Part shown: one piece after another, positions 1 through 60,510 of the stretch
How the letters are laid out: each line of letters begins with the position of its first letter
Position numbering within the stretch: the first letter of the stretch is position 1
Assembly (NCBI GenBank): GCA_900314495.1
Contig: OMVJ01000029.1
Coordinates: 1 to 60,510 of the forward strand
Reading direction: 5' to 3'
DNA length: 60,510 bases
From: an uncultured Olsenella sp.
GTDB lineage: Bacteria > Actinomycetota > Coriobacteriia > Coriobacteriales > Atopobiaceae
Program-made: the position numbers and the translations under genes
Notes under the pieces: model-generated
Seen by the model: the letters and a program-made list of their open reading frames with translations, nothing else
Databases searched by the model: none
Told to the model about the DNA's origin: nothing

Positions 1-1906
1 ACTTGTTGTCCTTGTCGTCGTCCACGACCTCGTAGTCTGCGTCCACCACGTCGTCGTCAGAGCCGCTGGCCTGCGCGCCGCCGGCGGGGTTGCTGGCCTG
101 CGCGTTGGCATCGGAGTACACGATCTCTGCCAGCTTGTGGCCAGCCTCCTGGAGCTTCTCGTTGGCAGCCTTGATGGCGTTGATGTCGGTGCCGTCCAGG
201 GCCTTCTTGGTCTCGGCCACGGCGTCCTCCACCATCTTCTTGGTGTCGGCGGGCACCTTGTCGCCAAGCTCCTTCAGGGTCTCCTCGGTGGAGTAGACCA
301 GGGAGTCTGCCTGGTTGCGGACCTCGATCTCGTCCTTCTTGGCCTTGTCCTCCTCGGCGTGGGACTCGGCGTCCTTGACCATGCGATCGACCTCGTCGTC
401 GGAAAGCGCAGTGGAGCCAGAGATGGTGATCTTCTGCTCCTTGCCGGTGCCCTTGTCCTTGGCGGTAACGTTCACGATGCCGTTGACGTCGATGTCGAAC
501 GTGACCTCGATCTGGGGCACGCCACGGCGGGCGGCGGGGATGCCGCTCAGCGTGAACTTGCCCAGGGACTTGTTGTCACGCGCCATCTCGCGCTCGCCCT
601 GCAGGACGTTGATCTCGACGGAGGTCTGGTTGTCGGCCGCGGTGGAGTACACCTGCGTCATGTGGGTGGGGATGGCGGTGTTGCGGTTGATCATCTTGGT
701 CATGACGCCGCCCATGGTCTCCACACCAAGGGAGAGCGGGGTGACGTCCAGCAGCACGACATCCTTGACGTCACCGGTGATGACGCCGCCCTGGACGGCC
801 GCACCGTCGGCAACGACCTCGTCCGGGTTGACGGACATGTTGGGGTTCTTGCCGGTGATGGTCTTGACCAGGTTCTGGACGGCGGGCATACGAGAGGAGC
901 CGCCGACGAGGATGACCTCGTCTACGTCAGAGATCTGCAGGCCGGCGTCGTGCAGGGCCTTGGTGACAGGAGCCTTGCAGCGGTCCAGCAGGTCGCGCGT
1001 GATGCGCTCGAACTCGGCGCGGGTCAGCGTGTAGTTGAGGTGCTTGGGGCCGGTGGCATCGGCGGTGATGAAGGGGAGGTTGATGTCTGCCTGCTGCGCG
1101 GAGGAGAGCTCCTTCTTCGCGTTCTCGGCGGCCTCCTTCAGGCGCTGCAGGGCCATGGGGTCACGACGCAGGTCGATGCCGTTCTCCTGCTGGAACTTGT
1201 CGGCCATCCAGTCAATGACGCGCTGGTCCCAGTCGTCGCCGCCCAGGTGGTTGTCGCCGTTGGTGGCAAGGACCATGGTGGCGCCGTCGGAGAGGGACAG
1301 CAGGGACACGTCGAAGGTGCCGCCGCCGAGGTCGAAGACCAGGACGGTCTGGTCGATGTTCTTCTTGTCCAGGCCATAGGCAAGGGCGGCAGCCGTGGGC
1401 TCGTTGACGATGCGCTGCACGTTGAGGCCGGCGATCTTGCCGGCGTCCTTGGTGGCCTGACGCTGGGCGTCGTTGAAGTAGGCGGGAACGGTGATGACGG
1501 CGTCGGTGACGGGCTCGCCTAGGTACTTCTCGGCGTCGGCCTTCATCTTGGAGAGGATCATGGCGCTGATCTGCTCGGGCGTGAAGTCCTCGCCGTCAAC
1601 CTCGACGACGGCGCGGTTGCCGGTGCCGGCCTTGACGGTGTACGGGACGGTCTTCAGCTCGGAGCCGACCTCGTCGTAGCGACGACCCATGAAGCGCTTG
1701 ATGGAGAAGACGGTGTTCTTGGGGTTGGTGACGGCCTGGTTCTTTGCGGCCTTGCCCACGATGCGGTCACCATCCTGACGGAAGCCGACCACGGACGGGG
1801 TGGTGCGGTCGCCCTCGGCGTTGACGATGATGGTGGGCTCGCCACCCTCGAGAACGGCCATTGCGGAGTTGGTGGTGCCAAGGTCGATGCCCAAAATCTT
1901 AGACAT
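1..1906 (-). CDS. dnaK: Molecular chaperone DnaK (Hsp70), stop codon cut by window edge
   Basis: ATP-dependent cytoplasmic Hsp70 chaperone. The protein starts [14 protein letters not shown], the phosphate-1 loop of the actin-like ATPase domain, and ends in a Gly/Ala-rich stretch followed by the acidic tail [10 protein letters not shown], typical of DnaK. 635 codons are visible; the first base of the stop codon is base 1, so the protein is complete and of normal length. The start follows an AAGGAT ribosome site. Its grpE/dnaJ partners would lie off the left edge. I saw neither a CIRCE (TTAGCACTC-N9-GAGTGCTAA) nor an HspR-type (CTTGAGT-N7-ACTCAAG) operator in bases 1907-2133, so heat-shock control is not evident from this leader. 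Confidence 0.97.
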
Positions 1907-2133
1907 GGTTAGAATCCTTTCCGGTTGGCGCGTGGACGACCGAGGCCCTCTGCCCCTGCCGCGTTTGCGGCACCTTGCCGCCCCCGCGCGTTGCTTATCG
2001 GTGTGTATTGTTCCCCCTGTTTGCGATTCTATACATAATCTAAGTCTGCAAATAATAGATTTTTTGCTGGCGATGGCGATAGGGTGACGCAGTAACCTAG
2101 GAGCGTCAAGCTACGTCAACATAGGGAGACCCC

Positions 2134-2703
2134 ATGAAGCTGCTCATTGCATCTGACATCCACGGCGCCGCAGACTGGTGCGAGCGCCTCATGGCCGCCG
2201 TCGACGCCGAGAAGCCCGAGCGCGTGCTGTTGCTGGGGGACCTGCTCTACCACGGCCCGCGCAACGACCTGCCACCAGACTACGCTCCCAAGCGCGTGAT
2301 CGAGATGCTCAACGGCATCAAGGACCAGGTCATTTGCGTGCGAGGCAACTGCGAGGCGGAGGTGGACCAGATGGTGCTGGACTTCCCCTGCATGGCGGAT
2401 TACTCCGTCCTGTGGGACCCAGACTGCGCAAACCCCGCCACCGGCGGGCGCGGCCGCGAGCTCTTCCTCACGCACGGCCACGTGTGGGGGCCCGGCATCC
2501 ACAACTCCGTGGACAAGATGCCCCAGCTGCCCGCCGGCGCGGCCATGGTGTACGGCCACACCCACAAGAAGGTCAACCAGGAGAGCGCCACGCACCCCGG
2601 TATTTGGTGCTTCAACCCTGGCAGCGTGGGCATTCCCAAGGACGGCACACACAGCTACGGCCTGTACGAGGACGGCACCTTCCGCCACGTGGAACTGGGG
2701 TGA
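2134..2703 (+). CDS. yfcE: YfcE-type metallophosphodiesterase
   Basis: A 189-residue calcineurin-like phosphoesterase of the YfcE/MJ0936 group, usual length. The metal-binding blocks appear in order: DIHG (residues 8-11), GDLLYHGPRN, GNCE, THGH and GHTH near residue 143. The family hydrolyses phosphodiester bonds with two divalent metals; the physiological substrate is usually unknown. The start ATG has AGGGAGACCCC just upstream. The gene is transcribed away from dnaK. Its TGA stop is also the first three bases of a TGAGACAGGGG repeat edge, so the 3' end coincides with the boundary of the 27-bp repeat family. Confidence 0.9.
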   Translation: MKLLIASDIHGAADWCERLMAAVDAEKPERVLLLGDLLYHGPRNDLPPDYAPKRVIEMLNGIKDQVICVRGNCEAEVDQMVLDFPCMADYSVLWDPDCANPATGGRGRELFLTHGHVWGPGIHNSVDKMPQLPAGAAMVYGHTHKKVNQESATHPGIWCFNPGSVGIPKDGTHSYGLYEDGTFRHVELG

Positions 2704-2711
2704 GACAGGGG

Positions 2712-2773
2712 GAGACAGGGGGACGGTCCTTTTGTCTCATTTGAGCGAGATACCAGAACCGTCCCCGCGTCTC
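2712..2773. repeat. 27-bp palindromic repeat, inverted pair
   Basis: Two 27-bp units, 2712-2738 and 2747-2773. Each starts GAGA and ends TCTC; the first carries GGGGGACGGTCC and the second, in opposite orientation, GAACCGTCCCC. A partial extra TGAGACAGGGG lies at 2701-2711. The pair fills the space between the convergent yfcE and lipoprotein genes. Confidence 0.85.
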
Positions 2774-3418
2774 CTACTCCAGGCCGTACTGGGACATTGA
2801 GCTTACTGCGCCGTCTTGGAAGCTGATGGTGCAGTTGGCGCCCAGGTCCGTGCCGCTCCACATATATATGTCGCTGGTAATGCCCATGAGGGAGGACTGA
2901 GTGACGAGCTCGCCCTTGCCACCAAAGACGGCGCAGACCTCGTCATACGACATTCCCGTTGTCACCTGCTGGTACTGGTCGTAGGTGACCTTCACGTCGT
3001 CACCGCCTCCAAGGCCCATCTCGGCCTTGCCCACGACCACGTCATCCTGAACCGTCACGTTCATGGAACCGAAGCCCTTGACGTCCCACTCGTAGAGGGT
3101 TGTGTTGCTGTCACCCACGCTCGTCTGCGAGCTGACCTTGCCCTCGGAACCCATAATGGCGACCACGTCCTGGTAGCTGGAGCCCATTTGGATGGAGAGG
3201 TACTTCTCCACGTCGGCGGAATCGTCCTCCTGGGCCTCCGCCTGGGCGTCCTGCTCGCTGGCGGGCGCGGTCTCCACCTAGGCCTGTTCGCTGCTGCCCG
3301 CCGAAACCACCGCAGAGGAGCCGGCGGCAGACTCCTGCGAGCTGCTGCCGCAGGCGGGCAGAACGCCCACGCACAACGCCAATGCCGCCGAAACAACCAG
3401 CACATTCATCTTCTTCAT
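2774..3418 (-). pseudogene. Lipoprotein with two BLIP/SmpA-like repeats, split by an in-frame TAG
   Basis: The start ATG at 3418 follows GGAGGAG. The N-terminus is a lipoprotein signal: MKK, a hydrophobic stretch, then the lipobox LPAC, followed by a Ser/Ala linker. At 3278-3280 an in-frame TAG follows SSEQA; the same frame continues without any shift as an acidic linker and two similar modules (YLSIQMGSSYQDVVAIMG and YQQVTTGMSYDEVCAVFG), the pattern of BLIP/SmpA-like lipoproteins (DUF3862 type). The intact product would be about 214 residues. CAG to TAG is one substitution. Either the gene is inactivated, it is read through, or the base is a sequencing error. I do not assign a function beyond a surface lipoprotein. 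Confidence 0.75.
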
Positions 3419-3633
3419 AGCGCATCTCCTCCACCAGCGGTTACGCCCGGGAATGGGCCTAGTGGAGGAGATTCTCCCAGTGGGTCGCGATGAGTTCATT
3501 AGCTCGTGGCTAACAAGCAGCCCCGTTAGACCGCAATAAACCGCAGGTCACAGCCCTTGTATTGCGCGAATTGCGTTCGCCGGCCAACGGCGCCACGGTG
3601 CCGCTGGCAAATTGGGAGCCACCGGCAGGCGCT

Positions 3634-4845
3634 TCAGCCCACAGCTTGCGCCGCGCCCGGGAAAAGAGTGCCCGCCGCGAGCATGAGCACTCCCGCGGCG
3701 CCCAGCAAGACCAGCGCCTCCAGCAGGCAGGTCACGGCCAGCCTGGCCAGCCGGCGGCCGAGCGTCCCCACCGCGGGGGAGTACCCTCCGCAGCGCAGCA
3801 GCATGCAGCATACTTCAAGCCCCGGCAGGCCGAAAACGCCCAGCCACATGGCAGCGTAGCCCAAACCAAAAGCGAGGCCACACGGTATGCTCCACCGGAA
3901 GTAGGGCGAGCAGCCCCCGCAGAATGCGACGGCAAAGAGGGCCACCACTGCCAGCACTACCACCACGAGAACCCTGCGCACACGCGAGGTGCAGGACCGC
4001 CAGCCACGCCAGACGGCACGCGGATTCGCCTCCCAGCCGGCCCACACGTCACGGACGTGCCCGCCAGGCGAGGGAGCGGCACCTGGCCCCGCAGTCCGCG
4101 CGTACGCGCCTTCCCCCGGCAGTGCCCGCTCCAGCTCCCGAGCAGACTTGTACCGCGCGCCTGGCTCGAAGGCGCAGGCCTTCTCCACCACCTTGCGCAT
4201 GCGCGGCGGGAGCCCGTCAAGAGATTCGCCCTCCTGCGGCACCCGGCCCGTCAGCATGTATTGCAGCAACCTGCCAAGGGAAAACACGTCCGAGCGCACG
4301 TCCGTCTGGGCAAAGCCATACTGCTCGGGCGATGAGAACCCCGCCGTGCCCAGGCGCACCGTGTCAACCTTCTCGCTGGCAGCGTGCACCCGGGAGTTGC
4401 CCAAGTCCGCCAGGACGGCCCCGCGCGGGGAGACGATCACGTTCCCCGGGGCTATGTCACGGTGAATGATGCCCAGCTCATGCAGGGCGGCGGCCCCTTG
4501 GCACACGTCTCTTAGGATTGAGGCGGCCGCTTCCGGGGCAAGCGGGCCAGTACGCTCCACGAGCGCGCGCAGGCTCTCGCCCTCCACGAATTCGCTCACC
4601 GTCACAAGCTTGTCTGGCAGCTCGCGCACCTCGTACACGCGGGTCACGCGCGGGTGAACGACTCCCATCGCGCGCCGCCAAGCCTCCACGCTTGCCAGCT
4701 GCAGAGGAATCTCTTTCAGTATGAAGGGTCCCTGGTCCCCGCGCATGACGAGCTTGGTTGTCCCACCCGCGCTCTGTGCCATGGTGCGGATGGTCGCGAA
4801 GCCTTCCGTCCACCTCAGCGTCTGCAGCAGCTCGTCATCGGTCAT
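3634..4845 (-). CDS. Membrane-anchored Ser/Thr protein kinase (divergent)
   Basis: 403 residues. Residues 1-250 form a Hanks-type kinase domain: the ATP-binding Lys is probably K44 in FILKEI, the catalytic loop is HRDIAPGN (128-135), the metal-binding motif is DLG at 147-149 rather than DFG, and the activation segment runs to GTAGFSSPEQYG. The HRDxKPxN lysine is Ala, as in some small bacterial kinases with HRDISPGN. Three hydrophobic segments near residues 290-310, 320-340 and 375-395 anchor it to the membrane; no PASTA domain is present. It starts 2 bp after the HTH gene, with little ribosome site of its own, so translational coupling is likely. Targets are unknown. Confidence 0.88.
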   Translation of the reverse strand: MTDDELLQTLRWTEGFATIRTMAQSAGGTTKLVMRGDQGPFILKEIPLQLASVEAWRRAMGVVHPRVTRVYEVRELPDKLVTVSEFVEGESLRALVERTGPLAPEAAASILRDVCQGAAALHELGIIHRDIAPGNVIVSPRGAVLADLGNSRVHAASEKVDTVRLGTAGFSSPEQYGFAQTDVRSDVFSLGRLLQYMLTGRVPQEGESLDGLPPRMRKVVEKACAFEPGARYKSARELERALPGEGAYARTAGPGAAPSPGGHVRDVWAGWEANPRAVWRGWRSCTSRVRRVLVVVVLAVVALFAVAFCGGCSPYFRWSIPCGLAFGLGYAAMWLGVFGLPGLEVCCMLLRCGGYSPAVGTLGRRLARLAVTCLLEALVLLGAAGVLMLAAGTLFPGAAQAVG

Positions 4846-4847
4846 GG

Positions 4848-5360
4848 CTATTTGATGCCGTCGGGGGCCGACAGCGGGTCCTGGCCAAGGCGCAGCAGAG
4901 TCTCGTCCGTTTGGGCCAGGGTCGCACCGTTCTGCATGCAGTAGGCGATGACGGCGTCTCGCGGAATCTTGACGTACAGCTCGGAATGGCCGGCCAGGCG
5001 CAGCAGGCGCTGGGTCTGCCGCAGGTTGCAGCGCAAGCCATATGCCAGCTTGATGGCATTGTCGCGCCCGACGTGCCGCGTGCCCGCGAAGATCTGGTAG
5101 GCAAACGTTGGGTTCAGGCCGGAAGATCGGATGACCTGGGACTTGGTGACACCGTTCTGTTGCAGCAGGTCATCCAAGTACTGCGGCAGCGACCGCTCCT
5201 CCGTGGGCGTGCTGGCCAGGTATGCCTCTGGGCTCGCCGAGGCCAGCAGGCGCGCCATGAGGTCCTCCGTGGAAAGGAGGTCGACGGCAAACGAGACGCC
5301 ACGTGCGTCGGGCGTCGCGTCGGTGCGGGGCTGATTCTCGGGTCCTGCGTTGTCGTTCAC
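4848..5360 (-). CDS. HTH (XRE-like) regulator paired with a kinase
   Basis: 170 residues if translation starts at GTG 5360, which has GGAGGGAGG six bases upstream; an upstream GTG at 5414 is in frame but lacks a site. Residues 55-125 look like a lambda-repressor-type HTH: QYLDDLLQQNGVTKSQVIRSSGL, split as helix-turn-helix, with a following helix containing NAIKLAYGL. No enzymatic domain. It forms a two-gene operon with the downstream kinase, so it may be the kinase's substrate or transcriptional partner (inference). A perfect 12-bp hairpin lies 17 bp upstream of the start. Confidence 0.7.
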   Translation of the reverse strand: MNDNAGPENQPRTDATPDARGVSFAVDLLSTEDLMARLLASASPEAYLASTPTEERSLPQYLDDLLQQNGVTKSQVIRSSGLNPTFAYQIFAGTRHVGRDNAIKLAYGLRCNLRQTQRLLRLAGHSELYVKIPRDAVIAYCMQNGATLAQTDETLLRLGQDPLSAPDGIK

Positions 5361-5377
5361 CGTCAACCTCCCTCCGT

Positions 5378-5409
5378 GAGGCGCTTGGGTAAAGGGGCCC
5401 AAGCGCCTC
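5378..5409 (-). promoter_or_regulatory. Perfect 12-bp inverted repeat before the HTH/kinase operon
   Basis: Arms GAGGCGCTTGGG (5378-5389) and CCCAAGCGCCTC (5398-5409) with an 8-base loop, no T-tract. It may be an operator or a leader hairpin for the HTH gene, or a remnant terminator of the upstream ior genes. Confidence 0.55.
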
Positions 5410-5424
5410 GTCACTCATTCAGAT

Positions 5425-5482
5425 GAGACAAAAGGTGCGTCCCCGTGTCTCACGTGAGACGCGAGAACCGTCCCCGTGTCTC
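5425..5482. repeat. Two 27-bp repeat units in tandem
   Basis: Units at 5425-5451 (core GGTGCGTCCCC) and 5456-5482 (core GAACCGTCCCC), same orientation, separated by ACGT. On the minus strand the far edge continues into TGAGAC, whose TGA is the iorB stop. Confidence 0.85.
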
Positions 5483-5487
5483 GTGTC

Positions 5488-6123
5488 TCATTCGGCGGCG
5501 GCGCGGCCGCGGGCGAAGGCCTCCAGGTTTGCCTCGATGGTCTTGGGCGGCACGCGGTGCCTGATGGCGTCCTCCCACTCCTCCACCGCGAAGGGCAGGG
5601 CCGTGGAGAGCGCGCCCACCAGCACCACGTTGGTGGAGCGGGGGCTGCCGGCCGCACGGGCAATCTCGCCCGCATCAATCTTCACCGCGCCAATGGCGTC
5701 CAGCTTGCCGGGAATGTCCACCGGCATGGTGGCGTTGCCAATGTTCACCGGCACGGGCACGATGGTCTCGTTGTTGACGAAGAGCTTGCCGCCCTTCTTG
5801 AGGAACTGCTGGTTGCGCAGGGCCTCTATGGCCTCGAAGGCCACCAGCACGTCCGCGCAACCAGGGTCGCAGATCATGGAGTCCACGTGCTCGCCCATGC
5901 GGATGATGGTCGAGACGGACCCTCCGCGCTGGCTCATGCCGTGAATCTCGGACACCTTGACGTCCAAGCCTGCCTCGGAGGCGGTCATGGCCAGGATGTT
6001 GCCGGCCAGGATGGTGCCCTGGCCACCCACACCCACCAGAAGGACCGTCTGCGTGCCCTCCATGCGGACCTGCTTGCCGAGCTTGACGGTGGAAGACTCG
6101 GCCGATGCGATAGCGTGTGGCAT
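5488..6123 (-). CDS. iorB: Indolepyruvate:ferredoxin oxidoreductase, beta subunit
   Basis: 211 residues. The domain begins TVLLVGVGGQGTILAGNIL, the gamma-type pyruvate/ketoisovalerate oxidoreductase fold, and includes SEIHGMSQRGGSV, a family signature. With IorA it converts aryl pyruvates from Trp, Tyr and Phe transamination to arylacetyl-CoA, reducing ferredoxin, in the cytoplasm. The ATG lies 3 bp after the iorA stop and shares an AAGGAGG site, so the two are an operon. Because iorA is broken (next entry), this subunit may have no functional partner. The stop TGA is part of the repeat edge TGAGAC. Confidence 0.93.
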   Translation of the reverse strand: MPHAIASAESSTVKLGKQVRMEGTQTVLLVGVGGQGTILAGNILAMTASEAGLDVKVSEIHGMSQRGGSVSTIIRMGEHVDSMICDPGCADVLVAFEAIEALRNQQFLKKGGKLFVNNETIVPVPVNIGNATMPVDIPGKLDAIGAVKIDAGEIARAAGSPRSTNVVLVGALSTALPFAVEEWEDAIRHRVPPKTIEANLEAFARGRAAAE

Positions 6124-6126
6124 GTT

Positions 6127-7875
6127 CTACGCCTCCTTGATGCAACCGAACGGGCAGACCTGCACGCACTGGCCACAGCCGATGCACTGCGTGGGGTCGA
6201 TGACCGCATGGCCCGTCTCGTCCTTGCCAAGGGCCGGGCAGCCGATCTGGATGCACTGGCCGCAGCGACGGCACTGCTCGATGGAGGGCATGGGCTTCTT
6301 GGAGCGGTCCACCAGGCGGCAGGGCGCCTTGAAGATGATGACGGAGAGCCGGAGCGCACCTCCTTGAGGTTCTGCGCGTCCGCCTGGATTATCTCGTCCA
6401 CGCCGATGGCCTGGCACAGGGCCACGAGGTCCAGCGGCTTGCCGGCCGGGCGGTCTAGGATGGAGGGCTTGTCCGCGGGGTCCGTGAGCGGCGAGACGCG
6501 CTTGCCCTGCTCGGAGAGGGTGATGCCGTTCACGGGGTTGCCCTGCGTGCCCGTCATGGCCGTGGTGCGGTTGTCCAAGATGCAGAGGGTGCCCTTGCCG
6601 CCGTTGTAGGCGGTGCCCAAGAGGCTCGTGATGCCGGAGTGCGCGAAGGTGGAGTCGCCGATGACGCCCACAACTGGGCGGCCGGTGCGTTCCTGGGCCT
6701 GGGCCAGCTCCATGCCGTGGCTCATGCTGAGCGAGGCGCCCATGTCGATGACGGAATCCACGGACTTGTAGGGCGCGACGGCACCCAGCGTGTAACAGCC
6801 GATGTCACCGGTGACTATCGCCTTTATGCGACGAAGCTCGCAGAAGACAAGCCTGTGCGGGCAGCCGGCGCAGAACGCGGGCGGGCGCGGCGGCAGGCCC
6901 TGAGCGGCATCGAAGTGCTCCGGCAGGGGCGCGCCGAAGCTGGCCTTGATCTGCCAGGGGAAGATCTCTCCAGAGCGAGGCAGGGGCTGGGCGGGCGGCT
7001 CGCTGAGCCGGATACCCAGGGCGGCTACGTGGTCGCGGAAGTAGAGGCAGGCCTCCTCAACCACGTAGACCTTGTCCACCTTGGAGGCAAAGTCCGCCAG
7101 CGCGCGCGGCGGCAGCGGCCAGGAAAGGCCCAGCTTGTATGTGGAGGCGTCGGGCAGTGCCTCGCGCACGTGGTTGTAGAGCGCGCCGGCCACGATGATG
7201 CCGACCTTGGTGTCGCGGTACTCGGCGCGGTTGAGGTCCGTGGTTTCCGCGTACTCGACCAGCGCGTCCTCGCGGGCGTTGGTCACGTTGGTGCGAGCCA
7301 CGGCGTAGGCGGGCATCATCACGTACTTGTTGGGCTGGCTGGTGTAGTCGCGGGCGGCAAGCTCCGCGCGGGCGTTGGCAACCTGGACCATGGTCTTGGT
7401 GTGGGCGATGCGCATGGTCTCGTGCAGCATGACGGGCGTGTCGAACTGCTCGGAGAGCTCGAAGGCGCGCTGGGAGAACTCGTAGGCCTCCTGGGAGTCC
7501 GCACGCGAAGGCCGCGTAGTTGCGGGAGTCCTGCTCGTTCTGGCTGGAATACATGGACGGGTCGTCTGCCACCAAGAGCACCAGGCCTGCATTGATACCG
7601 GTGTTGGCCACACTCATGTACGGGTCCGCCGCCACGTTCAGACCCACGTGCTTCATGGTCACCAGCGTGCGGACGCCGCCCATGGCGGAGCCAATGCCCA
7701 CCTCAAGGGCGACCTTCTCGTTGGGGGACCACTCGCAGTACACGTCCTCGTGGTGGACCAGGTTCTCGAGCGTCTCCGTCGACGGCGTGCCGGGGTAGCC
7801 GGTGCCGATCTTCACTCCGGCCTCCCATGCGCCCTGCGCTATGGCCTCGTTGCCGGAAAGCAGCTGTTTGCTCAC
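6127..7875 (-). pseudogene. iorA: Indolepyruvate:ferredoxin oxidoreductase, alpha subunit, two frameshifting lesions
   Basis: Starts GTG at 7875 (GGGAGGG site) with MSKQLLSGNEAIAQG. The frame runs through the pyrimidine domain to RNYAAFA near 7500, then breaks; the correct sequence resumes one frame over at DSQEAYEFSQ. A segment expected there (a motif like ARxPMLEP) is missing, about 20 bp by inference. The second frame covers the TPP domain (GDIGCYTLG, GDSTFAHSGI) to NLKEV near 6360, breaks again, and resumes as SVIIFKAPCRL with the two 4Fe-4S motifs CRRCGQC and CIGCGQC. All domains are present but not in one frame. Either a pseudogene or two assembly errors. Confidence 0.85.
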
Positions 7876-7889
7876 GTTTCCCTCCCTAT

Positions 7890-7916
7890 GAGACAGGGGG
7901 ACGCACCTTTTGTCTC
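7890..7916. repeat. 27-bp repeat unit
   Basis: GAGAC start, core GGGGGACGCACC, TTTTGTCTC end. Lies 15 bp upstream of the iorA start codon. Confidence 0.85.
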
Positions 7917-8036
7917 ATTTGCATAAGACGACGCGCAAGGCTGGCGACACCCCCGTCGGCGCAGCGCGGCCTCCCCGCCGCGCAACATACGCGGTCCATT
8001 GTACGTCATGGGTAGCCATAGGCATGAGACACGGAT

Positions 8037-8063
8037 GAGACAAGGGGACGCACCTTTTGTCTC
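8037..8063. repeat. 27-bp repeat unit, left flank of RAYT
   Basis: GAGAC, core GGGGACGCACC, TTTTGTCTC. Opposite in orientation to the unit at 9114-9140 on the other side of the RAYT gene. Confidence 0.85.
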
Positions 8064-8256
8064 ATTTCTCAGCGGTCTCCGCGCCAACCCGACTTGTGTC
8101 GCCCCGCAGAGCAGGGGATTCTCTGTCCACCGTTATATGCATGCAAGTTTTCTGCGTGCTGGCGGGGCTCGGATTTCAGCCACCTTGGGTACGCCGTGCC
8201 ATTCCAGGCGCACCATGTGCCCACCCATTCGACCGGTCCAAAACAGGGAGGGCATC

Positions 8257-9030
8257 ATGACCAGACTGTCAAGAAAGTGCAGCTCAAGCAACATTTACCA
8301 CGTGATGGCAAGGGGCGTGGGCAGGCTGATCATCTTTGAGGACGAGGCGGACCGCAGCAAGTACGTCCGTACCCTGGCTCGGTTCAGCAAGGCCTGCGCC
8401 GTCGAAGTCCTGGCCTGGTGCCTGATGGAAAACCATGTCCACCTGTTGCTTCACGGTGATTTGTCCGCCATTCAAGACCTTATGAAGAGGCTGGGCGACA
8501 GCTACGTTGCCTATTACAACGCCCACCACGACCGCGTTGGCCACCTGTTCCAGGGCCGTTTTGCAAGCGAGCCCGTTGAGGACGACACCTACCTCATGAC
8601 GGTCGTGCGGTACATCCACCTCAATCCGGTTGTGGGAGGGCTGAGTCCCAGCCCCTCTTACGCGTGGAGCAGCTACAACGATTACGTGCATCCCCACGCG
8701 CACATGCTCACGCGCACCGAGTTCGTGACCTCGGTCTTTGGCGGGGCCAATGCCTTCGTGCGCTTTCACCAGGACGCAGACGGCGCGGCAGAATCGGCTT
8801 GCATGGATATAGACACTTGCTGCAAGAGGGTCACCGATGGCGAGGCAATTGACATCGCCCGAAAGGCCATGCGGGACCTCGCGCTTGCCGACCATGACCC
8901 AGCGACCATTGCCGCGCTTGACCGCCGGCAACGCGATTCCGTCTTGCGGCACCTACGCAATTCGGGGCTATCGGTGAGGCAGGTTGCTCGCATCACGGGA
9001 ATTGGGCGGAACATCGTTGCGCGGGCGTGA
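8257..9030 (+). CDS. REP-associated tyrosine transposase (RAYT, Y1 family)
   Basis: 257 residues from ATG 8257 (GGGAGGGCATC site). Y1 transposase domain of the RAYT (TnpA_REP) type: the family N-terminal block YHVMARG (14-20), the HUH metal-binding motif HVH at residues 60-62 in ENHVHLLL, the catalytic Tyr among Y83/Y86/Y87 in SYVAYYN, and the family block GHLFQGRF then YIHLNPV. A C-terminal HTH-like segment (LSVRQVARITGIGR) follows. RAYTs are single-strand nucleases thought to spread REP/REPIN palindromes in trans; they are normally single-copy. Here inverted copies of the 27-bp repeat flank the gene at 8037 and 9114, which fits that role. No IS200/605 tnpB or second IS gene adjoins it. Confidence 0.9.
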   Translation: MTRLSRKCSSSNIYHVMARGVGRLIIFEDEADRSKYVRTLARFSKACAVEVLAWCLMENHVHLLLHGDLSAIQDLMKRLGDSYVAYYNAHHDRVGHLFQGRFASEPVEDDTYLMTVVRYIHLNPVVGGLSPSPSYAWSSYNDYVHPHAHMLTRTEFVTSVFGGANAFVRFHQDADGAAESACMDIDTCCKRVTDGEAIDIARKAMRDLALADHDPATIAALDRRQRDSVLRHLRNSGLSVRQVARITGIGRNIVARA

Positions 9031-9113
9031 CGGCAGGGCAGCGGCAAGATCAGCCGCCCGCATGAAAAAGGGAGGCCGACGCGTGCGCCGACCCCCTGAC
9101 TACTCATTCATAT

Positions 9114-9140
9114 GAGACAAAAGGTGCGTCCCCCTGTCTC
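9114..9140. repeat. 27-bp repeat unit, right flank of RAYT
   Basis: GAGACAAAAGGTGCG...CTGTCTC; inverted relative to 8037-8063. A further partial TGTCTCA follows at 9146-9152 and supplies the stop of the next minus-strand gene. Confidence 0.85.
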
Positions 9141-9149
9141 ACCCCTGTC

Positions 9150-10811
9150 TCACCTACCAGACTCCTTGGCGACAAGGTGCTCGGCGCCGTAGGTACGGCG
9201 CAGCAGGGGCTTCTCGATCTTGCCCGTGGCGTTGCGCGGCACCTTGGCAAAAATGACCTTGCGCGGCCGCTTGTAGCGCGGCAGCTGCAGGCAGAACTGG
9301 TTGATGTCCTCCTCGGTGGTGTTCTCGTAGCCCGGCTTGAGCTCGATGATGGCCGCGGGAATCTCGCCCAGGCGCTCGTCGGGCAGGCCAATCACGGCCA
9401 CGTCCTGCACCGCCTCGTTGGAGTTGAGGAAGTCCTCGATCTGCACGGGGTAGAGGTTCTCGCCGCCCATGACGATGACGTCCTTCTTGCGGTCAACCAG
9501 CCAGTAGAAGCCGTCCTCGTCCTGCATGGCCATGTCGCCCGTGCGCAGCCAGCCGTCTACCAGCGTCTTTGCGGTTTCCTCGGGGTCACCGTAATAGCAC
9601 TCCATGAGGCCGGGGCCCTTCACGCACAGCTCGCCGACGGCGCCCTGCTCCACCACGGAGCCGTCCTCGTTGATGATCTTGCACTCCCAGCGGTAGCCGG
9701 GCACGCCGATGGCGCCCACGTGGTCCACGTTCTCCACGCCCAGGTGCACGCAGCCGGGGCCGGTGCTCTCGGACAGGCCATAGTTGGTGTCGTACTGCTG
9801 GTTGGGGAAGTAGGCCAGCCAGCGCTGGATCAGGCTCTTAGGCACCGGCTGCGCACCAATGTGCATGAGGCGCCACTGGTCCAGCTCGTAGTTCTTCAGG
9901 CGCAGGTCGCCGCGGTCGATGGCGGTCAGGATGTCCTGCACCCAGGGTACCAGCAGCCACACGATGGTGCAGTGCTCGCGGCTCACCGTGTCAAAGATGA
10001 ACTGCGGAGAGACGCCGCGCAGCAGCACCGCCTTGCCGCCGCTGATGAGCGAGCCCATCCAGTGGAACTTGGCGCCGGTGTGGTACAGGGGCGGAATGCA
10101 CAGGAAGACGTCGTCTGGCGTCTGGCCGTGGTGCTTCTGCTCCATTTCCGCGGCCTGGGTCAGGCTCTGGTGGTGGTGCAGGATTGCCTTGGGGAAGCCC
10201 GTGGTGCCGGAGCTGTAATAGATTGCCGCGTCATCGCTGTTGCTGAGGGGAATCATGGGGTCGCGGCTGCTGCAGAGATTTGCCAGCTCTTGGTAAGGCT
10301 CCGCCCAGGTGGGGCAGTCGTCACCAACGTAGAAGAGCAGGCGGCCGGGCTGGATCTGCGGAACGATGTTCTCCAGACGGCCGATGAACTCCGGCCCGAA
10401 GACCAGCACGTCCACGTCCGCCTTGTCCAGGCAGTACTTAATTTCGTCCGATGCGTAGCGGAAGTTCAGCGGCACGGCCGTGGCGCCGGTCTTGAGCACG
10501 CCGAAGTAGATGGGCAGCCACTCGATGCAGTTGTACAGAAGGATGGCCACCTTGTCGCCCTTGCGAATGCCGCGGCTGAGCAGCAGGTTGGCGAAGCGGT
10601 TGGCCTTCTCGTCGAAGACGGCCCAGGTGATCTCGCGCCGGAAGGGCTCGTCCTCCGTGGTCTCCACCAGGTCGTAGTCGCGCCAGGTGATGTGGCGGTT
10701 CTCCTGCCGCTGAGGGTTCACCTCAACCAGCGCGACCTTGTTGGGGTAGTTCTGCGCGTTGCGACGAAGGAAGTCAACAACGGTCATATCGGTATCGATG
10801 GTGGTGCTCAC
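9150..10811 (-). CDS. AMP-forming acyl-CoA synthetase/ligase (CaiC/FadD-like)
   Basis: 553 residues from GTG 10811, which has GAGAGGA seven bases upstream; an earlier in-frame GTG at 10826 has no site. ANL superfamily: AMP-binding loop YYSSGTTGFPKA, YGLSESTG, the hinge-region RTGD and the C-terminal catalytic Lys in NATGKIEK. It should activate a carboxylate to an acyl-AMP and then an acyl-CoA. It resembles medium-chain or crotonobetaine/carnitine CoA ligases more than phenylacetate CoA ligase (PaaK); the substrate is open. A role with the nearby ior genes in aryl-acid metabolism is only a neighbourhood guess. The TGA stop is part of a TGAGACAGGGG repeat edge. Confidence 0.88.
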   Translation of the reverse strand: MSTTIDTDMTVVDFLRRNAQNYPNKVALVEVNPQRQENRHITWRDYDLVETTEDEPFRREITWAVFDEKANRFANLLLSRGIRKGDKVAILLYNCIEWLPIYFGVLKTGATAVPLNFRYASDEIKYCLDKADVDVLVFGPEFIGRLENIVPQIQPGRLLFYVGDDCPTWAEPYQELANLCSSRDPMIPLSNSDDAAIYYSSGTTGFPKAILHHHQSLTQAAEMEQKHHGQTPDDVFLCIPPLYHTGAKFHWMGSLISGGKAVLLRGVSPQFIFDTVSREHCTIVWLLVPWVQDILTAIDRGDLRLKNYELDQWRLMHIGAQPVPKSLIQRWLAYFPNQQYDTNYGLSESTGPGCVHLGVENVDHVGAIGVPGYRWECKIINEDGSVVEQGAVGELCVKGPGLMECYYGDPEETAKTLVDGWLRTGDMAMQDEDGFYWLVDRKKDVIVMGGENLYPVQIEDFLNSNEAVQDVAVIGLPDERLGEIPAAIIELKPGYENTTEEDINQFCLQLPRYKRPRKVIFAKVPRNATGKIEKPLLRRTYGAEHLVAKESGR

Positions 10812-10897
10812 GATGGGTCCTCTCACGTGTGGGCCGCGCTGTTCCCGCGCGGCGGCCTAGCAAGCATAGCATGACAAAGGGGGACGTTTCCCCTGAT

Positions 10898-10963
10898 GAG
10901 ACAGGGGGCCGGTTCTCGCGTCTCATTGTGCGCAATGAGACGCGAGAACCGGCCCCCTGTCTC
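10898..10963. repeat. REPIN-like perfect inverted pair of 27-bp repeats
   Basis: Unit 10898-10924 (core GGGGGCCGGTTCTC) and its exact reverse complement 10937-10963, separated by the self-complementary spacer ATTGTGCGCAAT: a 66-bp perfect palindrome. A half unit resembling the ACGTTTCCC variant lies at 10873-10892. The AraC stop codon (10962-10964) overlaps its right edge. Confidence 0.9.
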
Positions 10964-11939
10964 ACTGGTCGCGGTACTCTTGCGGCGTGCAGTCGGCATA
11001 CTCGCGGAAGCGCTTGTAGAACTGCGTCAGGTTGGAGATGCCGACCTCCCTCGCCACGTCGTAAACCGGCATCTTGCTGGACCTTAGCAGCAACATTGCA
11101 TGACGCATGCGCTCCTCGTTCACCAGCTGCTTGAAGGTGCTGCCCGTGCCCTGCCGAATGGTGCTGGAGAGGTACGTGCTCTCGTAGCCCAGCGCCGCCG
11201 CCATCCGCCCCAGGTTGCCGTCTGCGTAGTTCTGCTCGATGTAGCCGCGAACGTCGCCGATGAGCGTGGAGTACTTCTCGTCCTCGCGCACGCGCTCCTG
11301 GTCGGACTCGTACGTACGGAAGAGGTGCGTGAGCAGCGCGGCAATGAAGTCGTCAATGATGTCTGGCGTGCCCGCGCGCGGGTCCAGGTGCTCGCAGAGT
11401 ATGCGCTCAATGCAGGTACGTGCAAGCTCGTCGCCAGCCGTGCGATAGACCCGCCAGCCCGCATGGGAATCGCCGGGCGTGGCAAGGGCCGTTGCGAAGC
11501 TCGCGTGCAGGCGCGCAATGTCCGTCATCATGCGGCGCTGGAAAAAGCGGTCGTTGAGAATGATGTTGATGGCAATGTCGTCCGGCCCCGTGGGCAACAC
11601 GCCGTGCGGCACGTGCCGGTCCGCCACAAAGCAGTCACCGGCCCCGAGCGTCACCGCACTGTTGTCCACCACCAGCCGGAAGTGGCCGGAATAGCAGTAG
11701 GTGATCAGAACGTACTGATATATGTGCTCCGGCACCGTTGCGAACTCCGACGAATGGAACGCAACGATGTGCTTGCGATCGCCAAAGCCGCGCGCGCTCG
11801 TGAAGAGGAACACCTCGCGCCCGTCCAGCTCCACCACGGGATACTTTTGGCGGAAGTGATCCAGAATCTCCCCGCCCGTATGGCGCGGCATGGCCTGGTC
11901 GGCGGCGCGCACCGCCGCGGGCAGTTCCAACGTGTTCAC
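10962..11939 (-). CDS. AraC-family regulator next to the rhamnosidase
   Basis: 325 residues from GTG 11939 (GGGGG site). The N-terminal half is a cupin-like sensor domain (GAGDCFVADRHVPHGV carries the His-containing turn); the C-terminal 100 residues are a double-HTH AraC domain, with MAAALGYESTYLSSTIRQ and VYDVAREVGISNLTQFYKRF. Divergently transcribed from the alpha-L-rhamnosidase, so it probably activates that gene and perhaps the following PTS in response to a sugar. Its TGA stop is the TGA of the repeat's TGAGAC edge. Confidence 0.9.
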   Translation of the reverse strand: MNTLELPAAVRAADQAMPRHTGGEILDHFRQKYPVVELDGREVFLFTSARGFGDRKHIVAFHSSEFATVPEHIYQYVLITYCYSGHFRLVVDNSAVTLGAGDCFVADRHVPHGVLPTGPDDIAINIILNDRFFQRRMMTDIARLHASFATALATPGDSHAGWRVYRTAGDELARTCIERILCEHLDPRAGTPDIIDDFIAALLTHLFRTYESDQERVREDEKYSTLIGDVRGYIEQNYADGNLGRMAAALGYESTYLSSTIRQGTGSTFKQLVNEERMRHAMLLLRSSKMPVYDVAREVGISNLTQFYKRFREYADCTPQEYRDQ

Positions 11940-12083
11940 AACAACCCCCAGTCTTGCGCGTGGCGTCTAAAATTTTGTTAGTAAACTGCGCACCGTTTGA
12001 CATTGCCGCAGTTGTGACACCAAGAATACATTTGTTGCGTAAACATTGGAACATCTAACACCCTTCAAGGCCGCGAGGTAACT

Positions 12084-14429
12084 ATGGACGCATTCACGCA
12101 TCACGCACAGTGGATTTCTGGCCCAGCCTACGAATATGGTCCCGATGACGCCGGCTACTACCAAGACCACCGCAACCACGTTCTTCTGCGAACGCTTGAC
12201 CTTGCGAAGGTGCCAGCCAGCGCCCAGCTGCGCGTTGCGGTTCTGGGCTTCGCACGCGCGTACCTCAACGGCAAGCGCGTCACGACGGCGGAGCTTGTGG
12301 GCGATTGGACCAACTACACCAAGCTGGTGTACTTCAACGAGTACGAGGTTGCGGGTCTCTTGCACGAAGGTGGCAACGAGCTGCGCATCGAACTCGGAAA
12401 CGGCTGGTACAACCCCTCCCCGCTCACCTTGTTTGGCAAGTACAACCTTCGGGAGCGTTTGGCGGAGGTCGGTACGCCCGCGGCTTTGGTTGAGCTTGTG
12501 ACCGAGGACCAGGATGGCGAGAAGGCCCTTTTGGTCAGTGACGACAGCTGGACCTACACCGAAGGCAACCTCGTCTTCAACAACATTTACCTGGGCGAGC
12601 GCCGTGACCTGCGGCTGGTTGAGCCGGCTCCCCTGCCCGTGCGCGTGGTGGGCCAGAATAGCCGCACGCTTGCGCCCACCGTCGTGCCGCCAATTCGCCG
12701 CTTCCAAACGGTGACGGGCGTGGACGCGCGCGAGGTCCAGTTCCATGGCGAGCCGGCGCTGCTTGTTGACTTGCACGAAATGGTCACGGGTTTTGCATCG
12801 CTCAGCTTTGTCGCGCACGCCGGTGACGTGGTCACCGTTCGCTATGCGGAGGTCGTTGGCCCCGATGGCCTGCCCATCTTTGACAGCAACCACGCCGGCA
12901 TGGTCGGCACCACCATTCCCCACGCCAAGCCAGACGGGTCGGACGTCGTCGTTCCCGGCGGCCCCGGCGCACCGGCAACCGGTACGGAAACCGATACCAT
13001 CGTCTGCCGCGAGGGCGAGAACCACTTCGAGAGCGAGTTCAGCGCCCACTCCTTCCGCTACGCGCTTGTGACGGGCATTTCTCGCGCAGCCCTGCGCCGC
13101 TTCCGTGCAACCTACGTGCACACTGCGGTGGCCCCCGCGGGCAGCATTCGCACGGGCAACGCCTGGTACGACCAGATGATTGACGCCGCGTTGCGCACCA
13201 AGCTCAACAACATCCATGGCACTTGGGAGGACTGCGCCCGCGAGCACCTGGGCTACGGCGGCGACATGGTTGCCCTTGCTACCAGCAATTTGTTCACGTA
13301 CGACGCCGGGCAGCTCATTGCCAAAGTGGTGCGAGATTTCCGCAACGACCAGACGGCTGCCGGCGGCGTGCCAGAGACCGCGCCCTACATGGGCATCCAG
13401 TCGCTTGGAACCGGCCAGGGCGGGGGCCCGCTTTTGTGGCAGCTGGCGTACCCCTATCTGACGTTCAAGGCATACCAGTGGTACGGCGCGCGCGACCTGG
13501 TTGCAAGCGAATGGCCATACATCTGCAAGCTAACTGACTACCTGCTTGGGTGGGACCCCGAGGAGCTGGCCGAGCATTGCCTGGGCGACCACGGCAGCAT
13601 CAGCACAAAGAAGCAGGACGGCGGCGATTGGAAGGGCGGCACGCCAGACCGCGAATTCACCAGCTGGTGCGCGATTTTGCAATTTGCAGAACTTGGCAGC
13701 AAGCTTGCCGCAGTTGTGCAGGACTCTGCGGCGCAGGAGCGCTACGCGGAGGCTGCAGCTGGCCTTCGCACGCAGATTGCCGACCGCTTCCAGCATGCTG
13801 ACGGCAGTTTTGCCGACGGCACGCAGACGTCTTACGCCTTCGCGGGCGGGTTGGGACTCATGGACCGGCAGGCTGCTGGCGATTCTCTCGCAAGCCTCAT
13901 GCAAGCCGAGGGCAACGTGCTCAGCTGCGGCATTTTTGGTGCCAGCTTCGCATGGAGCCTCTTGCACCAGACTGGCCACGACGACGCGGTGGAGGCGTGG
14001 CTGAATCGAGAAGATTCCCCCAGCTACAGGCACATGCTGGCCAACGGCAGCGGTGCCTTGGCAGAGATGTTCGAGCCCACGGTGGACTCCTACAATCACG
14101 CCATGTTCTCCAGCTACGTGCAATGGTTCTACGAGGCACTCGGCGGCATCACCGTGGCCGACGATGCCGTGGCCGCCAACCATGTGCGGATCCAGCCGTA
14201 CTTCTCGCACGACACCGACCGCATGGCTGCCACCTACCCCACACCTGCTGGCAACGTTACCGTGAGTTGGACGCGAGAGACGCCGGCTTCCGTGCAGCTG
14301 ACCGTCACCATCCCCAGCGAAGTGCAGGCGGACGTCCAGCTGCCTGCCAACTATGTGCAAGCGCAGTACACGAGCCAAGAGCTTGCGGAAGGCTTGCAGC
14401 AGACTTGGCTCTTGAGCCTGCAAGACTAG
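12084..14429 (+). CDS. Alpha-L-rhamnosidase, GH78
   Basis: 781 residues, GAGGT site before the ATG. No signal peptide, so intracellular. N-terminal beta-sandwich domains (VLGFARAYLNGKRV and FNEYEVAGLL are typical of the Bac_rhamnosid_N region), then an (alpha/alpha)6 catalytic domain with DCAREHLGYGGDM; by analogy with the family motif DCPxRExLGWxGD, E387 is the likely general acid, though W is Y here. A C-terminal beta domain ends the protein. It would release rhamnose from rhamnosides such as rutinose or naringin-type glycosides. Followed by a terminator and then a PTS permease gene; an AraC gene is divergent. Confidence 0.92.
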   Translation: MDAFTHHAQWISGPAYEYGPDDAGYYQDHRNHVLLRTLDLAKVPASAQLRVAVLGFARAYLNGKRVTTAELVGDWTNYTKLVYFNEYEVAGLLHEGGNELRIELGNGWYNPSPLTLFGKYNLRERLAEVGTPAALVELVTEDQDGEKALLVSDDSWTYTEGNLVFNNIYLGERRDLRLVEPAPLPVRVVGQNSRTLAPTVVPPIRRFQTVTGVDAREVQFHGEPALLVDLHEMVTGFASLSFVAHAGDVVTVRYAEVVGPDGLPIFDSNHAGMVGTTIPHAKPDGSDVVVPGGPGAPATGTETDTIVCREGENHFESEFSAHSFRYALVTGISRAALRRFRATYVHTAVAPAGSIRTGNAWYDQMIDAALRTKLNNIHGTWEDCAREHLGYGGDMVALATSNLFTYDAGQLIAKVVRDFRNDQTAAGGVPETAPYMGIQSLGTGQGGGPLLWQLAYPYLTFKAYQWYGARDLVASEWPYICKLTDYLLGWDPEELAEHCLGDHGSISTKKQDGGDWKGGTPDREFTSWCAILQFAELGSKLAAVVQDSAAQERYAEAAAGLRTQIADRFQHADGSFADGTQTSYAFAGGLGLMDRQAAGDSLASLMQAEGNVLSCGIFGASFAWSLLHQTGHDDAVEAWLNREDSPSYRHMLANGSGALAEMFEPTVDSYNHAMFSSYVQWFYEALGGITVADDAVAANHVRIQPYFSHDTDRMAATYPTPAGNVTVSWTRETPASVQLTVTIPSEVQADVQLPANYVQAQYTSQELAEGLQQTWLLSLQD

Positions 14430-14474
14430 CACCGCGAAGCCGGATGCGCCGGTACCGCACAATGCAGCGCGACC

Positions 14475-14510
14475 GTGGCCGTCGCCTCACTGGGGCGGCG
14501 GCCACTTCTT
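14475..14510 (+). terminator. Rho-independent terminator after the rhamnosidase gene
   Basis: 12-bp stem 14475-14486 with 14494-14505 (one G-T pair), 7-base loop, followed by TTCTTT. Confidence 0.65.
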
Positions 14511-14609
14511 TGATACTCCGGAAGCCTCTTCCGCAGAATTCTGCCAGTCTTGCGCAAGAAAGGTCCATCGGTTGCCATATTTTGCCAGTCATCGGGACAG
14601 TCTTTGTCA

Positions 14610-14638
14610 TTGTTGCAGGTATTTGACCCGATTATAGT
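14610..14638 (+). promoter_or_regulatory. Sigma-70-type promoter for the first PTS gene
   Basis: TTGTTG (14610-14615), 17-bp spacer, TATAGT (14633-14638). Start of transcription would fall near 14645, just before a palindrome at 14660-14680 and 70 bp before the start codon. Confidence 0.6.
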
Positions 14639-14659
14639 TCTAACCGTCAAGAGCAAACG

Positions 14660-14680
14660 TCCACTACCCAAGGTAGTGGA
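14660..14680 (+). promoter_or_regulatory. Perfect 9-bp inverted repeat in the PTS leader
   Basis: TCCACTACC-CAA-GGTAGTGGA, just after the predicted transcription start. Candidate operator or small leader hairpin; too compact for a classic LicT/BglG antiterminator-terminator pair. Confidence 0.5.
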
Positions 14681-14713
14681 CACAAGCAAGAAAGTCTCTG
14701 GAAGGGGAGAACA

Positions 14714-16129
14714 ATGGCAGATAACAAGCAGCTCGGAGCTGACATCCTGGCCGCAGTCGGCGGCAAGGAGAACGTCTCCAACCTCGCCCACTGCATGACG
14801 CGCCTGCGCTTTACGCTCAAGGACGAGTCCAAGGCCAACGACGAGCAGGTCAAGGGCACCGACGGCGTGCTGGGCCTGGCCAAGACCGGCGGCCAGTACC
14901 AGGTCATCATTGGCCCCAAGGTTCCCGAGGTCTACAGCGCCATCGTCTCGCTCGGCGTAGCCGCCGGCGGCTCCGTGGACGAGGACCTCTCCGCCGAGGA
15001 TAAGCCCAAGGGCAAGCTCACCCCCAAGAAGGTCGGCGAGAACATCCTCAACTTCCTCTCCGGCTCCGTAGTCCCGCTGATTCCCGTCCTGATTACCGGC
15101 GCCCTGTTCAAGACGGTCATCTCCGTCTTCGGCTCCACGATGCTCGGCCTCGTCGCCGACGATTCCGCCTTCGCTTTCGTCTGCAACCAGGTCTACAACG
15201 CCGCCTTCTACTTCCTGCCGATCATCGCCGGCGTCTCCGCCGCCAAGTACCTGAAGGCCAACCCCTTCCTCGGCGCGCTGATGGGCGCCATCCTCATCGA
15301 GCCCAACTTCGTCGCCCTCTCCTCCGCCACCGAGCAGACCATGGCCTACAGCGTCTACGGCATTCCCGCGCCAACGCTTGGCTATGCCAACACCCTGATC
15401 CCGTCCCTGCTCAGCGTCTGGGCCATGAGCTACGTTGAGAAGTTCTTCAACAAGCACCTGCCCGAGCAGATCCGCACCGTCTTCGCGCCCTTCTTCACCT
15501 TCGTCGTCATGCTGCCCGTCTCCCTCTGCGCCCTGGCCCCGCTCGGCAACTACATGGGCACCGGCCTGGCCACCTTCCTCGAGTGGCTCGGCAGCACCCC
15601 GCTCGGCTTCCTGGCTGTCACCCTCATCGCAGCTACCTGGCCCATCCTTGTCATGACCGGCATGCACGTCGGCCTCGCCGCCATCGCTCTTGCCCAGTTC
15701 GCCCAGACCGGCCAGGACACCATGGTCCTCATGGCAGCCAACATTCAGAACTTCGTTGCCACCGGCGTCGCGCTGGCCGTCTGGCTGCGCCTGAAGGAGC
15801 CCAAGCAGAAGAACCTCGCCCTCGGCTACTTCATCACCCAGTTCATCGGCGGCGTTGGCGAGCCCCTGCTCTACGGCGTGTTCCTGCGCTACAAGCGCCC
15901 CTGGATTGGCTCCATCGCCGGCGGCGCTGCGGCTGGCCTCTACGGCGCGCTGACCCGCACCGTCCTCTACGCTCCCACCACCGGCATCTTCGCGACCCTT
16001 GGCTTCGCGGGCGGCTCCTCGATGAACTTCGTCAACGGCATCATCGGCACCGTGCTCGGCGTGGTCGTTGCCTTCGTCGTCACCTGGTTCTTCGGCCTCT
16101 CCAAGGACGCCATCGAAGGCAAGATGTAG
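14714..16129 (+). CDS. PTS sugar permease, EIIBC (glucose/sucrose superfamily)
   Basis: 471 residues, GGGGAG site. Residues 1-90 are an EIIB domain with the phosphorylated Cys27 in HCMTRLRF; residues 105-465 are the polytopic EIIC domain with GVGEPLLYGV in place of the usual GITEPAIYGV. It lacks an EIIA domain, so phosphate must come from an EIIA encoded elsewhere. It imports and phosphorylates a glycoside or disaccharide. Position right after the GH78 gene suggests a rhamnoside-related or glucosidic substrate, but specificity cannot be read from sequence. Confidence 0.92.
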   Translation: MADNKQLGADILAAVGGKENVSNLAHCMTRLRFTLKDESKANDEQVKGTDGVLGLAKTGGQYQVIIGPKVPEVYSAIVSLGVAAGGSVDEDLSAEDKPKGKLTPKKVGENILNFLSGSVVPLIPVLITGALFKTVISVFGSTMLGLVADDSAFAFVCNQVYNAAFYFLPIIAGVSAAKYLKANPFLGALMGAILIEPNFVALSSATEQTMAYSVYGIPAPTLGYANTLIPSLLSVWAMSYVEKFFNKHLPEQIRTVFAPFFTFVVMLPVSLCALAPLGNYMGTGLATFLEWLGSTPLGFLAVTLIAATWPILVMTGMHVGLAAIALAQFAQTGQDTMVLMAANIQNFVATGVALAVWLRLKEPKQKNLALGYFITQFIGGVGEPLLYGVFLRYKRPWIGSIAGGAAAGLYGALTRTVLYAPTTGIFATLGFAGGSSMNFVNGIIGTVLGVVVAFVVTWFFGLSKDAIEGKM

Positions 16130-16157
16130 GACAAAGGGGACGTTTCCCTTCTGACAC
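16130..16157. repeat. Variant short palindromic repeat (ACGTTTCCC type)
   Basis: GACAAAGGGGACGTTTCCC...TGACAC, directly after the PTS stop codon. Shares the GGGGACG core with the 27-bp family but has GACA/TGACAC ends. Confidence 0.65.
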
Positions 16158-16174
16158 ACTAGCCCCCCTTGCTT

Positions 16175-16291
16175 GCCACCTCACAAACGGAAGCTTCCGT
16201 TTGTGAGGTGGCGTTCTTTTTTCGAAACTGCGCAGGTCAGAGGCAGCGTAGATTTCTACCCCACAAGCGGAGCCTTCCGCTTGTGGGGTAG
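16175..16291. repeat. Paired-hairpin element (family B)
   Basis: A 38-bp perfect palindrome (16175-16212, arms GCCACCTCACAAACGGAAG) followed by GTTCTTTTTT, then a second hairpin 16256-16291 (16-bp arms CTACCCCACAAGCGGA). Lies between the convergent PTS and MarR genes and can terminate transcription from both. Confidence 0.85.
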
Positions 16292-16334
16292 ACCCCTTCT
16301 CTTCTCGCAAGTGCAGCCTTTCGCGCGAGACGCC

Positions 16335-16811
16335 TTAGCTCTGTTGGGACGCCTCCACTTCCTTCTCCGTCGGATGCGGGTACAGCTTTCCCAGCAAGCG
16401 CATCAGCTCGGCAACCTCGTCCGGCTCGAGCATCTCTTCGTACTTCCGGCTCACGGACGTCAGCACATCACGCGCCGGCTCATACAACTCCTCGCCATGC
16501 GGCGTGAGCTTGAGCCGGTAATACCGCCTGTCCGTCTTGCTGCGAATGCGGTACACCACGTCGTTCGCAATCAGTGACTTCACCATGGCGGCAACGGTGG
16601 GGTTGGAAAGACCCAACTCCCGCTCCAAGGTTCGCTGGTACACGTCCTCGTCAGCGTGATCATGCAGGTAGCACACCGTAACCGCCTGCGGTTGGGACAG
16701 ACGGTAGGGGGCAAGCCTATCGGTGATCTCGCGCAGCACGCTTCGGTCCACCACGTGCAGGAGGCGCGTCAGCATGCCAGACGCCGCGCCCCACATGTTC
16801 TCGGTAGTCAT
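16335..16811 (-). CDS. MarR-family transcriptional regulator
   Basis: 158 residues from ATG 16811 (AAGGAG site). A winged helix with RTLERELGLSNPTVAAMVKSL as the recognition region and the wing RSKTDRRYYRLKLT, the MarR pattern. Divergent from the second PTS/GH1 operon. The intergenic region holds three copies of an ATCGyAyrCGAT palindrome, one close to each start, so it most likely represses both itself and the PTS operon. The ligand is probably the phosphorylated or free glycoside (inference). Confidence 0.9.
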   Translation of the reverse strand: MTTENMWGAASGMLTRLLHVVDRSVLREITDRLAPYRLSQPQAVTVCYLHDHADEDVYQRTLERELGLSNPTVAAMVKSLIANDVVYRIRSKTDRRYYRLKLTPHGEELYEPARDVLTSVSRKYEEMLEPDEVAELMRLLGKLYPHPTEKEVEASQQS

Positions 16812-16832
16812 CAGTCGTTCTCCTTTCACCTA

Positions 16833-16971
16833 ATATCGTACACGATATACCTAGCACCAGAGCGAACGCATCATTCGTTTTGAATCGTTTACACGCACAT
16901 ATCTACCGTTTATGGAGAGATTACATCGTATGCGATGTTTTCTCTTCCCAAATCCACATCGCATGCGATAT
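16833..16971. promoter_or_regulatory. Three palindromic operators between marR and PTS operon
   Basis: ATATCGTACACGATAT (16833-16848), ACATCGTATGCGATGT (16923-16938), ACATCGCATGCGATAT (16956-16971). All share the 12-bp core ATCGyAyrCGAT. Centres are 90 and 33 bp apart; 33 bp is close to three helix turns. Confidence 0.75.
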
Positions 16972-17034
16972 ATTGCCCTTGCCAAGGCGGACGGACACCC
17001 TGTCGTGAGCCCGCCGAACCAAGAGGAGAAAGGC

Positions 17035-18456
17035 ATGGCGAAGAAGGATTACAAGGCGCTGGCCGAGCAGGTCGTCGAGGGAGTTGGCGGCAAGGACAAT
17101 GTGAAGTTCGTGATGCACTGCGCAACGCGCCTGCGCTTCCAGCTCGTTGATGACACCAAGGTGGACGCCGCTGCCATCAAGGCCATCCCCGGCGTCATCG
17201 ACCTGATCATTCAGAACGGCCAGCACCAGGTCTGCATTGGCCCCGATGTCACCAAGGCGTACGACGAGGTCGTAAAGATGGGCGTGGGCCAGGGCGGCGA
17301 CGTGGCCGCCGACGCCGCAGACGAGGCACCCAAGAAGCCCATGGACCGCTTCTTTGAGGTCGTCTCCGGCATCTTCACCCCAATCGTCCCCGTGCTCATG
17401 GCATCTGGCATGGTCGGCGCGCTGGTCACCATCCTCAAGCTCTGCGGAGTCCTGTCCGAGACCAGCTCCACCTACTACATCCTCAACACCATCTACAACG
17501 CCGGCTTCTACTTCCTGCCCATCTTCGTCGCGTACACCTCGGCCAAGAAGCTCAACGCCAGCCCCTTCCTCTCCATGCTGCTGGCGGCGGTTCTGGTTCA
17601 CCCCAACCTGGTGAACTTCGCCGGGCTCGACGTCTCCACGCTCGGCTTTGACGCACTCACCTTCCTGGGCATCCCAGTGCCGGCGGCCACCTACAGCCAG
17701 CAGGTCCTGCCCATCATCCTGGGCGTGTGGGCGCTCTCCTATGTGGACCGCTTCTTCAACAGGATCTTCCCCACCATCGTGCGCTCCTTCATGGCCCCCA
17801 TGTGCACCATGCTGGTCATGGTCCCGCTCACGCTGATCGTCATCGGCCCCCTGGGCGCGCAGCTGGGCAACCTGCTCGGCTCGGGCGTCACCTGGATGGG
17901 CGATAACCTGGGCTTCCTTGCCGTCGCAATCTTGGGCTTCTTCACCCCCGTCATGATTGCCACCGGAACCCACTCCTTCGCCTTCCCCGTCATCGTCGCC
18001 TCCATCACCACCCTCGGCTTTGACCAGATCCTCATGCCCTCCATGCTCGCCGAGAACCTCGCCATGGCTGGCGCCGCAATGGCCATCGCCCTCACCCGCA
18101 AGGATGTCGACGAGCGCGGCGTTGCCATCTCCGCCTCCCTCTCCGCCATCATGGGCATCTCCGAGCCCGCCATGTACGGCGTCAACCTCCCCAGCAAGCA
18201 CGGCTTCCTGGGTGCCATGATCGGCGGTGCCGTGGGCGGCGCCTTCGCCGGCCTCTTCGGCTTCCGCATGTACATGATTGCCTCCTCCAGCGTGGTGGGC
18301 ATCCCGGCCATGTTCGGCGACCTGGGCATCTCCAATGTCCTGGTGGGCATTGCCACCATCGTCATCTCCTTCGCCGCCGCCTTCGTCAGCACCTGGCTGC
18401 TCGCCAAGTCCGGCGTGAAGGTCCCCTCCCTCAAGAAGACCCAGAAGGAGGCATAG
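17035..18456 (+). CDS. PTS beta-glucoside-type permease, EIIBC
   Basis: 473 residues from ATG 17035 (AGAGGAGAAAGG site); the frame is open further upstream but that stretch contains the operators. EIIB with phospho-Cys29 in HCATRLRF, then a polytopic EIIC of the glucose/beta-glucoside group with SEPAMYGVNLPSK. No EIIA domain. One base separates it from the GH1 6-phospho-beta-glucosidase start, so the pair imports a beta-glucoside as its 6-phosphate and cleaves it. Controlled by the divergent MarR gene (inference from operators). Confidence 0.93.
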   Translation: MAKKDYKALAEQVVEGVGGKDNVKFVMHCATRLRFQLVDDTKVDAAAIKAIPGVIDLIIQNGQHQVCIGPDVTKAYDEVVKMGVGQGGDVAADAADEAPKKPMDRFFEVVSGIFTPIVPVLMASGMVGALVTILKLCGVLSETSSTYYILNTIYNAGFYFLPIFVAYTSAKKLNASPFLSMLLAAVLVHPNLVNFAGLDVSTLGFDALTFLGIPVPAATYSQQVLPIILGVWALSYVDRFFNRIFPTIVRSFMAPMCTMLVMVPLTLIVIGPLGAQLGNLLGSGVTWMGDNLGFLAVAILGFFTPVMIATGTHSFAFPVIVASITTLGFDQILMPSMLAENLAMAGAAMAIALTRKDVDERGVAISASLSAIMGISEPAMYGVNLPSKHGFLGAMIGGAVGGAFAGLFGFRMYMIASSSVVGIPAMFGDLGISNVLVGIATIVISFAAAFVSTWLLAKSGVKVPSLKKTQKEA

Positions 18457-18457
18457 C

Positions 18458-19894
18458 ATGGCCGCTGTCGCTTCCACTACAGCCGCCGGCCACGGCGCCG
18501 GCGGCGCGGCCGCCACCCTCCCCGCCGACTTCTATTGGGGCGGCTCCACGTCCGCCTTCCAGTTCGAGGGCGGTGCCTCCGAGGGCGGCAAGGGCAAGAG
18601 CGTATACGACGTGCCCCTGCGCTCCGGCGCCAAGTTCGACACCGCCTCGGACTTCTACCACCACTGGCGCGAGGACATCGACCTCATGGCGCAGATGGGC
18701 TTCTCCGCCTTCCGCATGTCCATCAGCTGGACGCGCATCTGTCCCAACGGCGACAGCACCGTAAACGAGGAGGGCATCGCCTTCTATCGCCAGGTCTTCC
18801 AGTATCTGCGGCAGAGGGGCATCGCTCCCGTCGTCACCCTCTACCACTGGGACCTGCCGCTGGCCCTTGCGGGTAAGGAGGCCGGTTGGCTGTCTGACCG
18901 CACCGTGGATGCCTTCCTGGCCTACAGCCGCGTGTGCTTCGAACGCTTTGGCGACCTGGTCTGCGACTGGCTCACCCTGAACGAGGATAACCTCTGCACC
19001 ATGCTGCCCGCCTTCCAGCTACTGGGGCCCAGCGCCTTCGGCCCCAATGCGCCGCAGGTCAGCGAGGCGGACACCTACCGCATCCTGCACAACACCCTGC
19101 GCGCGCACTTCGGTGCCGTCCGCCTGTGCCACGAGCTGTGCCCCGGCGCGCGCATCGGCTGCATGCTTGCCAGTTCCCTGGCCTACCCGCTCACGCCCGA
19201 CCCCGTCGACGTGATTGCGGCCCAGCGCCATAACCGCAAGACCATGTGGGACTTCCTGGACGTCTGCACGCACGGGACGTACAACCCCCGGCAGGCGGCG
19301 GCCATGCTCGCGTCAGGCTTCAAGCCCAACATGCGTGGTGCGGACGGCACGCCCTTCTCCGCGGACGTCTACCACATGGACTTCATTTCCTTCTCGTACT
19401 ACTTCTCCATTTGCCAGGCAGACCAGGAAAGCGCAGCCGCCGAAGGTGCGACGACGGTGCAGACCATGTACGCCTCGTTCGAGAACCCCAAGCTTGCAAA
19501 GTCCAGCTTTGGTTGGACAATCGACCCCACGGGTCTGCGCATCCTCATGAACGAGCTGTACGACCGCTATGGCCTGCCCGTCATGGTGGTGGAGAATGGC
19601 CTGGGCGTGAAGGACGACGTACTCACTGAAGACGGGCACGTGCACGACGACTACCGCATTGAGTACCTGCGTCAGCACATCGCGGCCGTGCGTGCCACGG
19701 TGCTGGAAGACCACGTTCCCGTGCTGGGCTACCTGCCGTGGGGCTGCATCGACCTGCTTTCCGCCAGCGGCGACCCGGCCAAGCGCTATGGCTTTGTGTA
19801 CGTGGACTTTGGCGCGAAGGGCATGCCCCGCTACCGCAAGGACAGCTTCGCTTGGTACCAACACGTCATTGCCACGCGCGGCGCCGAACTGTAA
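18458..19894 (+). CDS. 6-phospho-beta-glucosidase, GH1
   Basis: 478 residues, GGAGG site overlapping the end of the PTS gene. GH1 (beta/alpha)8 barrel: N-terminal FYWGGSTSAFQFEGG, acid/base E176 in TLNEDN (the family usually has NEP), nucleophile E379 in VVENGLG. The loop SASGDPAKRYGFVYVD has the Ser...Lys-x-Tyr phosphate-binding pattern of 6-phospho-glucosidases, fitting a PTS partner. Cleaves imported 6-phospho-beta-glucosides to glucose-6-phosphate and an aglycone or sugar. The Asp replacing the Pro after the acid/base Glu is unusual but the fold is intact. Confidence 0.94.
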   Translation: MAAVASTTAAGHGAGGAAATLPADFYWGGSTSAFQFEGGASEGGKGKSVYDVPLRSGAKFDTASDFYHHWREDIDLMAQMGFSAFRMSISWTRICPNGDSTVNEEGIAFYRQVFQYLRQRGIAPVVTLYHWDLPLALAGKEAGWLSDRTVDAFLAYSRVCFERFGDLVCDWLTLNEDNLCTMLPAFQLLGPSAFGPNAPQVSEADTYRILHNTLRAHFGAVRLCHELCPGARIGCMLASSLAYPLTPDPVDVIAAQRHNRKTMWDFLDVCTHGTYNPRQAAAMLASGFKPNMRGADGTPFSADVYHMDFISFSYYFSICQADQESAAAEGATTVQTMYASFENPKLAKSSFGWTIDPTGLRILMNELYDRYGLPVMVVENGLGVKDDVLTEDGHVHDDYRIEYLRQHIAAVRATVLEDHVPVLGYLPWGCIDLLSASGDPAKRYGFVYVDFGAKGMPRYRKDSFAWYQHVIATRGAEL

Positions 19895-19919
19895 GGGCCT
19901 AGCCCAAAGGAGGGACGAG

Positions 19920-20198
19920 ATGTTCGTTCAAATGATCACCAACACGGCCAAGGCTGGCCACGAGAATGCCTACCTGGCTGCCTCCCAGCGCTTTGCGGCC
20001 GACATGGGCACCGTTCAGGGCTGTGTAGCATCTTACGTGTGGCAGGCGGTGGACGACTCCGCAGTTGTCGTGAACGTCAACCTGTGGGAGTCTGCCGAGG
20101 CTTGTGCGGCTGACGACGGCAGCGTTTTCTTGGCACACAAGGCCGAGCTGAAGCCGCACTTTGCCGGCAACGTCACCACAATGTACGAAGTGCGATAG
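19920..20198 (+). CDS. Small antibiotic-biosynthesis-monooxygenase (ABM) domain protein
   Basis: 92 residues; ATG at 19920 with AAAGGAGGGACGAG upstream. The MFVQMITNTAKAGHENAYLAA start and the VVVNVNLWES strand match the dimeric ferredoxin-like ABM fold (HmoA/YgiN type), about the normal 90-100 residue length. Members include heme-degrading and quinol monooxygenases, but many are uncharacterised. It lies 25 bp after the GH1 gene and may be the last gene of that operon; no functional link is evident. Confidence 0.78.
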   Translation: MFVQMITNTAKAGHENAYLAASQRFAADMGTVQGCVASYVWQAVDDSAVVVNVNLWESAEACAADDGSVFLAHKAELKPHFAGNVTTMYEVR

Positions 20199-20215
20199 CT
20201 GGCCGTGTCAAAAGG

Positions 20216-20246
20216 GTGTCAAAAGGGGACGTTTCCCTTCTGTCAC
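20216..20246. repeat. Variant palindromic repeat (ACGTTTCCC type)
   Basis: GTGTCAAAAGGGGACG...CTTCTGTCAC after the ABM gene, preceded by a partial GTGTCAAAAGGG copy. Confidence 0.65.
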
Positions 20247-20269
20247 GCTTCCAAGCTGGCCCCTAGTAC

Positions 20270-20384
20270 GCTACCCCACAACCGACGGCGTTCGGTTGTG
20301 GGGTAGCTTTGTCTTGCGATAAAAGCGCTGGTAAGCGCCTGTGCGCCTCCTTACCCCACAAGCGGAGCCTTCCGCTTGTGGGGT
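20270..20384. repeat. Paired-hairpin element (family B)
   Basis: Hairpin 20270-20307 (16-bp arms GCTACCCCACAACCGA, 6-base loop) and hairpin 20353-20384 (ACCCCACAAGCGGA arms, loop GCCT). Sits between the ABM gene and the GDPD gene. Confidence 0.85.
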
Positions 20385-20479
20385 CGGCCGGCAAGAGGAG
20401 ACCCCCTGAGAGAAACGGCGCGCGTTCGCATTGCCTCGCCGTACAATGGGCGCATCGCAAGCCATTCCGAGGGAGCCCC

Positions 20480-22306
20480 ATGTCCGCAACCCCACGCCAC
20501 TTCAAGCGTTCCGCCCAACCACCCTGCGTCCGCGACGTTGCCGCCTGCCTCGGGCGCAACCTGTGGCAGGTGCTTGGCTACGAGATCGTCTTCAAGCTCG
20601 TTCTTGCATTTCTCATTCAGGCGCTCAAGCAGCTGTCTGGCACTTTGCTGTGGCACATCGGCCGCCCCGCGTTCACCAGCGGCGACCTCCCCTACCTGCT
20701 GCGCACTTGGGAGGGCTGGGGCCTCGCGTTGATCGGCCTTCTCGTGCTCATTCTGTACACCGTCTTCGAAATCAGCACCCTCGTGGTGCTTTGCGCCGCA
20801 ACGCTGCACGGAGAAAGGCCCAGCGTCGGAGAGATCATGCGCCGTGCACTCGGCACGCTCAGGCAGCTCCTTACCCCGACTGGTATTTTGGTTGCACTTT
20901 ACGTTGCGCTGGCTGGCCCGCTGGCGGGGGCGTCAATCGGCATTTCTCTGACGCAGAGCTTCTACATCCCGGATTTCATACTCTCTGTCATCACCGGCAA
21001 CACCGTCCTGCGAGTTCTGTACACGCTTGCGCTGGTAGCTCTCGGCGCGCTTGGCTTTATCTACCTCTTTGCTTTCCACGGAATAGCGCTAGACGGCAGA
21101 TCAATGCCAGAGTCGCTGGCGCGCTCGCACCAGATAGTCCGCGTCAGCTGGCGCGCGCTTCTGTGGAACCTGGTCAAGCTGACACTTGCCTCGATCCTGG
21201 CTTTTGTGCTGCTGTTCTTGGTCACTGCAGTTGCTCCTGCGCTCGCACTTGACCAGCTGCAACTTGGCACCAACGTTGCACGATTCTGGACGGTCTTCCT
21301 GATTCTGGTCACCGTTGTCGCCCTGGGCGCGCTTTACGTCTTGCTCACGCCGCTCACCATCATGCTGATTACCGCAAGCTACGAGCAAGCCTGCGGCAGG
21401 CCATGCGCATCTGCGCGTGCCAGCAAGCTGCAAGCCCGTCGCCAGAGAGCCGCCAGCGCGTTGGCCTGTGTCTGCCTGCTTGCGCTTTGCGCTGGCATCA
21501 GTCTGCTTGCCAGCAGCCATTTTGATGAGTTCTTTCCTGCCACAAGCACCACCCGCGTCATCGCCCATCGCGGCGCGGGTGTCTCTTCCTCGGAAAACAC
21601 CGCGGACGGCATTCGCACGGCGGGACAGATTGGTGCCTATGGCTCGGAGATTGACATTCAGCGCACGGCTGACGGCGCCTACGTGCTGAATCACGATGCA
21701 GATTTCTCGCGCTTGTGTGGCGACAGCCGCAAGCCATCGGAGATGACCCTGGCAGAAGTCAAGCAGCTGCAGGTCCACAACGAGACAAACCCGCTGGCCC
21801 CAACCACCACCGTGCCGACGCTTGAGGAGGCCCTCGACGCCGCGCGCGACAACGTTCATCTTTTTATTGAGCTCAAGGGCGAGACTGCCGACCAGCAAAT
21901 GGCCGAAGACGCGTATCGCGCGGTGGCGGATCGCGGCATGCTGGACCAGTGCGCGTTCATCAGCCTTGATTACGGGCTCATTGACTACCTGGAGACCGCT
22001 CACCCCGAGGCTGAGACCGGCTACCTGCTGTACCTGGGCTTTGGCGAGCTTGGCCAGATGAACTGCGACTTGCTGCTCGTGGAGGAGGAGACCGCGACGC
22101 CGCAGAACATCGAGCGTATTCACAGCGCGGGCAAGCAGGTTGGCGTGTGGACGGTAAACGACATGACCGATGTACTCACGTGCGCCACACGCGGCGCGGA
22201 CTACGTGATCACCGACGAGGCGCAGGCGGCCGTCAACCTGCTGGCCATGCTGCACCAGCGCGACGACGCCCTGCGCGTGGCAGACACCCTCACCGCCTGG
22301 CTGTAA
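20480..22306 (+). CDS. Membrane glycerophosphodiester phosphodiesterase
   Basis: 608 residues from ATG 20480 (GAGGGAGCCCC site); upstream in-frame sequence is repeat. Residues 1-350 form a polytopic membrane domain of about six to eight helices (GPDPase membrane domain type). From residue 360 a GDPD TIM barrel follows: VIAHRGAGVSSSENT with the first catalytic His, SEIDIQRTADG with the metal Glu/Asp, NHDADFSR with the second His, FIELKG, and VWTVNDM near the end. It would hydrolyse glycerophosphodiesters or lipoteichoic-acid-like polymers at the membrane. Expression appears independent of the flanking genes. Confidence 0.92.
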   Translation: MSATPRHFKRSAQPPCVRDVAACLGRNLWQVLGYEIVFKLVLAFLIQALKQLSGTLLWHIGRPAFTSGDLPYLLRTWEGWGLALIGLLVLILYTVFEISTLVVLCAATLHGERPSVGEIMRRALGTLRQLLTPTGILVALYVALAGPLAGASIGISLTQSFYIPDFILSVITGNTVLRVLYTLALVALGALGFIYLFAFHGIALDGRSMPESLARSHQIVRVSWRALLWNLVKLTLASILAFVLLFLVTAVAPALALDQLQLGTNVARFWTVFLILVTVVALGALYVLLTPLTIMLITASYEQACGRPCASARASKLQARRQRAASALACVCLLALCAGISLLASSHFDEFFPATSTTRVIAHRGAGVSSSENTADGIRTAGQIGAYGSEIDIQRTADGAYVLNHDADFSRLCGDSRKPSEMTLAEVKQLQVHNETNPLAPTTTVPTLEEALDAARDNVHLFIELKGETADQQMAEDAYRAVADRGMLDQCAFISLDYGLIDYLETAHPEAETGYLLYLGFGELGQMNCDLLLVEEETATPQNIERIHSAGKQVGVWTVNDMTDVLTCATRGADYVITDEAQAAVNLLAMLHQRDDALRVADTLTAWL

Positions 22307-22337
22307 TACGCGGGGCCGGTTCTTGCGTCTCATCCAT

Positions 22338-22364
22338 GAGACAGGGGGACGCACCTTTTGTCTC
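22338..22364. repeat. 27-bp repeat unit
   Basis: GAGAC, core GGGGGACGCACC, TTTTGTCTC. Confidence 0.85.
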
Positions 22365-22441
22365 ATCCAGACGTGATGCCCGGCGAGAACGCCCTAGCGC
22401 GCCCCTCGACGCGGCACCCGTGGCGCACCCATGGGCGGCCC

Positions 22442-22473
22442 ACCTCACAAGTGGAGGCTTCCATTTGTGAGGT
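22442..22473. repeat. Single family-B hairpin
   Basis: ACCTCACAAGTGGA / TCCATTTGTGAGGT with a GGCT loop and one G-T pair. Only one hairpin, unlike the paired copies nearby. Confidence 0.75.
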
Positions 22474-22644
22474 AGCCTTCATCACGGCGGAAGCTTCCTG
22501 CAGCGCGACAATCACCGCTCGTGCAATCAAGAGCTCCCACCCGAATAACCTTCACGTGTTCTGGGCATATCTGGTTCTGTTATAGCCACGAAGTCGCACT
22601 TCGGCGCCACCCACGCGCCGCTCAACCATCCCTCGGAGGTCCTC

Positions 22645-23436
22645 ATGCAGTTCCTGATCCTGATTCTGGTCGCGCTGGTCGTCAGCGCAATCGGCTTCCA
22701 CAAGTACGTCTGGTTCATCAGCCTGGGCTACGGCTTCTCAATTGCCGCGCTCGGCGTGGCGCTCTTCATCATGTTCCCCGGCGCGACAAGCGCGCTCGAC
22801 GTGCTCTTCCGCGTGCTGCTCATCGTGTACGGTCTGCGACTTGGCGGATATCTGGCATATCGCGAGGTCAAGAGCGCCAGCTACAACAAGCTCATGAAGC
22901 GCGAGATCAAGGGCAACAACCAGGTCTCCGTTGGCGCGCGCATCGCCATCTGGATTTCCGTCGGCATTTTGTACCCACTGATGGTCGCGCCCGTCTACTT
23001 CCGCCTGGCCAACGGTGCCGCCCCCAACGTCTGGGGTTGGGTCGGCCTCATCGTGCAGGCGGCTGGCATTTTGCTGGAGCTGACCGCAGACTTGCAGAAG
23101 CAGCAGGCCAAGAGGGCCAACCCGCGCCGCTTTGTGGACTCCGGCCTGTATAGCATCGTCCGCTGCCCCAACTACCTGGGCGAACTCGTCAACTGGACGG
23201 GCGTCTTCATTTCCAGCTTTGGCGCGCTGGCAGGTGGCTTGCAGTGGGCTTGCGCCATCATCGGCTGGATCTCCATCATCTACATCATGTTCGGCGGCGC
23301 GCGCCGGCTGGAGATGCGCCAAGACCGCAACTACGGCAAGGACCCCGAGTACCAGCGCTACTGCCAGACGGTTCCCATCCTGCTGCCCGCCGTGCCGCTG
23401 TACAGCGTGAAGAAGTACAAGTGGCTGGTGGCGTAG
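22645..23436 (+). CDS. DUF1295-family integral membrane protein
   Basis: 263 residues, CGGAGGTCCTC site. About six membrane helices. The C-terminal half has the DUF1295/isoprenylcysteine methyltransferase-like signature: GLYSIVRCPNYLGELVNWTG and the terminal EMRQDRNYGKDPEYQRYCQ. Members include putative steroid reductases and methyltransferases; the actual reaction here is unknown. It stands alone between family-B elements. Confidence 0.82.
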   Translation: MQFLILILVALVVSAIGFHKYVWFISLGYGFSIAALGVALFIMFPGATSALDVLFRVLLIVYGLRLGGYLAYREVKSASYNKLMKREIKGNNQVSVGARIAIWISVGILYPLMVAPVYFRLANGAAPNVWGWVGLIVQAAGILLELTADLQKQQAKRANPRRFVDSGLYSIVRCPNYLGELVNWTGVFISSFGALAGGLQWACAIIGWISIIYIMFGGARRLEMRQDRNYGKDPEYQRYCQTVPILLPAVPLYSVKKYKWLVA

Positions 23437-23467
23437 CCACAGGGACTGGGCCCCAGACTGACTAAGC

Positions 23468-23565
23468 GCTACCCCACAACCGTCGGCGTTCGGTTGTGGG
23501 GTAGCATTCTTTTCTGATAAGACCGCAGGTCGCAGGCCATGCGGAGCTTTACCCCACAAGCGAAG
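23468..23565. repeat. 98-bp direct repeat, left copy (family-B element)
   Basis: Identical over 98 bases to 24370-24467. Contains the hairpin GCTACCCCACAACCG.../...CGGTTGTGGGGTAGC (23468-23505) and the left half of a second hairpin (TACCCCACAAGCGAAG), after which the two copies diverge. Confidence 0.92.
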
Positions 23566-23590
23566 TGAGACTGTGTCTGGAAATTCCTGG

Positions 23591-23647
23591 TTTGAAAATG
23601 CAGGTTATGGGGCATACTCTTGCCTAAGAACGTAAGCATTTCTTACG
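23591..23647 (+). promoter_or_regulatory. Promoter and palindromic operator of the AbrB/PIN pair
   Basis: TTTGAA (23591-23596), 16-bp spacer, CATACT (23613-23618), then CGTAAG-N5-CTTACG (23631-23647) just before the ribosome site GGAGGAG. The inverted repeat probably binds the AbrB-type antitoxin for autoregulation. Confidence 0.6.
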
Positions 23648-23659
23648 ATTGGAGGAGTA

Positions 23660-23932
23660 ATGTCTACCGACATTCTGACCATGTCCTCAAAGGGTCAAAT
23701 CGTTATTCCCTCAGAAATTCGCAAGAATCTGCAGCTCGATGCTGGTGATAGGTTCGCCGTGTATGCCCGCGACAACCTGATAGTCCTTAGCAAGATCCAA
23801 GTCCCGTCCGAAGACGAGTTGTCGATGGCGCTTGACGAGGCGCAAAACTGGGCTCGGCAGAACGGACTTTCTCCCAGTGACGTTGATGATGCCATTGCGT
23901 TCACGCGGTCTCGAGAGAAGAAGGCCTCATGA
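23660..23932 (+). CDS. AbrB/SpoVT-type antitoxin
   Basis: 90 residues. N-terminal swapped-hairpin DNA-binding domain: LTMSSKGQIVIPSEIRKNL then DAGDRFAVYARDNLIVL, characteristic of MazE/AbrB antitoxins. The acidic, helical C-terminal part would bind the toxin. Stop codon overlaps the toxin start in ATGA, so they are translationally coupled. The gene pair lies between the two 98-bp direct repeats. Confidence 0.9.
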   Translation: MSTDILTMSSKGQIVIPSEIRKNLQLDAGDRFAVYARDNLIVLSKIQVPSEDELSMALDEAQNWARQNGLSPSDVDDAIAFTRSREKKAS

Positions 23933-24324
23933 GAGTTGTCATTGACACAAACGTGCTAGTCTCTGGCGTCTTTTTCGGCGGCAAGCCCCGGCAAGTCCTG
24001 GAACACATATGGCACGGTGAAGCGGAAGTGTTTGCATCACCAGAAATCGTGCAAGAGTACGACGAGGTAGTGCAAGAAATGATCAAGCGTGGCCAAGGGC
24101 ATCTCAAGCGAGATGCCCTTGGCATCTTCCTGAGCTGCGTAAACATGATTGAGCCAACCGCACCCGTGCAGCTATGTCGAGACCCGGATGACGACAAGTT
24201 CCTTGCATGTGCAGACACATGCCGCGCAGTGTACATCGTAAGCGGCGACAAGGACCTACTTGAGCTCAGCAGCTTCCACGATATTGAGATAGTCACGGCA
24301 GCAGAGTTTCTTGCGAGGCTCTGA
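23929..24324 (+). CDS. PIN-domain toxin (ribonuclease)
   Basis: 131 residues. PIN fold with the conserved acids: D6 in VVIDTNVLVSG, E near residue 45 (VQEYDEVV), D-D in RDPDDDKFLACA and the final SGDKDLLEL. These residues coordinate the metal of the VapC-like RNase. Belongs to the putative PIN family often paired with AbrB antitoxins. Four-base overlap with the antitoxin gene. Base composition is lower in GC than neighbours, in line with a mobile cassette. Confidence 0.9.
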   Translation: MRVVIDTNVLVSGVFFGGKPRQVLEHIWHGEAEVFASPEIVQEYDEVVQEMIKRGQGHLKRDALGIFLSCVNMIEPTAPVQLCRDPDDDKFLACADTCRAVYIVSGDKDLLELSSFHDIEIVTAAEFLARL

Positions 24325-24369
24325 AAGGGGCCGGCGGCAAACGATTCGAGTCTGGACCGACTTGCGGCC

Positions 24370-24467
24370 GCTACCCCACAACCGTCGGCGTTCGGTTGTG
24401 GGGTAGCATTCTTTTCTGATAAGACCGCAGGTCGCAGGCCATGCGGAGCTTTACCCCACAAGCGAAG
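24370..24467. repeat. 98-bp direct repeat, right copy (family-B element)
   Basis: Exact copy of 23468-23565, offset 902 bp. The second hairpin continues differently here (ACGCCATGGTGGGGT), giving a degenerate closing arm. Confidence 0.92.
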
Positions 24468-24520
24468 ACGCCATGGTGGGGTGGCCGTGCAAGCCGGGCG
24501 ATTGACTGGCGGGTGCCTCT

Positions 24521-25468
24521 TTACAGCGGCCGGTTGATCGGCCCGCCGTCCAGCGCAAGCCAGGTCTGCGCAAGCTCAATCCAGCGCGCGGCCGCCGCGT
24601 TAACGTGGCGCGCCTCGGAAGAAGTCGTCTCGTCAGCCAGAGAAATGCCGTGCGGCCCGTTCTGGAACAGGTGAAACTCGCACTCCACGCCCGCGCGCAT
24701 GAGCGCCGTCACGAAGTCCGCCGTCTCGTACGCGCGGAGTGTGTCATCAGCAGCCGTCTGCCACACAAAGGTGCGCGGCATGTCTGGCCGAACGTGTTTG
24801 CGCAGGTCAAGGGCGTCGTAGTCGGCCTCGCTAGGGTCAGCCTTGCCAAAGACGGCAAGCGTCTGCACCTCCGCCAGCTGCGCCAGGCTCACGCTGTTCG
24901 GGCCCGGCTCACCCGCCGCGGCTTCTGCGGCTGCCAGCGTATCTTGCACCAAGGTTGCCGTCACCATGGGGTAGCACAGCACAACGCCGCGCGGCTTGAC
25001 CTCGCTGGCAGCAAAGTTGCCGCGCGCGAGCAGGTCTGCGTCATCCCAATGCTCCGCCAGCGACCCAACCACATGCCCGCCGGCCGAGAAGCCCAGCGCG
25101 TAAATGCGCGCGGCGTCGATGTCCCACTCCTCCGCGTGCCTACGCACGTACGCCATGGCCTGCATCAGCGAGAAAAGCTGCTCTGGGTAGTGCGATGCGG
25201 GGTCTACCTGCGGCAACTCGCCCGGCGCGGATGGCGCGCTCGTCACGTACACGGGGTAGCGCAAAATGAAGGCGTCGTAGCCCATGCCCAGGAAGCGCGC
25301 GGCTACGGGCTCCGCCTCGCGATGCGCCAGCTTCAGATAGGCACCACCCGGGCATATGACCATTGCCGGCCGCGTCTTGGTCGCGCGCGTGCTGATCTGG
25401 TTGTCCAGCACGAAGCACTCCAGCGTTGCGGTGCCGGATTCGTTGAGACGAACTATGTCATGAATCAT
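24521..25468 (-). CDS. Alpha/beta hydrolase, acetyl-esterase-like
   Basis: 315 residues from ATG 25468 (AAGGAG site). Alpha/beta hydrolase of the BD-FAE/acetylxylan-esterase-like group: oxyanion region ICPGGAYLKLAHREAEPVA, nucleophile elbow GFSAGGHV, then an acidic residue in the AADDTLRAYE loop and the catalytic His in NGPHGISLAD. No signal peptide, so cytoplasmic. Probably removes acetyl groups from imported sugars, consistent with the carbohydrate genes around it. Convergent with the PIN gene. Confidence 0.87.
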   Translation of the reverse strand: MIHDIVRLNESGTATLECFVLDNQISTRATKTRPAMVICPGGAYLKLAHREAEPVAARFLGMGYDAFILRYPVYVTSAPSAPGELPQVDPASHYPEQLFSLMQAMAYVRRHAEEWDIDAARIYALGFSAGGHVVGSLAEHWDDADLLARGNFAASEVKPRGVVLCYPMVTATLVQDTLAAAEAAAGEPGPNSVSLAQLAEVQTLAVFGKADPSEADYDALDLRKHVRPDMPRTFVWQTAADDTLRAYETADFVTALMRAGVECEFHLFQNGPHGISLADETTSSEARHVNAAAARWIELAQTWLALDGGPINRPL

Positions 25469-25546
25469 GTTGAAGCTCCTTTTGTGGACTGGCGGAAGGA
25501 TGAGCACCGTCCCCCTCAGTTCGCGACCGGCGAGTTATCCGACGGG

Positions 25547-26434
25547 TTATTCAAATGAGACAAAAGGTGCGTCCCCCTGTCTCATGGGGCTGCTCTGGCG
25601 GTAGGCGCGCGGGCTCTGGCCCACCATCTTAGTGAACCGGTATGAGAAGTTGCTCTCGCTGGAAAAGCCCACTTCGCGCGCAATCTGCGCCACGGGCTCA
25701 TCCGTCTCGGCCAAGAGCTCGCGTGCCTTCGTTATGCGGTAGCGCAGCAGGTAGTTGTAAGGCGACGTGCCCATCTGCCTCTTGAACAGCCGCATGAGGT
25801 AGGAGCTGCTCACATTGGCGGCCCCGGCCAGGTCGTCCACGGTGATGTCCTCGGCATAGCGCTCCTCCACCACGCGCATGGCGCGCTCCACGGGCTCTGC
25901 TTCTGCACCTTGCAGCGCACTTTCCGCAAGCTCCAGCGCCATGGCAGAGAGCAGCTCGTGAACTGCAAGACCGGTGCGAAGCGTTGATGGCACGCTTTCG
26001 CGTTGCACGTTGCTCTCAATTTCCTGGAAGCACTTTCGCGCAAAACTCTCATGCAGCTGCACGGGAGCCAACGTTGGCAGGCCCATCAGCTGCCCAATTG
26101 CCGCAACCCCCGCGCCATCCACGTGCGCCCACAGGTGGTCCCAGCGCGCAGAATCCAGCGCCGTGCCATAGCTCTGCGGCGACCGGCAGTCCATGAGCAG
26201 GGCCTGCCCCTTCTCCAACCGCACCTCCTGCCCGCCCTGCCGCACCAAGCCCGCGCCGTGCAGCGTGTAGAACACGATGAACGAGTTCTTGTTGGACCTA
26301 GCTGTTGTGAATCCGCGCAGCGCATAAAAGCAGCCAACTTCGGTGCAGTAGTAAGGCTGCACCAGCTCCTGTGGGCTGGGCGTTGACCGCAGCCAGGTGC
26401 TGTTTTTCTCCACGTCCAAATTGTATTGGAGCAC
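25547..26434 (-). CDS. AraC-family regulator of the rhamnose operon, repeat-encoded tail
   Basis: 295 residues from GTG 26434 (GGGGGTGAG site). N-terminal cupin-like sugar-sensing domain (LHGAGLVRQGGQEVRLEKG) and C-terminal double HTH (DLAGAANVSSSYLMRLFKRQ and IAREVGFSSESNFSYRFTKM). Divergent from rhaB, so a RhaS-like activator is likely. The last dozen residues, MRQGDAPFVSFE, are translated from the 27-bp repeat inserted at the 3' end; the natural end was probably near YRQSSP. Candidate binding sites GGTGCAA lie at 26478, 26527 and 26569. Confidence 0.9.
   Translation of the reverse strand: MLQYNLDVEKNSTWLRSTPSPQELVQPYYCTEVGCFYALRGFTTARSNKNSFIVFYTLHGAGLVRQGGQEVRLEKGQALLMDCRSPQSYGTALDSARWDHLWAHVDGAGVAAIGQLMGLPTLAPVQLHESFARKCFQEIESNVQRESVPSTLRTGLAVHELLSAMALELAESALQGAEAEPVERAMRVVEERYAEDITVDDLAGAANVSSSYLMRLFKRQMGTSPYNYLLRYRITKARELLAETDEPVAQIAREVGFSSESNFSYRFTKMVGQSPRAYRQSSPMRQGDAPFVSFE
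25557..25583. repeat. 27-bp repeat unit inside the AraC 3' end
   Basis: GAGACAAAAGGTGCG...CTGTCTC; read in frame by the AraC gene on the opposite strand. Confidence 0.85.
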
Positions 26435-26477
26435 GGCGACTCACCCCCGTTCTGAGGCAGTTCGTTTTTTCGAAACT

Positions 26478-26575
26478 TTGCACCAGTTTAACGAATGGAT
26501 TTCCCATAAAACAGCACGTAGTCTTGGGTGCAACGAAAAGCGAAAGAACAAGCCACTCATTCGAATGCGGTGCAA
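26478..26575. promoter_or_regulatory. Three GGTGCAA half-sites upstream of rhaB
   Basis: TTGCACC (26478-26484), GGTGCAA (26527-26533), GGTGCAA (26569-26575). The two direct copies are 42 bp apart, four helix turns. Candidate AraC/RhaS binding sites. Confidence 0.45.
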
Positions 26576-26609
26576 CTGCACAGTGGGTGGCAAAGCGAGG
26601 GGGAGCAGC

Positions 26610-28043
26610 ATGAGCGCACGGCATTTGGCAATTGACATCGGGGCGTCCAGCGGCCGCCACATTGTGGGCGAGGTCGTGGACGGCAAGATGCAGCTGACCG
26701 AGGTCTACCGGTTTGAGAACAAACTGGTGCAAAAGAACGGTCACCTCTGCTGGGACATCGACGCCCTTTTCCAGAACGTGCTGGCAGGCCTGGCTGCCGC
26801 ACGCGAGCAGGGTCTGACGCCGGACACCATCGGCATCGACACCTGGGCCGTGGACTTCGTCCTTCTGGACGCGGACGGCAACCGCCTGGGCGACGCCGTG
26901 GGCTACCGCGACTCCCGCACCGACGGCGTCCGCGAGGAGCTGGAGCGCAACCGCGTGCTCAGCTTTGCCGAGCAGTACGCGCGCACCGGCATCCAATACC
27001 AGAAGTTCAACACCGCCTACCAGCTGTACGCCCTGAAGCGAGAGCACCCGGAGCAGCTTGCGGCCGCGGACAAGTTCCTCATGATCCCGGACTACCTCAA
27101 CTACCTGCTCACGGGCGTCGCCGCCAACGAGTACACCAACGCCAGCACCACGGCGCTGGTGAACGCCGAGTCCCTGACCTGGGACAACGAGCTCATCTCT
27201 CGCCTTGGTCTGCCGCGCCGCATCTTCCAGACCATGCGCATGCCCGGCAGCGCGCTCGGCAAGTTTTCTGCGAGCGTCGCGGAGCAGGTGGGCTACAGCG
27301 CAACCGTCATCCTGCCCGCCACGCACGACACCGGCTCCGCTTGGCTGGCCGTGCCCGCCCGCGACGACCAGGCCGTCTACCTCAGCTCCGGCACCTGGAG
27401 CCTGGTTGGCACGGAGAACCTGGCCGCCATCACCACGCCGGCTTCCGCCGCGGCCAACTTCACCAACGAGGGTGGCTACGACCGCCGCTTCCGCTACCTC
27501 AAGAACATCATGGGCCTGTGGATGATCCAGAACGTCCGCCGCGAGCTGAGCGAACGCTACGGCGAGGCCCCCAGCTGGGGCAAGCTGGTGGAGGAGGCCG
27601 AGGCCGCGCGCGCCGCGGGCTTCGCCGCCCAGGTGGACGTGGATGACCCCCAGTTCCTGGCGCCGGAGTCCATGGTGGAGCAGATTCGCTCCTGCTGCGC
27701 CCAGACGGGCCAGCCCGTGCCGCAGACCGACGGCCAGGTCGCCCTGGTGGTGTACGACTCGCTGGCGGCAGACTACGCGCGCGCCGTGCGCGACCTGGAG
27801 GCCCTGACCGGCAAGCTATACACCAGCATCAACATCGTTGGCGGCGGCTCCAACAACCAGTACCTCAACCAGGCAACCGCCAACGCCTGCGGCCTGCCCG
27901 TCTTTGCCGGTCCCACCGAGGGCACGGCCCTGGGCAACCTCATGGTGCAGTTCATTCAGGCAGGAGAGTACGCGGACCTGGCAGCCGCGCGCGCAGCAAT
28001 CAAGCAGAGCTTCGAAATCAAGGAGGTCCTTCCCTCATGCTAG
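26610..28043 (+). CDS. rhaB: Rhamnulokinase
   Basis: 477 residues from ATG 26610 (GAGGGGGAGCA site). FGGY carbohydrate kinase: N-terminal phosphate loop LAIDIGASSGRH, the conserved GIDTWAVDFVLLD block, YRDSRTDG, and C-terminal SSGTWSLVG and NIVGGGSNNQYLNQ. The W of GIDTWAVDF is typical of rhamnulokinase. Phosphorylates L-rhamnulose to L-rhamnulose-1-phosphate. First gene of a three-gene operon; it overlaps the isomerase by 7 bp. Confidence 0.93.
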   Translation: MSARHLAIDIGASSGRHIVGEVVDGKMQLTEVYRFENKLVQKNGHLCWDIDALFQNVLAGLAAAREQGLTPDTIGIDTWAVDFVLLDADGNRLGDAVGYRDSRTDGVREELERNRVLSFAEQYARTGIQYQKFNTAYQLYALKREHPEQLAAADKFLMIPDYLNYLLTGVAANEYTNASTTALVNAESLTWDNELISRLGLPRRIFQTMRMPGSALGKFSASVAEQVGYSATVILPATHDTGSAWLAVPARDDQAVYLSSGTWSLVGTENLAAITTPASAAANFTNEGGYDRRFRYLKNIMGLWMIQNVRRELSERYGEAPSWGKLVEEAEAARAAGFAAQVDVDDPQFLAPESMVEQIRSCCAQTGQPVPQTDGQVALVVYDSLAADYARAVRDLEALTGKLYTSINIVGGGSNNQYLNQATANACGLPVFAGPTEGTALGNLMVQFIQAGEYADLAAARAAIKQSFEIKEVLPSC

Positions 28044-29455
28044 TAGAGACCAAGGCCAAGGTCGGCGTCTTCTCCATTGCGCTCGGCGCCTACCTTCCAC
28101 AGTTCCCCCAGCTCGTCCCCGAATTCGAGTCCCAATACGCAGACTTCAAGGCATCCCTGCCCACCACCGTGGAGGTCGTTGATGGCGGCCTCGTGACCAC
28201 CAAGGAGGCCGCCGCTGCAGCTGGCGACAAGTTCCGTGCAGCCGACGTGGACCTCGTTTTCATGCAGCTGCTTACCTATGCAACCAGCTACAACATGCTG
28301 CCAGCCATTCGTGACCTCAATGTTCCCGTGGTGCTGGTTAACCTGCAGAAGGTCCGCTGCCTGGACTTTGCCACCGCCGGCACGGCCGAGTGGCTGGGCA
28401 TTGGCTACGCGGGCGGCGCCGTGGGCGAGATGGTGGCCGACCTCAACCGCGCCGGCAAGCGCCACGCCGTCATCACCGGCGTGCAGGGCGACGACCCCGA
28501 GGTCAAGGCCCAGATAGAGGACTGGTGCCGCGCCGCCCAGGTCCGCCGTCGCTTCCGTAACACCAACCTGGCGCAGATCGGCCGCCCCTACCCCGGCATG
28601 ATGGACCTCTACATCGACGAGACCAATCTCTACAACCGCATGGGCGTCTACACCAAGCAGTTTGACTGGGAGAAGATGTGGGCCATCGCGGACGACGTCA
28701 CCGACGAGGCCGCCATTGCCGCCGAGGTTGCGCAGATTCACGACACCTTTGATGTGCTGGGCGAGTACGACGAGAAGGACATCCACGAGATGGCCCGCTA
28801 CGTCCTGGCCTTTGAGCAGTGGGTGCGCGACGAGAACCTGGGCTTCGTGGCCAGCCACTACGACGGCTTTGCCCAGGGCAAGGCGGGCGTGCTGGACAGC
28901 ATGCTGATCCCGGCCTTCTCCATGCTCATCAAGCAGGGCGTTGCCTGCGCCGTCGAGGGTGACATCAAGGTCGCCCTGGGTATGAGCATCATGAAGACCA
29001 TCTCCGGCGCCTGCCAGCTCTCCGAGTTCTACACCTTCGACTTTAACGACGACGTGGTGCTCATTGGCCACTCCGGCTCCGGTGACGCGGACTTCTCCAC
29101 CGCGCGCAAGGCGAGCATGGAGATCGTGCCCGTGTTCCACGGCAAGGCGGGCGGCGGCTTCCTCACGCGCTTCTACCCCAAGCCTGGCCCCGTCACCTAC
29201 CTGGGCATCACCCAGGACGCGGACGGCCACTTCAAGTTCGTGGCCAGCGAGGGCGTCATTGAGGACGGCCCCACGCTGGGCAACGGCGACACCACCTTCC
29301 GCACGCGCTTCTCCATTGGCGCGCGCGAGTGGAACAACCGCTGGTGCGAGGCTGGCCCCACCCACCATTACGCCGCAGCTCAGGGCAGGTATATCGACAC
29401 GATTCTTAAGGTCGCGAAGATTCTGGACGTGCCCGTGGAGGTCATCTGCAGGTAG
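28037..29455 (+). CDS. L-fucose/L-arabinose isomerase-fold protein, probable rhamnose isomerase
   Basis: 472 residues, AAGGAGG site. N-terminal Rossmann-like domains begin KVGVFSIALGAYLPQFPQL, with SYNMLPAIRDLNVPVVLVNLQ; the C-terminal half has a beta-barrel segment with VLIGHSGSGDADFS and PVFHGKAGGGF. This is the FucI/AraA fold rather than the RhaA (xylose-isomerase-like) fold. Its place between rhaB and rhaD implies that it performs the missing first step, L-rhamnose to L-rhamnulose. This is a non-orthologous replacement by inference; it could also act on a related 6-deoxyhexose. Confidence 0.82.
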   Translation: MLVETKAKVGVFSIALGAYLPQFPQLVPEFESQYADFKASLPTTVEVVDGGLVTTKEAAAAAGDKFRAADVDLVFMQLLTYATSYNMLPAIRDLNVPVVLVNLQKVRCLDFATAGTAEWLGIGYAGGAVGEMVADLNRAGKRHAVITGVQGDDPEVKAQIEDWCRAAQVRRRFRNTNLAQIGRPYPGMMDLYIDETNLYNRMGVYTKQFDWEKMWAIADDVTDEAAIAAEVAQIHDTFDVLGEYDEKDIHEMARYVLAFEQWVRDENLGFVASHYDGFAQGKAGVLDSMLIPAFSMLIKQGVACAVEGDIKVALGMSIMKTISGACQLSEFYTFDFNDDVVLIGHSGSGDADFSTARKASMEIVPVFHGKAGGGFLTRFYPKPGPVTYLGITQDADGHFKFVASEGVIEDGPTLGNGDTTFRTRFSIGAREWNNRWCEAGPTHHYAAAQGRYIDTILKVAKILDVPVEVICR

Positions 29456-29614
29456 GTGCAAGCGGGCGGCAAGCTCCCAGCAAGCTGGCGGCAAGAAGTG
29501 CGCCACGGCAGTTACGTGCAAGCAGCCGGAAAAGACCGGCAAGAAATAGGCAAGCGATTGGCAAGTTTCAAAGGTTGGCCCCGCGGAAGGGGCCGCAAGA
29601 GAGAGGCAAGAAAG

Positions 29615-30442
29615 ATGGCAGTTGAGGATCTTGAGTTTGTTAAGGGCTTCTGCAGGATGTGCGATGACGGCTGGCTGCAGGGTTGGCACGAGCGCAACGG
29701 CGGCAACCTGACCTATCTGCTGGATGACACGGAGGTTGCAGCTGCCAAGCCGGAATTTGGCGAGCCCCGCGAGTGGGTCAACATGGGCGTAACTGACACC
29801 ACGCTGGCCGGCCGCTATTTCCTCTCCACCGGCTCCGGCAAATATATGCGCAACGTTGCCGGCGACCCCGCCCACAACATCGGCATCGTGGAGATCAACG
29901 CCGAAGGCAGCGCCTACCGCATTGTTTGGGGCCTGCTCGAGGGCGCCAAGCCCACCAGCGAGTTCCCCAGCCACTACATGAACCACTGCGTGCGCTTTTC
30001 CGCCGACCCCACCAACCGCGTGATTTACCACTCTCACACCCCGGGCGTCATTGAGATGAGCTTCATTGTGCCGCTTGAGGACCGCGCCTTCAGCCGCATC
30101 CTGTGGCAGATGATGACCGAGTGCGTGGTCGTGTTCCCGGCCGGCGTGGGCGTGGTGCCTTGGATGGTCCCCGGCGGCGCGGACATTGCCAAGGCCACCA
30201 GCGACCTCATGAAGAAGTACACCGCGGCGGTTTGGGCGCACCACGGTTTGTTCGTGAGCGGCCCCGACTTTGATACCGCATTTGGCCTCGCTCACACCAT
30301 CGAGAAGGCCGCCGAGCTCTACATTGCGGCGCGCGCGGCAAACGGCGGCTCCGACAAGTTCCTGAACGTCATTTCCGACCAGGGCCTGAAGGACACCTGC
30401 CGCGACTTCGGCATTCAGATCAACGAGGACTTCGTGGACTAG
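29615..30442 (+). CDS. rhaD: Rhamnulose-1-phosphate aldolase
   Basis: 275 residues from ATG 29615 (GAGAGG site). Class II aldolase/adducin fold, with the Zn-binding HSHTPG motif, then WAHHGLF giving the third His and the general-base Glu in FCRMCDDGW...HERNGGNLTY. Splits rhamnulose-1-phosphate to dihydroxyacetone phosphate and L-lactaldehyde. The 160-bp spacer after the isomerase carries no gene. Terminated by the hairpin at 30493. Confidence 0.93.
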   Translation: MAVEDLEFVKGFCRMCDDGWLQGWHERNGGNLTYLLDDTEVAAAKPEFGEPREWVNMGVTDTTLAGRYFLSTGSGKYMRNVAGDPAHNIGIVEINAEGSAYRIVWGLLEGAKPTSEFPSHYMNHCVRFSADPTNRVIYHSHTPGVIEMSFIVPLEDRAFSRILWQMMTECVVVFPAGVGVVPWMVPGGADIAKATSDLMKKYTAAVWAHHGLFVSGPDFDTAFGLAHTIEKAAELYIAARAANGGSDKFLNVISDQGLKDTCRDFGIQINEDFVD

Positions 30443-30443
30443 C

Positions 30444-30474
30444 GTGTCAATGGGGGACGTTTCCCTTCTGACAC
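30444..30474. repeat. Variant palindromic repeat (ACGTTTCCC type)
   Basis: GTGTCAATGGGGGACG...TTCTGACAC directly after rhaD. Confidence 0.65.
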
Positions 30475-30492
30475 AAACCTAGCTCAGCCGCT

Positions 30493-30526
30493 GAGGCTGG
30501 CTCCGGAATTCATCGGAGCCAGCCTC
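30493..30526. terminator. Bidirectional terminator hairpin between rhaD and metA
   Basis: 13-bp perfect stem, GAGGCTGGCTCCG (30493-30505) with CGGAGCCAGCCTC (30514-30526), 8-base loop. No long T-run, but it separates convergent genes. Confidence 0.65.
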
Positions 30527-30539
30527 GGTGCTGTTCGCA

Positions 30540-30568
30540 TGACAAAAGAGAAACGTCCCCTTTTGTCA
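30540..30568. repeat. Variant palindromic repeat (ACGTTTCCC type, inverted)
   Basis: TGACAAAAGAGAAACG...TTTTGTCA, 3 bp beyond the metA stop, opposite in orientation to 30444-30474; with it the unit pair encloses the terminator. Confidence 0.65.
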
Positions 30569-30571
30569 CGG

Positions 30572-31537
30572 CTAGAACTTGTCGATCTCCTCGTCGGTGT
30601 CCGCGCGGAGCTTCTCAATCTCCTCCGGGATGCGCGTGCGGTCGTACGGCGTCATCTGGTACACCCAGTTGAGCCAGTTGCGGTACAGCAGGTTTGCGTG
30701 CGCGCGCCAGGTGAAGATGGGCTGGTTCTCCGGGTCGTCGTCCGGGAAGTAGTTCTCCGGAAGGTGGATGGGCAGGCCGGCGTGCATGTCACGCCAGAAC
30801 TCGTCCGCCAGGGTGTCTCGGCCGTACTCAAAGTGACCGGTCACGTAGATCTCGTGGAAGTCGCGCGTGGCAATGAGCGCCGGGCCGCTGGTGAAGCCCT
30901 CAGAAAGAACGTGCAGCTCAGGGTGGTTGGCCAGCTCGCTCACCTCAATGGCGGCGTGGCGCGAGTGCGGCATGTAGTGCACCTCGTCAAAGCCGTTGGT
31001 GAGGAAGTTGTACTCGTCGCACAGGCGCTGCGGGAACACGCCGAAGAGCTTCTGCCCCAGCGGCTTCTTGGGAATCTGGTACAGGTGCCACAGGCCAGCG
31101 AGCGCGCCCCAGCACAGGAACATGGTCGAGAACACGTGCGTCTGCGACCAATCAACAATTTCGCAGAACTCGTCCCAATAATCCACGGAATCGAACTCCA
31201 GGTGCTCCACGGGCGCGCCGGTGATGATCATGCCGTCGTAGAACTCGTCCTTGAGCTCGTCGAACGTCTGGTAGAACTTGACCAGGTGGTCCTCCGAGAC
31301 GTGCGTGGAGGTGTGGCTGCTCACGCGCATGAAGTCGCAGGTCACCTGCAGGGGCGACTTGGAGATGAGACGCAGAATCTGCGTCTCCGTCTCGATCTTC
31401 TTCGGCATGAGGTTGAGAATCACCACGTGCAGGGGGCGGATCTGCTGGCGCGTTGCCGCCTCTTCCTCCAGCGCGAAGATGCGCTCTCGGTGCAGTATTG
31501 TCTTCGCGGGAAGCCCGTCGGGAATGTTGATTGGCAT
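30572..31537 (-). CDS. metA: Homoserine O-acyltransferase (acetyl-type predicted)
   Basis: 321 residues from ATG 31537 (AGGAG site). MetA family: HVVILNLMPKKIETE, catalytic Cys in FLCWGA, GHFEYGRDTLADE with catalytic Glu and His. The acyl-donor loop is ITGAPVE: in published Bacillus cereus work a Glu at this position favours acetyl-CoA and a Gly (as in E. coli) succinyl-CoA, so this enzyme should be an O-acetyltransferase. First committed step of methionine synthesis. The leader contains hairpins but no recognised riboswitch. Confidence 0.92.
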   Translation of the reverse strand: MPINIPDGLPAKTILHRERIFALEEEAATRQQIRPLHVVILNLMPKKIETETQILRLISKSPLQVTCDFMRVSSHTSTHVSEDHLVKFYQTFDELKDEFYDGMIITGAPVEHLEFDSVDYWDEFCEIVDWSQTHVFSTMFLCWGALAGLWHLYQIPKKPLGQKLFGVFPQRLCDEYNFLTNGFDEVHYMPHSRHAAIEVSELANHPELHVLSEGFTSGPALIATRDFHEIYVTGHFEYGRDTLADEFWRDMHAGLPIHLPENYFPDDDPENQPIFTWRAHANLLYRNWLNWVYQMTPYDRTRIPEEIEKLRADTDEEIDKF

Positions 31538-31926
31538 GAAGCTTGCTCCTATCGGCACCTAGGTCGCAATTGCCTGGCGCCCGCTGGTAGGTGAGAAACA
31601 GATGAAGGCACGCCTTGCCGTGCGACTACGCCGCAGCAAGGCGCTTGGGCATTCGATCCATTCGCATCCAGCGCGTCATGCCTCAGGGCCTCCCAAGAAC
31701 CGCAGCCGCACAACCGCGCGGCTGGTAACCATTTCATTAACAGCATGCCACAGTATATCAAGACCCTCCGCCAACGCCCGCGTTCTCATGCCAACGCCGT
31801 CAAACCGCGACGCGGGAGGCCTTGCGACAGGCAGGCCATGCAAGAACGCCCACCGCCACCTGCAATTTCTCGTGAGAAAGCCGAGCAAGCTGGTTCTTGG
31901 CCGTAAGATGCGTGATACTTAGGCGC
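31538..31926. other. metA/helicase intergenic region with two hairpins
   Basis: 389 bp between divergent genes. On the metA side two inverted repeats: CGCCTTGC.../...GCAAGGCG (31611-31643) and CAGCCGC-N8-GCGGCTG (31703-31724). No gene is supported and no known SAM or T-box motif was recognised. Confidence 0.45.
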
Positions 31927-33684
31927 ATGGATACTTCAAAGTTTGCCGAGCTCGGGCTGAACGAGCACGTTCTTGAGGGCGTCGCCGCCCTCGGATTCAC
32001 CGAACCCACCCCCGTCCAGGCGCAGGCCATTCCCGTGGTCCTGCAAGGCCGCGACGTTGTTGCCTCCGCGCAAACGGGAACCGGCAAGACGGCTGCCTTC
32101 GCCCTGCCAGTTCTGCAGGTGATTGCAGCTGCCTCGCAGGCGGCTCGCATAAAGCAGCAGGAGCAGTTTGCCGCGGATGCCGAGAAGGCCGCGCAGGAGG
32201 CTGCCGCGCGCGAGCAGCTGGCTGCCAGCGCCGAGCCAGAACCAGTGGCGGCGCCCACCGAGCCCGCCGCCGAGCACGAAGAGTCTGCCCCGCTTGCGCA
32301 AGAGCCCAACAAGGCGGCTGCCGCGCCAGCGCCGGAGGCCACTCCCGTGGCCGAGCCCAGCGCAAAGCCCAAGCGCAGGCGCCGCAGGCACCACAAGGCC
32401 AAGACGGCACTGGATCCGCAGCCGCTGGACACGCAGGAAAAGCCACAGGAACCTGGTGACGACCAAGCGGAGGATTCTCCTTCTGGCCCCGACGTCCTGG
32501 CCGACGCGGCGCACCCCGAGCCGTCCATCTCCTTCTCGCCCGAGGAGGGCTCGCCCCACAAGCCCAAGCGCCGCCGTCGCAACAAGAAGCGCAAGCCCAA
32601 GAACGCCGCCGCGCGTCAGGACGCTCCGCAGGCTCCCGCCCACCCCTTCGGTCCCTTTGCCCTGGTCATCACCCCCACGCGCGAGCTGGCGCAGCAGATT
32701 GACAACGTGGTGTCAGTCGTGTGCAAGCACACCGACCAGCGCGCCGTCATCGTTATGGGTGGCACCAAGTTCGACCGCCAGATCAAGGAGCTGCAAGCTG
32801 GCTGCGACATGCTCGTGGCCACGCCCGGCCGTCTGATCGACCTCATGGAGCACGATCACGTGGACCTCTCGCAGGTGCAGGTGCTCGTCCTGGACGAGGC
32901 GGACCGCATGCTGGACATGGGCTTCTGGCCCAGCGTCCGCCGCATTGTGGCCGCGTGCCCCAAGGACCGCCAGACGCTGCTCTTCTCCGCCACCATCCCG
33001 CCCTCCATCAAGGGCACGGTGGACGCCATGCTGCGCGACCCCGTCAACATACAGATTGCACGCATCGGCGAGACGGCCGACACCGTGGAGGAGCACCTCT
33101 GCCCCGTGACCCAGGGCCAGAAGACCCCGCTGCTGGAGGCGCTGGTCCGCACGTACGGCCCCGAGCGCGTCCTTGTGTTCTGCCGCACCAAGCACCGCGT
33201 GGACGACGTATCCAAGTTCCTTGGGAGCGCCGGCTTCGAGGTGGACGTGATGCACGCGGACCGCTCGCAGAAGGACCGCGAGCGCGCCCTAGCCAAGTTC
33301 CGCGCAGGCAAGTGCCAGATTCTTGTGGCCACCGACGTCATGTCCCGCGGCATCGACGTCAGCGGCATCGACGCCGTGGTGAACTTCGACGTCCCCATGG
33401 ACCCAGAGGACTACGTGCACCGCATTGGCCGCACCGGCCGCGCGGGCCACACCGGCCAGGCCTTCACCTTCGTGGCGCCGGACGAGATCAGCCAGCTGCG
33501 CGAGGTGGAGTATTTCACTGGCAAGCTGGTGCCCACGTGGGACTTGGAGGGCTTCGTATACGATTCCGCGCGCATCGTCCCAAACGCCGACAGATCCACA
33601 AAGCGGCCGACGCGCACCATGTTCAGCGGCATGCGCTCGCGCGGCCGCGGCATCAGTGCCGGCAGGTACGGCCGGCACTACTAG
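31927..33684 (+). CDS. DEAD-box RNA helicase (RhlE-like) with large internal insertion
   Basis: 585 residues from ATG 31927. Q-motif (F6...PTPVQAQAIP), Walker A AQTGTGKT (48-55), Ia TPTRELAQQI (from 249), DEAD at 323-326, SAT, then the second RecA domain with VLVFCRTKHRVDDVSKFL and HRIGRTGRAGH. About 175 residues (67-243) are inserted between motif I and Ia: Ala/Glu/Pro-rich, with two basic patches KPKRRRRRHHK and KPKRRRRNKKRKPK. In this family that gap is normally short, so the insertion, probably disordered and RNA-binding, is unusual. An ATP-dependent helicase in RNA or ribosome processing. Confidence 0.93.
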   Translation: MDTSKFAELGLNEHVLEGVAALGFTEPTPVQAQAIPVVLQGRDVVASAQTGTGKTAAFALPVLQVIAAASQAARIKQQEQFAADAEKAAQEAAAREQLAASAEPEPVAAPTEPAAEHEESAPLAQEPNKAAAAPAPEATPVAEPSAKPKRRRRRHHKAKTALDPQPLDTQEKPQEPGDDQAEDSPSGPDVLADAAHPEPSISFSPEEGSPHKPKRRRRNKKRKPKNAAARQDAPQAPAHPFGPFALVITPTRELAQQIDNVVSVVCKHTDQRAVIVMGGTKFDRQIKELQAGCDMLVATPGRLIDLMEHDHVDLSQVQVLVLDEADRMLDMGFWPSVRRIVAACPKDRQTLLFSATIPPSIKGTVDAMLRDPVNIQIARIGETADTVEEHLCPVTQGQKTPLLEALVRTYGPERVLVFCRTKHRVDDVSKFLGSAGFEVDVMHADRSQKDRERALAKFRAGKCQILVATDVMSRGIDVSGIDAVVNFDVPMDPEDYVHRIGRTGRAGHTGQAFTFVAPDEISQLREVEYFTGKLVPTWDLEGFVYDSARIVPNADRSTKRPTRTMFSGMRSRGRGISAGRYGRHY

Positions 33685-33740
33685 GGAGCACGGCAAGGCC
33701 GCGGGACCGCGGGACCGCGGCTCTCTCGGCCCTGCAATCA

Positions 33741-33901
33741 ATCCGCCGTTTGGATCATTCCGTTCGGGCCCAAAATCAATACGCCGAAGCGCGCGCTAGG
33801 AGGCCCGATTCCGGGGTCCTAGCTCGCACTTCGGCGTTATCAATGTTTGAACGAACGGACTGATGTTGGCAGTTCGGCGGACTGATGGCCAAACGGCGGA
33901 T
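33741..33901. repeat. Nested 161-bp imperfect palindrome
   Basis: Outer arms ATCCGCCGTTTGG (33741-33753) and CCAAACGGCGGAT (33889-33901); inner arms ACGCCGAAG/CTTCGGCGT (33781-33789, 33829-33837) and CTAGGA/TCCTAG (33796-33801, 33817-33822). Partial pairing (ATCATTCCGTTCG with CGAACGGACTGAT) joins the levels. Fills most of the 331-bp gap before the ORF6N gene; there is no gene in it. Candidate MITE-like element or large terminator. Confidence 0.7.
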
Positions 33902-34096
33902 CGTTGAAGGTTTCCGGCCTCGCCGATGTATACGTAACCCATCGGCTCTCGGCGCTAACATGAATGCCTCCCTGTTACAATTCCGTCCACCGTTCTACGC
34001 GGAAGGGGTGGATGGATGACCAAAGAAGATGAGGCCGGGCCTGCCAAGACAACAAGTCTGGAAAGAGTGAATGCGGAATCTACGATCGCTCCTGCG

Positions 34097-34123
34097 TATG
34101 AGGTCACAATTCGTGACCTCATA
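34097..34123. promoter_or_regulatory. Perfect palindrome inside ORF6N gene, copy 1
   Basis: Arms TATGAGGTCAC and GTGACCTCATA around AATTC. The codons read YEVTIRDLI. Confidence 0.75.
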
Positions 34124-34275
34124 TACACTGTGCGAGGCGTACAGGTCATGCTGGACAGCGACCTCGCCATGCTGTATGGGGTGGAAACGCAGGCGATTAA
34201 CCAGGGCGTTAGGCGCAACATGGAGCGGTTTCCTGAGCGCTTCTGTTTTCAGTTAACGCGCGAAGAGTTCGATTC

Positions 34276-34302
34276 TTTGAGGTCACAATTTGTGACCTCA
34301 AA
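34276..34302. promoter_or_regulatory. Perfect palindrome inside ORF6N gene, copy 2
   Basis: Arms TTTGAGGTCAC and GTGACCTCAAA around AATTT. The shared 21-bp core differs from copy 1 by one base but is read in a different frame (LRSQFVTSN). Confidence 0.75.
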
Positions 34303-35048
34303 CGAGGAGGGCGGGAGAGGCGGGCGGAGGTACTTGCCCAACGTCTTCACGGAACAGGGCGTTGCGATGCTCTCGGCAGTTCTCAAGAGTAGCGCCGCAA
34401 TTCAAACAAGCGTGCGCATCATGGACGCATTCGTCGAGATGCGCCACTTCATTGCCAGCAACGCCAGCATGTTCGAGCAAATCCGCGCCGTGGAATAGCG
34501 CCAACTGGAATATCAGAAGACTACCGACGAGCGCTTCGAGCGAGTCTTTGACTACATGGAGAGTCACGAGGCACCCCGCCAAAGAATCTTCTTCGACGGC
34601 CAGGTCTACGACGCCTTTGAACTGCTCATTGGGCTTGTGCAGCGAGCCAAGCATGAAATCACGCTGGTAGATGGTTACGTAGACGTCGGCACCCTCAACA
34701 TCTTTGCCAAGAAGGCAAGCGGCGTGGCAGCTACCGTGTGGACGCATCCGCGCACTCAGCTCACCCAACGCGATATCGCCACCTTCAATGCGCAGTACCC
34801 CACGCTCGAAGTGCAGCACACCACGACCTTCCACGATCGTTTTCTCATTCTGGATGGGCGGGAAGGCTATTTCGTCGGCGCGTCGCTCAAGGATGCGGGC
34901 AAGAAGAGCTTCGCAATCTCGCGCATCGAAGACGCAGACGCGATTCCTGCCATTCTGGCAAGGTTGGAACGATAGGGCGTCCATCCGACTCCGCACGACC
35001 TGCGCACGGCAGACCACCCGTGCGCGAATTGAAGCGCCGCAATAGCAA

Positions 35049-35081
35049 GGAGCCGCAGGTACAAGGCCTGCGGCTCCTTTT
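35049..35081 (+). terminator. Rho-independent terminator of the ORF6N gene
   Basis: 11-bp perfect stem GGAGCCGCAGG (35049-35059) with CCTGCGGCTCC (35067-35077), then TTTT. Confidence 0.85.
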
Positions 35082-35173
35082 GGCTTTCAGCTTTTCTTAC
35101 ACGGCAAGGCACCCGTGTGCCGGGGAATGACCCGTGCGCTGGGGCACCACCCTCGCGCGCAGCACGCAAGCCC

Positions 35174-37045
35174 TTACGCGTTGACGTCAGCGGTCTTGCC
35201 GCTCACCTCGGGCTGGTGCTTCTGGGCCTCGGCGTAGCGCTTGCGGCCAAGCTCGGTCCACTCGGGCTCCTCGTCGGGCATGGAGCCAGCCTTGGCGTGC
35301 ACGAGCTCCTTCAGGCAGTTGTAGGCAACAATCACGCCCAGGACCATCAGCAGGATGGCGAACACCAGCTGCAGGCCCTTGGTGGCAATGACGGCGAAGC
35401 TGGCGTCCGCGGCAAGGGCGGTCACGCAGCCGATGGCGCTCATGGCCAGCGAGGTGAAGGTGCAGCACAGCAGGAAGGCCACGGGCACGTAGAGCATCCA
35501 GCCCTTGCGGCCGGTCGCCTTGCAGAAGACGGCGATGGTGATCATGGTCATGCCGCCCAGCAGCTGGTTGGACGCGCCGAAGAGCGGCCAGATGTTGAGG
35601 TAGCCGCCAAAGGTGAGCGCCAGGCCAACAAGCAGCGTGACGATGGTGGCAAACCAGGTGTTGGAGACAACCTTGTGGAAGCCACTCTCGGCCTTCTCGG
35701 CCTTGGCGTTGGCCAGGGCGTCATTGCTGGGAGCGAAGAACTCCTGGAAGCAGGTGCGGGAGATGCGGGCAACAGCGTCCAGCGAGGTAAGTGCCAGCGC
35801 AGAGACGTTCATGGTCATGAACACGGTGGCGAAGGTGTTGTTGAAGCCCATCATGGTCATGCCCTTGGCGATGCCAGCGGCAAAGATCTGGAAGGGGGTG
35901 GAGGCAACGCCGGCGTTGAGGGCGCCGGTGCCAGCGGTGTTCATGTCCTTGAACATGATGGCGGCGATGATGACGGCAAGGGAGCCGACGAAGGACTCGG
36001 CGATCATGGCGCCGTAGCCAACGGGCAGCATGTCGCGCTCGTCAGAGATCTGCTTGGAAGAGGTGCCGGAGGAAACCAGGCTGTGGAAGCCGGACAGTGC
36101 ACCGCACGCAACGGAGACGAACAGCACGGGGAAGATGTAGTTGCCCTTGGCGGCAAGCGCGGACATCTGCTCGGAGGAGACGATGGCCGGGGCGGTCATG
36201 GTTGCCTGGCCGTTGAAGCCCAGGACGAAGACGCCCAGCACGGCGGCCACGATCATGGCGACCATCATGATGGCGGTGATGTAGTCACGCGGCTGCTTCA
36301 GCACCTGAATGGGCATGGCGGACGCGAAGACCAGGTAGAACATGACCACGGCGATCCAGCCGTAGGTGCTGAGGTAGATGGGGAACTGCATGCCCAGGAA
36401 GAACATGGCGAAGATCATGGCAACGGCCAGGACGAACTGCTTCCAGCCCTTGAGGTCGAACTTGCGGGAGACCCAGCCAAAGAGGATGGCGACGAAGGTG
36501 AAGAGGATGGAGATGGTGCCAGCCGCGCCGGAGGCGTAGGACTTGGCATAGTCAACCGCGCCGTCAGCGCCGACGGTCATGCCGAAGGTGCCGGCAACCA
36601 TAGAGGTGAAGGCAGCGATGACGATGATGGTGAACAGCCAGGAAAAGATGAGGAAGAGCCTGCGGCCAGTCTTGCCGATGTACTTCTCGATAAGCTGTGC
36701 AAGCGACTTGCCGTTGTTCTTGACAGAGGCGTACATGGCACCGAAGTCATGGACGGCACCAAAGAAGATGCCGCCGACAAGAACCCACAGCAGGACGGGC
36801 AGCCAGCCGAACATCATGGCGACGATGGTGCCCGTGACAGGACCGGCGCCGCAGATGGACGAGAACTGGTGAGCGAACACAGTGAACCGGGATGCAGGAG
36901 TGTAGTCCTTGTCGTCCTGCATGCGCACAGCGGGCGTCAGGGCCTCAGGGTTAATGCCCCACGACCTCGAAAGCCAACGGCCATAAATTAGGTAGCCAGC
37001 CACCAGTACGACTGCTACGACGAGTATTGCAAGAACTCCGTTCAT
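35174..37045 (-). CDS. cstA: Carbon starvation protein CstA (peptide/pyruvate transporter)
   Basis: 623 residues, AAGGGGG site. A polytopic inner-membrane protein of the CstA/BtsT family with the hallmark FTVFAHQFSSICGAGPVTG near residue 55, HDFGAMYASVKNNGKS and SFVGSLAVIIAAIMF. Family members import pyruvate or peptides when carbon is limiting. Length and order of the roughly sixteen helices look complete. Stands alone; downstream of the ORF6N terminator in convergent orientation. Confidence 0.95.
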   Translation of the reverse strand: MNGVLAILVVAVVLVAGYLIYGRWLSRSWGINPEALTPAVRMQDDKDYTPASRFTVFAHQFSSICGAGPVTGTIVAMMFGWLPVLLWVLVGGIFFGAVHDFGAMYASVKNNGKSLAQLIEKYIGKTGRRLFLIFSWLFTIIVIAAFTSMVAGTFGMTVGADGAVDYAKSYASGAAGTISILFTFVAILFGWVSRKFDLKGWKQFVLAVAMIFAMFFLGMQFPIYLSTYGWIAVVMFYLVFASAMPIQVLKQPRDYITAIMMVAMIVAAVLGVFVLGFNGQATMTAPAIVSSEQMSALAAKGNYIFPVLFVSVACGALSGFHSLVSSGTSSKQISDERDMLPVGYGAMIAESFVGSLAVIIAAIMFKDMNTAGTGALNAGVASTPFQIFAAGIAKGMTMMGFNNTFATVFMTMNVSALALTSLDAVARISRTCFQEFFAPSNDALANAKAEKAESGFHKVVSNTWFATIVTLLVGLALTFGGYLNIWPLFGASNQLLGGMTMITIAVFCKATGRKGWMLYVPVAFLLCCTFTSLAMSAIGCVTALAADASFAVIATKGLQLVFAILLMVLGVIVAYNCLKELVHAKAGSMPDEEPEWTELGRKRYAEAQKHQPEVSGKTADVNA

Positions 37046-37354
37046 GGGTCAGACCCCCTTCAGAGGACCATGGGCAGCACGTCGTCCGCGCGAAGCATTG
37101 CGGCAAAGTTGGTTGTGGCAACTTCGTGACGTCCCGATATGCCGTCCGCCGAATAGTGAACGGGATAATATTTCCGCTGGCTTACGAAAGCGCCACCGTT
37201 CGCCGAGGGTTAACATGTGAGAAACTTTTGGAGAACGTCTTTGCAACACTTAGTTGTGTGCTTCAGGTCGCACTTGCATTAAAATAGTAAGTTTGAGCCA
37301 GCGCACCAACACGCGGGGTCAAAGCGTCCAAATTTGCACGGAAGAGGTCTGGTT
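37046..37354. other. Intergenic region between cstA and rRNA methyltransferase
   Basis: 309 bp between divergent genes. AT-richer than its surroundings (about 37140-37300) and so likely to hold both promoters. I see no gene or repeat and cannot place -35/-10 pairs with confidence. Confidence 0.45.
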
Positions 37355-38668
37355 TTGAAGCAGAAGCGTCCGTTTCCGCAGGTAATCGTTAGCAGCAAGG
37401 GCGCCCGCGCGCTGAAGGGCGGCCACCCCTGGGTCTTTGAGGGAGAGGTCCGCGGCCTGGCACCCTCCCCCACGGACGGCCGTAACTTGCAGAACGGTGA
37501 CATCGTGGACGTATTTGAGGATAACGGCACCTGGCAGGGGGCCGGCCTCTACAGCCAAGAGAGCAAGATTCGCGTGCGCATAGTAAGCCGCAACGCCAAC
37601 GACCGCTTTGACGAGGCCTTTTGGCGCCGTCGCGTCGAGTGGGCCTGGCAGCACCGCGTGACCGCCATGGGCGCCCGCGCCCTGCCCGGCTGCGAGCCCG
37701 ACACCAACTGCTGCCGCGTGATCTTCTCCGAGGCGGACGGCTTTCCCGGCCTGACGGTGGACCGCTACGAGGACGTGCTGGTGAGCCAGGTGACCACCTT
37801 TGGCATGGACCACCTGCGCAACGTCATTTACCCCCTGCTGCTGCAGGTGTTTGCGGCCGACGGCCAGCAGATTCGCGGCATTTACGAGCGCAACGACGGG
37901 ACCTCCCGCAAGCTTGAGGGTCTGCCCCAGTACAAGGGCTGGTGGCGCGGGGCAGACGGCACCGCGGAAGTGCCGGAGTCCGCCCGCGTCATCGCGCGCG
38001 AGAACGGCATCGCCTTCGACCTTGACCTTGAGAACTCGCAGAAGACCGGCTTCTTCCTTGACCAGAAGTACAACCGCCGCGCCGTGCGCCAGCTTGCGCG
38101 CGGCCGCCGCGTGCTGGACTGCTTCTGCCACGTGGGGCCCTTCGGCCTGAACGCGGCCGCCGGTGGGGCGGACTTCGTGCGCTGCGTAGACGTGAGCCAG
38201 ACGGCAATTGACCTTGCCCACGCAAACGCGCAGCTCAACGGCCTGGAGCTTGCGGACGACGGCACGCCGCGCATGGGCTTCACCGCGGCCAACGTCCTGG
38301 AGTACCTGCCCCAGCTGCGCCGTGACCGCGCCTACCTGCGCCAGGAGGGCGGCCCCTTCGACCTCATTGTGCTGGACCCGCCGGCCTTCACCAAGAGCCG
38401 CTCCACCGTGGACCACGCCCTCAAGGGCTACCGAGAGATCAACCAGGCGGCCATGCAGCTCCTGCCGCGGGGTGGCTACCTGGCAACCTGCAGCTGCAGC
38501 CAGCACATGACCACGGAGCTGCTCAGCCGCGCCATCGCGGAGGCTGCCCACAACGCAAACGTGCAGCTCAAGCAGGTCGAGCAGCGCCAGCAGGCGCCGG
38601 ACCACCCCGTGCTGTGGGGCGTGCCGGAGACGCACTACCTGGACTTCTTCACCTTCCAGGTGGTGTAG
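37355..38668 (+). CDS. 23S rRNA m5C methyltransferase, RlmI-like
   Basis: 437 residues from TTG 37355, which has AAGAGG seven bases upstream; an earlier in-frame TTG at 37334 lacks a site. N-terminal PUA-type RNA-binding domain (SSKGARALKGGHPWVFEGEV), then an EEHEE-like region and a class I SAM methyltransferase: FFLDQKYNRRAV, VLDCFCHVGPFGLNAAA (SAM loop), VLDPPAFTKS and TCSCSQHM. The paired Cys of the last two blocks fits m5C chemistry on rRNA (RlmI acts on C1962 in E. coli). Single gene, ends 35 bp before tadA in convergent direction. Confidence 0.88.
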   Translation: MKQKRPFPQVIVSSKGARALKGGHPWVFEGEVRGLAPSPTDGRNLQNGDIVDVFEDNGTWQGAGLYSQESKIRVRIVSRNANDRFDEAFWRRRVEWAWQHRVTAMGARALPGCEPDTNCCRVIFSEADGFPGLTVDRYEDVLVSQVTTFGMDHLRNVIYPLLLQVFAADGQQIRGIYERNDGTSRKLEGLPQYKGWWRGADGTAEVPESARVIARENGIAFDLDLENSQKTGFFLDQKYNRRAVRQLARGRRVLDCFCHVGPFGLNAAAGGADFVRCVDVSQTAIDLAHANAQLNGLELADDGTPRMGFTAANVLEYLPQLRRDRAYLRQEGGPFDLIVLDPPAFTKSRSTVDHALKGYREINQAAMQLLPRGGYLATCSCSQHMTTELLSRAIAEAAHNANVQLKQVEQRQQAPDHPVLWGVPETHYLDFFTFQVV

Positions 38669-38702
38669 GGCGGGCCCTTCGCGCCGGCCGCCCAGCTGGG
38701 CC

Positions 38703-39278
38703 CTACCCGCGCTTCCTCCTCGCGCGGAAGAAGTCCCGCATGACCTGCGCGCATTCACCAGCCAGCACGCCGCCCGTGACCTCAAACTCGTGGTTCAGCC
38801 GCGGGTCGTGGCTCACGTCGTAGAGCGAGCCCAGCGCCCCGCCCTTGGGGTCCGCCCCGCCGAAGACGCACCGATCCACGCGGGCGTTGACCATGAGGCC
38901 CGCGCACATGAGGCACGGCTCCACGGTCACATAAACCGTGCAACCAACCAGCCGCCAGCGCCCCAGCTCCTGAGCCGCGCGCCGCATGGCAAGGAACTCC
39001 GCGTGGGCGGAAGGGTCCCCGTCCAGCTCGCGCCGGTTGTGGGCCCGCGCAATCACCCGCGGCTCAAAGCCCTGGCGCTGGTAGGGCTCGCGCGGGTTGA
39101 AGTCCTTCGCCCCGCGCAGCACGACCACGGCGCCGATGGGCACCTCGCCCTCCTCCGCGGCCGCACGCGCCTCCTCAAGCGCCATCCGCATGTAGCGCTC
39201 GTCCTCCGCACGCCGCGCGTCGGGCTCCCGCGCGTCGTTCCTGCTCGGTTGCGCGTTTCCGCTGGCCAGCTCACTCAT
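38703..39278 (-). CDS. tadA: tRNA adenosine(34) deaminase
   Basis: 191 residues from ATG 39278 (GAAGGCGAGAAG site); the open frame reaches back across the tRNA gene but that part is not coding. Cytidine-deaminase fold: zinc His and catalytic Glu in SAHAEFLAM, zinc Cys pair in TVEPCLMCAGLM, and the anticodon-binding DFFRARRKR tail. Deaminates A34 to inosine in tRNA-Arg. About 20 extra residues (GAKDFNPREPYQ and following) are inserted between VPIGAVVV and VIARAHNRRE, where the E. coli enzyme has a short turn. Confidence 0.9.
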   Translation of the reverse strand: MSELASGNAQPSRNDAREPDARRAEDERYMRMALEEARAAAEEGEVPIGAVVVLRGAKDFNPREPYQRQGFEPRVIARAHNRRELDGDPSAHAEFLAMRRAAQELGRWRLVGCTVYVTVEPCLMCAGLMVNARVDRCVFGGADPKGGALGSLYDVSHDPRLNHEFEVTGGVLAGECAQVMRDFFRARRKRG

Positions 39279-39362
39279 GTTCTTCTCGCCTTCCCCGTCG
39301 ACGGGCAGGTTTTCATGCGTTAGGATATGACAGCGACGTCGCACATTGCGGCGGCACTCCCT

Positions 39363-39453
39363 GGAGGGATGGCAGAGCGGTTGAATGCAGCGGTCTTGAA
39401 AACCGCCGGGCGGCCTTGCTGCCCCGAGAGTTCGAATCTCTCTCCCTCCGCCA
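39363..39453 (+). tRNA. tRNA-Ser (anticodon TGA)
   Basis: 91 bases including CCA. Acceptor stem GGAGGGA/TCCCTCC, anticodon stem GCGGT/ACCGC around CTTGAAA, so anticodon TGA (reads UCA and related Ser codons). A long class-II variable arm (GGGCGGCCTTGCTGCCC) and T-loop TTCGAAT are present. CCA is encoded. Confidence 0.95.
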
Positions 39454-39461
39454 GACGTCAC

Positions 39462-39494
39462 ACGCCGAAGGGCCCAACAGCCCTCGGCGTTTTT
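39462..39494 (+). terminator. Rho-independent terminator of tRNA-Ser
   Basis: ACGCCGA-A-GGG paired with CCC-T-CGGCGT (one bulge), followed by TTTTG. Confidence 0.8.
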
Positions 39495-39580
39495 GTTTGA
39501 GCCTTGGGGCCCGTGGGTATACTGAACCCATGTTCGCGGCGCGCCGCCGCGTCCGTTCCTGCCCCGAGAAAGGACACCGC

Positions 39581-40129
39581 ATGGTCATACTCATTGTCAT
39601 CGCCATCGTCGTCATCCTCGTCGTCGCTTACGTCACGCTCTACAACGGCATCGTGCAGAAGAACAACAGGTGCGACAACGCCTGGCAAACCATTGATGCC
39701 CAGCTCCAGCGCCGTAGCGACCTCATTCCCAACCTGGTGGAGACGGTCAAGGGTTACGCCAAGCACGAGTCTGGCACCTTGGAGGCAGTCACCGCGGCGC
39801 GCGCGGCCGTGAGCAGCGCCACCACCCCCGAGGCCAAGATGGCAGCCTCTGGCGAGCTCACCAACGCGCTCGGCCGCCTGTTCGCGGTTGCCGAGGCCTA
39901 CCCAGACCTCAAGGCCAACTCCAACTTCCAGCAGTTGCAGTCTGACCTCACGGATACGGAGAACAAGATCAGCTACGCCCGCATGAGCTTCAACGACTGC
40001 GTGCTTGAGTACAACAATGCAATCCAGACCTTCCCGGGCAACCTGGTTGCGGGCTCCAAGTTCCGCACCCGTCAGGGCTTTGAGGTGGCAGACGCCGCCG
40101 CCCGCCAGGCACCCAGCGTCAAGTTCTAG
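39581..40129 (+). CDS. lemA: LemA family protein
   Basis: 182 residues from ATG 39581 (AAAGGA site). One N-terminal membrane helix (VILIVIAIVVILVVAYVTLY), then a cytoplasmic or external helical bundle with NNRCDNAWQTIDAQLQRRSDLIPNLVETVKGYA, the LemA signature. Function of the family is unclear; often near htpX or TPM-domain genes, neither of which is here. The strong hairpin downstream ends the transcript. Confidence 0.93.
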   Translation: MVILIVIAIVVILVVAYVTLYNGIVQKNNRCDNAWQTIDAQLQRRSDLIPNLVETVKGYAKHESGTLEAVTAARAAVSSATTPEAKMAASGELTNALGRLFAVAEAYPDLKANSNFQQLQSDLTDTENKISYARMSFNDCVLEYNNAIQTFPGNLVAGSKFRTRQGFEVADAAARQAPSVKF

Positions 40130-40153
40130 CCAACCCCGCAATCGCGCGCAAAG

Positions 40154-40187
40154 CTGGCCCCTGGGACGCATGCGCCCCAGGGGCCAG
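40154..40187. terminator. Terminator hairpin between lemA and GH3
   Basis: 12-bp perfect stem CTGGCCCCTGGG (40154-40165) with CCCAGGGGCCAG (40176-40187). Between convergent genes. Confidence 0.7.
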
Positions 40188-40259
40188 TCATAGGCAGGCG
40201 AGTGTTGGCGTATGCCCTCGCCGCAAGCACCATCTACCACGGGTTCCCACTCCCGGTGG

Positions 40260-43200
40260 CTACTCGCCTTTCTCGCGCTTCTCCTTGGCGTTCTTCTGCA
40301 CCTGCTCGTCGACCTCCTGCTTGGTCTTTGCGGGGCCCTCGCCCCAAATGCCACTGGAAAGCCACTTGTCCTGCCACACGCCTTGTCGCTCTGCGCTCCT
40401 GCGGGCAGACTCCGCCTTGCCTCGCTCCTCGGCAGCAGCCGTCACGGCAAGCCTCTGAACCTCGGCCGCCGCGGCACCACCGGCTTCCGCCGCCTGCACC
40501 AGGCGCCTGAGGTGCCGGCGCCGCACCTGCCGTGCCACCCAGATCACGAAGACGATTGCGGCAACGACGTCGAGCCCTGCCAGGCCCCAGATGAGGTAGG
40601 ACGTGCCGTGGTACACGAACGGCCGCACCAGAGCCTCCTGCCCGCCCTGCTGGGCCTGCTCGTTCAGGCCCAGGTTGAACGTGCGGGCCTCCAGCCAAAC
40701 GTACAGCACATCCTTCGTCGCGCGGCGCAGCGCCGTGCGATACTCCTGCGAGTCAACAGGGCCTGCAAGCGCTCCGTCGCGGAAGACGCCGTCCATGTAG
40801 AGGTCCCCGCCGGCAAGCAGCGCCTGGTCGGCGTTCATGAACGTCTTGTGGTCGCAGTAGTCCGAGAGGACGGCGCCGCGGAAGCTCCACTCGCCGCGCA
40901 GCACGCTCATGAGCAGGGCGTGGTTGCCGCCCGCCCACGTCGCGCCCAGACGGTTGTAGGAGCTCATGAAGCCCGTCGCGCCGCCTTGCTCCACGGCAAT
41001 CTGGAAGGGCCTGAGGTAAACCTCGCGCAGGGCCTGCTCCGTGAGCCACGTGTAGATGCCATCGCGGTTGGCCTCCTGCTCGTAAACGGCCAGGTGCTTT
41101 ATGTAGCAGAAGGTGCCGGCCTGGCGGGAGCCAAGCTGCGTGTTTGAGCACATGATGCCGCTGAGTTGCGGATCTTCGGAGTAGTACTCGTAGTTGCGGC
41201 CGCCCAGGGGGGTCCTGTGCAGGTTCGTGGAAGGAGCATACCAGCCGTCCACGCCCAGGTAGGCGCACTCCATGCCAACCTGCCTGCCAATCTGCAGCGC
41301 AAGGTCCCAGTTCCACGTCTGCGCCACCGTCGTGGCGTTGGGGTAGCCCACGCCGTACCTCTGCTGGTGGAAGGAGCCTATCTGCGAGGAACCGTCAAGG
41401 TCTATGGTGCGCCACTTGCCCACGGAGCCAACCGCCGCAGAGTTGCAGTAGCCGTGCAGCACCAGCTTGGTCATCTCGTCGTCGGTGATCTGGTCCAGCA
41501 CGTCTTGCCAGCGCACCGCGTTGTAGTCGCTGCCCAGCTCGCGGCCCACGATCGTCACGCCACCGCCGTTGCCCACGGTCAGCACCCGCACGGGGTTGCC
41601 CGTCGTCTGCGAGAAGGGCACGCCAGCCAGCGCCTTATCCCACTCGTTGCCCTCGAGCGTCTCCTCCGAGCCGACTGCCGAGGGGGTATACAGGTTGTAC
41701 TCCTTGAGCCTCTCCGTCATTGCCCGGCTGTGCTCGCCGCGCGGGAAGGTTCCCGCAAAGTCCGCGCGCGTCAGCTGCCTGAAGGAGTTGCCGGTGTCCG
41801 AACCGTCTATGGACGCGCCGTCCTCGGCAGAATCGCCCGTGAAGCGGTTGCTGACCGGCATGCCCGTGCGCAGGTCCGCCCCGCAGACGGTGTCGGAGTC
41901 AATCTTGAAGGTCATCTGCGCGCTTCTGCAGTCCGCCAGCGTGTGGGCGTCGCGCTTGAGCTCCAACGTGTAGTCCCCGGCCTCCAGCTCGTACCCCGTA
42001 AACCCGTTGTGGTTGGCGTCGTAGCAGTCGTAGGAGGCCATGTCGTCCACGGGCAGAGCCAGCGTCACGTCCTGGTGCTCGCCCGGCTGCAGAAGCCCCG
42101 TCTTGGCGAAGTCGCCCAGCACGGTGGATGACTTCTCTATTCCACCGGGCGTGTAAGGCGGCGTGAAGTACAGCTCCACAACATCCCTACCTGCGACTTT
42201 GCCCGTATTCGTAACCCGTACGGTAACCGTCAGAACGTCGCTGCGTTTTACGTAGCTGCCCTGACGCTGGCTCAGGCCAATTACCTGCCAGCTGAACGTG
42301 GTGTAGCTCAGGCCGTAGCCAAAGGGGTATTGCACCACGCCGTCGTACCCTTGGCCGTGCTCGTTTTGGACGCCGTCCCAGTAGCCCTCCGCGTCCGCGG
42401 TCTCGTACCAGCGGTAGCCCACGTATATGCCCTCGGCGTAGTCCACGTAGTACACGGCAGTGTAGGCGGGGTTCGTACCCACATTCACGTTCTTGGTACC
42501 ATCTGCCGGGTACATGCCAGCTGCATTGCGATAGATTCCCTCACCCTTCTCGCCCGCGTTCGCCCAGCTTGCGGCAGTCGAGAAGTCATACGCGTACGTG
42601 TCGGCCGTGCGGCCGCTTGGGTTGGTCTTACCCAGCAGCACGGAGGGAATGGCCTTCGCGCCGTCGCTGCCCGTGGCACCCACCAGCAGCACCGCACCGA
42701 TGCCGGGCGTGGTCTCCAGCTCGCCCAGCTCCATGGCGTTGGTGGAGTTCACGAGCACCACCACATGCTTGTAGTTGGCGCCCACATAGGCCAGCAGGTC
42801 CTTCTCCTCCGGAGAAAGCTGCAGGTAGGTGCGGGTGGCGTCGGTCTTTACGTCCCCGTTCTTCTTGTTGACGCGGTACTGGTAGGTGGGGCAGTCGTTG
42901 GACTCACCCGTCATGCGGCCAAGCACGACCAGCGCGGTGTCGCTGTAGCGCTTGGCGTCGCTAAGCAGGCGGTTTGTGTAGTACGTTGAGTCGCTGATGT
43001 CCGGCTCGTACAGGCGGCAGAACTGCTCCGGCGTCGTCAGGAGGGAGCCCTCGTTGATGTAGGGACGGTCGCCCTGGAAGTCGCGGTACATGTCCGTCAG
43101 CTCGGTGTTGTAGCTAATGCCCGCATCCGCCAGCGCGCTCAGAAGATCCGTGCAGTCGCCCGCCACGCCACCGGAGCCGGACCCGCTGGTAACCCACTGT

Positions 43201-43601
43201 GTGCTGGCCCAGCCGAAGACGTTCACCTTGCTCGTGCCTGCAGGCAGCGGCAAGGTTGCGACACCATCCGCATCGGCCTCGTTGCGCAGCAGCACAATGC
43301 CCTGACCCTCAACCTGCTCCGCAAGCTTGCGGCCAGCATCAAACTGGGCCTGGGTCTCCTCCTCGCTCGCCTGGATGCGCGTGTTTGGCAGGAAGGAATC
43401 CAGCGTCTCGCCAAAGAGCGAGGCGGCGATGTTGGCCGCCACGACCACCGCGGCGAACAGGCCGAGCAGGACGTAGCCAACAATACGGAGCCGCGGGTGC
43501 CGTACCTGCAGCTTTCGCGCGGCCCGGCGAACGCGGTCGGCCTGCTGCTCTGGACTCAGCTCGCCCTTGGACTTGCCACGTAGAAACTTCCGCCCTGCCA
43601 T
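40260..43601 (-). CDS. Membrane-anchored, circularly permuted GH3 family glycosidase
   Basis: 1113 residues from ATG 43601 (GGAGGG site). A membrane helix near residues 38-60 (IVGYVLLGLFAAVVVAANIA), then the GH3 C-domain first (LLRNEADADGVATLPL, VVLVNSTNAMELG, YPFGYGLSYTTF), a fibronectin-III-like domain (VTVRVTNTGKVAGRDVVELYF), and the GH3 N-domain barrel last (YPNATTVAQTWNWDL, KHLAVYEQEANR). The predicted nucleophile is D914 in VLSDYCDHK. A second membrane helix (about 1000-1025) and a basic tail end it. The domain order is reversed from typical GH3; such permutations are known in a few GH3 beta-glucosidases. Probably acts outside the cell on beta-linked glycans. Confidence 0.85.
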   Translation of the reverse strand: MAGRKFLRGKSKGELSPEQQADRVRRAARKLQVRHPRLRIVGYVLLGLFAAVVVAANIAASLFGETLDSFLPNTRIQASEEETQAQFDAGRKLAEQVEGQGIVLLRNEADADGVATLPLPAGTSKVNVFGWASTQWVTSGSGSGGVAGDCTDLLSALADAGISYNTELTDMYRDFQGDRPYINEGSLLTTPEQFCRLYEPDISDSTYYTNRLLSDAKRYSDTALVVLGRMTGESNDCPTYQYRVNKKNGDVKTDATRTYLQLSPEEKDLLAYVGANYKHVVVLVNSTNAMELGELETTPGIGAVLLVGATGSDGAKAIPSVLLGKTNPSGRTADTYAYDFSTAASWANAGEKGEGIYRNAAGMYPADGTKNVNVGTNPAYTAVYYVDYAEGIYVGYRWYETADAEGYWDGVQNEHGQGYDGVVQYPFGYGLSYTTFSWQVIGLSQRQGSYVKRSDVLTVTVRVTNTGKVAGRDVVELYFTPPYTPGGIEKSSTVLGDFAKTGLLQPGEHQDVTLALPVDDMASYDCYDANHNGFTGYELEAGDYTLELKRDAHTLADCRSAQMTFKIDSDTVCGADLRTGMPVSNRFTGDSAEDGASIDGSDTGNSFRQLTRADFAGTFPRGEHSRAMTERLKEYNLYTPSAVGSEETLEGNEWDKALAGVPFSQTTGNPVRVLTVGNGGGVTIVGRELGSDYNAVRWQDVLDQITDDEMTKLVLHGYCNSAAVGSVGKWRTIDLDGSSQIGSFHQQRYGVGYPNATTVAQTWNWDLALQIGRQVGMECAYLGVDGWYAPSTNLHRTPLGGRNYEYYSEDPQLSGIMCSNTQLGSRQAGTFCYIKHLAVYEQEANRDGIYTWLTEQALREVYLRPFQIAVEQGGATGFMSSYNRLGATWAGGNHALLMSVLRGEWSFRGAVLSDYCDHKTFMNADQALLAGGDLYMDGVFRDGALAGPVDSQEYRTALRRATKDVLYVWLEARTFNLGLNEQAQQGGQEALVRPFVYHGTSYLIWGLAGLDVVAAIVFVIWVARQVRRRHLRRLVQAAEAGGAAAAEVQRLAVTAAAEERGKAESARRSAERQGVWQDKWLSSGIWGEGPAKTKQEVDEQVQKNAKEKREKGE

Positions 43602-43661
43602 GCCAACCCTCCGCGACCTGGCCCCTCGCCGCCAACTGCCTGCCAACAACCTGCAGGTGGG

Positions 43662-44795
43662 CTACTTGCTGGCCTTCTTGTACTCTTCCACGAACGAACC
43701 GAACATGCCCTTGGCGCTTCCCAGCTGCTTGCCAAAGGCCTTGGCCATGGCATCGCCGCCGGACTTGGATTTGCCGCCCTTGCCGCTGGCCTTCTTCTTG
43801 CTGGTAGCCTTCTTCTTGCTAGCGGCCTTCTGGCCAGAGGCGGCCTCGGCCTTGGCAGGCCCCTCGTCCGCGGCGGGTTCGCCGGCGTCCTCGGCGTGTT
43901 CCTCGTCCGCGGCGGCATCCTCCAGCTCGCTCACGGGCACGAACACGGTTGGCTCCGGCGCGGCATCCTCGCTGACCTCGCCGTTCAGCGCGCCGGCAAC
44001 CTCGTCCGAGGCATCCAGCACCTGGCTCTCCACCTCAACCGGCTCCGGCTGCAGCCGCTTGGCCTCCTTTGCCTCGTCCTCCGCCTGCGCACCCTCGATT
44101 GCCTTCTGCGCCTTGCCAATGAGCTTGCCCAGGCCGAACGCGCCCTTGTCGATGGCAGTTCCAGCACTCGCGGCAAACTTCTTGCCGGCCTTTGCGCCCT
44201 CGTACTTGGCGCGCGCGTAGCCCTCGCCCGCCTTGGCCGCAAAGCCGCCGTCCAGCTCTGCATGCGCGGCCTCGGGCGCAAACAGGATGAAGCCGTCCTT
44301 GTAGCCGCGCAGCATGTCAGCCGGAATCTCCACGGTACCCACCAGCTGCTTGGAAAGGCCGCCGTCGCCAATGAAGAAGGTCTTTGCCTTGCCCGACTTG
44401 GGCGAGAACTCCACGTCGTCCACCCAGCCGAGGTCCTTGCCGTCCGTGGTCTTGGCGTCCATGCCCGTCCAGATGAGGCAGTGGTCCCAATCCAGGCCCA
44501 GGCGGTCGCGCGCGGCATCGTCCCAGCTCTCCTTGTCGCGCGTGGAGACCAGCCCAAAGTCGCACACGTCAAAGGAGTCGAACGCCAGGAATGCGTCTGG
44601 CACCTTCACCATGCTGGCGACGTCCGGCTTCTTAACCAGGAAGCCCACCACGTGCCTGCCCTTGGGGTCAAAGACCGTCAGGTGAATCTTGCCAACGTAC
44701 GCCAGCTTGCTCTCGTCCATCTTTGTGGGATCGCCCTCCGCCTTGCGCTTGGGGCGGTAGACCTTCATACGTGACAGCTGGCTCACACGAAGCAT
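43662..44795 (-). CDS. PRC-barrel domain protein with low-complexity tail
   Basis: 377 residues, AAGGA site. Two PRC-barrel-like modules within residues 1-180 (YVGKIHLTVFDPKGRHVVGFLV and DLGWVDDVEFSPKSGKAKTFFI), then a helical part, an acidic Ala/Glu linker and a Lys/Ala/Ser-rich patch near the C-terminus. PRC-barrels bind RNA, proteins or act in photosynthetic and ribosomal assembly; the role here is unknown. Probably co-expressed with the YtxH gene upstream, although a hairpin lies between. Confidence 0.75.
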   Translation of the reverse strand: MLRVSQLSRMKVYRPKRKAEGDPTKMDESKLAYVGKIHLTVFDPKGRHVVGFLVKKPDVASMVKVPDAFLAFDSFDVCDFGLVSTRDKESWDDAARDRLGLDWDHCLIWTGMDAKTTDGKDLGWVDDVEFSPKSGKAKTFFIGDGGLSKQLVGTVEIPADMLRGYKDGFILFAPEAAHAELDGGFAAKAGEGYARAKYEGAKAGKKFAASAGTAIDKGAFGLGKLIGKAQKAIEGAQAEDEAKEAKRLQPEPVEVESQVLDASDEVAGALNGEVSEDAAPEPTVFVPVSELEDAAADEEHAEDAGEPAADEGPAKAEAASGQKAASKKKATSKKKASGKGGKSKSGGDAMAKAFGKQLGSAKGMFGSFVEEYKKASK

Positions 44796-44864
44796 GCAAT
44801 CGTCCTTTCCAGGCCACCGCAGCCGAGAGGCGCAACGCGCCGCGGTCGCGGCCCTAATGAGCGT

Positions 44865-44893
44865 GGGGTGCCACCCGCAATGGGTGACACCCC
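44865..44893 (-). terminator. Hairpin between YtxH and PRC-barrel genes
   Basis: GGGGTGCCACCC (44865-44876) with GGGTGACACCCC (44882-44893), one mismatch, 5-base loop; no T-run on the minus strand. May attenuate read-through. Confidence 0.45.
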
Positions 44894-44988
44894 TTCATAG
44901 TACCCACAATTGTCGGCGGGAATTCAGCTGCAATGCAGACACGAAACGCAGCGGTACCCGCGCAGCCAAAAACCTTGCGCTAGCAGCG

Positions 44989-45399
44989 CTACTCCTCCGT
45001 GCCAGGCTCCTCGGCAGCGGGCTCCTCGGCGGGAGCCTCAGGCGCGGGCTCCTCGGCAACGGGCTCGACCTTGGCCTCGACGTCGGCGGCATCTGCCGTG
45101 GGGGCCATGCCGGCCAGCGTCTCGCGCAGCTGATCCATGCGCTCGCGGGCAGCGTCCACCTTGGCGCGCAGCTCGTCCGTGGTAGCGCTTACGGGGCGAA
45201 CCTCGTTAATCTTGTCCGCAACGGCCTTGGAGCCGTGCTCGTACGTGTCAACCGCGGTGTCCCACGCGTCGTTCATGGCGTCGGCAGCCATCGCGCGGCT
45301 CTCTGCACCAGAACGAGGGGCGAGCATAACGCCTACGGCAAAGCCGGCCGCAGCACCCAGAGCGCTGCCAACCGCAAAAAAGAGACCCTTGTTGCTCAT
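44989..45399 (-). CDS. YtxH-like membrane-associated protein
   Basis: 136 residues, AGGAGG site. A single N-terminal hydrophobic, Gly/Ala-rich helix, GLFFAVGSALGAAAGFAVGVML, then APRSG, the YtxH signature, followed by a coiled-coil helix and a repetitive Pro/Glu/Ala tail. YtxH proteins are small stress-associated membrane proteins of unknown activity. A promoter candidate lies at 45502-45529. Confidence 0.82.
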   Translation of the reverse strand: MSNKGLFFAVGSALGAAAGFAVGVMLAPRSGAESRAMAADAMNDAWDTAVDTYEHGSKAVADKINEVRPVSATTDELRAKVDAARERMDQLRETLAGMAPTADAADVEAKVEPVAEEPAPEAPAEEPAAEEPGTEE

Positions 45400-45501
45400 G
45401 ACGTCCTCCTGTCAGTCTTGGTCACTCGATCGCGCTCACCGCGCCAGCCGGGCCGCAATGCCGCCGGCACCCGCAAACTTATGCACGCAACCATTTAGAA
45501 C

Positions 45502-45529
45502 AGTATATCCAGCGTGTAATGAATCAAAA
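45502..45529 (-). promoter_or_regulatory. Promoter candidate for the YtxH gene
   Basis: On the minus strand TTTTGA, 16-bp spacer, TATACT (TATACT at 45507-45502). About 100 bp upstream of the start. Confidence 0.45.
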
Positions 45530-45547
45530 CCAACCTTTGGGCGGGCG

Positions 45548-46183
45548 TTAGAGAATCTTTTCCGAGTAGGGCTCGCCGCGGCCAAGGTCCTCCTGGTCCG
45601 CGTAGTCCTGCTCGTAGGCGTCGTCCGGGCCGTATTCCTGCCCGTCGTAGGGTGCCTCGTCGTCGTAGGGCTGGTCGCCCGCGTCCGAGGCGTCCTCGTT
45701 CGGCTGCGCGTCGCTGCTCAGGCCCTTGACCAGGCCGACTATGCCGCTCACCGTGGCGTCGATGTCCGGCTCCGGCTCACCGCCGCCGTTGAAGGCCCAC
45801 TCCAGAATCCACTCCGCGCTGCTGAGGGCAGCCGCCACCAGCACGTCGTCCACGCAGGGGAACTGGACGGTGTACAGACGCTGCTCCAGCGGCCACGTGC
45901 GGCCGGCGATGACCTTGGGAACCAGGTTGGTGCGGGCCAGCAGCTCTATGGTCACGTGCTCCAGCAGGTGGGGCAGCTCCGTGTCGCCCATGACGTCGCG
46001 GAAGATGGCGCTGCGGTCGCCCACGCAGGCCTGCAGGGCCACGTCCGGCAGCAGGTTGTACACGCGCGTCGTGGCGTAGAGGTCCTCGCTGGTGCGCAGC
46101 GGCGCGTCAGCGGCAACGCGCACCGTCGCGGTAAAGTACTCGGTGCCAACCGTGACCTTCTCGATGTTCATGATCTGAGCCAT
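45548..46183 (-). CDS. Conserved hypothetical protein with acidic tail
   Basis: 211 residues from ATG 46183 (AAGGAG site); the longer open frame runs into the repeat. N-terminal beta-rich part (VTVGTEYFTATVRVAAD), then RVYNLLPDVALQACVGD and LPHLLEHVTIELLART, which recalls the N-terminal domain fused to cyanophycin synthetase-type ligases, but no ligase follows. The last 60 residues are Asp/Glu/Tyr-rich and disordered. Function unknown; resemblance is only by eye. Confidence 0.6.
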   Translation of the reverse strand: MAQIMNIEKVTVGTEYFTATVRVAADAPLRTSEDLYATTRVYNLLPDVALQACVGDRSAIFRDVMGDTELPHLLEHVTIELLARTNLVPKVIAGRTWPLEQRLYTVQFPCVDDVLVAAALSSAEWILEWAFNGGGEPEPDIDATVSGIVGLVKGLSSDAQPNEDASDAGDQPYDDEAPYDGQEYGPDDAYEQDYADQEDLGRGEPYSEKIL

Positions 46184-46225
46184 GGGCCGGCTCCTTCCTC
46201 GATTTGTTACCAGCATTATAGGAGT

Positions 46226-46287
46226 GAGACAGGGGGACGCACCTTTTGTCTCATTCACATGAGACAAAAGGTGCGTCCCCCTGTCTC
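46226..46287. repeat. REPIN-like inverted pair of 27-bp repeats
   Basis: 46226-46252 and its exact reverse complement 46261-46287, separated by ATTCACAT. Lies between two same-strand genes, just upstream of the hypothetical gene's ribosome site. Confidence 0.9.
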
Positions 46288-46300
46288 ACGGCCCCCTGGC

Positions 46301-47638
46301 TCATTCCTCTTCGTCCTCGTCCGCGGGCTCGGTGCCCTCGTCCGCGGGCCGCGGCTCCTCGGGCGCCGTCACGCGCAGCATGGCCAGGCGGCGGCCACGC
46401 ATGCTCTGCACGCGGAACTGCCAGCCGTCCTTCTCGAACACGTCGCCGGGGCGCGGCAGGCCGTCTGCAAGCTCCAGCACGAAGCCGGCCACCGTCTCGT
46501 ACTCCTGGTTGTCGTCGATGGGCCAGCCCAGGTCAATGGCATCGTCCAGCGAGAAGCGGCCGTCCACCAGCCACTCGCGGTCGCTGAGCTGGGTCAGGTA
46601 CTTGTTGTCGGGGTCGAACTCGTCCTCGATCTCGCCCACAATCTCCTCAACTATGTCCTCGATGGTCAGGACGCCGGCCGTGCCGCCGTACTCGTCCACC
46701 ACGATGACCATCTGGTCGTGGCTGGTCTGCATTTCTTGCAGCAGAGGGATGATGTCCTTGGTATCAGGGACGAAGTCCGCCTCGCGCACGAACTCGCTGA
46801 TGGGCTTGTCGCCCGCGCCCTCGTCAATGATGGGGGTGATTATGTCCTTGATGTGGGCGATGCCCACGATGCGGTCCACGGCCTCGTGGTAGATGGGGAT
46901 GCGCGAGAAGCCGGTGCGGCGCATGACGGCCAGGACCTCGCTGGCGGTGCAGGTGTCCTCCATGGAGGTCATGTCCACGCGCGGCACCATGACCTCGCGC
47001 GCAATGGTGTCGCCCAGGTCGATGACGTCGTGGATCATGGACTTCTCCTGGTCGGAGAGCTCGTCCGAGTCCGTGACCATGTACTTGATCTCGTCCTCGG
47101 AGACGTCGTTGCGATCCTCCGTGGACTTGATGCCCAAGAGGCGCGCCAGGCCGTTTGCGCTGGCAGCCGTGAGCCAGACCAGGGGCTTTGCCACGTGCGA
47201 GAAGCCGTTCAGCACGCCCGCGACGCGCTTGGCCACGCCCTCCGCGTCCGCCATGGCGGCACGCTTGGGCACTAGCTCGCCCACCACGATGGAAAAGTAC
47301 GAGACCAGCAGCGTGATGATGACGGGCGAGAGCACGCTTGCCACGCCCGCGGGCATGCCCAGGGACTCCATCCAGCCCGCGAAGGGATCGGACAGATTGG
47401 TGGCAGCAAACGCGGAGCTTGCGAAACCGACCAGCGTGATTGCCACCTGGATTGCCGCAAGGTAGGCATCGGGCTCGCCGCTCATCTTGGCTGCCAGCGC
47501 CGCCTTGCGGTCACCCTCCTCGGCCTCGTGGTCCAGCAAGACCTTCTTGGCAGTGGAAATGGCCATCTCTGACATGGAGAAGTAGCCGTTGACAAGGGTG
47601 AGAAGAACGGTGACGACAAGAGATATTGCTATGTCCAT
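46301..47638 (-). CDS. CorC/HlyC-type CNNM-CBS transporter
   Basis: 445 residues, CCAAGGAGG site. Four membrane helices in a CNNM/DUF21 domain (residues 1-190, with GYFSMSEMAISTAKK), a CBS pair (MVPRVDMTSMEDT, FSRIPIYHEAVDRIVGIAHIKD, VVDEYGGTAGVLTIEDIVEEIVGEIEDE) and a C-terminal CorC/HlyC domain ending in an acidic tail. The family exports magnesium or cobalt and was formerly called hemolysin C. Complete length. Followed by a repeat pair and the hypothetical gene. Confidence 0.93.
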   Translation of the reverse strand: MDIAISLVVTVLLTLVNGYFSMSEMAISTAKKVLLDHEAEEGDRKAALAAKMSGEPDAYLAAIQVAITLVGFASSAFAATNLSDPFAGWMESLGMPAGVASVLSPVIITLLVSYFSIVVGELVPKRAAMADAEGVAKRVAGVLNGFSHVAKPLVWLTAASANGLARLLGIKSTEDRNDVSEDEIKYMVTDSDELSDQEKSMIHDVIDLGDTIAREVMVPRVDMTSMEDTCTASEVLAVMRRTGFSRIPIYHEAVDRIVGIAHIKDIITPIIDEGAGDKPISEFVREADFVPDTKDIIPLLQEMQTSHDQMVIVVDEYGGTAGVLTIEDIVEEIVGEIEDEFDPDNKYLTQLSDREWLVDGRFSLDDAIDLGWPIDDNQEYETVAGFVLELADGLPRPGDVFEKDGWQFRVQSMRGRRLAMLRVTAPEEPRPADEGTEPADEDEEE

Positions 47639-47815
47639 GCGCGGGGGCGCTACCTCCTTGGACGCGAAATAAACGTCATTAGTATACCCGCAATGGGGCA
47701 GTTGAGACTGGGTGGGGGGCCAACTAGCACAGGTTCTACGCGTGGGGGCGGGGCGCGGAAGCTGGGTTCAGGCCGCGATTTCCCCACTGGACCTGATCCT
47801 TGGCAAATCCCCTCG

Positions 47816-48418
47816 CTAGAGATTCCGACGAGGTCCCAAGATTCCGTACTGTCGCCGCCCGACCCCAAAGTCCTCAATCATCCCCGCGAACCTCACGAGC
47901 CTCACCGCACGGAGCCCGCCGATCTCTTCCTCCAGGCTGCGGGGAGGGTGCCTCTTTGCCGCCACGAGACGGCACACCACCGAGAAGACCTTCTCCGGGT
48001 CCAACTCTGCCACGCTCACGAGAAACTCATCGGGATGCTCAGCACGGATGCCCATTGGGTGGAGTATATCTGCCGGGAAGTCTTTCAAATTGTACGTAAC
48101 TATGACGGGACACCCACCTGCCTTCGCCGCAGCAACTACGTGGAGATCACCCGGATCGGGAAGACCAAGAGCCGCAGGATATCCCGCATCCGCGTCCACC
48201 GTCGCGTGCGGGAAGGCAGACGATATCTCGGCGAGATACCTATCCGCCCACTCCCCCTCCCGGTGCATGCGCTGGAACGCCCTCTTCGCCTCGCCGAGCA
48301 CCGCCCGCGACCAGCGTGGCTCGACGAGCCCTTCCTCAGCAAGCGTGAGAAATACGTCGGTCGCCCACGTTGAGACGAGGACGTTGGCATCAAGGAAGCA
48401 CCTGGGCGCACCGGTCAC
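47816..48418 (-). CDS. PIN-domain toxin
   Basis: 200 residues from GTG 48418, which overlaps the antitoxin stop in GTGA. PIN fold: FLDANVLVST with the first Asp (D10), later DPGDLHVVAAA, VTYNLKDFP; the conserved acids fit an Mg-dependent RNase. Classic downstream toxin of a coupled two-gene module. Longer than the usual 130-residue VapC, with an extra helical C-terminal extension containing VARxHPPRSLEEEI-like sequence. Confidence 0.83.
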   Translation of the reverse strand: MTGAPRCFLDANVLVSTWATDVFLTLAEEGLVEPRWSRAVLGEAKRAFQRMHREGEWADRYLAEISSAFPHATVDADAGYPAALGLPDPGDLHVVAAAKAGGCPVIVTYNLKDFPADILHPMGIRAEHPDEFLVSVAELDPEKVFSVVCRLVAAKRHPPRSLEEEIGGLRAVRLVRFAGMIEDFGVGRRQYGILGPRRNL

Positions 48419-48831
48419 GAAAGCCCGTCCAGGTAGGCGGCGAGCTCGGCGGCGTACCCGTTGCCGTAGAGCCCCGCCTCGTCGGCGAGGGCCCTGGCAC
48501 GCTCTATGTGGGCACCCGCAGCTTTGCGACACTCGCGGTCGTAGACCATGAGATCCGAGAGCATGACATAGCGATGTCCGGAGGCCGCCCGCGACCCGCG
48601 TATCCTGCCCGAGTCTATGAGCCGGCCCACTGTCTTGGCTGAGGTTCCAAGGACCCGAGCCGCCTCACCCGTGGAAAGCTTCACGTCCGTGGTGGGCTTT
48701 GTCCCAGGCAGCAGACCGAGCGCCCACAAGACCATGAGCACCACCTCGTAACCTCTGTCCGTAAGGGGCGTCTCGTTGCCCTGGCCGTCCACCAGTTTGG
48801 GGGACGGGAGCACCGTCGTCACCGTACCCAT
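48415..48831 (-). CDS. HTH-type antitoxin (excisionase/MerR-like)
   Basis: 138 residues from ATG 48831 (GGAGGAGG site); an upstream in-frame ATG lies within the promoter and is excluded. DNA-binding motif LSTGEAARVLGTSAKTVGRLIDSGRIRG, the excisionase/MerR-like winged HTH seen in antitoxins paired with PIN toxins. C-terminal Ala-rich helix likely binds the toxin. Promoter and three repeated operator boxes lie just upstream. Confidence 0.82.
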   Translation of the reverse strand: MGTVTTVLPSPKLVDGQGNETPLTDRGYEVVLMVLWALGLLPGTKPTTDVKLSTGEAARVLGTSAKTVGRLIDSGRIRGSRAASGHRYVMLSDLMVYDRECRKAAGAHIERARALADEAGLYGNGYAAELAAYLDGLS

Positions 48832-48868
48832 GGTTGCCTCCTCCGCCTCGTCCCGACCGTCCTTGTAC

Positions 48869-48917
48869 ATTATAGCAATATCGGACATTTTGGACAATAC
48901 GTCCGATATGTCCGATA
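48869..48917 (-). promoter_or_regulatory. Promoter with TGTCCGATA operators for the TA pair
   Basis: On the minus strand TTGTCC (48897-48892), 17 bp, TATAAT (48874-48869). TGTCCGATA-type boxes (plus strand: TATCGGACA 48879-48887; CGTCCGATA 48900-48908; TGTCCGATA 48909-48917) overlap or flank it, two in tandem and one inverted. Confidence 0.75.
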
Positions 48918-49106
48918 AGGAAGGCACGCAACCCTCATCGTTCTCTAAGTTTCTCCTCGTCGTCTCTATCTACAGAGAGAAGCCCCTCTCTCGCCATCCA
49001 CTGCTCCTGGGTTTTAGAAAGGTTACAGGAAGTCGCTAAGCCCAACGGGCAGCGGCAGTTGGCTCCCCAACGGCACGAGAGAAAGGGAGGGGGCACGCCC
49101 CTCGGC

Positions 49107-49133
49107 GAGACAGGAGAACCGTCCCCGCGTCTC
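49107..49133. repeat. 27-bp repeat unit
   Basis: GAGACAGGAGAACCG...CGCGTCTC, with a partial CGCGTCTCA after it, just past the RHH gene stop. Confidence 0.8.
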
Positions 49134-49150
49134 CCCGCGTCTCACCGTGG

Positions 49151-49417
49151 CTATGCCGAGCGCACGTCCGCGTTCACCAGCTCGCGAATGCGCTCCGCCC
49201 TCGTCTGGCCGTGGGCCCTTGCCTTCGCGTCGAAGGCCTCCGCCACCGACTGCGCGACCCGCCCGGAGACGACCTGCGTCGGCTCGTCCACAACGGGCGG
49301 GCGGCCGAGCCTCACCGTGTGCCCCTCGGGCCAGTCGCCGGACTCGTATGCGGCGGCCGTCCGCTCGAGCTCGCCCTCCCCGAAGCCCATGAGACGTTCC
49401 ATCTCGCGTGCGTCCAT
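49151..49417 (-). CDS. Ribbon-helix-helix antitoxin (CopG-like)
   Basis: 88 residues, AGGAGG site. N-terminal Glu-rich helix and DWPEGHTVRLGRPPVVDEP linker, then a C-terminal RHH with QVVSGRVAQSVAEAF, KARAHGQTRAERIRELV. This order (flexible N-terminus, C-terminal RHH) is common in actinobacterial antitoxins whose toxin lies directly upstream. Upstream only a short remnant of such a toxin is found, so it may be an orphan. Confidence 0.7.
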   Translation of the reverse strand: MDAREMERLMGFGEGELERTAAAYESGDWPEGHTVRLGRPPVVDEPTQVVSGRVAQSVAEAFDAKARAHGQTRAERIRELVNADVRSA

Positions 49418-49426
49418 ACCAGCCTC

Positions 49427-49507
49427 CTATAGTCCGCCTTGGCCCAGCTCGCGCAGGCCATGCTTGTACGCATGGGGATGAATGCCTGCCAGCTCCATTG
49501 TATTCAT
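49427..49507 (-). pseudogene. Truncated toxin remnant upstream of the RHH gene
   Basis: 26 codons, MNTMELAGIHPHAYKHGLRE then LGQGGL and TAG. IHPHAYKHGL resembles the N-terminus of 85-90-residue toxins of the type IHPxAxKHGLxxEDI; the rest is missing. The stop is 9 bp before the RHH start. Resemblance judged by eye only. Confidence 0.4.
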
Positions 49508-49514
49508 CCCGTAC

Positions 49515-49530
49515 GTTTTGTATACAAAAC
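49515..49530. promoter_or_regulatory. 16-bp perfect palindrome upstream of RHH locus
   Basis: GTTTTGTATACAAAAC, 8 bp before the remnant start codon. Typical of an autoregulatory RHH operator. Confidence 0.55.
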
Positions 49531-49961
49531 TATCTTCAACCCTTCGCGGGGAATGGCCGCCCACCAAGCAATCGCCCCCTCTCACGCACCGAGCCCAAAG
49601 CCGTGCGAGGGAGCATACTCGGCAGGGCTTGCAGCAACTTGGCGGCTGGCGCGCACGTAGCTTGCGGTCTGCTTGCAACGGTTTGAGGGCGACTCAACAA
49701 AAGTGCAGGTAAAGCGGCCAGATTCGACGACACTGCCAGCATCCGACTGGCGTGCCGCCGGCGGTGCGCCAACGCCAGCCGAGCACATTTTCCACAAGTG
49801 GGCACAGTCTGCCACCGGGGTTTCCCTACCACGCAGGGGATTCCCTGCGGCAAGGTGCCCACGGGGGAGTCTCCGCACTCTGCTACGCCGCTGCTCGGCC
49901 GCACAAGAAGCGCGAGGCCGAGGCCCCTCGCGGCGACCCCATGCCCAACACTCATTCATAT
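49531..49961. other. Gap without recognisable gene
   Basis: 431 bp between the RHH locus and the next repeat pair. Several overlapping open frames exist but none has a ribosome site, codon bias or recognisable domain. Possibly the eroded remainder of the toxin locus. Confidence 0.45.
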
Positions 49962-50024
49962 GAGACAAATGGTGCGTCCCCCTGTCTCATTCACAATGAG
50001 ACGCGAGAACCGGCCCCCTGTCTC
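49962..50024. repeat. Two 27-bp repeat units
   Basis: 49962-49988 (GGTGCGTCCCC core) and 49998-50024 (GAACCGGCCCCC core), same orientation. The second encodes the last residues of the membrane-protein pseudogene. Confidence 0.85.
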
Positions 50025-51725
50025 ACGCACAGGGCCAGGAGCACGGGGCCCAGCCAAATGAGCGGCAGGGCGTAGCGCGTCAGGTCCGCCGGGGATGCCA
50101 GGAGCACAACAATCTGCAGCGCCAACGGCAGGAACGCCAGCTTGTAGCGGGACCTCGTTGCCACCGCCACGCACCAGGCCAGCGCCGGGATGCACCACAC
50201 GTAAAGCGCCATCTGGTACAGCATCCACGCGAAGGGAGCGGAAGCGGCGTTTCTGTGCATCTGCAGCGCGGCCTCGCGCGCACCGGCAAGCGACTCGGGC
50301 TCCGAGATGTGCAGCTTGTACGACGCCAGGGGGTACACGTACGCCCGTGGGTACACGGAGACGACGCCGCCCCAGTCAAAATAGTTTGTGCAGGTGCCAA
50401 GGGTGGCCGCAAGGTACGTGCCAGGCCGGCGCAAGCCCATGGCAAGCCACGCGCGCGCGTAGCGCTCAAGATCCGCCCGCGTGCAGGTGTCCCAGCGGTA
50501 GGTGTACTTCACGCGATCGATGTTGCGCGACTTGTACCCCAGGGCAATGGAGTCGTAGTCAATCACAGCATCAATGGCCTCGCGCTCGTCATCCGTCACC
50601 TCGTCACCGTGGTACTTGACGAACCGCGCGGTCTGCGTAATGAGAGGACCCAGGGACTCCTGCACGCCACCGGGGGCAACGTCCAGCGCGGGGTAGGCGA
50701 CCAGTGGGATGACCGCGAACATGGTGACAGCCGCCGCGACGCCAGGAGCCAGCAGCAAAGACAACCGCATCAATGAGCACCAGGTAGATGCAAGTTTTCT
50801 TGGTAAGTGCCAGCAGCACGCCGAGCACGATGCTGGCAGCAAGGTTGCGTCTGCCGTGGCGTTCTTTCGCGTAAATCTCCCCGTGGGTACGCACCGTCTC
50901 TAGCAGCAGGATTGCATAGGGAGGCATGAGGGTGAGATGCAGTGCATCTTTGAGCATGCTGAAGGCATAGATGGGATAGAAGGGCATGGCACAGAAGTAG
51001 ACGAAGGCCGCAAGCCGCGCGCCATTCGGCACGCCGAGCTTGCCCACATATGCAAGCAAGCAGACCATACCCGCCGCCGTCGCAGCCATCTGCAAGACCG
51101 AGAACAGAAAGATGCCGGGATTGCATGAGCCTGTCAGCAGGTCGCTCCCCCGCGCGAAAAGGCCGTAGACCAGCGTGTCGAAAATGGGGTGGTGGTCCGT
51201 GAACTGGTGATTGGGGTTCTCCACCGGCATGCTGGAAACCGGCAGGTGACCGGGGTAGTTCTGGTTGATCATGCTGTAGGTGTCCAGCCCGAAGCGGCCG
51301 GGATACAGCGCGATGGCATACGGCAGCCAGCAAAGCAGCATGATGCCAGCGAACGTCAAGACGGAGCGACGCGTCAGCTGCGGGCAAGGACGGCGCCTGC
51401 CCTGTGCACGCTTGTGGCCAGCCAGGTGCAAGCCCGCAGCAGGAGTCGCGCCATCATCGGGCCGCTCGCGCAAGCGCAGTGCCAGCCAGGTGCATGCCAG
51501 CAGCAAGGCAAAACCCGCCGCCCACGCGATGCCGCCCACGCGCAGAAAGTTTGCCACGGTCGCAGGCAGGAGCTCGTTCTGGACTATGTCCCCGTACGCA
51601 TAGAAAGCGGCGCCGACGAACGAAAGGACAGCCGCGCTGGCAAGAAGGGGGCCGCGCGCGACGGAACCGCAAGCGCACGCACCACTCGCGCGCGCCTGTT
51701 GCCCCGCCTCAGCTTGATGAGACAC
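49991..51725 (-). pseudogene. Polytopic membrane protein (DUF6020/GT39-like), frameshifted
   Basis: The first frame covers an N-terminal part with several helices and the block YPGRFGLDTYSMINQNYPG then FTDHHPIFDTLVYGLF, which recalls polyprenyl-linked glycosyltransferases of the C fold or DUF6020. At about 50750, after LIDAVVFAAG, the frame changes; the rest continues as LLAPGVAAAVTMFAVIPLV to CVRQGAGSRVSL. Both parts make one about 570-residue protein, with a short deletion at the join. The start (GTG 51725) and the terminal SRVSL both lie in repeat units, so the natural ends are uncertain. Likely part of the adjoining glycan cluster. Confidence 0.65.
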
Positions 51726-51745
51726 TAGGTGCGTCCCCCTGTCTC
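51719..51745. repeat. 27-bp repeat unit
   Basis: GAGACACTAGGTGCG...CTGTCTC, between the broken membrane gene and the GlfT2-like gene; TAG stop of the latter is directly followed by TGAGAC. Confidence 0.85.
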
Positions 51746-51746
51746 A

Positions 51747-53681
51747 CTACAGGCCAAGGTAATCGCGCCAGTACTCCACGGATGTAAGCCGTTCACGCGC
51801 GGCGCCGTAGCTTGCGACCAGTTCGTCACGACGGGACTTGCACTCCGCCAAGTCCTTGTCGAAGCGGGCCTTCAGCGTCTGTGCGCGGCCAAGGTCACGG
51901 TCGCGAATCTCCGCGATCTTCATCTCTGGCACCACTGCAATGATGTGCTCCCGACCATAGATGAGGCCGTACTGATCGCTCCAGCCCACACCGTGGAGAA
52001 CGACCGCGTTGCTTTCCGGCGCGCGGCGGTCGTCGCGGATGCGACCGGTCAACGCGGCCTCGTAGCAGTCGTCCAGGTCCTCACCCCAAATCTTGTGGGA
52101 GTGGTTGTAGGCCACCTGAGCTAGGTAGTTGCCAGCCTTGTGCTCGTAACGCGGCAGCGGAACCGGGCGCTCAATCTGCTCGGAATCGTAGTCATAGATG
52201 TCGATGCCAAAGCGCTCCAGCGCCTCGTCGCGCACCTGGGCAAGCGAGCGCATGTGCTCCTTGTTGCGGTTGGCATCCATGAAGCGTCTCTCCGCAAAGC
52301 CCTTCTGGGCAAAGTTGTCGGGACCCTTCAGGTAGTCCTCCATGGCCTCCAGGACCAGCTCGGCATCCGTGTAGTTGAACTTGCAGATTTCCAACTTAAA
52401 GCTGTGCTCAATCTCCACTAGGAAGTCCGTCATGGGGGCAACGCCCGTGGTTGCCTGGCCAATCAGGCCGTTGCGCATTGTCTGGTACCTCTCCACCGCG
52501 CCGTTGTAGCGTACGTGGAAAGCCTCATGCCAAATGCAAATGCCATTCATGGTCATGAACTTGGGGTGCGAGCGCATGCCATATTCCGCGTCATCAAACC
52601 GCACAAAGAAGGGCAGCGGCATGCCATTCTTGCGAATCATGGAAAGGGGGATACAGCAGTACCACCAGGCCGCATAGGTCTGAGCGATGTCTGGATACGT
52701 CTCAAGGTTGGGCGAGAAGGTCTCGTTGCCAACGACCTCACGTAGGAAGTTCATATGCAGGTGCGGCTTCACGCTCGTGTACGCACCGTTGAAGCTCATG
52801 AAGCCCAGATCCTCCCAACGCATGTCGGGCTGGCCGTAATTCATCATGGCACCAGAGACGAAAGCCTCCGCATACTCGTCGTTCACGATGCGCAGCAAGG
52901 CATACGTGCGCTTGATGGACTCCGGAGAGACCTCCACGTCGTCGTCCATGAGCAGCACGTGCGTGGCGTTGGCATCCATGGCACAGAGCATGGCGTACGC
53001 AAAGCCGCCCGAGCCACCCACGTTGTCGTTGGGGTGCACGGTCACGCCGTCACCAGAGAGCGCCTCCACGTCCAGCGTACGGCCATTGTCGATCACATGC
53101 ATCTGGAAGTGATCCGCAATCTCCTCGCCAGACTGCAGAATCTGCCGCTTGATGAGGGCTATGTTGCGATGGATGTAGGCCTCCTTCTTGAAGGTGGTCG
53201 TACCCAGCACCAATTCCACGTCGCGCAGATGCGCGTCCTCAACCTCTGCCATGAAGTAGGCGTTGCGCAGCTGCACTGCGCCCTCGCAGTCAAGCGCAAA
53301 GGAGCAGAGAACGTCGTGCTCGCCCGTTGCAAGGGGAACGTCAATCTCGTACCACTCGTCCGTGGCCTCCACCCGTATGGCGGTGCCCTCCGTACGCTCC
53401 GGCTCAAGGTCATAGGCGTCCACGTGCGTCTGCTCAAACGTGACCGCCGCGCCGCGGACCTCCAGATGCACGGCGAAGCTCTTTGCCACGGTATAGCGCC
53501 GGTACTTCATGACGGAGAGGCCGTTGAAGAACGTGGTGAAATCGTAGGTACCTGCCTCCTCAAGCTCCCACGTGCCGCCGTCCACCGGCTTTACCGCACC
53601 AGAACAGCGCACGTACATGAGCGGCTCCTGACGGAAGGGACGCGACTCTTCAAGCAGGACATTGGCAATTTTGTAGCGCAT
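51747..53681 (-). CDS. GlfT2-like galactofuranosyltransferase (GT2)
   Basis: 644 residues, AGAGAGG site. N-terminal beta-sandwich (residues 1-160), then a GT-A domain with VLLMDDDVEVS (the DDD metal motif) and GICIWHEAFHVRYNG with the W...HEAFH block characteristic of GlfT1/GlfT2-type UDP-galactofuranose transferases. A helical C-terminal domain follows. In mycobacteria GlfT2 builds arabinogalactan; in this organism a cell-wall or capsule galactofuran is the analogous guess. Divergent from the next GT2 gene. Confidence 0.87.
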   Translation of the reverse strand: MRYKIANVLLEESRPFRQEPLMYVRCSGAVKPVDGGTWELEEAGTYDFTTFFNGLSVMKYRRYTVAKSFAVHLEVRGAAVTFEQTHVDAYDLEPERTEGTAIRVEATDEWYEIDVPLATGEHDVLCSFALDCEGAVQLRNAYFMAEVEDAHLRDVELVLGTTTFKKEAYIHRNIALIKRQILQSGEEIADHFQMHVIDNGRTLDVEALSGDGVTVHPNDNVGGSGGFAYAMLCAMDANATHVLLMDDDVEVSPESIKRTYALLRIVNDEYAEAFVSGAMMNYGQPDMRWEDLGFMSFNGAYTSVKPHLHMNFLREVVGNETFSPNLETYPDIAQTYAAWWYCCIPLSMIRKNGMPLPFFVRFDDAEYGMRSHPKFMTMNGICIWHEAFHVRYNGAVERYQTMRNGLIGQATTGVAPMTDFLVEIEHSFKLEICKFNYTDAELVLEAMEDYLKGPDNFAQKGFAERRFMDANRNKEHMRSLAQVRDEALERFGIDIYDYDSEQIERPVPLPRYEHKAGNYLAQVAYNHSHKIWGEDLDDCYEAALTGRIRDDRRAPESNAVVLHGVGWSDQYGLIYGREHIIAVVPEMKIAEIRDRDLGRAQTLKARFDKDLAECKSRRDELVASYGAARERLTSVEYWRDYLGL

Positions 53682-53909
53682 GGGATACGCCTCTCTGGAT
53701 TCGGGATGACGGGTTCCTTACGGCACGCTTGCCGCAAGTTCGCACGAGGAAAGATTAGCATCTTGCAGCAGTCTGCGCAGAAGGCATACACCACGGAATG
53801 CCGCCCCCAGGATGCCTGAGGCACACGCGGAGCCCCACCAACTGCCCGCTTTTCAGGCTGCATACATATACAATGGCAGGGTTACGCGCGCCAATCCCCG
53901 GAGGAACCC
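53682..53909. other. Divergent promoter region of the glycosyltransferase genes
   Basis: 228 bp. TATACAAT at 53867-53874 is a plausible -10 for the plus-strand gene, without a convincing -35. No other gene seen. Confidence 0.4.
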
Positions 53910-55244
53910 ATGCCCACGCCCAAGGCTTCCGTTGTCATCCCCTGCTATAACGCGGAGAAGTATCTACCAGACACTCTGGACTCCGCCCTTGCCCAGACCA
54001 TGGAAGACTTCGAAGTTGTGTGCGTGAACAACAACTCCACGGACGCGACGCCGCAGATTCTTGCTGAGTACACAGCACGTGACCCTCGCATCCGCGTTCT
54101 GGACGAATCCGACCCCGGCGAGGGCCCCGCGCGCGAGACAGGCCGTGTGGCCGCACGCGGCGAGTGGCTCTACTTCCTGGATTCGGACGACCTCATGCTG
54201 CCCGACCTTCTGCAGAAGGCAATCGCCCGCGGCGAGAACACAGACGCTGACCTGGTCATATTCAAGACCTTCACCTACAGCGACGGCATTGGCGAGACCA
54301 TCCCCATCGAGTGGTCCTTCCAGACGGGCTGGCTCCCCTCGGACGACATTGCCTTCGACCCGCACCAGCACCCCGAGCGCATCCTCAACTCATTCCAGAA
54401 CTGGGTGCACAACAAGCTGTTCCGCCGTTCCTTCGTGGATACTCGTGGGCTCGAGTTCCAGCGCGTGCATCGCACGGCCGACTTGCTCTTCACGTGCAGC
54501 GCGCTGACCGAGGCCACGCGCATCGCTCTTTTGCCTGAGTTCCTGCACAAGTACCGCATCCTCAACGCAAACAGCGCCATGGCTACAAGCGATTCCTTCC
54601 CGCTGGACTTCTATGACGCGTTTGTCGCACTTCGCTCGCGCTTGGAGGCGGACGGCACCTGGGAGCTGTACCACGACTCGTTCGTGAACTGGGCCATCCT
54701 GAGCGTGATCAGCAACGTGGAGACCGCCCATTCCTTTGACGGCTTCAAGACCATCATCGACAAGATGCGCAACGGTGGAGCTGACCTCCTGGACATTGCC
54801 ACTTTCCCAGCAGAGAAGTGCGACGACGAATGGCGCTACCAGCGCATGCGCGACATTTTGGAACTCCCCATGGAGGACCTGCTCTGGACCCACTACGCTG
54901 ACCTCAAGATTCGCCACGACGCGACGGAGCGTCACGCTTCCGACCGCCGTCAGTACGTGGCGGAACTGGAGGGTCAGCTCCGCGGCAAGGATGCGGAGAT
55001 AGCAGACCTGCGAAGCCAGCTTGCCGCCAAGCAAGAGGAGCTGGCTCGCGAGGCCGCCGCGCTCAACGCCATCCAGCCCAAACGAACAGCCAGCTATCCC
55101 ACAAACTCCAGCAGCCTGCGGGGAGAGAAGCGCTCGCGTACGGCAACCGACGGCACAATCTCGCACGGCTCTCGCACGAAGCTCGCATCTTCCTCCGTGC
55201 CACCGAACGCAGAGAGCACCCGCATGGACGTCGGGTCGAAGTAG
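53910..55244 (+). CDS. GT2 glycosyltransferase, 3' end overlapping the next gene
   Basis: 444 residues, CGGAGGAACCC site. GT-A fold: ASVVIPCYNAEKYLPDTLDS, VVCVNNNSTDAT, YFLDSDDLMLPD with the DxD. Middle part a helical region, then a coiled coil (QYVAELEGQLRGKDAEIADLRSQLAAKQEEL). The last 50 codons, from about residue 395, are antisense to the convergent 55094-56101 gene and look uncoded, so the original end may have been lost in a deletion. Probably adds a sugar to a surface glycan or teichoic acid. Confidence 0.8.
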   Translation: MPTPKASVVIPCYNAEKYLPDTLDSALAQTMEDFEVVCVNNNSTDATPQILAEYTARDPRIRVLDESDPGEGPARETGRVAARGEWLYFLDSDDLMLPDLLQKAIARGENTDADLVIFKTFTYSDGIGETIPIEWSFQTGWLPSDDIAFDPHQHPERILNSFQNWVHNKLFRRSFVDTRGLEFQRVHRTADLLFTCSALTEATRIALLPEFLHKYRILNANSAMATSDSFPLDFYDAFVALRSRLEADGTWELYHDSFVNWAILSVISNVETAHSFDGFKTIIDKMRNGGADLLDIATFPAEKCDDEWRYQRMRDILELPMEDLLWTHYADLKIRHDATERHASDRRQYVAELEGQLRGKDAEIADLRSQLAAKQEELAREAAALNAIQPKRTASYPTNSSSLRGEKRSRTATDGTISHGSRTKLASSSVPPNAESTRMDVGSK

Positions 55245-56101
55245 TCCTCGCCAGCGATGGCTGGGTTTCCCGTCAACAGCTTCCGGCCATACGTCACGGC
55301 CTCCATGGTACGGAGCGTGGCATACGGAGCTGCGGAAACCGTAATCTCCAGCAGGCAGCGACTGGCCAGCACGTGACGCAGGTACTCGCGGTAGGGCATG
55401 AAGGTGTCGCGGCGCGCAAAGCCCGGCGCCTCGTGCCGCTCGCCGGCTGCAAGCTCTGCGCCAACACCCATGTCACCCTCGCCCACCAGCACAAAGTCGC
55501 ACGTCAAGCCTGCCGCTCGCATGGTTTGGTACACCTGCCAGGCCTGTTCCTCACGCGTCTTGGTCTGGCCAAGGAAGCAGATGTCACTCGGCGGCAAGGG
55601 ATCGCCCAGCAAGGCAAGCTCTGCCTCTGGCAGAGGGGAATAGCACAGCGGGAAGTAGCTCCAGCCAAAGCGTTCGGCATCGCGCTGCGTGCACGTAACA
55701 ATGAGGTCGTACAGGTCCGCCACCGCGTCAATCCGCTGCTTCAGATAGCCGTTCATGCTGTAGATGGGATTCAGCACGTACATGACCAGCCGCGCCTTGG
55801 GGTAGCAAGAGCGCAGGCGCTCGAGGTACGAACGCTCTTGCCCCCAATCGCATTCAAAGAAGAGGAAGGTTCCAGCCCAGTTGCGGCCAAGATCCTGCCA
55901 GAGGGTATCCGCCGTGGTAGGACGGCCCCGCAGAAGCTTGCCGGCGGTGTGCCGCAGCCTGCGGCCAGCGCTCACCTCGGTAGTGAGCCCCTCCGTACGG
56001 AAGGGCGCCACAAAGACGTCGTCCATGCGGCGGAACTCGCTGTAGGCGGCGTCAACGTAGTCTGTGAAGTCCGTTCCAAGAACGACGTAACGTGGTTTCA
56101 T
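55094..56101 (-). CDS. Putative glycosyltransferase, GT-B-like (CgeB-type)
   Basis: 335 residues from ATG 56101. No HxxxT signatures, but KPRYVVLGTDFTDYVDAAYSEF, LRSCYPKARLVMYVLNPIYS, RDAERFGWSYFPLCYSPLP and MEAVTYGRKLLTGNPAIAGEDYFDP with the C-terminal domain of CgeB/GT4-like enzymes (the last block resembles the nucleotide-sugar-binding ExxxGxxLLT motif). Function in glycan synthesis inferred from neighbours. Its 3' end overlaps the convergent GT2 gene by 151 bp. Confidence 0.6.
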   Translation of the reverse strand: MKPRYVVLGTDFTDYVDAAYSEFRRMDDVFVAPFRTEGLTTEVSAGRRLRHTAGKLLRGRPTTADTLWQDLGRNWAGTFLFFECDWGQERSYLERLRSCYPKARLVMYVLNPIYSMNGYLKQRIDAVADLYDLIVTCTQRDAERFGWSYFPLCYSPLPEAELALLGDPLPPSDICFLGQTKTREEQAWQVYQTMRAAGLTCDFVLVGEGDMGVGAELAAGERHEAPGFARRDTFMPYREYLRHVLASRCLLEITVSAAPYATLRTMEAVTYGRKLLTGNPAIAGEDYFDPTSMRVLSAFGGTEEDASFVREPCEIVPSVAVRERFSPRRLLEFVG

Positions 56102-56271
56102 TTCACATCCCATGCAGCTCACAATGCCCAAGCCCTCACAAGTATGGCATGGCCCAGCGTGAGAAACGCCACACTCGAACCCAAATCTTCGTACTGGGCT
56201 GCATGCTCGGCTACACTTGCAGAAGGCTCCTTATGCCAGTTCGTCCAAAACCTTGCGTGATGGGAAAGCCC

Positions 56272-58683
56272 ATGCAGATAGAGTTCAAGGAAACCTCCCG
56301 TGGCAGGCACATGATCTTCGTGCGCGTCTTGCTTGATGAAGCCACCCAAAAGGCAGGCATTTCCGCCGTCGCGCAGACCGCAGGCGGCAATCCAATTCCC
56401 GCCAAGCTCATTGATCAGGGCGTCCCGGGTGAGCTTACGCTCGTGGTGCCGCAGCTCACCGTACCTCTTGTGGCCACGGTACGCACGGCCGACCGGACGG
56501 CTCAACTGACGATCGATCCCCAGCGAGCAAAGCGGGCGTCCCAGTTCAACACACTGCGTCGCAACCCGGCCGCCAGCCTCATTCGCAATGCGGATGACAA
56601 GGTACGCCATACGGCAGGCGCCATCTACACCACGGACGTGGTGCCCGAGTGGGTTGACAAGCAAATCATCGTGCGCGGCATGGCAGAGACCGTAGCGCCC
56701 GCCGACAGCGAAAGCGCGACGGGTCCCGTGGACGTGTTGGCGCTAGGAACCGATGGCACCCCCTACCCCGGCGCTGCCTGGACCAGCCTGGGGGACACCG
56801 CCAGCCACCCGGACGACGATCCGAATTGCGTCCACAGGCGGGTGGGTTTCTCGCTCAGGCTCCCACTCTTCGACGTTCCCGACGTCATTCTGTGGGCGCG
56901 GGGACTCCGCTGCGAAGACGGCGACGTCTTCCTCGCGCTTGCCGGAGATGACCTATGCCACCGCAAGGACGACTTTGCCGTCATGACCTGCCCCGCCATG
57001 AGCGACGCCGCCTACGACCACTGGTTCCGCACGCATTGCGCCACGCGCGAGGAGCTTTCCCGCCAGCGCGTCAGACGCTTCCCCGTTGAGCCCACGTTCT
57101 CGTTCGTGGTACCGCTCTACAAGACGCCCCTGAGCTTCCTGCACGACATGGCCACCTCGGTCTTGGGCCAAACCTACAGCAAGTTGCAGCTTGTCTTGGT
57201 AAACGCCTCCCCCGAAGAAGGAGGATTGACGGCAGCCGTCAGCAAGCTTGCCGCCACTGACGAACGCGTGTCTGTGGTCACCTTGGAGCAGAACCTCGGC
57301 ATTACGGAAAACACGAACTTTGGCATCCAGGCCGCAAAGGGCGACTTTGTTGCCTTCATGGACCACGACGACACCATTGAGCCCGACCTGCTGTACCGCT
57401 ACGTGGAGGGAATCAACCGTTACCCAGAGACCGACCTGCTTTACTGTGACGAGGACAAGCTCCGCGGCACCTCTTACATTGAACCCAACTTCAAGCCCGA
57501 CTGGGACCCAGAAATGCTCTGCAGCCAGAATTACGTCTGCCACCTGCTCACCGTTCGAAAGTCCATTCTTGACACCCTGGAGCCAGCCACGCGCGAGTTT
57601 GACGGCGCGCAGGACCAGAACATGACCTTCCGCGTTGGCGAGCTCGCACGTAACGTGTACCACGCTCGCAGGGTCCTATACCACTGGCGCATCAGCGAGA
57701 ACTCCACGGCAGTCGACCCCAACGCCAAGCCTTATACCACGGTTGCAGGCATCAAGTCCGTTCAGGGCCATCTCGACCGCACCGGCATTGCCGGCAAGGC
57801 CGGTCAGCGCGCGGACATCGCCAACGTCTACCAGATTTCCTACGAGCTCCCAGACCAGCCAAGCGTTTCCATTGTCATACCGAACAAAGACCAGGTTCCC
57901 GTGCTGGACCGCTGCCTGGCCTCCATTCGGAATCGGACGACCTACAAGAACTACGAGGTCGTAATCATAGAGAACAACAGCACAGACCCAAAGACCTTTG
58001 CCTACTACGACACCGCGCAAGCTGCGGACCCTCGCGTCAAGGTTGTTACCTGCCAGACTGACGGCACCTTCAACTATGCCCGCCTCAACAACTTTGGCGT
58101 TGCGCAGACAACCGGCGACTACGTGCTGCTGCTCAACAACGACACCGAGGTCATAAGCCCAGACTGGCTGGAACAGATGCTGGGCCCCGCCACCACTCCT
58201 GGGGTGGGCATTGTGGGCGCCAAGCTCCTCTTCCCCGACGACACCATCCAGCACGCCGGCGTCTGCTTCCACCGCGAGGGACCGGCCCACCTCGGCTTCC
58301 ACCTGCCCAGAAACAGCCACGACTACTACCAGTATTACCTGGTCATGCGCGATTGCACAGCCGTGACGGGCGCGTGTCTGCTCACCAGCCGCAAGCTGTG
58401 GGACGAGCTGGGCGGCATGGACGAGAAGTACGCCGTCAGCTACAACGACGTCGACTTTTGCCTCCGCGTGCGGCAAAAGGGCCTGCGCGTGGTGTACCAA
58501 GCCGCCGCGGAGCTCTACCACTACGAGTCCATCACGCGCGGTGTGGTGAAGAGCCCCGCCCAGTACGAGCAGTGGATGATGGAGGAGGGCATGCTCAAGG
58601 CCCAGTACTCCCGCCACTACGCCGAAGGCGACCCTTACCAGAATCCCAATGTAGAGGGCTTGTGGCACCGCTTGCACTGGTAG
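56272..58683 (+). CDS. Large tandem GT2 glycosyltransferase
   Basis: 803 residues from ATG 56272; an alternative start at 56233 has a better AGAAGG site, so the N-terminus is uncertain. A beta-rich N-terminal domain (about 1-270), then two GT2 domains: FSFVVPLYKTPLSFLH...MDHDDTIEPDLLYRYV...YCDEDKL (residues about 270-500) and VSIVIPNKDQVPVLDRCLASI...LLNNDTEVISPDWLEQML (about 550-800), each with its DxD. The second has GACLLTSRKLWDELGGMDEKYA. Such bifunctional enzymes build alternating surface polysaccharides such as rhamnans. Stands in the middle of the cluster. Confidence 0.9.
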   Translation: MQIEFKETSRGRHMIFVRVLLDEATQKAGISAVAQTAGGNPIPAKLIDQGVPGELTLVVPQLTVPLVATVRTADRTAQLTIDPQRAKRASQFNTLRRNPAASLIRNADDKVRHTAGAIYTTDVVPEWVDKQIIVRGMAETVAPADSESATGPVDVLALGTDGTPYPGAAWTSLGDTASHPDDDPNCVHRRVGFSLRLPLFDVPDVILWARGLRCEDGDVFLALAGDDLCHRKDDFAVMTCPAMSDAAYDHWFRTHCATREELSRQRVRRFPVEPTFSFVVPLYKTPLSFLHDMATSVLGQTYSKLQLVLVNASPEEGGLTAAVSKLAATDERVSVVTLEQNLGITENTNFGIQAAKGDFVAFMDHDDTIEPDLLYRYVEGINRYPETDLLYCDEDKLRGTSYIEPNFKPDWDPEMLCSQNYVCHLLTVRKSILDTLEPATREFDGAQDQNMTFRVGELARNVYHARRVLYHWRISENSTAVDPNAKPYTTVAGIKSVQGHLDRTGIAGKAGQRADIANVYQISYELPDQPSVSIVIPNKDQVPVLDRCLASIRNRTTYKNYEVVIIENNSTDPKTFAYYDTAQAADPRVKVVTCQTDGTFNYARLNNFGVAQTTGDYVLLLNNDTEVISPDWLEQMLGPATTPGVGIVGAKLLFPDDTIQHAGVCFHREGPAHLGFHLPRNSHDYYQYYLVMRDCTAVTGACLLTSRKLWDELGGMDEKYAVSYNDVDFCLRVRQKGLRVVYQAAAELYHYESITRGVVKSPAQYEQWMMEEGMLKAQYSRHYAEGDPYQNPNVEGLWHRLHW

Positions 58684-58758
58684 TTTTCGTGCCCTCCCCA
58701 AGATGCCAACGAGTACGGGTATCATGGGCGGAGCTTCCGCAGCCGAAGGGTCAACCAC

Positions 58759-59454
58759 ATGAGAGTTCTTCTCGTCATTCCCGCTTACAACGAAGAGGAG
58801 TCCATCCTCTCCGTCGTGCAGACCGTGGAAAAGGCGGGCTACGACTACGTGGTGGTAAACGACGGGTCCACGGATAATACTCTGCAGGTTTTGCGTGACA
58901 ACAACGTCAACCACATCAATCTCTCGCACAACCTGGGCATTGGCGGGTCCGTCCAGACCGGCCATCTGTACGCCCTTTCGCACGGTTACGACGTGGACAT
59001 TCAGGTGGATGGCGACGGCCAACACGACATCAGCTACGTGCCGCGCCTGCTGGCGCGCATTGAGGCTGGGACGGACCTTGTGATTGGTTCGCGCTTCGTG
59101 GAACAGACGGACGGCTTCCAGTCCACGGGCCTCAGGCGTGCCGGCATCCGCTGGCTGCGGCACTGCATCCACCATGTGACTGGCCTCACTATCGTGGACG
59201 CCACGTCCGGTTTCCGCGCGTGTGACCGCAAGATGCTGCAGGTATTCTGCGAGCGCTACCCCTTCGACTACCCGGAGCCCGAGTCCATAGTCATGGCCTA
59301 CCGCGCGGGCCTGCGCATCGAGGAGGTGCCGGTCAAGATGCGCGAGCGCCAAGGAGGCGTCTCGTCCATCAATCCCGCTAAGAGCATCTACTACATGATC
59401 AAGGTGACACTGGCCATCCTCATCGAGGGTCATCGGCACGGGAGGGACAGCTAG
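58759..59454 (+). CDS. GT2 polyprenyl-phosphate sugar transferase (DPM1-like)
   Basis: 231 residues, GAAGGG site. GT-A domain: VLLVIPAYNEEESILSVVQ, VVVNDGSTDNT, IQVDGDGQHD (DxDxQHD), ATSGFRACDRK and KMRERQGGVSSINPAKS, the pattern of dolichol-phosphate mannosyltransferase-like enzymes without C-terminal membrane helices. It would load a sugar onto undecaprenyl phosphate. The DUF2304 gene starts at the base after its stop; such pairs are common and DUF2304 probably anchors or partners the enzyme. Confidence 0.91.
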   Translation: MRVLLVIPAYNEEESILSVVQTVEKAGYDYVVVNDGSTDNTLQVLRDNNVNHINLSHNLGIGGSVQTGHLYALSHGYDVDIQVDGDGQHDISYVPRLLARIEAGTDLVIGSRFVEQTDGFQSTGLRRAGIRWLRHCIHHVTGLTIVDATSGFRACDRKMLQVFCERYPFDYPEPESIVMAYRAGLRIEEVPVKMRERQGGVSSINPAKSIYYMIKVTLAILIEGHRHGRDS

Positions 59455-59847
59455 ATGTCCGCCGTTCTCCATATAGTCCTCGTTGCCTCCGCGGTTCTCT
59501 TCCTGCTGGTCGTGCTGCGGCTCGTCTCGCAGGGAAAGCTCCTGCTCAAGTACTCCCTGCTCTGGCTGGTGCTGGGAGTTGTGGCACTGATCATCGCGCT
59601 CTTCCCCAGCGTTGCCGGATCGCTTTCCCATACGTTGGGTTTTGGTCTCACGTCCAACTTCGTCTTCTTCGTGGTACTGGCACTGCTCGGCGTCATCTGC
59701 ATGGCGCTTACCGTAATCGTAAGCTGGCAGGCGCGCGACATCCGGAGCCTAGTGCAGCAGATGGCACTTCTCAAGAAGGAGCTACAGGAGGAACGCCACA
59801 ACGGCCAGCGACCAGACGGGAGAGAGTCAACCGAGGACACCGAGTAG
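59455..59847 (+). CDS. DUF2304 small membrane protein
   Basis: 130 residues starting at the base after the GT2 stop. Three membrane helices (LHIVLVASAVLFLLVVLRLV, LKYSLLWLVLGVVALIIALF, NFVFFVVLALLGVICMALTVIVS), then a charged coiled-coil tail. DUF2304 proteins sit next to polyprenyl-phosphate GT2 genes. Coexpressed with that gene. Confidence 0.9.
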   Translation: MSAVLHIVLVASAVLFLLVVLRLVSQGKLLLKYSLLWLVLGVVALIIALFPSVAGSLSHTLGFGLTSNFVFFVVLALLGVICMALTVIVSWQARDIRSLVQQMALLKKELQEERHNGQRPDGRESTEDTE

Positions 59848-59960
59848 TTTCCCGCTCCCTACCGAGGCACCCCGCAGCTATGCCGCCAGCTGGGCTCTGA
59901 CTGCAACCTAAGTGCTAGGCTTTCTTACAGCTTTGCAGTTAGCTTCGGAAGGGAGACTTC

Positions 59961-60437
59961 ATGAGACATACTTCAGGCAAACTGATGGGTTGCATCACCG
60001 GGCTCTTCCTGGTGCTGTGCGTAGCCCTAGTTCCAGCCACCGCGCAGGCACAGGACATGTACCGCATGTACAACCCCAACTCTGGCGAGCACTTCTACAC
60101 CGCTAACACCAGCGAGCGTGACGACCTCTATGTGGCAGGGTGGAACTACGAGGGAATAGGCTGGGTCGCCCCGGACTATTCCAGCACTCCAGTCTATAGG
60201 CTCTACTCCGGAACCGACCACCACTACACCGCAGACGCCAGCGAGCGTGCCTGGCTAATCTCCATGGGCTGGAAGGACGAGGGCATCGGCTGGTATTCCG
60301 ACGACGCACAGTCAGTGCCCCTCTACCGCCAGTTCAACCCCAACGTGAACCCCAGCGCCCCGCGCAACAACTCCGGCTCCCACAACTACACCACCAGCAA
60401 GGCCGAGAACGCGATCGTGTCGGAAATGTTGGTGTAA
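59961..60437 (+). CDS. Secreted DUF5648 repeat protein, probably truncated
   Basis: 158 residues, GGGAG site. Signal peptide (LMGCITGLFLVLCVALVPATAQAQ), then repeated modules YRMYNPNSGEHFYTANTSERDDLYVAGWNYEGIGWV and YRLYSGTDHHYTADASERAWLISMGWKDEGIGWY, the DUF5648 (also in endolysin/adhesin) pattern. A third repeat begins (SGSHNYTTSKAENAI) but ends at VSEMLV, where the pattern predicts GW.DEGIGWY, so the C-terminus is probably lost by a frameshift. Surface function likely, unknown ligand. Confidence 0.8.
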   Translation: MRHTSGKLMGCITGLFLVLCVALVPATAQAQDMYRMYNPNSGEHFYTANTSERDDLYVAGWNYEGIGWVAPDYSSTPVYRLYSGTDHHYTADASERAWLISMGWKDEGIGWYSDDAQSVPLYRQFNPNVNPSAPRNNSGSHNYTTSKAENAIVSEMLV

Positions 60438-60510
60438 GAGCGAATAGGCCCGATTGGTAAGCAGAACGGCCATCACCTAGAATCTGAGATCGCGACAAAT
60501 CGGATTCGTG

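Follow-up and report, generated by a model that had tools for sequence, protein, structure and literature searches.

RAYTs accompanied by abundant REPs were reported from gammaproteobacteria only (PMC2817692). Binding and cutting of a single strand of the folded REP is known for the RAYTs of E. coli, Stenotrophomonas and Marinomonas (PMC8266576). Among the TnpAY1 transposases, a Y---NP motif is the mark of class 2, and subclass 2.1, the second largest TnpAY1 subclass, has no REP-like sequence reported in its flanks and is probably equivalent to the TIRYTs described in PMC3733652 (PMC6006769). The TIRs of those transposases carry a GGGGWSAS motif, and some are self-complementary and dispersed, with no obvious correlation with the transposase genes; the TIRYTs were judged less productive (PMC3733652). 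In a stretch of 60,510 nucleotides from an uncultured Olsenella sp., analysed as a whole and referred to here as the window, we found a RAYT gene lying among dispersed palindromes (Table 1). With a probability of about 75%, we believe that gene and palindromes make up a RAYT/REP system belonging to the branch of subclass 2.1 (TIRYT), with repeat families driven by the RAYT, which we infer to be responsible for their movement. We take TIRYT/subclass 2.1, presumably together with group 1 of Bertels, to be the closest known system.

The RAYT protein contains a Y1_Tnp domain (Pfam E=1.2e-12) with the motifs N59-H60-V61-H62 (NHVH) and Y119-I-H-L-N123-P124 (Y---NP), and residues H60, H62, Y119, N123 and P124 are near-invariant across 110 relatives. 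When the predicted structure (a 51-sequence model with mean pLDDT 92) was compared with the PDB, the closest entry was 4er8, the E. coli RAYT with its REP hairpin (Z 17.5, rmsd 2.7, 161 aligned), followed by IS608 (Z 10.9), and sequence comparison likewise gave 4er8 as the top match. These results agree with the preliminary description of the window, made from the sequence alone, which had recognized a RAYT-type Y1/HUH transposase with HVH at 60-62; its placement of the catalytic tyrosine at about 83-87, on the other hand, is rejected. The catalytic residue is most likely Y119 in YIHLNP, because it is invariant in the 110 relatives and part of the class-2 Y---NP motif; Y83 is conserved too. 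The best NCBIfam match, to the REP-associated tyrosine transposase NF047646, scores 52.8 bits against a curated cut-off of 80, so that ‘RAYT’ here denotes the wider class 2 rather than that equivalog. The VIA rows hardly reach beyond residue 189. Five helices of the predicted model lie within 194-256, where an HTH_23 match at 222-256 is weak (E=0.0085, below cut-off) and relatives reach 2e-6. The gene is single-copy in the genome, its one paralogue being 37% identical, and the nearest RAYT is 49% identical.

Judged by motifs and length, rather than by a tree with the reference set of PMC6006769, the RAYT would fall with TnpAY1 subclass 2.1 (TIRYT). Its 257 aa are near the 238 aa of that subclass and include a C-terminal HTH-like domain, NHVH and Y---NP stand in the Y1_Tnp domain, and the inverted flanks are of the GGGG[AT][CG]A[CG] type, with a motif, GGGGACGC, one base from the published consensus. 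The likeness to TIRYT/TIRtron systems (PMC3733652, PMC6006769) thus covers NHVH with YIHLNP, a length of ~250 aa and an HTH_23-like C-terminus; both kinds of system also have a GGGG[AT][CG]-type motif in their inverted flanks, and both form dimers and dispersed copies. With E. coli TnpAREP (subclass 2.2, 4er8) and the Pseudomonas REPIN-RAYT system (PMC3116915), the locus has in common the predicted fold, the HUH motif with its tyrosine and a gene between inverted palindromes, but the window RAYT carries an extra C-terminal domain of ~70 aa. The system is therefore not of the Pseudomonas and E. coli type to which it had been likened: motifs and length put the protein with subclass 2.1, whose RAYTs have such an HTH-like domain, and a GTAG foot is missing from its repeats.

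The inverted copies on both sides of the RAYT gene belong to a 27-nt imperfect palindrome, GAGACAGGGGGACGCACCTTTTGTCTC, which we call the type A REP, with outer stem GAGACA/TGTCTC and core GGGGACGCACC. Type B (GGGG[AC]CGGTTCTC) has its stem in common with type A. A search of the window for GAGAC...GTCTC returned 17 places, namely 11 type A repeats, five type B repeats and one unrelated match at 31367, rejected as a repeat and located inside a predicted gene; including degenerate copies and other cores, the window holds 11 type A, seven type B (two of them degenerate) and five type C repeats besides this chance match. The preliminary description had given the coordinates and orientations of the two flanking repeats exactly, and a further plus-strand copy lies upstream of them. 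Its 17 copies of one repeat stand as 17 places, but not as a single kind of sequence; the two degenerate type B copies and the five of type C lay outside that description. As folded ssDNA, the GGGG strand of type A is predicted to form an imperfect hairpin of 13 bp that includes G.T pairs (-6.7 kcal/mol, z=-4.6), and the opposite strand folds less well (-5.6 kcal/mol). Nearly all copies are followed by AT on the 3' side, and GAGAC is mostly preceded by [AG]T; a GTAG-type foot (a GT[AG]G tetranucleotide 5' of the hairpin) is absent.

Table 1. RAYT gene and repeats located in the window (positions in nucleotides)
Feature	Position	Strand	Remark
RAYT gene, 257 aa, Y1/HUH transposase	8257..9030	+	H60-V-H62, Y119 in YIHLNP, C-terminal HTH-like helices 194-256
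Type A REP, 5' flank of RAYT	8037..8063	+	one mismatch to consensus
Type A REP, 3' flank of RAYT, inverted	9114..9140	-	exact consensus
Type A REP, farther upstream of RAYT	7890..7916	+	exact consensus
REPIN-like pair A(+) ATTCACAT A(-), 62 bp	46226..46287	.	one long predicted hairpin, -40.4 kcal/mol (ssDNA with flanks)
Type A REP variant (GGGGACGGTCC)	2712..2738	+	
Type A REP, tandem with type B at 5456	5425..5451	-	
Type A REP, behind degenerate type B at ~22312	22338..22364	+	
Type A REP, 3' end of predicted gene	25557..25583	-	
Type A REP, tandem with type B at 49998	49962..49988	-	
Type A REP variant	51719..51745	-	
Type B REP	5456..5482	-	
Inverted type B pair, 12-nt spacer	10898..10963	.	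10898-10924 (+), 10937-10963 (-)
Type B REP	49107..49133	-	
Type B REP	49998..50024	-	
Type C repeat (GGGGACGTTTC core)	10872..10894	+	kind flanking second RAYT at G000:C50:15747
Type C repeat	16127..16160	+	
Type C repeat	20216..20249	+	
Type C repeat	30444..30477	+	
Type C repeat	30540..30568	-	

Across the whole genome (2.80 Mb in 65 contigs, 99% complete), the 27-mer with up to three mismatches occurs 117 times versus 0 for its control, and GAGAC-N17-GTCTC hairpins 159 times (57 per Mb) versus once for the reversed pattern, by which a chance origin of the repeats is rejected. A genome-wide enrichment of the repeat had been called for, and was found; the unusually high density that had been proposed holds for the window, where 16 real copies compared with 3.4 expected amount to ~4.7 times the genome mean in a stretch chosen by a reader who saw the density, but not for the genome, at only 57 per Mb. 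The general marks of REPs are all present: a short palindrome (27 nt), 117-159 copies, a mostly extragenic position and inversion around the RAYT. According to our home-made procedures for gene and flank calls, including a home-made gene finder, 69 of 77 REPs lie outside predicted genes, compared with ~83% of the sequence being coding. In 13 of 80 cases a TGA belonging to the repeat itself terminates the reading frame of the adjacent gene (0.35 expected), and REP termini that supply stop codons are known for GTAG REPs (PMC3733652).

Repeat geometry was studied in a 457-kb sample made up of the window and 20 stretches selected around repeats, in which the 80 hairpins are arranged as 38 singlets, 18 doublets and two triplets (singlet/doublet ratio ~2.1). 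The nine close A-A pairs are without exception inverted, around an 8-nt spacer bounded by AT, and in eight of them the two mates are identical, compared with 15% if pairs were random (p=2e-6); a further nine pairs are in tandem, with the order B then A in eight. Paired copies show 0.67 mismatches to the type A consensus versus 1.4 in singlets (p=0.011). The inverted doublets are thus better conserved than singlets, as in the E. coli and Pseudomonas systems, which also resemble the present one in REP termini giving stop codons; unlike them, it has no GTAG foot, an 8-nt spacer instead of tens of nucleotides, and more singlets. What had been described as a REPIN-RAYT system in a coriobacterium is therefore upheld as a RAYT with a cognate dispersed palindrome, and as a REPIN system in part only, given nine inverted 8-nt pairs versus 38 singlets and nine tandem pairs among the 80 repeats.

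We found RAYT homologues in 83 of the 140 genomes of the host family, with one to six per genome. The inverted flanks of the window's own RAYT (41 nt) score 33.5, compared with a control maximum of 32, and 65 of 71 RAYT loci of the family exceed 95% of mismatched-locus controls. For 80 distant loci, mostly from Bacillota with some from Bacteroidota and Actinomycetota, 68 lie above the 95% and 55 above the 99% control level. Flanks are hairpin-like in most loci tested, family and distant ones alike, around a GGGGAC-type core and with an outer stem that varies; since hairpin extraction with exact arms under-calls (upstream, sense 62 of 111 versus antisense 24, with shuffles at 8%), inverted-flank scores were used instead. 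The outer stems of the family flanks vary (GAGACA, GTGACA, GGGACA, CGTGCA and others), with a GGGGAC- or GGGACAG-like core in most; in L036, the sister of the window's RAYT in the tree, the GAGACA stem is in common and the core is different.

When three stem types were counted in all 140 genomes, leaving out the copies that flank RAYTs, genome-wide hairpin abundance was found to track the stem type beside the RAYT. Median counts in RAYT genomes with matching versus other flanks were 80 versus 3 for GAGAC (p=2e-5), 59 versus 21 for GTGAC (p=9e-4) and 41 versus 18 for GGGAC (p=7e-4), the last being the weakest row because the GGGAC control pattern is high in these genomes; off-diagonal medians were close to background. 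Averaging by genus left p=0.014, 0.044 and 0.021, respectively. Protein and repeat similarity correlate weakly (Mantel rho 0.24, reached by none of 500 permutations), the RAYT core and the C-terminal tail about equally so across genera (0.24 and 0.21). The RAYT/REP partnership itself is known, and the present loci extend the findings of PMC3733652 and disagree in scope with PMC2817692 and PMC6006769. Unlike the TIRYT/subclass 2.1 elements as published, those studied here, from Coriobacteriia and mainly Bacillota, are flanked by REP-like hairpins at the majority of loci; the present genome contains ~160 copies, and abundance tracks flank type.

The two sister species (G048 and G049), whose alignable genes are ~80-86% identical to those of the host, have no RAYT and only three and one hairpins, respectively, which is background. 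Between the same neighbours of the RAYT site, G048 has only ~110 bp and G049 an unrelated ORF, a comparison at the level of gene synteny, the intergenic DNA being too diverged for precise empty sites. A gain of RAYT and repeats in the host lineage is likelier than their loss in both sisters, because repeats outlive RAYTs elsewhere. In the related genus g34, five of eight genomes have a RAYT that is orthologous among them (84-100% identity), and with it 59-106 copies of the matching repeat; the three genomes without it still have 33-75 copies (with versus without, p=0.07). The expectation that repeats should be missing where the RAYT is missing is thus borne out by the two sister species, which have neither, and fails in g34, where repeats persist long after loss of the gene. 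Most of the four g34 repeat sites examined are common to the species, which suggests that transposition is slow, and one REPIN site varies with uncertain polarity.

Such shared sites bear on the alternative that survives best, although we consider it unlikely, namely that a domesticated RAYT has ceased to mobilise the repeats and instead binds them through its HTH and HUH parts as a regulatory or DNA-processing factor, the repeats being kept by vertical descent and host selection. Slow turnover in g34, a single-copy RAYT with dN/dS of ~0.1 among the g34 orthologues, and REPs that abut the 3' ends of genes, even lending them stop codons, would all suit such a role; against it, the absence of repeats from the sister species means that, since the split, ~150 copies have arisen in the host lineage or reached it from elsewhere, and these copies are near-identical, as are the mates within pairs. 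Considerably less probable still is that gene and palindromes are a plain IS200/IS605-like insertion sequence, with the dispersed repeats as its deletion remnants. The palindromic inverted ends and the HUH/Y1 core recall IS200/IS605 TnpA (IS608, ISDra2), which likewise have end hairpins, and the element is absent from the orthologous G048 site. However, the multiple near-identical full copies expected of IS200/IS605 were not found in the genome, which has one copy and a 37% identical paralogue with different ends, relatives mostly have one to six divergent copies, and the fixed 8-nt spacer of the inverted pairs is unlike random remnants; the RAYT differs from those TnpA proteins also by Y---NP instead of Y---Q and by its extra C-terminal domain. 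Ordinary host hairpins (terminators or RNA stabilisers) among which the RAYT merely happens to lie would fit the intergenic position, often just behind stop codons, but were already disfavoured and are the least credible reading, given that flank type predicts abundance for three stem types, that about nine tenths of tested RAYT loci have inverted flanks and that the repeats are missing from the sister species.

The RAYT/REP system of the subclass 2.1 branch is supported directly by the inverted flanks, the dispersal, the pair geometry, the match between flank type and abundance, the absence from the sisters and the predicted E. coli RAYT-like fold. In such a system, the single-copy HUH/Y1 nuclease would most likely bind one strand of its cognate hairpin as folded ssDNA and cleave beside the hairpin by Y119, a strand specificity that we infer because the E. 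coli, Stenotrophomonas and Marinomonas RAYTs act in this way. Cleavage would lead to single hairpins and inverted pairs being copied or moved, mobilisation by the RAYT and distinct roles for its domains being presumed, and new copies would end up mainly between genes, often right behind stop codons. The RAYT gene between its two inverted hairpins may be seen as resembling a REPIN with the gene as spacer, and the shared GGGGAC core would be the obvious candidate for replacing the GTAG guide.

A tentative extension, which we hold to be possible rather than probable, is that a third REP superfamily, in addition to GTAG and CGTC, is driven by RAYTs with an HTH in Bacillota, Bacteroidota and Actinomycetota. 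It would be built on a two-part code, in which the GGGGAC-type core is common to all and an outer stem that varies pairs each RAYT with its own repeats. Were this so, earlier surveys would have missed it through searching for a GTAG foot. Should most subclass 2.1 members have cognate families of hairpins, to which these loci point, RAYT/REP pairing would extend far beyond the GTAG systems, and the host family, whose genomes carry as many as six divergent RAYTs along with different stems, would be a natural test bed for RAYT-REP co-evolution and recognition. For annotation, many palindromes of the GAGACA or GTGACA type that lie behind genes in these bacteria and otherwise carry no label would be explained.

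Two more type B copies in the window are degenerate (~2755 and ~22312). No RAYT flanked by type B was found in the genome, and a search for a third RAYT was negative at E<=0.01; the type B core is like that of many Bacillota loci, so type B may be a relic of a lost RAYT. Some minor features of the neighbourhood and of the g34 sites were also noted. The iorA-like gene beside the RAYT (6136-7875, minus strand) is broken into three pieces by changes of frame near 7503 and 6354 when set against the intact 599-aa orthologue in G049, and appears to be either a pseudogene or an assembly error. The ORF in the G049 gap (L065:511-1359, 282 aa) resembles, by eye, a PD-(D/E)XK/Rpn-type transposase-associated protein. 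At one shared g34 site (L304:7475-7530 and its orthologues), the inner part of the hairpin changes from GGGACAGTCCC to GGGAGTTTCCC between species and the stem is still self-complementary. The second RAYT of the genome, the 37% identical paralogue, has a different flanking palindrome, type C, with 20 dispersed copies in the 457 kb. Chimeric repeats at L155:16612, L162:6875 and L173:7620 join a GAGAC 5' arm to the type C core GACGTTTC, as if the two repeat families had recombined.

Follow-up and report, generated by a model that had tools for sequence, protein, structure and literature searches.

The L-rhamnose isomerase RhaA (PF06134), which catalyzes the first step in the use of the plant sugar rhamnose and has a xylose-isomerase-like barrel fold, is encoded beside rhaB and rhaD, the genes for rhamnulokinase and rhamnulose-1-phosphate aldolase. 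A relation of RhaA to xylose isomerase is given in a reference title in PMC3870299, and the rhamnose isomerases described in the available part of that paper are RhaA and RhaI only; RhaI (TIGR02635) is an earlier case of a rhamnose isomerase of a second, divergent type. The AraA/FucI fold is represented by structures of AraA (Protein Data Bank entries 2ajt, 4f2d, 4r1q, and 7chl) and of FucI (entries 1fui and 4c20), the latter acting on a 6-deoxyhexose in an analogous pathway.

In a window of 60,510 nucleotides from an uncultured Olsenella sp., a protein designated here as X shares with RhaA both its position beside rhaB and rhaD and its proposed reaction but differs from it in fold. Judged from comparisons of sequences and of a predicted structure, X is very probably an L-rhamnose isomerase of the AraA/FucI fold that acts in place of RhaA. 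It probably also represents a third family of L-rhamnose isomerases with an evolutionary origin of its own, one in which the AraA/FucI fold came to act on manno-configured 6-deoxy-L-sugars and which has displaced the barrel-type RhaA many times in Coriobacteriales, Lachnospiraceae, and Oscillospiraceae of the gut. In the literature searched, consisting mostly of open-access papers and including no preprints, X was not found as a rhamnose isomerase, and the replacement of RhaA by an enzyme of the AraA/FucI family is not described, RhaA and RhaI being the only rhamnose isomerases that appear there.

Results

The genes rhaB, X, and rhaD form a single operon on the forward strand of the window. 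The product of rhaB (26610..28043, ATG at 26610) is a rhamnulokinase of the FGGY family with FGGY_N and FGGY_C domains and a TIGR02627 score of 548.5 bits (cut-off 528); X (28037..29455, 472 residues) overlaps it by 7 bp. The aldolase gene rhaD (29615..30442, ATG at 29615) encodes an Aldolase_II domain and scores 291 bits with NF002963 (cut-off 170) and 304 bits with TIGR02624, which is below the stricter cut-off of 401 for that model. A divergent gene on the reverse strand (25547..26434; HTH_18, 93 bits; AraC_binding) encodes an AraC-family protein that is the probable regulator of the operon; homologues are likewise divergent ahead of rhaB at loci L032 (58%) and L061 and L089 (38-40%). The adjoining α/β-hydrolase esterase (24521..25507, reverse strand; Abhydrolase_3/BD-FAE) is a possible accessory to the operon, and esterase homologues are present upstream of rhaB at L035 (55%) and L036 (52%) and, more weakly, at L048 and L055. 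The original prediction that the window contains neither a rhamnose transporter nor a lactaldehyde reductase agrees with a comparison of 20 window proteins with Pfam, in which neither a sugar transporter nor such a reductase was seen; a lactaldehyde reductase scoring above its family cut-off is encoded outside the window in the same genome (G000:C24:106401-107537).

At E<=0.001, X has no match to PF06134, to TIGR02635, or to the N-terminal FucI models of Pfam. It scores 25.7 bits with Arabinose_Iso_C (cut-off 25), 25.0 bits with Fucose_iso_C, under the cut-off of 29.3, and 51.4 bits with the NCBIfam AraA model (cut-off 622). The closest named NCBIfam model by score is SftI (NF048012), yet the match, over residues 52-469, amounts to 57.8 bits against a cut-off of 700, and the operon partners of X are rhaB and rhaD. 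Assignment of X to AraA, FucI, or SftI was rejected, the curated cut-offs for membership being missed.

The predicted structure of X (pLDDT 76, pTM 0.82, with low confidence at residues 183-206) matches AraA structures along its full length (Z 31-33 over 448-457 residues, 15-17% identity) and FucI structures over about 440 residues (Z 26-27, 14-16% identity), and Foldseek matches it to the same isomerase fold at 2.6e-28. X differs from AraA in being partnered by rhaB and rhaD rather than araB and araD, and from FucI in being shorter by about 120 residues. Glu307, Glu330, His345, and His444 of X, none of which varies among the 98 X sequences compared, align with Glu306, Glu333, His350, and His450 of AraA (AraA numbering); these are metal-site residues of AraA. 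The roles of some of them are given in a figure legend of PMC12842569. The full-length fold match of the model, together with the Glu/Glu/His/His site, places X in the AraA/FucI isomerase fold superfamily. Thus the proposal that the gene between rhaB and rhaD encodes a protein of the FucI/AraA fold rather than RhaA is borne out by the predicted structure and by the weak matches to the AraA and FucI models.

A strong rhaB (E<1e-80) is present in 45 of 247 genomes of the order to which the window belongs; 18 of the 45 carry X and 24 carry RhaA, the two never occur together, and 3 genomes lack both. The probability of this exclusion under independence is 7.8e-10, a value uncorrected for shared ancestry; the X count excludes a partial match in G194 (83 residues, 48%), and a 25th genome with RhaA, G239, is without a strong rhaB. 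In two of the three genomes with neither isomerase (G031, G046, and G169), the rhaB match is only 37-39% identical to that of the window and may be another FGGY kinase. The isomerase gene adjoins rhaB or rhaD in 42 genomes of the order. X lies between the two in 11 of its 18 genomes and after rhaD in the other 7, and RhaA lies between them in 23 of its 24 genomes; in the remaining one a contig end interrupts the locus. Isomerase type changes seven times on the RhaB tree, which includes a partial sequence with a long branch (G018), and six times on the RhaD tree, with at least five changes on each forced by the starred branches. Two genera are mixed, one with X in G165 and RhaA in G194 and G072 (g7), the other with X in G142 and RhaA in G231 (g62). 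A RhaA gene elsewhere, which the original prediction had named, together with a strict L-fucose activity of the enzyme, as grounds for its own refutation, was sought in the 99%-complete genome of the window, and none was found.

At least 579 relatives of X were confirmed in a single scan. RhaA is present in none of 50 other X-bearing genomes from outside the order, whereas rhaB (E<=1e-40) is present in 49 of them. RhaI was considered as a hidden isomerase and rejected; in 49 genomes tested with TIGR02635, including that of the window, none had a match over the cut-off, and the sub-threshold matches, in 6 of the 49, reached at best 65.8 of 531 bits (34 of 531 in the window's genome). In 200 genomes of the Blautia family, X was found in 18, all 18 of which have rhaB; RhaA is present in 2 of the 18, as compared with 11.9 expected (P 1.3e-7). 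The two genomes with both isomerases, G311 and G448, count against the replacement reading. Genomes having only paralogues of 33-41% identity (G347, G394, and G442) were left out of the X counts.

Genes near X, called by tblastn and from open reading frames ranked by conservation, include rhaB at 57 and rhaD at 49 of 80 X loci, lactaldehyde reductase at 11, and rhamnose mutarotase and a GH78 rhamnosidase at 5 each; representatives of the reductase, the mutarotase, and the GH78 domain exceed curated cut-offs. Neither rhaB nor rhaD lies within the DNA of 21 of the 80 loci, which counts against a rhamnose role; rhaB is present elsewhere in 20 of the 21 corresponding genomes, and G294 is without any.

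Discussion

X takes up the place of RhaA in an operon with rhaB and rhaD, and the mutual exclusion of the two isomerases, together with their repeated exchange beside rhaB and rhaD, indicates that X does the job of RhaA in the operon. Nonorthologous replacement of RhaA by X, one of two readings in the original prediction, is therefore strongly supported by this exclusion and exchange, whereas the other, an operon for a different 6-deoxy sugar, is disfavored because rhamnose mutarotase and α-L-rhamnosidase genes lie near X. In the pathway that we infer, including its substrate, its metal, and every reaction step, X would bind one divalent metal through Glu307, Glu330, His345, and His444 and convert L-rhamnose to L-rhamnulose (EC 5.3.1.14), which RhaB would phosphorylate at O-1; RhaD would then cleave L-rhamnulose 1-phosphate to dihydroxyacetone phosphate and L-lactaldehyde, the latter being reduced to 1,2-propanediol, presumably by the FucO-type reductase whose gene lies outside the window. 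Characterized members of the AraA/FucI fold act on substrates that differ from rhamnose in configuration at C2/C3, and for this reason rhamnose would need a reshaped pocket.

It is quite improbable that X acts on another 6-deoxy or manno-configured sugar (such as L-mannose, L-lyxose, 6-deoxy-L-talose, or L-fucose) whose further breakdown falls to RhaB and RhaD, so that the operon would not be mainly for rhamnose. The known substrates of the fold, L-arabinose and L-fucose/D-arabinose from the titles of structures and sulfoquinovose from a model name, would accommodate such a role, as would the 21 loci with no nearby rhaB or rhaD, but the exclusion of RhaA, the repeated swaps with it, and the mutarotase and rhamnosidase neighbors argue for rhamnose. 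So does Blautia caecimuris, which is rhamnose-positive in Table 2 of PMC7872077; its genome (G288), in which neither RhaA nor RhaI was found, has rhaB-X adjoining a sugar ABC transporter (L097). Against this is set the rhamnose-negative type strain of Blautia luti in the same source, although the rhaB-X pair (L081) is from a different strain of that species.

A broad or bifunctional isomerase, acting on rhamnose and on fucose or arabinose, is rather unlikely, and would be compatible with the preferred role of X as a rhamnose isomerase. In its favor, certain X genes are solitary, with neither rhaB nor rhaD nearby. Cphy_0584 of C. phytofermentans, a possible member of the X family, is according to PMC3557285 an isomerase of unknown function within an operon for a rhamnose transporter, and its expression rises 38-fold with rhamnose and 7-fold with fucose. 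On the other hand, all X genes of the order sit within a rha operon, and a Pfam scan of 20 window proteins turned up no product of a fucose gene. In PMC5583593, moreover, FucI is the mark by which genomes with the fucose pathway are recognized. A noncatalytic or accessory role, for example in mutarotation, with another protein as pathway isomerase, is very improbable; the isomerase activity of X is a predicted one, and a paralogue lies beside RhaA at L159, where it would merely duplicate the isomerase already present, but the invariant metal site, the presence of the mutarotase RhaM as a separate gene alongside X, and the lack of RhaA (with two exceptions) and of over-cut-off RhaI in the X genomes tested all favor X as the isomerase.

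If X is a rhamnose isomerase, a basic step of sugar catabolism is carried out by a third unrelated enzyme that is common in gut and rumen bacteria, and annotation that seeks RhaA or RhaI would miss or misread rhamnose use in bacteria with X. The use of FucI-type proteins as markers for fucose would similarly misjudge rhamnose consumers and producers of 1,2-propanediol and propionate; fucI is, according to PMC5583593, without homologues among the rhamnose enzymes. X would also be a new scaffold for rare-sugar isomerases, and the presence of both isomerases within the same genera would make a clean natural experiment in nonhomologous replacement.

Paralogues of X (28-41% identity) retain the metal-site residues and co-occur with RhaA in ABC-transporter operons, and therefore members of the wider X family are not all replacements of RhaA. 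Among the positions that are conserved in X but differ in the paralogues are Gln180, Lys207, Gln208, and Gln327, which may help to shape the pocket. Cphy_0584 is not claimed as evidence for X because its gene order, to the extent given in the available part of its source, an ABC transporter followed by the isomerase, resembles that of the paralogue loci L159, L163, and L164, and also that of L101.

Composition of the operon and predicted fold of its isomerase

In the window, rhaB (26610-28043, +), the gene for X, a putative 472-residue isomerase (28037-29455, +; 7-bp overlap with rhaB), and rhaD (29615-30442, +) form one compact plus strand operon, upstream of which lies a divergent gene for an AraC-type regulator (25547-26434, -). 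RhaB scores 548.5 bits, above the curated cut-off of 528 for rhamnulokinase, and RhaD matches rhamnulose-1-phosphate aldolase models, passing NF002963 (291 bits; cut-off 170) but missing TIGR02624 (304 bits; cut-off 401). The genome of the window (G000; 2.80 Mb, 65 contigs, 99% complete) encodes a lactaldehyde reductase at C24:106401-107537 (570 bits; cut-off 523).

The known L-rhamnose isomerases RhaA and RhaI are ruled out as identities for X, models PF06134 and TIGR02635, respectively, giving no match. The closest named models are all weak (SftI, 57.8 of 700 bits; AraA, 51.4 of 622), and the domain scores are 25.7 of 25 for Arabinose_Iso_C and 25.0 of 29.3 for Fucose_iso_C. A ColabFold model of X, built from an alignment of 13 rows (pLDDT 76, pTM 0.82; lowest confidence at residues 183-206), aligns along its full length with L-arabinose isomerases at Z 31-33 (448-457 residues, 15-17% identity); L-fucose and D-arabinose isomerases come next at Z 26-27, and the rows after them drop to Z 8; a Foldseek search with the model gave 2.6e-28. 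The original prediction of a rha operon with an AraA/FucI-fold enzyme, not RhaA, is borne out by the missing PF06134 match and by this predicted structure. In the alignment with AraA, Glu307, Glu330, His345, and His444 of X correspond to Glu306, Glu333, His350, and His450, which we take to be the metal ligands of AraA, and the four residues of X do not vary among the 98 X sequences compared. A metal-site legend for AraA names Glu306 and Glu333 plus histidines (PMC12842569).

Exchange of X and RhaA

One set of 247 Coriobacteriales genomes was queried with X, RhaA, RhaB, and RhaD, with RhaB scored as strong at E<1e-80 and X counted if full-length at 71% identity or more. Strong RhaB is present in 45 genomes, accompanied by X in 18, by RhaA in 24, by both in none, and by neither in three (G031, G046, and G169); one genome beyond the 45, G239, has RhaA and no strong RhaB. 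A partial X match in an RhaA genome, G194 (83 residues at 48%), was left out of the count. The probability of zero overlap is 7.8e-10 under independence, a value that ignores phylogeny.

Operons were compared in 44 genomes and the window, together with the RhaA locus of G239. RhaA lies directly after rhaB and ahead of rhaD in 23 of 24 operons, the contig ending in the 24th, and X is flanked by rhaB and rhaD in 11 of 18, that of the window included, and follows rhaD in the other seven. Mapped on protein trees, isomerase type switches seven times among 42 RhaB sequences (bootstrap range 6-7) and six times among 40 RhaD sequences, with at least five switches forced by starred branches in each; one such branch joins RhaD of the window with that of G194. 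Both types also occur inside one genus twice (g7 and g62). Position, switches, and mixed genera therefore show that X and RhaA can stand in for each other within one operon, the strongest argument that they catalyze a common reaction. The main interpretation offered originally, replacement of RhaA, is upheld by this repeated exchange beside rhaB and rhaD and by the mutual exclusion. At one locus, L155 (G018:C76:64700-70000), the operon appears decayed, with rhaB in two frames, an internal TGA in rhaD, and X intact.

A scan of genome contigs gave at least 579 confirmed relatives, the best 80 of which come from Coriobacteriia, Lachnospiraceae including Blautia, Oscillospiraceae, and Solobacterium. 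In the DNA around these 80 loci, rhaB is present at 57, rhaD at 49, neither at 21, and RhaA at none. Genome-wide searches of 50 of the 80 genomes, all outside the order and including all 21 loci that have neither gene, found RhaA in none and RhaB at E<=1e-40 in 49. RhaI is above cut-off in none of 49 genomes, comprising all 18 X genomes of the order (G000 among them), the three with neither isomerase, and 28 of the 50. In an independent sample of 200 genomes from the family to which a Blautia genome (G286) belongs, with X counted at 81% identity or more, X is present in 18, RhaA in 63, and strong RhaB in 94, and all 18 X genomes have RhaB. X and RhaA occur together in two, G311 and G448, versus 11.9 expected among RhaB genomes (P 1.3e-7); the depletion is weaker against all 200 genomes (5.7 expected, P 0.039). 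In G448, X immediately follows a GH78 rhamnosidase gene, and RhaA, rhaB, and rhaD are on a different contig.

Substrate of X

The original prediction also allowed for another 6-deoxy sugar. Genes near X at the best 80 of at least 579 loci include lactaldehyde reductase (11), rhamnose mutarotase (5), GH78 (5), and a sugar ABC ATPase (5), and this gene context points to rhamnose as the sugar; representatives score above curated cut-offs, at 628 bits for lactaldehyde reductase (cut-off 537), 152 for rhamnose mutarotase (99.6), and 318 for the GH78 domain (24.5). At two loci with no rhaB or rhaD nearby, X adjoins a protein (L052:1235-2311 and L076:6730-7806) of the Glyco_hydro_88 family, among whose members are unsaturated rhamnogalacturonyl hydrolases. 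Because AraA and FucI substrates are unlike rhamnose at C2/C3, rhamnose specificity of X would be new for the fold. Blautia caecimuris is rhamnose-positive in Table 2 of PMC7872077, and strain DSM 29492 (G288) has rhaB-X (L097), with neither RhaA nor RhaI found on search. The same table lists the Blautia luti type strain as rhamnose-negative, and a different B. luti strain (L081) has rhaB-X, a pairing that counts against the rhamnose reading. Taken together, X is very probably a third, non-homologous L-rhamnose isomerase, a widespread variation on a known pathway step that is open to direct test. According to Rodionova et al. (2013; PMC3870299), RhaA and RhaI are alternatives that between them cover the genomes studied there, and according to Ravcheev and Thiele (2017; PMC5583593), none of the enzymes of rhamnose catabolism is homologous to fucI. 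Petit et al. (PMC3557285) report that Cphy_0584 of C. phytofermentans, an isomerase-like gene within an operon for a rhamnose transporter, responds to rhamnose with 38-fold induction and to fucose with 7-fold induction. The accessible text of the literature searched, which excluded preprints and most subscription papers, describes no rhamnose isomerase with the AraA/FucI fold.

Related isomerases and neighboring genes

Paralogues of X (28-41% identity) lie in operons for ABC transporters, in genomes where RhaA is present as well. They adjoin sugar ABC transporters at L159:4658-7590, L163:7359-4360, and L164:7500-6088, as tandem pairs in L159 and L163, and in L159 the paralogue is immediately ahead of RhaA. 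Their metal residues are retained and other conserved positions altered; judged from these sequences and their genomes, the wider X family would have one or more additional roles. Another isomerase resembling FucI (92.6 bits to Fucose_iso_C) is encoded next to rhaB-X or close by at three loci, L045:4772-6244, L085, and L086; it has scant similarity to X, with 23% over 83 residues in the best segment.

Upstream of the window operon is an esterase gene (24521-25507, -) whose product is near BD-FAE and the lp_1002 arylesterase (178 of 300 bits) and has homologues near rhaB-X at L035 and L036, a hint that it may help to deacetylate rhamnose-containing oligosaccharides. A 99-bp repeat with a strong palindrome has three copies in the window (20269-20367, 23467-23565, and 24369-24467), two identical and the third at 79%, which surround DUF1295 and PIN-domain genes.
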